Source: Branchiostoma floridae (lineage: Eukaryota > Chordata > Leptocardii > Amphioxiformes > Branchiostomatidae). From it: a stretch of 64,000 bases of DNA. Of the stretch, positions 1 through 64,000 are shown piece by piece. Both the position numbers and the translations under genes were made by a program. The notes beneath the pieces were generated by a model. It was not told the origin of the DNA, did no database searches, and worked only from the letters and a program-made list of their open reading frames with translations. The stretch is taken from contig NC_049982.1 in assembly GCF_000003815.2 (NCBI RefSeq), forward strand, positions 19,534,953 to 19,598,952, in the 5' to 3' direction. How positions within the stretch are numbered: the first letter of the stretch is position 1; the number at the start of each line of letters is the position of its first letter.

Positions 1-643
1 GACAGTCAAAGTATACGATGGTCAATGATATGCAGGTCCGATCAGACTATATGGGAAAAAGTCTTCGTATTTTAACAAGAATCCCTCGTCTGAATGGCAC
101 AAGTTTTCATGCGTCGTACGAATCGGCTACAAGCTTTAGACAAAAAAATACTACACGCATCATACACAAGGCTGTAAGACGAGGCGACAATTGGTACCTC
201 TGACGTGTCTAACGTATCATTAAGGTTTGCTCGAGAAGGATCTCATAGCCTCACGAGTTGATTGAAATTGTACATAGGAAGTCCCATTGTCCTGCGCAGA
301 TTCGAACCCGCGTCCAAGATTCGGACTAAAGCGGAGATCTAGGACGCAGGTTTCACTCTGTGTAGGAGAACGGGGAATCCAAAAACACTGATTTACAGCA
401 TATCATGGGTCGAGAAAATGCTAAGCGATAGAATATGCAAAAAAAAAAAAAAAGGATTTTTGGAATGGAAAGACTTCTACTATCAGAACTTCCTAGTTTA
501 CGACCAATCCTGGATTGAATGGCCCTAGGTGAAGATACTACCGTTACACCTGCACCGGACAAAATATCTTTAAACAGCTTTCACACGCTTATTGAATAAG
601 CGATATGCGCGATTCACAGACCTAAACAGAAAAAGAATCTCAC

Positions 644-788
644 CCGGCACATCCACACTCCTGCCTGAAGCCCATCCTCCCCAGGTGAGGACCAGGGCGG
701 CGCCTGTAACGATCACGGCGGTCACACACGTCAGCCCCGCCGACCAGGCCTGGAGCTGCTCGGTGAGGACATACATTACTCCGGACAT
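644..788 (-). CDS. Possible first coding exon of a membrane-anchored protein (partial, continues off the left edge)
   Basis: On the minus strand an ATG at 788-786 opens 48 codons that end at a good donor (G|GTGAGA; GT at 643-642), phase 1. Residues about 16-38 form one uninterrupted hydrophobic segment, so the product would be a single-pass or N-terminally anchored membrane protein. The exon ends in Val-Pro-Gly shortly after the hydrophobic segment, which is the layout of a microsomal cytochrome P450 N-terminus, but nothing further is visible and I do not call a family. The remaining exons would lie to the left, beyond the window; 1-643 would then be its first intron, in which I see only a 15-base A run (about 437-451) and a tRNA B-box-like match near 290. 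The exon is supported only by an open frame, a hydrophobic segment and a donor. Confidence 0.3.
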
Positions 789-1349
789 GTTCCTCTCCAC
801 AGTGAACCAGTCTATCGTTCACAGGCTCCACCCACCACTGCGCTAGTGACGTATACGAAACTACGGGAGTGTGGCCGGCGCCAAAAAGCAGTTAACTGGA
901 TACGATTTAGGAAACGGACAGACGTTTGAACTAGTAAACACTAGTTTTCGTCAGTGACACTTGAGAGATCTTATTGTAAGCTCCTTGGTTTGTCCTAACC
1001 TTTAATTGATATGCAAAAAAGGGGAGGCATATTTTTCAATAGTACAAAAGCTACAAAGGTAAGACAAGTTTTAAAAAGACTATGTTGATGTAATTGACTT
1101 AATTAGCTCAAGGGGAGTGTTGCTTGGGGATTCACCAGAGACAGGGTGTGGAGTTGTATAATAGATTTTGGTGTAATTACAAACAGCACCCTCTATCTAA
1201 GCTTGAAATCTGTTGTACTCTACATGCATGTACGTTGTCATAGGCCAAGGACGCTTGATTAGTGGTTAGGGCTTATCTCCATAATAGTTGTCAGACAAGC
1301 CAGGCAGTCAGAAAACGTTTCAATCTTCCACTCAACATTAGCTTGGATA

Positions 1350-1544
1350 TACTGTAAATGCAGAAATGTTCGAAATGTTCGCGGTGACCACTTTACCGCG
1401 AACTTAGAACCACCGCGAACATTTTTCTATTATGGTATTAGACTGCAGTCTATGGTGTTACCGCGAACTTAAATCCACCGCGAGAAGTCCTTTTTCCCGC
1501 TACCGCGAAATTAAATCCCCGCGAACTTAAATGCATTTACAGTA
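1350..1544. mobile_element. MITE with TACTGTAAATGC terminal inverted repeats, copy 1
   Basis: The element begins TACTGTAAATGC and ends with the exact inverse, GCATTTACAGTA. Its interior is rich in the words CCGCGAAC and ACCGCGAA in both orientations, so it can fold back on itself. A second, diverged copy with the same termini lies at 28454-28666 in a CFAP46 intron. It has no coding capacity, so it is a non-autonomous element. Target-site duplication is unclear (TA-rich flanks), so the superfamily is not assigned. Confidence 0.75.
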
Positions 1545-2103
1545 ATGCTTATTCCATCCAAACATCTGCTTGGAGACCATGCTTCTGTATGGGGTTGACG
1601 TCATAGTTTCGTCGAAACTTTACCTTGACAATGTCTTTGTATCTATATAAACATGCCCAGGCAGGCCCAGACAGACCTCATTGTGCCTACTGCTAGGTTG
1701 AAAACTTGTACTTGTCACATGTACTTTCCAAGCAGAGGCAAAACGAGAGTTCAAAAACCCCATACCTCCATTAAATATCTAGAGATTTTCAAAGCTTTCT
1801 ACATTGGTATTCACAAGAAGGCAAAAAGAGTGGCCAGATGTATTGATGAGTAAAGTCATAATACAGGATCGAGTGTTGCTTGGTGTCTCTTAGTTACATA
1901 GACCTCTCAGCCTAACCTCTTAGCTGTATATAATTGGGTGGTATTAGGGACGGATTTTTTTAGCATCTGCCCAGCTATAATGAAGAACCGGCTATCAAAA
2001 CCACAGTTCGAGGATAGAACGCCTTAATGTTTTAACCTCCCACTTCATATTACAAACAACACTGAAGGTAACTAACTCAATAAGAAGAATTGGCCACAAA
2101 AAC

Positions 2104-2189
2104 GTACACACACACACACACACATACACACGCACACACACACAAACACAAACACACACGCACACGCACACACACACACACACACACAC
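2104..2189. repeat. CA microsatellite, interrupted
   Basis: About 86 bases of almost pure CA dinucleotide with a few TA, CG and AA interruptions. The valine/cysteine-alternating open frame on the minus strand across it is an artefact of the repeat. Confidence 0.95.
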
Positions 2190-2509
2190 AACCGCCCGTG
2201 TCTATCACCTAGATTACAACATTTGCACCAACAGTACCTAACTTAAGAAATAATGCAAAAACGCTTTAACAATATCCCTTTTCTTGTTCATTATTTCACT
2301 TTATATTGTATTTTTCATTGAGTTCAAATTGCACATCAGAACTTTCATTAAGTTTAATTAGATACTACACACATATGTGCACATGGCTACCGTTGGGCAC
2401 TTTCACCTTTAAAACACATTTTCTTTTTGAATTCCTCAAGCCTTAGTTTCTGGACTTTGTGGTAACTAAAAAGCTGCCAATCATCTTAATGATCTAGAGA
2501 ATATCATGA

Positions 2510-3854
2510 TTACTTGTTATCTTTATCTTCAGCACCAAGGTCAGGCCTAATTTCTAGAATTTTTTCTCGGACGATCTGGACTCGTTTCTGCCTGTCGAGG
2601 TCCCGGATGTGTGTGAAGGGGATGTCGTTCTCGTGCAGGATGGTTGTCATGGCGACGGTGTAACACTGTAGGTCCTCCAGAGTTCCCATCATCCGGAAGC
2701 CGTCATCCTGGATGCACTCCTGGTGCGGTGTAAGGACGAACACAAGCGACTTCCTGTACCTGGGACGATGGTACATAAACGGGTACGGTAAAAAGCAACG
2801 AAAGAGATATATGTTTGTTGGACACATTATTATCTGTACGGATCCAGATATCATCAACTGTGTAATTGCCGTACATCTGCTGCTCTTGAATCTATATGGG
2901 CAGGGCAGTTATATCATATTGATATTGCCTTGTTGAAATAGTTGGATTACTATATACATATATTGATTTGTACTTGAAGTTAACTTTAATCTCATGTCGT
3001 GTTTTCCTGGTTGGTTATAAAGGACAAGCATAGCCATTAAGTACCAAAACATGGTATATTGTCGTGAACGTGCAGGAAATAAGACCAAAAAATAAATAAG
3101 AAAAAATATCATTGCAACAACCCTGCAGCTGTTCAGGAGCATTGACTTTCAATTTTATAACCAACGTTAACGTAGTGCTAAAACACAGATTCCCCATGTT
3201 CAACATGTTGATTGTACATACATGTATTTGCACTGTGTACCCACCTTTCGATGCACTCCTTAGCCTGATTCGTTCCCATCAGACGTTGTTTGGCGTCGTT
3301 CCCCAGGCAGACGGCAGCGTACACCACTGGGTCTATCCCCCGATCTGCGATGTAGTCTCTACCCGCCTCGGCATTTCTCCGCTCCGTCGCGCACTGGGCG
3401 TCTAGAATCTTCAGCTATGGGGACGGTAGAAATCATAATCCTTGACGTGTAAATTAGATAAATAATCAATGAAGCCTACACGGTACTTCAGGTAAGCAAA
3501 AACAAGGTAGATTGAAAAAAATTCTGTTACTGACAGCCTTGAAGCCAAAATGGGTGTCGCGTTCTAAATCATAAATGTAACTACTTCATATCACTTTTGG
3601 CTGGAGCAGACATAACGTCAGCACACATGAATCCCACTATAACCTTCACATACCTGGAGATCTTCGAATGCCCTTGGGTTCTTCCTATAGTCGAGGTCCT
3701 CCCGTGTGAGCCCCATGTCTTGTATAACCTTCCTGGCCACCTCGGGTTCACCATGTATCCTCACCGCCTGACTCAGGTCGTTCAGAAGGGTGGTCTTACC
3801 CGTGCTGTGGGCGCCGCACAAGAACACTCTCAGAATATCGCGAGAAGTCTCCAT
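2510..3854 (-). CDS. AAA_28-domain P-loop NTPase, TTD14-like
   Basis: Three exons on the minus strand: 3654-3854, 3245-3414 and 2510-2759 (phases 0 and 2, GT-AG throughout), giving 206 residues from an ATG at 3854. Residues 14-22 (GAHSTGKTT) are a Walker A P-loop near the N-terminus. DRGIDPVVYA at 91-100 matches the family's DRS-x-DP motif, and a conserved QDDGFR lies at 141-146. This layout is that of the AAA_28 family, which includes NadR-like kinases and the fly protein TTD14 (needed for TRPL channel trafficking, and GTP-binding). The protein has about the length of a bare NTPase domain, so it lacks TTD14's C-terminal extension. The true substrate (GTP, or a nucleotide/NMN-like ligand) cannot be told from sequence. 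It lies head-to-head with the RdRP-helicase gene, 1.5 kb away. Family call firm; cellular role unknown. Confidence 0.85.
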
Positions 3855-5366
3855 TTTTGGTGTGTGTGGGAGGGGGTCAACAAAGATTTGAAATATCTCT
3901 GGAAAGTAGAATCAAAACATGCAGTCTGTAGCCTGAGAATTGAACGTTGAACGACTTCAACTTTAACCCCGACGACCGGTAGAGCGAGAAATGGGGCTGT
4001 AGCTGTGCTTATAAAGGGTACGCGGTCGCTTTCTAGCTGCTTCCAATGCGTGTACAGGCTTTATAGCTATAGTATGTGCGGTACGATGACCAGTGCTAGT
4101 ACTACTGTAACAGCTTCCCTGTGTTTTGTAAGAGCTTTAAACAGGAAATTTATTCGAAACCTATGGGGCCTTACGTTTTGGGGATGTTGTTCATATTATC
4201 AAGCGGATTGCGTCGGCCAAATGGCGATGTTTTTTGTTTTTTGTTTCTTGAAGTCAGGCAACGAGAAGCTAAATATTGAGACGTGGGACATCACACCAAC
4301 CCGTGTCCCATGTAAGCAATGTGTGTAATATAATTAGTTTCAGCAGGAATACACCACGGTTGCAAGTGTCGTCTTGACATAGCTAATATGGGCGGGGAAG
4401 GATTACCTTACTCCAGTCACGTACACACCGAAACTGTGATGTTTTGAAGACACCGAAACCAAGCTCTGCTGAGTCACACCGAAACTTGGCCCCATTCCAT
4501 GCTGACAGGGGTGTGAAACGTTAGCTTCGGGATGAGTCATAAGCTTTGTGTGCACTGAACAAAGTAGTCTATTTGTGTGACTCCACCAGATATTTCATAT
4601 TCAACTTCAAGGCCAGGCGTCAGAATTGCGGTGGGAGATTGAAATGTGAGTAAGTAACTCAAGCGGGGTCGTAACGTTGAGTGTATGGCGCAGACATACC
4701 TAACGTTAACATGTTACCTTTAAACCCTTACTAACATGTAGTGACATGCCATTTTTATCAATGCACTTCATACGAGCCACAAGTCTGAAGGACAGATCTG
4801 ATTGCTGTTTAGGACAAAAATATGTTTATACTTCACTTCATACCAAGGGGAGAGGTAGGGTAGTGCCGTTGCTCTTGTATGCTGTAGTGGCATTCAATGA
4901 TTGGGTTCTTAATCAGCATAGTGTCTAGGTCCCGATATTGGAATAACCACTGGGGTCATTTTGGAACACTCCATTTTTGCATGGCTAATTTCGTCATACA
5001 CACCCTGCCAAACCAGGAAATAATGTGCAAATGTACTAGCAAACGGGATTGACATTAGGTATCAAGTCCCAGTGCTAGTGACAAGTCACTTCCGCGTACC
5101 CTTTCACCTGTATCTCCCAGCGACCTTTGCGCGCTGACTCACTTGCATGACGCTCTCAAGGATCCTTCTTGTCGGCTTCGTCGGACGGCAGAAACTACAA
5201 ACCACAGACTGACTGTACTAGCGCATGGGCAATGAGGCGTATATAGTTTTTTCGATTCAACTTACTTTCTGTTTATGTACATACAGATGCATTCCCATAG
5301 TTCTTATGTGTATTTGTGTATCTCTCACAACAGTAATCTGATGATAAGTCAACAGCCGCTGTAATA
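3855..5366. promoter_or_regulatory. Divergent intergenic region between the AAA_28 NTPase and RdRP-helicase genes
   Basis: This 1.5 kb must contain both 5' untranslated regions and promoters. ACACCGAAAC occurs three times at a 25-26 bp period (4425, 4450, 4476). A TATATAG lies at 5240-5246, 120 bp before the RdRP start codon. An in-frame TAA at 5334-5336 precedes that start. No coding exon is convincing here. Confidence 0.5.
4425..4485 (+). repeat. Three phased ACACCGAAAC decamers
   Basis: Exact ACACCGAAAC copies start at 4425, 4450 and 4476, so they are spaced by 25 and 26 bp, while the DNA between them differs. Similar words separated by a near-constant distance suggest a cluster of binding sites rather than a decayed tandem repeat. 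No known factor is assigned. Confidence 0.5.
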
Positions 5367-7798
5367 ATGGCGTCAACAGATTCGCGTACTCTAACGGGCT
5401 TCCTGGAGAATCCTGACACGGAGGAGGGTGTACGTGTTGAGCAGAAAGAACTGGTATATAAGCAGAAACGGTCAGGGCCACAAGAAAGACACCAGAAAGT
5501 TCCCATCAAAGTTGTCTACATACGCCGTAAGAAGGACCGTGAAGATGTCAGAGGCAAGAAGTTAACAACAGACGATTTTTTCGTCGAGACGGACTACACT
5601 GATGCTAAAATGTGCTCACTGTTCCGAGAACACGACGTCGGCCATTTTGTCGTCCTCCATTTTGATCTGAGTACACCGCCTCATGTCGTGTCGGCAGTGT
5701 TGAGGTCAGGCTTCAAAGTAACGGTTGGGAAAGGGCAGAGGCGTCATTATGTGTTCTTCGGTCACAGCGCGAGTCAGCTCCGAGAGAGAACGTGCATTCT
5801 GTACGATCAAGGGGTCTTGGGTCCTTGGGAACGGTTGGTCAACGGGTTTGGCGAGTTTGAAGCTATCAAAAACCCTTCCAAGCGAGCAGCACGAATTGGT
5901 CTTTTGCTCTCGACGGCGACAAAGTGCCTCGAGCTTGACGAGAAGGAAATAGATCACACCAGTGACATCGAGCGCGACGGGTTCACGTTCACCGACGGGT
6001 GCGGGTTCATATCTGTAGCCTGCGCCAGAAAAATCATGCAGGACAAAGACATTTCTGAGCGTTACCGACACCAGGATCCACCGGTCCCGTCTGTTATCCA
6101 GTTCCGCATGAAGGGATGTAAGGGTGTCGTCATGACCGATCCGTCTCTCCCCAACGGCGTGTGCATTCGCCCCTCACAAGAGAAGTTCAAGTGGAAGTTA
6201 CCGCCGCCCCATGTCTTCGGCGTGTGTGACGACGGCATCTCGCAGCCTTACACGTTTGGTCAGCTCAACAAACAGTACATCATGATGCTCTCCGCGCTCG
6301 GCATCAAAGACGAGGTGTTCCTGTCAAAACAAGAGACGTATTTCAAGGAACTCGATCGCTTAGAGACTGACAAAGAAGTAGCATTTCGCCACCTCTGTGC
6401 CCGGGGATACATAGGTCTCGCCGAACGCCTGTTCTCGCGAGAAGGCGGGCCAGACAACGAGACACTGGAGATACTTCGGGGATTCCGGAGTAGGGTACGA
6501 CGTCCCCCGAAAGCCAACAAACTCCACAAACTCCTCAACACAAAACCTGAGCCAGCAAGAGCCTTGAAAATACCCATAGAAAAGTCCAGGAACGTGTTCG
6601 GCGTCTGTGATCCTTCAGGCACGCTTGAGCCCGGACAGTGCTTCTTCCAAGCCACAGTCAGAGGGAAAATGCAGGTAGGAAAAATAATTATATACATACA
6701 ATAGCTATTTCTTCTTAAAACCAATAAAAGTCTTCAATTATTTTCCTTATTTCACATGCATGGTACCTTAAGCATTAGCTTTGATCCAAACACCTAACGT
6801 TTTACCTTCTGGCTTGCACGTTTTAGAAACACCGTTCAAAAAGTGCTTTCTCTCCTGTATGTGTGATAGGTCTTTGCGGACACGAAGGTGGCCGTGGTGA
6901 AGTGTCCGTGCTACCATCCCGGGGACTTCCGCGTCTTGCAGTGTGTCAATGTGGAGGAGTGCCGACATCTTGTGGACTGCGTAGTGTTTCCTGTGCAAGG
7001 TAACATATAGAACATACACAAGTTAAAACTATATCAAACTTGTTTGCAAAGATAGTTTTTCATCTACAGGAAGTAGACTATGAAGTGGTTACCAGTTGAG
7101 ACCTGATAGTGGGTACGACAATTTGAATTTGATATTACTTGTCATAACGTTAACGATCTATATTGGCGGCCATTGCTATTTGCCTGTTGGTTCTGGCAGG
7201 TGAGCGGCCACATGCTGATGAGATAGCCGGAAGCGACCTTGACGGAGATAAGTTCTTTGTGTGCTGGGATCCTGATCTGGTTCCGGAGTGTGAGGAAGCA
7301 CCGCTTTCCTATCCAGGTATCATTGATACTATTTCAAATAAGTTATTTTGATACAATGTTTTTGAAAGTATCGCAAACAGCCACCCACATTTGTTGCTAT
7401 GCGTTCTATCTTATAACAATGGTTCTAATGACAATATGCATCTTGCTGTCTCTTCACGATTACGTATGGTCACTAAATCATACAAGTAGTACTCTATCAG
7501 TACGCATCACTGGGGACGTTTTTTTTTTTGAGGACGTCGCCAAATTAGACATTGAACATTTTGTTTTTCAGGCGGAGAGGCTGCCAAGAAAGAACGTGTT
7601 TCCATTGGAGACCTGATTTCCGTGTTTGCTAACTACAACAGCCGCACGGTCAGCCGACTCAACGAGCTCTTCAACAGATGGGCTGACGTCAAAGGCGTGA
7701 CGTCATCCGAGTGTCGCAAAATCGCGAAGCTGTTCTCTACAGCGGTCGATACCGCAAAGACGGGGAAAGGCGTTGATATTCCACCTCGCTTGCTCAAG
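5367..7798 (+). other. RdRP catalytic module (exons 1-4)
   Basis: Exons 1-4 encode residues 1-594 and carry all recognisable RdRP blocks in canonical order. The metal-binding DLDGD (492-496) is preceded by RPHADEIAGS and followed by KFFVCWDPDL. Because the three catalytic aspartates and the neighbouring HPGD motif are intact, the polymerase is predicted to be active. Confidence 0.85.
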
Positions 7799-10700
7799 GT
7801 ATTCACTGTGAGATTCTTTTCTATTGTGTACACATTTTGTACACGTCCAATGCACTGGTATCTAGTTTTACTTCATCTATCCATTTATCTTCATCAATAA
7901 CGGACTGTGCTTATTTTTTCTCCAGCCACCAGACGCACAGGAGAAAAGATACGTGTGGCAGAAGATGTTGGAACGCGCCAATCTCTACCTCGCCGACAGT
8001 GTGGCTGCAGACAGCGACCTGACGGTTAGAGTCTTTGAAGAGGCCGACATCACAGACCTACTGAACAACAAGGACATCAACGTCAGCGAGTATCAGCTCT
8101 TCCGCTTCCTGTACAAATGGTGTGAGAGTAACGGCCGACTGCAGGACCTTCAGAGATATGTGGGCCAAATTGATTTCACACGCTTCACGCCTAGTCAGAA
8201 AGTCAGAGTGGCAGTCGATTGCCCTGAACTGCCCATGGAGTACGTCAGCAATGCCTTCTACAGATCAAAAATCCTGACGGAGAACGACATAGAGCGGATG
8301 GACATTATGTCGCCAAATCAGTGGTCACTATTCTACCGGGAGTCCGATGAAGACATATCTTGGCCGACCGTCCGAAGCGTCTTGACGTCGGAAACCCCGA
8401 AACTGCTTATCTTCGAGTTCTGCTTGGCGGGAACAGTCCTGGTGATGGGGCTGTGTCTTCCCGGGCCGCTCGTGATGGAGGACGTCATCACTACAGACCA
8501 GAGCTCGGGACGTCCCACGGTGGTCTTCTTCTCGGACCACTCTGGCGGAGGGATGGAAATGGTGGACCTTCAGGATGGCCATAGGAACGACGACTACCTG
8601 TTGGAGCTGGACTCGGAACACCTACAGATCTACAACGTCAGACGTCCGAGGACATTCGTTTGGTTACGGTGGAGCGATGAAGCCGTCAGGATGAGCGTCG
8701 CGCTGGACAGGTTTCCGGGAGAACGCAGAGACCGCTCCGTCAAGCTGCAGAAGGAAGAAGTCCAGTCAGTTGAAGTGTTTTATCAAGTTACACGTATGCA
8801 GTGTGGCCCGAGCATCTACACCGAGCGGCGGCAGCGGGAAGGCCTCTCAGAAGAACCACCACAAGCCGCACCAGAAGGGACGGACGTGGCAGGCACGGCG
8901 TTCAATCTCAATATAGGGAGTCCTCGAGAATTTCCTGAGCTGGGGGTTGAACTAGACGAGGATATTTCAGAGGAGGCTGAACGACTGCGCAAGTTTGAGT
9001 CCATGTGTGAAGCCATCTGTGAAGACGGAGAAGCCGGGACGCTGTCAAGTGACTCCCTAAACCAGATCATTCATCGCTTTGGACAACTACCTGAGGTACG
9101 TCTCACTCACAATACTACCATTGTCCTAGTGTTAATGTGAGAAAAAACAATTCCGACAAGCGTAAATATTTGGTCCTGTCACTTTTATTACCGCCTTTTC
9201 CAAACTTACAACATCTAGACACATACGTTACTCCTCTTCACATTGTAGGCAGCCTTGAGGCTGGAATCTCTGATGTGGAAGTATCGTGACCAAGTCAACC
9301 ACCGACCTGAAGCTGAGGAGAGATACTTCCACCTGCTCATCAACATAGTGTTCATGACGTCATACATGTGTGTGCAGCCGGCAGCCAGCACAGACACGGA
9401 GTCAACACTCATGAGAATTCGCAGGTGAATTGGCGTATCTTTTCAATACCTGACAAACCTTATGTTTTGATTGTCATATTGAATGGTTATTGCCGAAAAT
9501 AGCACTACTGCAATATTTTTCATTTTTTTAAGACCAGACGTTTTCTTCTTCAGATTTTGCAAGACTCTCCAGAGAGACGGTGTCGTCTTTGGACTTGACA
9601 GGTTACGGCAACTGTTCATTCATCTTCAGTACGCAGGCGTCCACTGCGCCAACAGTCTACTGGACATGATCAGAGATGGTAGGTAAAACATAGGTTTATA
9701 GCACCAAACGATGACAAGGTCCTGCTGAATATCACTCTCTAGTTTTTTAGTCAATCAGTACTTGTGAAGCGTTATTATCGGCCATAGTGACATGACCGTT
9801 GAAACAGAGATATTTTCTGTGTAATGTTCGGACCGAATGTTACATACTCCTAAGTTCTCACGTATTCGTGCTTCAGGTGTACTCCCCATCAACCCTGCTG
9901 ACTTCGTCCCCGGGCACGTGGATTACTACTTACACTGGAGCGCGCTCTGCACCATGGAAGTCCGGGAGGAAGTCTGTAGCTCCCGGAGCAGGGCTCTTCG
10001 CGCGAGGGAAGACGAGATCTCGGTCATACGCGTGGAAGAGGATGATGGTCGCTACTTCATTGCTGACTGGGAGAAGAACGAGCTACCGCTGTCCGTCGGC
10101 GACCAGCTGCAGATAACGGCGCTCCCGATGTCTCAGGCTTCACCCGAAGTTATAGTGACTGAAGTTAAAATCGACAGGACAGGTACGTACACAGACAGTC
10201 AATGCCTAACAATTGAATGATAATTGAATGATTAGATAAGGTATCAAAAGTCTTTTTTATTGCGTTTGGTTACCTTAAATGTCTGTTACCTTTAGTTTTA
10301 ATGTTAAACTTCTGTTATTTTTGTACTTGTAGAAGTAGAGCTGAAAGTCCTGTGGAACAACGGTGAGGCACAGCATCAGTGCATCACTCCCGGTCAGTTC
10401 GCCGCCGTCCACATCGGGAATTGTATTTCCCACAGGAGGGTGATGGCGGCACTCGACTGCCTCTGCGTGAAAGCCGACTCGGACACCCCCAGTAACCTGA
10501 TGTGTGAACGCGTCATCTCGTCTTTCGGAGGTAACGTTGATGGGCTGGCTGCTACCTTTGAGCAGGGCGGCGACGAAGACCGAATGAGAGACGACGGCAT
10601 CCAAAGTGACGCAGAAGCACCACCCAAGGCGCCTGGAACAACAGATGCGACCTCTACCGGTCCTACAAATGATGAAGATCTCCATACTGATGCTCCGTTG

Positions 10701-13700
10701 GAACATCAACGGACAGAAGCAGCATTTGGAGGTTCGGACTTTGATGCAGCTACAGGCATGCGACCGAAGAAGCGATGGTTCACGAAGAGTATGATGAACA
10801 GCAGCCAGGAAAAAGCCGTCCAAGCGGCCTCCTCGTCTGAGATCACGCTGATCCAGGGACCCCCGGGAACAGGGAAGACGAAGGCCGCCGCAGAGGTCAT
10901 CATCCGATGGCAGGGGCAAAGTGACAACAAGATCCTGGCTGTGGCAGAGACAAACGAAGGAGTTGACAACATCATACAGAAACTTCTCGACAGGTAGGGT
11001 ACTCTTAAACAGAGTAATGTTCTGGGATAACGTTTTGTTAAGTCACCCTCTATCATTTACCATGCCAAGCGAGAGACCATAAAAAAAACCTCCTATTCTA
11101 ACTAAAATCATTTGCCACAGAAATGTTCCACAAGAACAGATACTGCGCGTAGGTCAGCCAGAGAAGGTGAGGTACGGCCTCAGGCACCTGACGCTCGACA
11201 AACGGTACGACGACAAGTACGGCTCGGGTGAGTCCAGGGGAGGAAGGAAGAAACCTCAGGGCATAAAAGCGATCCTGTCAAAAGCAAATGTAAGTGATAA
11301 GACGTCTATGTTATCTCCACACAGAACTCTCAAGCCAACGAAGCTGTAGATAACACATCTTTAGGATTACGAGCAAATGGAAAGTTGCATGGACACCGTA
11401 TTACATACGAATGTAATCATCTTCCAAATCAAAGATAACAAATGTACATGATATCTATTAATGGAGTTGGCGTTTCCTGCACTTTGCTCGGCCAAAGTTT
11501 TCAGTGACTCTACTTCTATCCTCATTGTACACAGATCATCTGCACCACGTGTATCGGCGCGGGAAGCCAGGTTCTGCAGCAGATGACGTTCCGCCGTGTG
11601 CTCGTAGACGAGGCGGCCCAGGCCACGGAGCCGGCGGTGCTGTGTGCCCTGTCTCACGGCTGTCAGCAGGTCTGTCTCATCGGAGACGACCAGCAACTCC
11701 CGCCACTCGTACAGAGCGAGGATGCACAGGAGCTGAAAATATCTCTGTTCGAAAGGTTCGGTATTGTGTGTTTTCCTATAAGACAACAACATTTATCTGT
11801 GGTATAAGGTTAACACTATACAAAAATCATAATTGCCGTTTATCATATTGAGTTTCACACTCATGTGACCATGTTCTTGTTTATCAATGAGGTGAGTTTT
11901 TTGTTGTTAAGATCCTGTAATCTTTGCTATGGGAGGGTAGCCTGGGTACATGGTAGGATTGCTAATAGAGCAATCGTAGGGAATTTAAAGCCAGGCGCCG
12001 CGGACCAATCAGAAGACCACGTTCCACGTTGGTTATGACGCAGTAACATATAGATTCCGGCCAGGCCACCCTTGCTGCCTTGAATTTATCCTTTCAAAGA
12101 ATGTTACCGTAGCACTATATGTACATGTACGCTCACTGTATTGCTCATTGTTATAGCCAAGATCCTGGTCTTAGACCCTACATTGTTGTAATCGGCAAGA
12201 CCTTGGTCTTAGGCCGTTGATGTCTTTGCACAACCTGTAAGCCTCTCATCGAGCAGAATAAAGACATCATTTGACCCCGAACCGCGTAGCTTTCTCCTTG
12301 TGTCATCTCGGAGTACGTAAGAGTAATTCATCCGGAAAGTAGTACGCTCCGGTGTTTATTATACATTATCATAAAGCCAGGCGCCGCGGACCAATCAGAA
12401 GACCACGTTCCACGTTGGTTATGACGCAGTAACATATAGATTCCGGCCAGGCAGGTGTGTATCCTCCTTCTGGTTGGTCAGAATGAATCGACACCGGCAC
12501 CGTTGTCGATTTGCATCGACACCGGCACCAGTGTTGATGCAAATCGACACCGATGCCGGTGTCGATTCATTCTGACCAAGCAAAATGAGCAATACACACA
12601 GGAAAGTAAGGGATATGCAGGCATTGGCCAATCAAAAGGAGCGAAACATATGCAAGAGCAGAGGGAATAAGTACAGACTGCAAGAGGGGGATGGCTCCTT
12701 CTGTTAACATTGGTGATGAGTTTTGTTGTTCAAAAATGCCAAAGACTGCAGTGTTTCGAATATTTTCTGGGGAAATTTTGGTTTCAAAATGCAATCTATA
12801 ATCTCCTTACAAATGTATGTACCAAAGAACAAATGTGAATTTTCAGAAATTCGACAATGGAATTCACACTGTTTAGTACCAAGGGATCTAAGCGTCACAC
12901 AGGAGTGTGCAAGTTTAGGTAGGCTATATGATAATAACGTTAATGACCCGCCTGTTCCTCGGTGTACATGGTGTCATAACGCCTGGTCCTTTGCTATAAC
13001 CACCTCATAAAACCACCTCGTTCGCTTTGCTCACTCGGTGGTTTCATTCGGTGGTTATAGCAAAGGACCAGCCGTTATGACACCATATACACCTCGAGGC
13101 GGGTCATTAACCCTTAATTATATACGGTCGCTTCTTGCTCTGGGGTTTATTATACACTGTATACGTCGCTTCTCTGCTGTTCTGTCCACCTTGACCACGT
13201 TAACGTCTGGAATCGTCCACATTTTGTACGAGGGCACTGATTGCTCCTTACCGGGAGGGTGGACGAAGGGAAAATTCTCTTCTCTTTTGATTTCAGATGG
13301 AGAGGACAGAGGTTACAGGTTCACCTTCTGGACACGCAGTACAGAATGCATCCGGCCATGTCAGCTTTCCCATCACAACATTTCTATAATGGTCAGATTA
13401 AAGATGGTGTGGAGGCATCTGCCAGAAGGCCGCCCTCTGGATTCGATTGGCCTAACCAAAATATGCCAGTCTCGTTTGTCAACGTTTCTTCTCGCGAGAC
13501 ATCCCGTGGAACATCCAAGTTTAATGATGAAGAGGTCAAGATCGTCATCGCCATGACTGAACAGTTGCTTGAGGGGGGTGACATACGGGAGGATGACATC
13601 GGTATCGTGTCGCCCTACAAGGCACAGGTAAGTTCCACGATATCAAAATCAGTGGTACAGAGTGTGCGCATGGTCTTACAAACTATTATCAACTTTTGTA

Positions 13701-14703
13701 TTGTTCCCAGGAAAACCTCTACTTTGTTTTCAGCTAAGATATTGGTTAGTGTCAGAATGGCAAAGGGTGTATTATTCAATCCCTTATAAATGTTATATAC
13801 CTTAATGCATTGTTAAACCTAATGCAATGATGTAAAACGTGTTTTTTTACGAGACTGCTAATTTTTTGTCAAATTGTTTGGTTTCCTTGCGCGAGTAGAT
13901 AAAAAAGGTCACAGAGGGCTTGGACCAAAACATCGCCGTCCGGTCTGTAGATGGCTTCCAGGGACAAGAACGTGATGTCATCATTTTCTCTGCTGTCCGG
14001 GCCAATGAGGGAGGATACGTTGGTAAGTGTATAACTACGTAACGCATTGTTCTGGACACCAAAAGAGAGCCAAACAAAAACAATTTCCACACAGTGAAAC
14101 ATAGCTTGCTTCATCTTTAACTCAATGACTTTGCTGATGTTTTTTCAGGGTTCCTAAACGATCCCCGTCGAATGAACGTGTTACTGACGAGAGCCAAGCG
14201 GGGGCTGATTGTGGTGGGTGATGGAAAGACCCTGGAGAAGGGAAGTGATGACTGGAACAAGTGGATTCAGTGGATTCGGGAGAATAAGCTGGAGCAGTTA
14301 AGTAAGCTGCACTAGTGTTGTTTCTTTAAAATTATATGAATGAATTCATTCTTAACATTTGTGGATTTGCGTCTTAACCAGCACATGTACAAAACACAAT
14401 ACTGTAGTAGATGCCTCTAAATGATGAAACTATAGCTGTGTGGGAACAGTGTGCGTATATTGATTTACCATTGCTGAGTATCTAATATGGTCTCATCAAT
14501 GCACAACATCACAGTTAATAAGAGGTTCCATGTTTGCACCATGTCCATGTACAGGGGCCGAAGGGACTGGGACTGGGCGTGGCAGGCAATCTGGCACCAA
14601 CCGCACACGAGGCCGTGGACAGAGGGGGAGAGGGTACAGGGGACGGGGTGCAGGCAGGGCCAGGCGTGGCAGGGGGAATGGCTGGCATCAGTCACAAAGC
14701 TAG
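5367..14703 (+). CDS. RNA-dependent RNA polymerase fused to a UPF1-like SF1 helicase with an RG-rich tail
   Basis: Fifteen exons: 5367-6674, 6870-6999, 7200-7316, 7572-7798, 7926-9095, 9249-9424, 9554-9678, 9877-10182, 10333-10993, 11121-11289, 11535-11755, 13297-13627, 13899-14022, 14149-14301, 14555-14703. All junctions are GT-AG with matching phase; product 1788 residues. The N-terminal ~600 residues are a QDE-1/EGO-1-type RdRP: FTDGCGF, the GVCDPSGTLEPGQ block, CPCYHPGDFRVL, and catalytic DLDGD at 492-496 with all three Asp, then the VDTAKTG segment. Residues ~600-1340 are unassigned. The C-terminus is an SF1B helicase: Walker A GPPGTGKT 1362-1369, DEAAQ 1488-1492, GDDQQLPP 1513-1520, QYRMHP 1551-1556, VDGFQGQERD 1664-1673, NVLLTRAKRG 1698-1707. 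Residues 1741-1788 are an RG-rich tail. Family knowledge suggests dsRNA synthesis in small-RNA pathways; coupled unwinding is inference. The start has an in-frame upstream stop, but an extra 5' exon is possible. Confidence 0.88.
11987..12066. repeat. 80 bp exact direct repeat, copy 1
   Basis: This 80 bp block, beginning AAAGCCAGGCGCCGCGG and ending TTCCGGCCAGGC, recurs without a mismatch at 12373-12452. Both copies are in the intron between RdRP-helicase exons 11 and 12. Confidence 0.95.
12373..12452. repeat. 80 bp exact direct repeat, copy 2
   Basis: Identical to 11987-12066; the copies are 386 bp apart start to start. The second copy directly abuts a fold-back palindrome (12474-12579). Perfect identity implies a recent duplication or gene conversion. 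Confidence 0.95.
12474..12579. repeat. 106 bp near-perfect palindrome
   Basis: TTGGTCAGAATGAATCGACA at the left is matched by its inverse at the right, and an inner pair (GTCGATTTGCATC / GATGCAAATCGAC) nests inside. The word GACACCGGCACC recurs. The short open frames on either strand here mirror one another because of the palindrome and are not genes. Confidence 0.9.
12940..13110. mobile_element. Fold-back MITE flanked by TTAA
   Basis: TTAA precedes TGACCCGCC at the left, and GGCGGGTCA is followed by TTAA at the right. Long inverted arms continue inwards (TGGTCCTTTGCTATAACCACC and its inverse around a short loop), so most of the 171 bp can form one hairpin. TTAA target duplications are typical of the piggyBac and Kolobok superfamilies; no transposase is present. 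Confidence 0.75.
14555..14703 (+). other. Terminal exon of the RdRP-helicase: RG-rich tail
   Basis: Exon 14 has an internal donor (CAGTTAA|GTAAGC, GT at 14302) that joins in phase 1 to an acceptor at 14553-14554. The joined frame runs 48 further codons, almost half Gly and Arg (GRG, RGRG, RGRGY, RGRG repeats), to TAG at 14701-14703. If that intron is retained, translation instead stops at 14313-14315 after LSKLH. RG/RGG tails commonly bind RNA and are targets of arginine methylation. Confidence 0.7.
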
Positions 14704-15841
14704 TCAGTTTGTGAAGAATTACATTGTATCAATACTATCATTGCAAGCATTGTGTTACATAGCAACTAGGCTTAAGGTTAAGATATTTCTCTTTAAAATG
14801 ATTGTAAAATTATAACTACAACAAAGTAATCCAGATTGCAGTAAGGATAGGATATCACAAATGTAATAATTTAAGAGTCTTCCATCTTTTATTTCTATTA
14901 CAGAAACAACAAAGGCCAATCTAACTGTGAGAAAATCAGCCGTGACATTCTGTTCTGGTATTTACTCCTTAACTGGCAATACTTTCTGGTAATGTTGAAG
15001 TTAAACAATATGATAAACACATGATTTGTCAAATTCAAGAAAATCTCTGGTCTGGTCATCTGGGTGGAATGTCTTCCATATTTCTTGCTGCAATCTTAAA
15101 CAAATAGCTTTGAATATAAAAATGCCTAAGAAAAAACTAATTTGGTAAATCGTGTTAACACATACATAGACAAGCACACAAACTAGAATACATGATGGCA
15201 CACATTTATTTGTTTGAACATTTCTTGTCACTTGCTTTTGGGTCTATGTCCAGAACTTACAGCTAACTCAAGATTTCATCATTTCCATAAACCTAAAACA
15301 AAATAATACTAAACATGCTAAAGACAACTAACACAAGTCCAAAAAGGTTAAAGGTATTTTAGGTGGTCACACAGAAACCATTAAACAAAACTGGAACAAT
15401 GTAATTTATCTTTAATGGTAAACATTCTAGTAAACTGAAGGTTACTGGTGGGTATGGACCACAAATTAGGCATCTTTTTACAACATGTATCTTCACATAA
15501 TGAAGTGCAAGCAGACTGTTTCTTGTTAACAATCCTGGCCTGACATCCTTAACATCAGTCTCAGTATTAAAGAAATATAGTATTATACCGTTGACAGGTG
15601 CATAATGTTCATGAAATCCAATAAAATAAGATACTATGAAGCAAATCAGGAGTATTGTCCACTTTCCAAATCTAGATGACAGGAGGATAGAGACTTTCTA
15701 CACCTATACTTCAAAAACAGTGACAAACATCCAACAGTACAACATGTTACCATCACAGAAACAAGAAAGTCAACCTAACCAATTTTTGATCTTCAAAACT
15801 ATTGAAAATATGACATCTTCAGAATGCACTATACCAGGTGT
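14704..15841. other. Convergent 3' region between RdRP-helicase and PBRM1
   Basis: The two genes end tail-to-tail with 1138 bp between stop codons, so 3' untranslated regions probably occupy most of this stretch. A minus-strand AATAAA for PBRM1 is at 15205-15210 (TTTATT on the plus strand). I see no coding exon or repeat. Confidence 0.5.
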
Positions 15842-18800
15842 TTAATTATGGAAGTTTCCGATGGTGAGAGCGTCCTTCAGCATGAGGTCCCGCAGCGCCC
15901 ACAGGGCAGACTCCATGTTCTTGTGCGGACCTTTCCCGTTCTTCAGGATGTGTCCGGGGAGCCGCGCCCGCTGCTGTTCCGTGAGCTGTACATCCTCCTG
16001 TCGCACAGTCAGGGTCTCTTCCCAGTTACTCACTGACCTGTTCTCAACCTGTGTGTGAGGAACAGACAATAGCAACATTTAGCATTTCACTTCTCAGTGT
16101 GCCTTTATAGCAACAGTGAGTGATTAAGATGGATGAGTTTATTGCATTTGATTATAAAAAGGATCAATGGTACTTGAAGGCTTACCTTTAGGCCTTCTAT
16201 GTAGCGGATGTAAGCCTCGGAGTGCAGCAGTCTCTGTGCCTTTGGTGGGGGAGGCACAAACATCGGCGGGGGTGGGGGCTGCGGTGGGGGCGCTGGGGAC
16301 TGTGTCTGTGGATGAACACCGTACTGAGTACCACCCTGTCCATAAAAATACTTTGGCACAATTTGTAAAGAGGGGAAAATGGGAGTTAATATCAGTTTTA
16401 CAATGGCTCAAGGAACCCATTCACCAGAACAAACACCCAAACAAGGAAAACACTCTTTACAGTAAAATCCACACAAGCAGACTGAGCATCTTACTATAAA
16501 AATCCACAACAGGACTGTCATACAAGGGTGAGACAAGACAAGAACATGAGGTGTGGGAGATGAGATGCAGAGAAATGAGAGACAATGCAGGTGACAAGCT
16601 GTGAACAGAATCTAAACTACAACGTGCTGATCAGGAATATAAAACTGAGTGCATCTTGTGCAGTGCCATCCTAACCTTTTCCTCTATAGTGACTATGAGC
16701 ATTCTATAATAAATAGGCCTCTTCACATATCAAAACAATAGCATCTCTACTACATTGACTTGTCTCTTAAAAACATTACAAGGGAGAAATTTCAGCTTTC
16801 TTTGTCATAGGTCATAACCAGGCAGAAGCAAAGGCTGCATTCAGATCAAATCACTCTACTCATTGTTGTATCCAGATAACTAAACTTAACTGTCCATTAG
16901 AACCCTGTAAGAACCCTGCTGCAGTATAGAAATACCCACAGAGAAAGTATGTTCATTATCCTTATAGAACTCCTCCCACAAGAGTAGATAGGACAGCCAG
17001 CAGTGTGAAGAGAACCAAATCAAACTGTCACCCCTATTGTCTACCAAACCAGAGAAAGATCTTGAGAGGGAAAAGTCACCAGAGCAAACCCATGCACAGT
17101 GGGAGCAACCATCTCACCTGCGGTGCAGGGGGGGTAGTACCCACAGGAGGGGGGCCCATCTGAGGGGGGTACATCTGCGGAGGTATTGGTCCACCTTGTG
17201 ACAGGGGGGGTTGTTGGGAGTATCCCCCCTGCTGGGGGAATGGGCTCTGAGGGGGGAAGGCACCGGGTATCTGCGAGAAGGAGGCATACTGGAAAGAAAG
17301 ATGTCGTTATTCTGCTAGTTCTCTCCAAGACTATACTTTCCTATTCATTCTGTACATTCTTTCATTAAGTTGCTGTATTCAGTGAGTGAAAATCGTAAGT
17401 GAAGTCGTAAGCGCATCTAACCCTGTCTACATAACTAAGAAACGAGAAGAAGCCGAACAAATGTATTAGAATAGTTTTAGAATTTATGTTTTAGATTAGT
17501 CTTAGAAACCATGTTTACTGCATTACTACCCTTTGTATCTATATGCCTGTACTTAGCCCGATAGGGCATGAATGTGCAATAAAGGCTATTATTATTATTA
17601 TTATTATATTGAGTCTTAAGTACCAGTCTTCACAGCCTGACTAGTAGTGCTGCAGTAAGTTTGCAAATATTTACTAAAATGCACATGACAGATGTGTCCA
17701 CAATATGAAACATGGTTGATATGTAAGTGTTACGTACCCCACATGTGAACGAACACGGCACGAGCAAACAATGATAAAATGAAAGGGATAAGTTTGCATG
17801 GAGTCTGACATAAACGCTGGTGGGGACTTTGACGACGCGAAGAGCAATACAACGTGACCTTTCAGTAAAATGGGGCAGAGGGATTGTGAACACCATACAA
17901 ACTTTACCTGTAGACTGTTGGCAGGCATGTTCATGGACTGTCCAGGGGTCAGGGGCTGGTTGGTACCTGGGGTCATTCTCTGGCCAGGTGTTCCTGTAGG
18001 ACAATATTAGTCATTAAGGAACAACATTCAATACTAAAATCCAGGAAACATATCTAAATATAACTCATGTCTATTTCAAGATTCCTGTAACTAAAAAACA
18101 GGGTCATGCATGTATAAAGTTTATCTTCATAATCCTAGTGAAACTAAAGTTGTCCATTTAATACATTAAATTTTGCTGCTTGGCCTAGCCCATAGGACCC
18201 ACACTGCATGAGGACATACCGTTTGCTGCCATCTGTGTCTGTGATAACATTCCTGCTGGCATGGGGGGAGGAACCACACCCAGCACAGCTCCAGAACCCT
18301 GCAAAGAACATGTTAATATAATACATGAGTATTACTGTGACAGTCATATTTAAATGACATACAAGTGAGAAATGTATTAGCACTATTTTGCTATCATTTC
18401 TAAAACACAATTGTAATATGTGCAACTTAACAAAAATATTCAAGTTGGACAGGAACATGCAAGTTACTCCAAAGAAAATAATATTTTTTTTGCAATTACA
18501 AGACATGATAAACAAAGAAGCTGACAGAAGTGCCATATATTTAGAATGGGTCAGACTACATTAAGATAAGGTTGATCTGAAGTTTGCATACAATAAACTA
18601 CAATAAGTTGGGTGCATCACCTAATAACAGCCTTCATGAATACAATACTAGAACATCCATACCTGCGGAGTGAATGGGCGCGGTGACTGACTCGGCGATG
18701 CCTGGTACCCAGGCTGGTAGGGTATGTAGTTGCGACTTCTCTGGCTGAGCGGGATCTGACGGGACGACGTCTTCACGTGGACCTCCCGGACGTGGCGCTT

Positions 18801-21800
18801 CATCCCCGAGATGTTGGGGAAGGGGAGGCTCTTCTTGACCCTAGACCTGGGGCAGCCTGCCCAGTAGCAGAAGTACTCCTGCTGCTCCCCCTCAGGTTTC
18901 AGGTGCCCCGAGGTCTCCAGCAGGTGAGCCACCAGGTCCTTCTCGCTCTCGTACTGGTAGTCGCACCCCTCCCACAGGCACTCCCACACCAGGATCAGCG
19001 GGTCCGAGCGGCTGCTGCTGTGACCCGACGCGGGGGATGCTGGGTAGGGCGACTCGTCGTCGTTCTGGCTGGAGCTCTGCTGCTGCGCCCTCTCCTCGTA
19101 CACGGCTTTCTGCGCCGCGCTCAGGTTCTTCCACTCCATCCCCACGATTCGGCTGATCTCCCCGAACGCATAGTTGGGGTTCTGCTTCTTGAGAGTTGCT
19201 CGCATCTCGCTGGAGAACAGAATGTATCCGCTCGGTGGCCGTTTGGCCTTTGGCGCCTTTATGGGAGTTGACGGTTGCTGCAGTTCTTCATCTGCATCAG
19301 GAGGCACGGCAAACGCAACAGGCTCCTCCGAAATCTCTGCCAACTTTGGTGACGGGACCTTTCCTGGGACGATGGGCTTACGGAAGAAGAAGATCTCATC
19401 ATCCGTCACTTTAGGGGAGAGGCTGTACTTCTTCAAGGCCTTGATCTTGCGGATCTGCTTGTCAGCTTCGTAGTAGCGAGCCTCGCACACCCAGATGTCA
19501 TCCTCCATGAACTCAGTGGGCCGGCAGATGAGGTAGTCCTTGTAGGCCAGGATGCAACACTTCCCCAGGATGGTTCTCATGGACTTGGACTCCTCCATGG
19601 ATGTGAGGAAGATCTCGTTCTTGTAGAACAGCCTGGTGGGGTTGTGATCCGTCTCTGAGGGGTAGATAAACCACTGGCCGTGGAACCATGGCTCACTGTT
19701 GGCATCCACCCACATCTTGTCTATACGAGCCATGAGAGGTTGCTCCCTGCTGGACTTCACATAGACAGAGTCACCCAGCTTAAAGCAGGTTCCACCATAG
19801 ATGAACTGCTCATAATGAGAAATACCGGGCTCAGTAGTGTTTGATGCCTCCACTGCAATGTTCTCCCTGACTTTGTCAATGACATCTTCCTCCTCCTCTT
19901 CTTGATCCTCAGTTTCTGCCTCCTGCTCCTCTAGTTTGGCTTCTTCTGCAAAAACTGATGCCACTCGAACCTTAGACAGTGGTTCCTCCCGCGGGATTAT
20001 CTTTACATTACTAGGGGGTGTGGGCCAGATTTTGATCTTCTTGAAGGCCTTAGCTCTTGCACTGTACCGAGACTCGCATACAAAGATGTCATCATCACTG
20101 ACACCCTGGGGCTTACTCTTGAAGTATTCCTTCACTGACATCACAAAACATCTTCCTCTAATGCTGGCAATCCGAGCGATGTTGTAGTAGTCACTCTTAA
20201 ACACCTCCTTCTCTAGAAACTTCCTTGTGGCCAAATGGAAGGTTTCCTTTGGACGATAGAACCAACAGCCATGCAGCCACTGGTCCCCTTGGTCGTCCTG
20301 GAAGAGTTTCTCAATACAGACAATATGAGGTGGCAAACTCTTGTCCTGATTCTCTATGTACACAAAGTCTCCCACACGGAATGACTGGTCCTCCCAGCTG
20401 ACATCCTCGCTGTATTTCCGCTGCATTGCAGTTTCACTAGACTCTTCTTCAAGCTCATCTTCCTCCTTTCCATCATCATCCTTCTTCTCCTTGTCTTCCT
20501 CTAATTCTTTAGGAATCTTCTCCTTTTTCTCAGCATCCAGCTCCACCTGGAGATGCTTGTGAGTGTAGCTGAGAGCTGGAGACAGCATCAGCTCCCCATT
20601 CTTACAGATCTCATCCCTGATGGTGATAAAGAACTGCTGCAGCTCCACTGCATCTTCATACATCTCTGAGTCGGTACGACTGACTCGTCTGGCTCTCTCA
20701 AACACTCGAAACACATCTTCCTGAAACACATCGAGCCTCCTGTACCTCCCCTTGTCGAGGTTTCTGCGAATGGCTTTGAAGCTTGCTGGACCTCTCTTGT
20801 GTGGTTCCTGCTGCTGCTCCCTCTCCTTCTTGTCTTCTTTCTCAGGTAACTCTGAGAGGGAGTCGCTGTAGCAACGCCCCTCCTCGTCCTGGTGGTTGAG
20901 AACGGACACAAAGAGGCTGTTCAGAAGGTCCTGCACACATCCGCGGATGTCTGGCACCTCGGAGCTGCCATCTCCGTGGACTTCATCCCTCTTCTCCAGA
21001 AGGGCCCGCTGCAGGATCAGGGCATCTTTGTATATCTGTGAGTCGGGCTCATTGTATCGGCAAGCATTATCAAACAGCTGGAGGAAGTCCTCCAAATAAT
21101 CCTCCACAGTGTTGTACTTGTTGGACCTCATGTTAGCTTCAATTTTCTGCATGTCGATGGGTTTCTTAATGACTTGGTAGTAGTCGGGATAGTCTATCTT
21201 CGAGGGAAGCTGCAGGAACATGAAGCAAAGCTTGCGGCCTGTGGAGTCTTTATAGTCCTTCACTGAATCGTACATGTCCCGCAACTTCTGTTGCAGGGGT
21301 GTCAAAAACTTGGACTTCTTCGGCGAGCTCTTTCTTGGCCCCTTCAGTCCTGCTTTAGGAGAGAAGAGGCCGCCTTCTGAAGTAAGAGGTCCCAGCTGTT
21401 TTACTTTGTCTTTTAAAACCTTCTCCAGCGTGCAGGCATCTATATACACCTGTGAACCTTCCTCATTGAAGTGGCGTGCATTGTTGAACATGAGATCAAA
21501 GTCTTCCAACATGGCCTCCACACTGGAGTACTTGTCGGTTCGGATGTTGTAATCGATTGTCTTCATGTCGATCGGCTCGAGGATGATCTTGTAGTACTCG
21601 GGGTAGTCTTTCCGGGAAGGCTTTTCCATGAACAGCTCAATGAGAAACCGACCAAACGCATCACAATAGCCTATCATGGCATCATACAGGAACCGCAGTC
21701 GGCCCTTCAGGGTGTTCTCTCCTTCATCTTTCTTCTTCTTCTTCCGCTTTTCCTCCAGATCTTCCATGATCTGCGGACGTTTGACTTTCCTGCTGACACC

Positions 21801-24049
21801 AGAAGCACTGCTCAGCACGCTTTCTGTGTCTCCGTAGTTGCTGTCCGACTTGGTCAGCTCTCTCTTCTTGACCTGCATGACCTGCTGTAGCTTAACTGCG
21901 TCCTTGTAGATGCGAGACCCTGTCATGTTGTACTGTTTGGCATTCTCAAACATCAGGGTAAAGTCAGCTTCCAGGTGGTCGAGGGTCTCGTACAGCCCCT
22001 GCTTAATGTTGCTTCTGATTTTCAACATGGACATAGGATGTTTGATCTCCTGGTAGTAGTCAGGGTACGCCTTCTTGGATGGGAGCTTGAGAAATGGCTC
22101 GGACAGACACATCCCTTGCCCAGTGGAGTACCCTCTGACGTGGTCGTACAGTGCCAGGAATGTGTTTCCCTCCTCGTACATGGAGCTGTCTGCTTCCGAC
22201 TCTTCCTCGTACTCCGTGATTGACACGCGCTCGCTAGCTTCACTCTGATCCTCCTCCTCTGATGAGTACTGCAGGGCTGCAGTGATCGCCGACAGCCGGC
22301 TGCTCAGTCCTGACCTACCACTCCTCCGACTAGATCTGTCCGAACTCCTGACTCCTACAGGCTCTCCCTCAAGCTCTGCCTTCTTCAGTGAGAAAATCTT
22401 CTTCAGTGCCACAGCATCTTTGTAGACAAGTGATCCTGGCTCATTGAAGGTTTTGGCATTCCTTACCATTAGGCTAATGTCCCTCTCCATGTCTGCGAGT
22501 GTGTTGTACACATTTCTCTTGATCTTACGAGCAACCATCGTCAGATCCATGGGATCCTTGATGATCTTGTAATACTCTGGAAATTCTGAGCGCACTGGCA
22601 GCTTCTGGAATAGGAATGACATAGCTCTGCCTGTTGGGTCAGTGGCATCAGCCATGGCTACGAAGAGCTGTTCGTATGGATTCTCGGTATCTGCTGCAAA
22701 GGGAGGGAAGTCGATCTCTTCCTGATCCTCCCCTTCAATATCCTCCTCTTCCTCCTCCTCCTCTGTTGTTTCATCCATCTCCTCCCTTCTCCTCTTTGCC
22801 TTTCCCTCCAGTGTGTCCCCGCTGATGCCCCCATGGACCTCGTGCAGAATTTCATCTCGGGCCTCCACGTAGATTTCCCACAGGGCGCTGGCATCGTTGT
22901 ACTGCTGGCTACCCTGTGGGTAGTACCTCTTTGCGTTGTTCACGAGAAGATCCACGTCAGCAGTGAAGTCCTGCAGGGTGCGGTACTCGTCCGTTCTGAT
23001 TCGCTGCTGAATCCTGAGCATGTCGATGGGGGTGTCCACAGCTTCGTAGAAGTCAGGAGCATTGCGACGGTTTGGAGCACGGATGAATGGATCACACAGC
23101 AGGCGGCCATTTTCATCCCTATGGTTGCGTATGATGTCATACAGGTCTTGGATGACCTCACCTGTGGAAGGGAGAGAGAATATAAAACGAGATTAGGAAT
23201 GATTACCAAGATTTTAGCACTATAGCAGTCAGTACAGTTTATAGCTATACTGTAGCAAATTACATAGAATAAGTCCCTGGCCTAGGCACTTAGGCTGGCA
23301 GGCAGGCAGAAAATGACATGTATTTAGATTACATTTTGTCAACTAACTCCAGGGAGACAATCAGTTAGTTTTTGGAGATTTTCATAGATACAATGGTTAT
23401 TTTTAGAAGACATGCAAGACCAGTAGATACAAGTAGAATGCACACTACACACCACAGGAAAGCTACAAAAGTGACCTACCAATCCTAGGATAGGCTAGCA
23501 GAGAGAAGATAGAAGGCATTGTTTAGGGCAAACAGATTATGGACAATAATATCAATGTCAACAGACAAACAAACATTGCCACCAGATTCTGCACATAACA
23601 TACATGTCTTCATTGCATAATGACACAACAAGCCAGTCAGTGCCATAGAGAAATGAACATTACACCAATGAGGTCTTTTCAACATGTTACATTAGGTTCT
23701 AGATGCCCACACCCTCAATTCTTTGCTCCATCTACAAGCAATAGCACAGCTTCATATGACCTACGGTTACATTTAGTAGTAGTTTACTGTAGCAGGTACA
23801 CTGTAATATATACACAGCACCGTGCACTGCGTGCAGAGAACCTTGACTCAAGCCTACGTCTTGCGGATAAAATCAAGAAATAGACATAAAAAACAAGAAC
23901 AACAGCAATAGTCCAGTGATCTGCACAAACTTACAGGTACCTGTATCAATAGATGGAGCAGATTTCCTGCGAGTCTTCATGGAAGGACCCATATCCTCCT
24001 CCAGCCGTACATCCATCCCCACAGAGCTAGACCTCCTTCTCTTAGCCAT
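15842..24049 (-). CDS. PBRM1: Polybromo-1 (BAF180), PBAF chromatin-remodelling subunit
   Basis: Seven exons on the minus strand: 23935-24049, 18663-23161, 18220-18298, 17908-17993, 17118-17288, 16186-16335 and 15842-16048, all phase-consistent; 1768 residues, slightly longer than the human protein. It has six bromodomains (roughly 42-150, 195-305, 375-480, 530-635, 670-775, 785-900), two BAH domains (~955-1084, ~1155-1282), an HMG box (~1342-1398) and two C2H2-type fingers (1433-1458, 1470-1500), then a Pro/Gln-rich tail and a conserved C-terminal helical segment. Bromodomains 2-5 keep the acetyl-lysine-binding Asn (FN/YN), whereas 1 and 6 do not. In the PBAF SWI/SNF complex it reads acetylated histones. 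Nearly all domains come from one 4.5 kb exon. The first exon donor has two in-phase choices (GGT or GTAAGT), differing by two residues. Confidence 0.96.
17530..17610 (+). mobile_element. Non-LTR retroelement 3' tail with TTA microsatellite
   Basis: A short segment ending in GTGCAATAAAGGCTATTATT and continuing as TTA triplets looks like the 3' end of a LINE or LINE-mobilised SINE. Only the tail is recognisable. It lies in a PBRM1 intron, antisense to that gene. Confidence 0.5.
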
Positions 24050-24688
24050 AACTGCCAGTTAAGGTTTGCACTTGGACGTGATCAGAAGTGGACTGGTGGG
24101 TGAACTTGAGTAGCTGGATACTACTGGGTAACAACAAGTACAGGTGATTAGATAGTCAGTTCACATTGCTACAAAGAAGTGAGGCACTTTGTCCTGTATT
24201 ATCTAGAAGTAGAAAGAAGAGCAGAAAATGTCGAGATATGAATGAAAACAAAAGACTGCTTCTGTACTAAATGGTATCGCTAGAGGGAAACAAATTATAA
24301 GAAGGCAATGATTTATGTACTTCTTCTTCATGTACTTCGTCTTTATCATAAATCTTAAAACTAACATCCTCCGCACTGACAGCACAGTGCATATTTTCAT
24401 CGTATTCATTTGAGACGAGACATCACTGAAAATGAGTACGTCCTATTGTCTTTCCGAACACGCTTCGCCCCCCCCCCCCCATAATTGCCAAAATATCAAC
24501 CCTTGATTTTAAGACATATCTCCCACTCTGACACAAGATCTTTGCTCTCCTTATGTTCACTGTTTCCTCACCTTACAGAATAAGTCGACTTTGCATTCAC
24601 ACCTTCCTCAGTGCGTCCACTAGCCGAGGAAAACTTGGCGGTGTTTTTGTTTTATTTCCCTCGGCCCGGCCATTCCCTCCAACAAATT

Positions 24689-24698
24689 ACGCATGCGC
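24689..24698. promoter_or_regulatory. NRF1-like site
   Basis: ACGCATGCGC differs by one base from the palindromic NRF1 consensus GCGCATGCGC. NRF1 sites are common in TATA-less bidirectional promoters. Confidence 0.5.
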
Positions 24699-24772
24699 TC
24701 ACAAAGTTAACCTCTGACCTCCATATTTGTAAATAGCCTTCTGGGAAAGCATTACTGTTGCTAAGGCGGATA

Positions 24773-24786
24773 GTTTACGTAGCAAC
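24773..24786 (+). promoter_or_regulatory. RFX X-box-like site
   Basis: GTTTACGTAGCAAC matches 12 of 14 positions of the GTHNYYATRRNAAC X-box; its right half, AGCAAC, is perfect. A reverse half-site (GTTGCTA) is 16 bp upstream at 24757. It lies 344 bp before the CFAP46 start codon. RFX factors control ciliary genes, which fits the downstream gene. Confidence 0.6.
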
Positions 24787-24992
24787 CAAAATTGGATCAA
24801 TCCGCTGAGACTATCTTTCACTAGGATTTCATCATATCATCATAAAAAATGGTAGAATGTACATAAACAAGATCAAAATAAAATGACGATATTCTACACC
24901 AAAATGAGTCGTACAGTAAGAAACAGGCGTAGGCATAAACGAAGAACTATTTTGTACATATATCACGATCTTGTGGTGTAAAACGTCACTTC

Positions 24993-25008
24993 AAAATGGC
25001 GGCCATTT
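24993..25008. promoter_or_regulatory. Palindromic YY1-like element
   Basis: AAAATGGCGGCCATTT contains the YY1 core ATGGCGGC on the plus strand and GCCAT reading the other way. It sits 122 bp upstream of the CFAP46 start codon, a usual distance for YY1 around transcription starts. Confidence 0.5.
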
Positions 25009-25129
25009 AGAACTTGGTGGTGAAGTAGCCCGCCAAGTTTGTTTCAATCTATTGGTCTAACACTACGAGAGTGATCGACGAGTGATAGGTGGTGCATGAT
25101 AGGTGTATAGGACACGGGGATCAGCGAGA

Positions 25130-60449
<35,320 letters not shown>

Positions 60450-61365
60450 CTCCTGCCTGGCATTATCAACAAGGAAATAATAGCAAAGATAAAGTCTTAA
60501 ATCTTATTAAGGCGTTCTTCATTTGTTAGTGGTGCAGTCACTTCAACCTACGTGTGCATGGGATGTTTTTTCTTTGAAATGTTGGGAATCTGTTAGTGGG
60601 TTTACCAGTGATTAAGGCTTCCAATGTGAGCAGCTTGTATGTCAGTGATGATTTACTTAATCTAAACTCTTGTCAGAAAAATAGCACTTAAACTGTTAAT
60701 CATTCCATTATCATAGTGACATGCTTTGTTGGTTTGTTTGTAAATGGCCCTTTGGAGGACATATGTACCAGAAGACTGTGGTCATTTTTACGTTTGCATA
60801 AAATTTCAGAGCACTATATATATATCCAATACAACAATAAAATATGTACAACATTGAATGGAGTTCATTTTTGCCATTTTTGGTTTTGTAATTACTACTT
60901 AAGGTCCAATATGAATTATTTGATGAAGCAATAATACATAGCTTTGTTTAAATTTGCACAGTATTTAAAGTCACAAGCAGCCACAAATCATGAGAAGGGT
61001 TGTTTCATCATCAACTTGATGTAGGTTGTTTTTTTAGATACCTGCTATAGGGGTCACTGCTATGGTAGTCCAGGTAGAGGTAACTTCAACTCAGGTCGAA
61101 CATGATGTTTTTTCAAGTTATAGAAGTAGTGCAATGCTGCTTTTCTTCTCCTCTCATTGTTAGCCAACCACAAAGGTCACCCCTACTCCTCTTGGTGAGT
61201 TTATTGATTTCCTATACAAGCACAGGTTTTATGTGTGTAGCTACCCATATACAGGCTTTACATCCTAGATTCGTGTTTGAGTGTAATTTATATATGTTGG
61301 GTGGAAAATTGTATTGAAGCACAAGAGGAGAGTAATACAGTCTACTGGCAGTTTTTCTGCCTCTT

Positions 61366-61425
61366 GGGATTCGAACCCAGGCCCACCCGACCACCCCAAC
61401 GCAATAACCACTAACTAGGCTAAAA
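61366..61425 (-). mobile_element. tRNA-derived SINE head
   Basis: Minus strand: AGCCTAGTTAGTGGTTA (A-box-like), then TGGGTTCGAATCCC (B box) about 40 bp downstream. The ends do not form a tRNA acceptor stem, so it is a SINE promoter rather than a tRNA gene. Confidence 0.5.
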
Positions 61426-61624
61426 GGTCCGGCTGACTAGACTGGTGGCACTTGAACCCCACTGTTACAGCATGTAGGTGATATGATTTGTAGGAGTGGC
61501 ATGTTATATGTTGTTATTGAGTGCTATTTATATCAGGGAGTTCTCACTATATTTACTAGTCGTAATTAAATTCTCTGAGTCACTTTTTTTTAATAGCAGT
61601 ACTAAAAACCCCCTCGCACCAGAC

Positions 61625-61724
61625 NNNNNNNNNNNNNNNNNNNNNNNNNNNNNNNNNNNNNNNNNNNNNNNNNNNNNNNNNNNNNNNNNNNNNNNNNNNN
61701 NNNNNNNNNNNNNNNNNNNNNNNN
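61625..61724. other. Assembly gap (100 N)
   Basis: Exactly 100 undetermined bases, the conventional size for a gap of unknown length. Open frames across it are meaningless. Confidence 0.99.
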
Positions 61725-61982
61725 TTCTGAATGTTTTACATTTGCCCATACATGGTATACCTGGACAGTGTGTGATGCAATATTTGCATTGTGACTTCAA
61801 GAAACAGGCAAGAGAAAACAACTTAAATGTTGTATAACGACCGTGGCTCCTGACTAGTTCTTGTGGAGAGTTAACTGAAGATGCCTATGTGAGAAGACAT
61901 ATCTGTGGCAGCGTTGTTGAATATGTGTCTCTTGACACTTTCGTTGCCAAGCATGAAGTTAGATTGTCTATAGGTGAGACGA

Positions 61983-62031
61983 TGACGTCATGGGAATCCC
62001 CGCCCACTAGCAATCTGCAGAAAGTCACGTG
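61983..62031. promoter_or_regulatory. CRE, kappaB, GC-box and E-box cluster
   Basis: TGACGTCA (61983-61990) is a full CRE. GGGAATCCCC (61992-62001) fits the kappaB consensus GGGRNWYYCC. CCCCGCCC (61998-62005) is a GC box, and CACGTG (62026-62031) an E-box. All four lie within 50 bp, about 90-140 bp upstream of the ATG of a signal-peptide gene. Confidence 0.5.
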
Positions 62032-62121
62032 TACGAGCCTGAGGTGCGCAGTTAACTTTAACACTTGCACAAAGCACGTCTCGTCTTGCTGAAAACTTGT
62101 ACTCCAAAACTTTTCAAAGAC

Positions 62122-63901
62122 ATGCTGAAGTGGTCTAAACAGGTGAGTACAACTTAGTTTGCCACTTCGAATTTGAATATTCTTGTATGATGTTTAGTTT
62201 GGCTGCTGAGAACCGGCGACTGTACACACGAATGTTTGATAAAACTGCTTTCATCTGAGAATGGCATGGTCTGAACTTTTAACCCTTCACTTTAAAGTTG
62301 ATCAGGTTCTACAAGTTATACGTTGTATACGTGAACATAGCTAACAGAAAAGCGCTTTTTTCGTGCTGTTAACGCTGCATGCCTGTCAGAGTTATTTACC
62401 ATTCACTAGACCTTTAAATGGAATTTGGTACGACAAAAGGCATTTTCCACACGAAATAGATGTCGACATGGAAATGTACTTACATCGTTGAATTTTGAAC
62501 AAAAAGATTCTATTATTCACTTTTTCAGGCAAGAATGTGTTGGTGGGTTCTTCTTGGGCTTAGCGTCTTTATTTTACCTGCTGGAAGTGTAAGTATTGTC
62601 CCCTCGCTGACCCCGGAAATAACACTGATTAAAAGGAAATGTGTACATGCGTCAATACGTGTTGAGCTTGTGTAGCTTGGGACCAACCAAGAAGGATCGT
62701 ATGAGGGCTGTCTATTAAAATTGGTAGCCATTTGTTAGGCCAGCGCTTCATGTATTTTTAAGTTTTGACAACCTTTATGTGCAATTATTCCCGTTGATTG
62801 TTCTTCCGACGTCTTCACTTTATTTCATCAAGTTTTACAGATATACGGACCTCTTGGTTTGTCCCTTAAATGTCGTCATATCCCCCCACTCCTGATAACA
62901 CGCGCAGGTGTAAAGGCGTACAGGATACCGTGTTAATGATTAAACATGTGTGGACGGATTATGTTGCTAAATAGTTGAGGACCATGACACTTGCTGGACT
63001 GTTATATAACACTTACGGGCTCTGCTAAAGTATTAAGTGATCAAAACGTAGCTATAGTGACAGAAAAAAATGTTCTGGAAAATTGTACAAACCAGACCGT
63101 CGATTGTGGCACCAAGCAACATTAGAATTGTTTCTAGGTCACAATACCAAAATATGCATCCAGATGATGCAATATTTTGAAACCTTTTTCGTCAATCAGC
63201 AATTCTGTGTTATTGATCAGGTAACTGGTACAGAAGCAAAGAGCATCTGGTGGTATTTTAAAAGTTGGAATACGGAATATGTACTAGCGTTAAATATGTG
63301 AAGGATTCCACTCACCTCGTGAGCGCCATGAACATCGCTCATTCAAAATTTAATGGCTGACATAAAGTTGAGGTAAAAAGAGGAAGTAAAACCATAGTTG
63401 CCTCTAATTGTGTTTGCACAACCAGTGACTCATCATGGTACTACGTATATTTCTTTCATCGTCTACGAGCTGCCAGAGTAAACATAATTGTTATTCGCGA
63501 TCGACACGACACAATATAGATATTGATTTAAACAGCAATGTCCCAGACTGCATGTACGTCTTGACATATTGTGCCTGGAGAGATCATGGTTATCGTGCGG
63601 AAGGTCGAAAGTTCGACGCTCGTTCATTTTTATTGACCATATCTTTTTCTGTCACTTCATATTTCCGAAGAATAAGCACCAACAGAAAGTATTCTTCTGC
63701 CTGCAGACTCTAAAATGATTCAAAATCAATGCACCTAGGTTCATGACGACGCCGTCGACACAACAACCATCAAGATGGAGGGACAGGGATCAGACAATGG
63801 TCCTCTGTTCCCGCCATCCTTTGCTCCAGCACCAGGGCCAATACCCTTGCCGACTTCTGGCATTGCTATGATCACCAAACCCCGGGCTTTCGTGCCCAAT
63901 G
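62122..63901 (+). CDS. N-terminal exons of a secreted or membrane protein (partial, continues off the right edge)
   Basis: Three phase-consistent exons: 62122-62142 (7 codons), 62529-62588 (20 codons) and 63739-63901 (ends phase 1 at GTAGGA). The first 27 residues have a basic start and a hydrophobic core (WWVLLGLSVFILPAG), a typical cleavable signal peptide with likely cleavage after PAGS. The visible mature part is acidic at first, then Pro/Ala-rich (FPPSFAPAPGPIPLP), followed by MITKPRAFVPN, and contains no recognisable fold. The upstream CRE/kappaB/E-box cluster hints at inducible expression. I do not recognise the protein. Confidence 0.6.
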
Positions 63902-64000
63902 GTAGGAACAACATCATTTTTTCACTGGGAATGGAATGAACGTTTTTCGGAGCAAGAAATGAGAGAGTCGAAAGCCCACCTAATCGCACTATTAAACAAC

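Follow-up and report, generated by a model that had tools for sequence, protein, structure and literature searches.

A predicted lancelet gene joining a cellular RdRP to an SF1B helicase in a single open frame

Animal RdRPs outside nematodes are a puzzle: in lancelets, according to PMC6396948, the catalytic motifs are intact, yet siRNA products have gone undetected. One locus in the window, by which we mean the whole 64,000-nucleotide stretch of Branchiostoma floridae DNA analysed here, raises the question of whether such an enzyme can be built together with a helicase as one protein, and what that protein might do. A fused helicase gives the puzzle a concrete handle, in that two separable predicted activities would sit in one recombinant protein. 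Our proposal, which we place a little short of even odds (about 0.45), is that the one-piece protein couples RNA remodelling to RNA copying in surveillance or defence.

One gene and its counterpart in another lancelet

A single 15-exon gene encoding 1788 aa had been described here by the first-pass annotation, and our phase-consistent path arrived at the same length: 5367 to 14703 on the forward strand read as one predicted 1788-aa open frame from ATG to TAG, with GT-AG borders in 14 of 14 introns (Table 1). The predicted protein runs from a cellular RdRP through a middle region of ~740 residues to an SF1B helicase and a short RG-rich tail. Exon borders were tested up to 6 nt around by-eye guesses, giving 360 stop-free combinations, 120 of which end in frame. 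The top splice score is a tie between an exon 9 start at 10333 and one 6 nt later (10339), and the donor of intron 11 (gttcgg) is weak, a frame-preserving alternative lying at 11760/13305.

Table 1. Predicted exons of the RdRP-helicase gene, in window positions
Exon	Position	Strand	Residues	Content
1	5367..6674	+	1-436	Short N-terminus (108 aa ahead of the RdRP match), beginning of the RdRP
2	6870..6999	+	437-479	RdRP
3	7200..7316	+		RdRP catalytic motif DLDGD (aa 492-496)
4	7572..7798	+	519-594	RdRP, with the Pfam match stopping shortly after, at aa 597
5	7926..9095	+	595-984	Start of the middle region, 390 open codons
6	9249..9424	+		Middle region
7	9554..9678	+		Middle region
8	9877..10182	+	1085-1186	Presumed position of the 1B barrel of UPF1-type helicases (by eye)
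9	10333..10993	+		Last part of the middle region; beginning of the helicase, with motif I (GPPGTGKT)
10	11121..11289	+		Helicase
11	11535..11755	+		Helicase motifs II (DEAAQA) and III (GDDQQL)
12	13297..13627	+		Helicase motif QYRMHP; AAA_12
13	13899..14022	+		Helicase motif V (VDGFQGQE)
14	14149..14301	+		Helicase motif VI (VLLTRAK)
15	14555..14703	+		RG-rich tail, stop

The obvious alternative is that an RdRP gene and a neighbouring helicase gene have been wrongly merged by the gene model. It can draw on a model built from genomic sequence alone, on a middle region in which no recognised domain provides a tie to either half, and on frames that may be open by chance: that of exon 6 stayed open in 1190 of 20,000 base shuffles (6%) and that of exon 8 in 380 of 20,000 (2%), so that short exons alone are weak proof. 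For exon 9 the corresponding count was 2 of 20,000 and for exon 5 it was 0 of 20,000. Against this alternative stands the continuous frame. Moreover, two adjacent genes are made unlikely by the short introns between the halves (127-198 bases), by the lack of any promoter-like TATA(A/T)A or poly(A)-type A(A/T)TAAA motif in 7798-10333, the stretch between them, and by the long open frame of exon 5. Another species, B. lanceolatum, is predicted with the same domain pair (BL02069; PMC6396948). We consider the merger extremely improbable. The observation is confirmed as real, and the predicted fusion is best read as one gene.

The B. lanceolatum protein also bears on novelty. Pinzon et al. 2019 (PMC6396948) present six RdRP candidates in that species, and BL02069, described with a full-length RdRP domain and a preserved catalytic site, is the only one of the six for which the legend of Fig 1 names an extra domain, AAA_12. 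Our profile search of the 513 Mb B. floridae genome likewise returned six RdRP loci; a DLDGD-type catalytic motif is found in the five others as well, but AAA_12 adjoins the window locus only. At the level of the gene model, then, we have shown a single frame with both sets of motifs and the sole such fusion among the six loci. BL02069 is the likely counterpart, with orthology judged from architecture: the two share an RdRP with an intact active site plus AAA_12, and differ in that the legend names AAA_12 alone whereas the window protein matches AAA_11 and AAA_12. Because that legend gives the same picture, the fusion is taken as real and probably conserved between lancelet species. It follows that the novelty originally claimed for an RdRP-SF1 fusion does not hold, its existence being already in print as a passing label in a figure legend of a paper whose main text does not use the word “helicase”. 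Among the matches listed from the open-licence literature, none besides PMC6396948 described such a fusion, which does not imply absence from print.

The two halves and what lies between them

The RdRP half was called correctly, catalytic motif included. PF05183 matches aa 109-597 (profile positions 59-554 of 582) at E 2.1e-107, scoring 360.6 bits where the cut-off is 23.8, and the motif, of the DbDGD class, is intact as DLDGD at aa 492. Core and catalytic motif align over ~500 residues with plant RDR2 (PDB 7w84, 7eu0), DLDGD and its flanking residues being kept, whereas the RDR2 chains carry ~450 residues ahead of the aligned part and the window protein ~105. In IMG/VR, where single-protein queries reach close relatives only, we found no RdRP relatives (one pattern match, unconfirmed). 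The window row forms a long branch in the RdRP tree (4.83 changes per column), and together with the very short N-terminus this means that RdRP activity may have changed, an observation that weighs against our proposal. It would also suit a protein whose RNA synthesis is lost or rarely used and whose chief role, as with UPF1, MOV10 or ZNFX1, is that of an RNA-binding SF1 helicase serving RNA decay or defence. In B. lanceolatum, RdRP activity was not clearly detected, and the authors of PMC6396948 themselves raise inactive RdRPs as a possibility. However, the conservation around DLDGD, alignable with plant RDR2, and the preserved catalytic site of BL02069 speak against such a loss, which we regard as quite unlikely.

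The middle region gave no homologue: nothing in Pfam scores above cut-off (best DUF2671, 17.3 bits vs 23.2), the best PDB match has E 7.6, its own genome matches it only with itself, the 8 pattern matches in IMG/VR (with the same limitation to close relatives) include 0 confirmed, and hhalign found no homologue among the C1/C8 RdRP C-termini and the UPF1 core. Within it, aa 1085-1186 (exon 8) occupy what we take, from position and by eye, to be the site of the 1B barrel of UPF1-type helicases, a stretch for which neither Pfam nor PDB gave a match. At the other end, the RG tail reported earlier is present, with 9 RG and 0 RGG among the last 49 residues, although it depends on a single splice; were intron 14 retained, the protein would end in ...EQLSKLH.

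As for the helicase half, its completeness stands: AAA_11 (153.8 bits) and AAA_12 (196.5 bits) lie far above cut-offs of 27, with matches extending to aa 1714, and every motif looked for is present and in order (GPPGTGKT 1362, DEAAQA 1488, GDDQQL 1513, QYRMHP 1551, VDGFQGQE 1664, VLLTRAK 1699). By Walker A, the DE box, QYRMHP and motifs V and VI, the predicted helicase is SF1B. A Dictyostelium-type SF2 helicase was considered and rejected, given a DEAD score of 19.4 vs a cut-off of 26, overlapping the SF1 Walker A region, and no Pfam match to helicase-C up to E 0.1 in the window protein.

The description “UPF1-like” survives as a statement of similarity and not as one of kinship. UPF1 is nearest by identity and tree path, with 38% identity over the helicase core and all motifs looked for in common, and is the best PDB match (241.5 bits; SMUBP-2, 152.5 bits). 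The best NCBIfam model, however, is TIGR00376 of the IGHMBP2 family, at 292.6 bits below its cut-off of 348.9. An N-terminal zinc-binding (CH) domain is defining for UPF1, and here the two proteins differ: no Pfam match to it was found up to E 0.1 anywhere in the window protein. Nor does the locus look like a recent lancelet duplicate of UPF1, since 0 of 5 core introns coincide, the nearest being ~3-4 codons off (by eye, with approximate UPF1 borders).

In the helicase tree, the window row has no supported sister. The 15 rows comprise the window, human UPF1 and 13 of 14 helicase regions selected from among the genome matches; the remaining region (L027, IGHMBP2-like by eye) was omitted because it gave a single short piece, and the tree thus holds no IGHMBP2 row. 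The rows were assembled by linking tblastn hits on unspliced DNA and removing stops, so that some carry intron or frame noise; L016 reached 602 residues. This row was labelled UPF1 because two of its pieces are 88% and 92% identical to the human protein (other rows, 46-100%). SETX and DNA2 rows were labelled by best PDB match (SEN1, DNA2), MOV10 and HELZ2 rows by eye, and ZNFX1 rows by Pfam (L018, L019) or by the location of PF25396 matches (L023-L025). A joint clade with UPF1 has no supported group but is not rejected (p-AU 0.183), nor is one with SETX; one with MOV10, whose labels are by eye, is weakly rejected (p-AU 0.040).

ZNFX1 is of special concern, being the family of the RdRP partner Hrr1, and a ZNFX1-type helicase would have made the gene a literal Rdp1-Hrr1 fusion. 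That candidate was set aside: the ZNFX1 domain PF25396, which matches at five other loci of the lancelet genome, has no match in the window protein, and the five ZNFX1 rows form a 100/100 clade that excludes the window row, although a joint clade is not rejected (p-AU 0.168). The missing domain and the position outside the clade count against our proposal.

RNA copying, RNA remodelling and the direction of travel

Activity, coupling, substrate and pathway of the protein we infer as follows. The RG tail and the helicase would load the enzyme onto RNA; the helicase, powered by ATP, would clear that RNA of proteins and structure and reel it in; and the tethered RdRP would copy the reeled RNA into complementary RNA in surveillance or antiviral defence. 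In effect, this would be an Rdp1-Hrr1-like complex as a single protein, operating outside the siRNA amplification of worms and plants. In favour of this reading stand the single frame with both domains, the likely counterpart in B. lanceolatum, where the RdRP genes are transcribed, and the fact that RdRPs elsewhere partner helicases (Rdp1-Hrr1, PMC2965749; EGO-1-ZNFX-1, PMC9276528).

The same partnerships in RNAi, and the Piwi-domain matches in the lancelet genome, would also suit a conserved RNAi-amplifying RdRP that carries its own helicase and is active upon infection or in unsampled stages. For B. lanceolatum, PMC6396948 reports RdRP genes that are transcribed and developmentally regulated, but no siRNA-like population in embryos, larvae or wild-caught adults, and almost no antisense exon-junction reads among the 18-30 nt reads examined. 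These published small-RNA results speak against an RNAi-amplifying function, which we judge distinctly improbable; they also count against our own proposal, and the dsRNA-making function suggested by the first-pass annotation was overstated. That annotation was, moreover, silent on polarity in suggesting that the protein could unwind a template and copy it.

UPF1-type helicases travel 5' to 3', whereas polymerases move along the strand they copy in the 3' to 5' direction. On the same strand the two polarities are opposite, a further point against our proposal. A helicase tethered behind the RdRP could instead work on the product: travelling 5' to 3' along the newly made strand, the way synthesis proceeds, it would free the copy as single-stranded antisense RNA and not as dsRNA. 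This suits the direction of travel and agrees with the lack of siRNA-like RNAs, and single-stranded products are mentioned as possible in PMC6396948; the near absence of antisense junction reads, in 18-30 nt reads only, speaks against it, and we think it unlikely. The coupled reading, in the fuller form of a chordate one-piece RdRP-helicase that runs a non-RNAi copying defence or surveillance, possibly peeling off single-stranded antisense copies, is tentative and rather doubtful.

Known RdRP-helicase pairings

Covalent pairings have been described before. PMC4791657 reports helicase-fused RDRs in Dictyostelium, oomycetes, Hydra and Nematostella, thereby agreeing with the contrast drawn at the outset with the SF2-type proteins of Dictyostelium and extending it to further groups. 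Like the window protein, these are cellular RdRPs covalently joined to a helicase; unlike it, they belong to the gamma subgroup and carry an SF2 DEAD-box plus helicase-C, N-terminal in oomycetes, where the window protein has a C-terminal SF1 helicase. The fission yeast RDRC of Rdp1, Hrr1 and Cid12 (PMC2965749) resembles the window protein in teaming an RdRP with an RNA helicase, but does so with separate proteins, in an siRNA pathway and with a poly(A)-polymerase partner, and the window protein has no match to the ZNFX1 domain. In worms, the SF1 helicase ZNFX-1, of which Hrr1 is named the orthologue, immunoprecipitates with EGO-1 (PMC9276528). The lancelet fusion would permit a direct test of whether such partnerships, kept as separate proteins in yeast and worm, can be one machine.

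Gene model and continuity of the frame

The window gene was rebuilt from sequence by seeking GT-AG borders no more than 6 nt from the positions picked by eye, and the 15 exons so obtained join into 1788 codons with no stop. Two alternative borders are left, an exon 9 acceptor shifted by 6 nt and a different pairing at intron 11. Exon G+C (0.50-0.68) exceeds that of the introns (0.29-0.44), which is the pattern of real exons. When bases were shuffled, the short exons 6 and 8 often stayed open (1190 and 380 of 20,000 shuffles), whereas exons 5 and 9 hardly ever did (0 and 2 of 20,000); thus, the case for the frame rests on the long exons.

Exons of the window gene
Feature	Position in window	Strand	Basis
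Exon 1	5367-6674	+	GT-AG border search
Exon 2	6870-6999	+	GT-AG border search
Exon 3	7200-7316	+	GT-AG border search
Exon 4	7572-7798	+	GT-AG border search
Exon 5	7926-9095	+	GT-AG border search
Exon 6	9249-9424	+	GT-AG border search
Exon 7	9554-9678	+	GT-AG border search
Exon 8	9877-10182	+	GT-AG border search
Exon 9	10333-10993	+	GT-AG border search
Exon 10	11121-11289	+	GT-AG border search
Exon 11	11535-11755	+	GT-AG border search
Exon 12	13297-13627	+	GT-AG border search
Exon 13	13899-14022	+	GT-AG border search
Exon 14	14149-14301	+	GT-AG border search
Exon 15	14555-14703	+	GT-AG border search

The first-pass annotation had proposed a single gene joining an RdRP to an SF1 helicase, and this held up: the region between the two is coding and in phase with both flanks, introns 4 to 8 are short (127, 153, 129, 198 and 150 bases), and neither TATA(A/T)A nor A(A/T)TAAA occurs on the + strand of 7798-10333. 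Independent support comes from BL02069, a Branchiostoma lanceolatum RdRP candidate for which a figure legend also names AAA_12 (PMC6396948, Fig 1).

In intron 11 (11756-13296), the sole long one, a perfect direct repeat of 81 nt has its copies at 11986-12066 and 12372-12452. Two hairpins follow, at 12464-12589 with 89% complementarity and at 12961-13093 with 91%; these elements resemble small non-autonomous transposons. Upstream and in opposite orientation lies a P-loop kinase-like gene, by eye (about 2540-3870, -; CGAHSTGKTTLL). An open frame of 1514 residues at 18648-23192 (-) reads, also by eye, as a polybromo-like protein with bromodomains, BAH and an HMG box, encoded in a single unbroken exon.

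Domains and kinship of the two halves

Pfam searches of the 1788-residue translation, as suggested at first pass, matched RdRP at residues 109-597 and AAA_11/AAA_12 as far as 1714, and the intact catalytic motif reported there was recovered (DLDGD), together with every SF1 motif sought. In PDB sequence searches the helicase half ranked UPF1 first, and the RdRP half had as its top match 7w84 (titled RNA-dependent RNA polymerase), which we take to be maize RDR2, followed by 7eu0 (RDR2). Only 108 residues precede the Pfam match, versus about 450 before the aligned part in the plant RDR2 chains. The Pfam search found no metazoan RdRP PH-like domain in the window protein; the paralogue on contig C1 has a match just under cut-off (25.7 versus 27 bits). 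Between residues 595 and about 1340 nothing exceeded threshold in Pfam or PDB, and residues 595-1110 have no match elsewhere in the same genome.

The description "UPF1-like" survives only in part. In a helicase tree of 15 rows, drawn without IGHMBP2, UPF1 is nearest by path and by identity (41% over 381 columns for the lancelet row, 38% for human), but a UPF1 sister grouping is neither supported nor rejected; AU tests of a joint clade gave p 0.183 for UPF1, 0.168 for ZNFX1, 0.237 for SETX and 0.040 for MOV10. The best NCBIfam model was the IGHMBP2 family TIGR00376, under cut-off (292.6 versus 348.9 bits). The window RdRP sits on a long branch in its tree (9 rows), and its top identity is 35%, to one of the three C13 paralogues (C13b). 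Trees of both halves had been proposed at first pass; since both leave the window protein unplaced, neither half has a firm sister, and the RdRP half above all has evolved fast.

RdRP and helicase loci in lancelet genomes

Profile searches of 431 contigs (513.4 Mb) gave 26 RdRP matches at six loci: C4 has one, in the window, C13 has three, and C1 and C8 have one each. Among at least 42 AAA_12 matches listed, only two, both on C4, adjoin an RdRP. The B. lanceolatum proteome likewise has six candidates, of which BL02069 alone is said in a figure legend to carry AAA_12 (PMC6396948). With the same RdRP number and architecture in both species, BL02069 is likely the orthologue of the window gene. 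DLDGD is kept at all six loci here (L009/L010, L012, L013, L014 and L015 included), in contrast to the three of six active sites reported as intact in B. lanceolatum (PMC6396948). B. belcheri also has six RdRPs, and an unspecified one of them is reported to be dispensable, since 50% of individuals lack it; the authors link this to defence genes (PMC12373286).

The C1 paralogue has an RG-rich stretch of its own, in a long open frame C-terminal to its RdRP domain. ZNFX1 domains occur at five places, four clustered at 2.03-2.09 Mb on C6 (L019, L023, L024, L025) and one on C11 (L018); this helicase family, whose worm and yeast members act together with RdRPs, is expanded here. Profile positions 129-166 of the Piwi domain are matched four times, at intervals of 152 bases, by an exon piece at C149:81260-81826, so that either the exon is duplicated in tandem or the contig is misassembled.

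Possible function and known helicase-RdRP pairs

B. lanceolatum RdRP genes are reported to be transcribed, with no siRNA-like population detected and antisense junction reads almost absent (PMC6396948). The helicase Hrr1 is paired with Rdp1 in the fission yeast complex RDRC (PMC2965749), and EGO-1 associates with ZNFX-1 (PMC9276528). A fusion of RdRP and helicase thus fits a recurring partnership. In the likeliest reading, held at slightly under even odds (about 0.45), the window protein would couple RNA remodelling to RNA copying, outside siRNA amplification; its activity, substrate and pathway are inferred. UPF1-type helicases travel 5' to 3', and a polymerase reads its template 3' to 5'. 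This opposite polarity yields two distinguishable modes: the helicase would either reel in and clear the template for the RdRP or peel the product off. The fusion is a good, testable handle on why lancelets retain RdRPs.

In the open-licence literature searched, we found no discussion of an RdRP-SF1 helicase fusion; its presence is already in print, since a figure legend names the additional domain (PMC6396948). RdRP-helicase fusions as such are already known. The first-pass annotation had drawn the contrast for Dictyostelium, and the fusions of Dictyostelium, oomycetes, Hydra and Nematostella do carry an SF2 helicase (PMC4791657), whereas the window protein has an SF1 helicase on its C-terminal side, which is a different arrangement.
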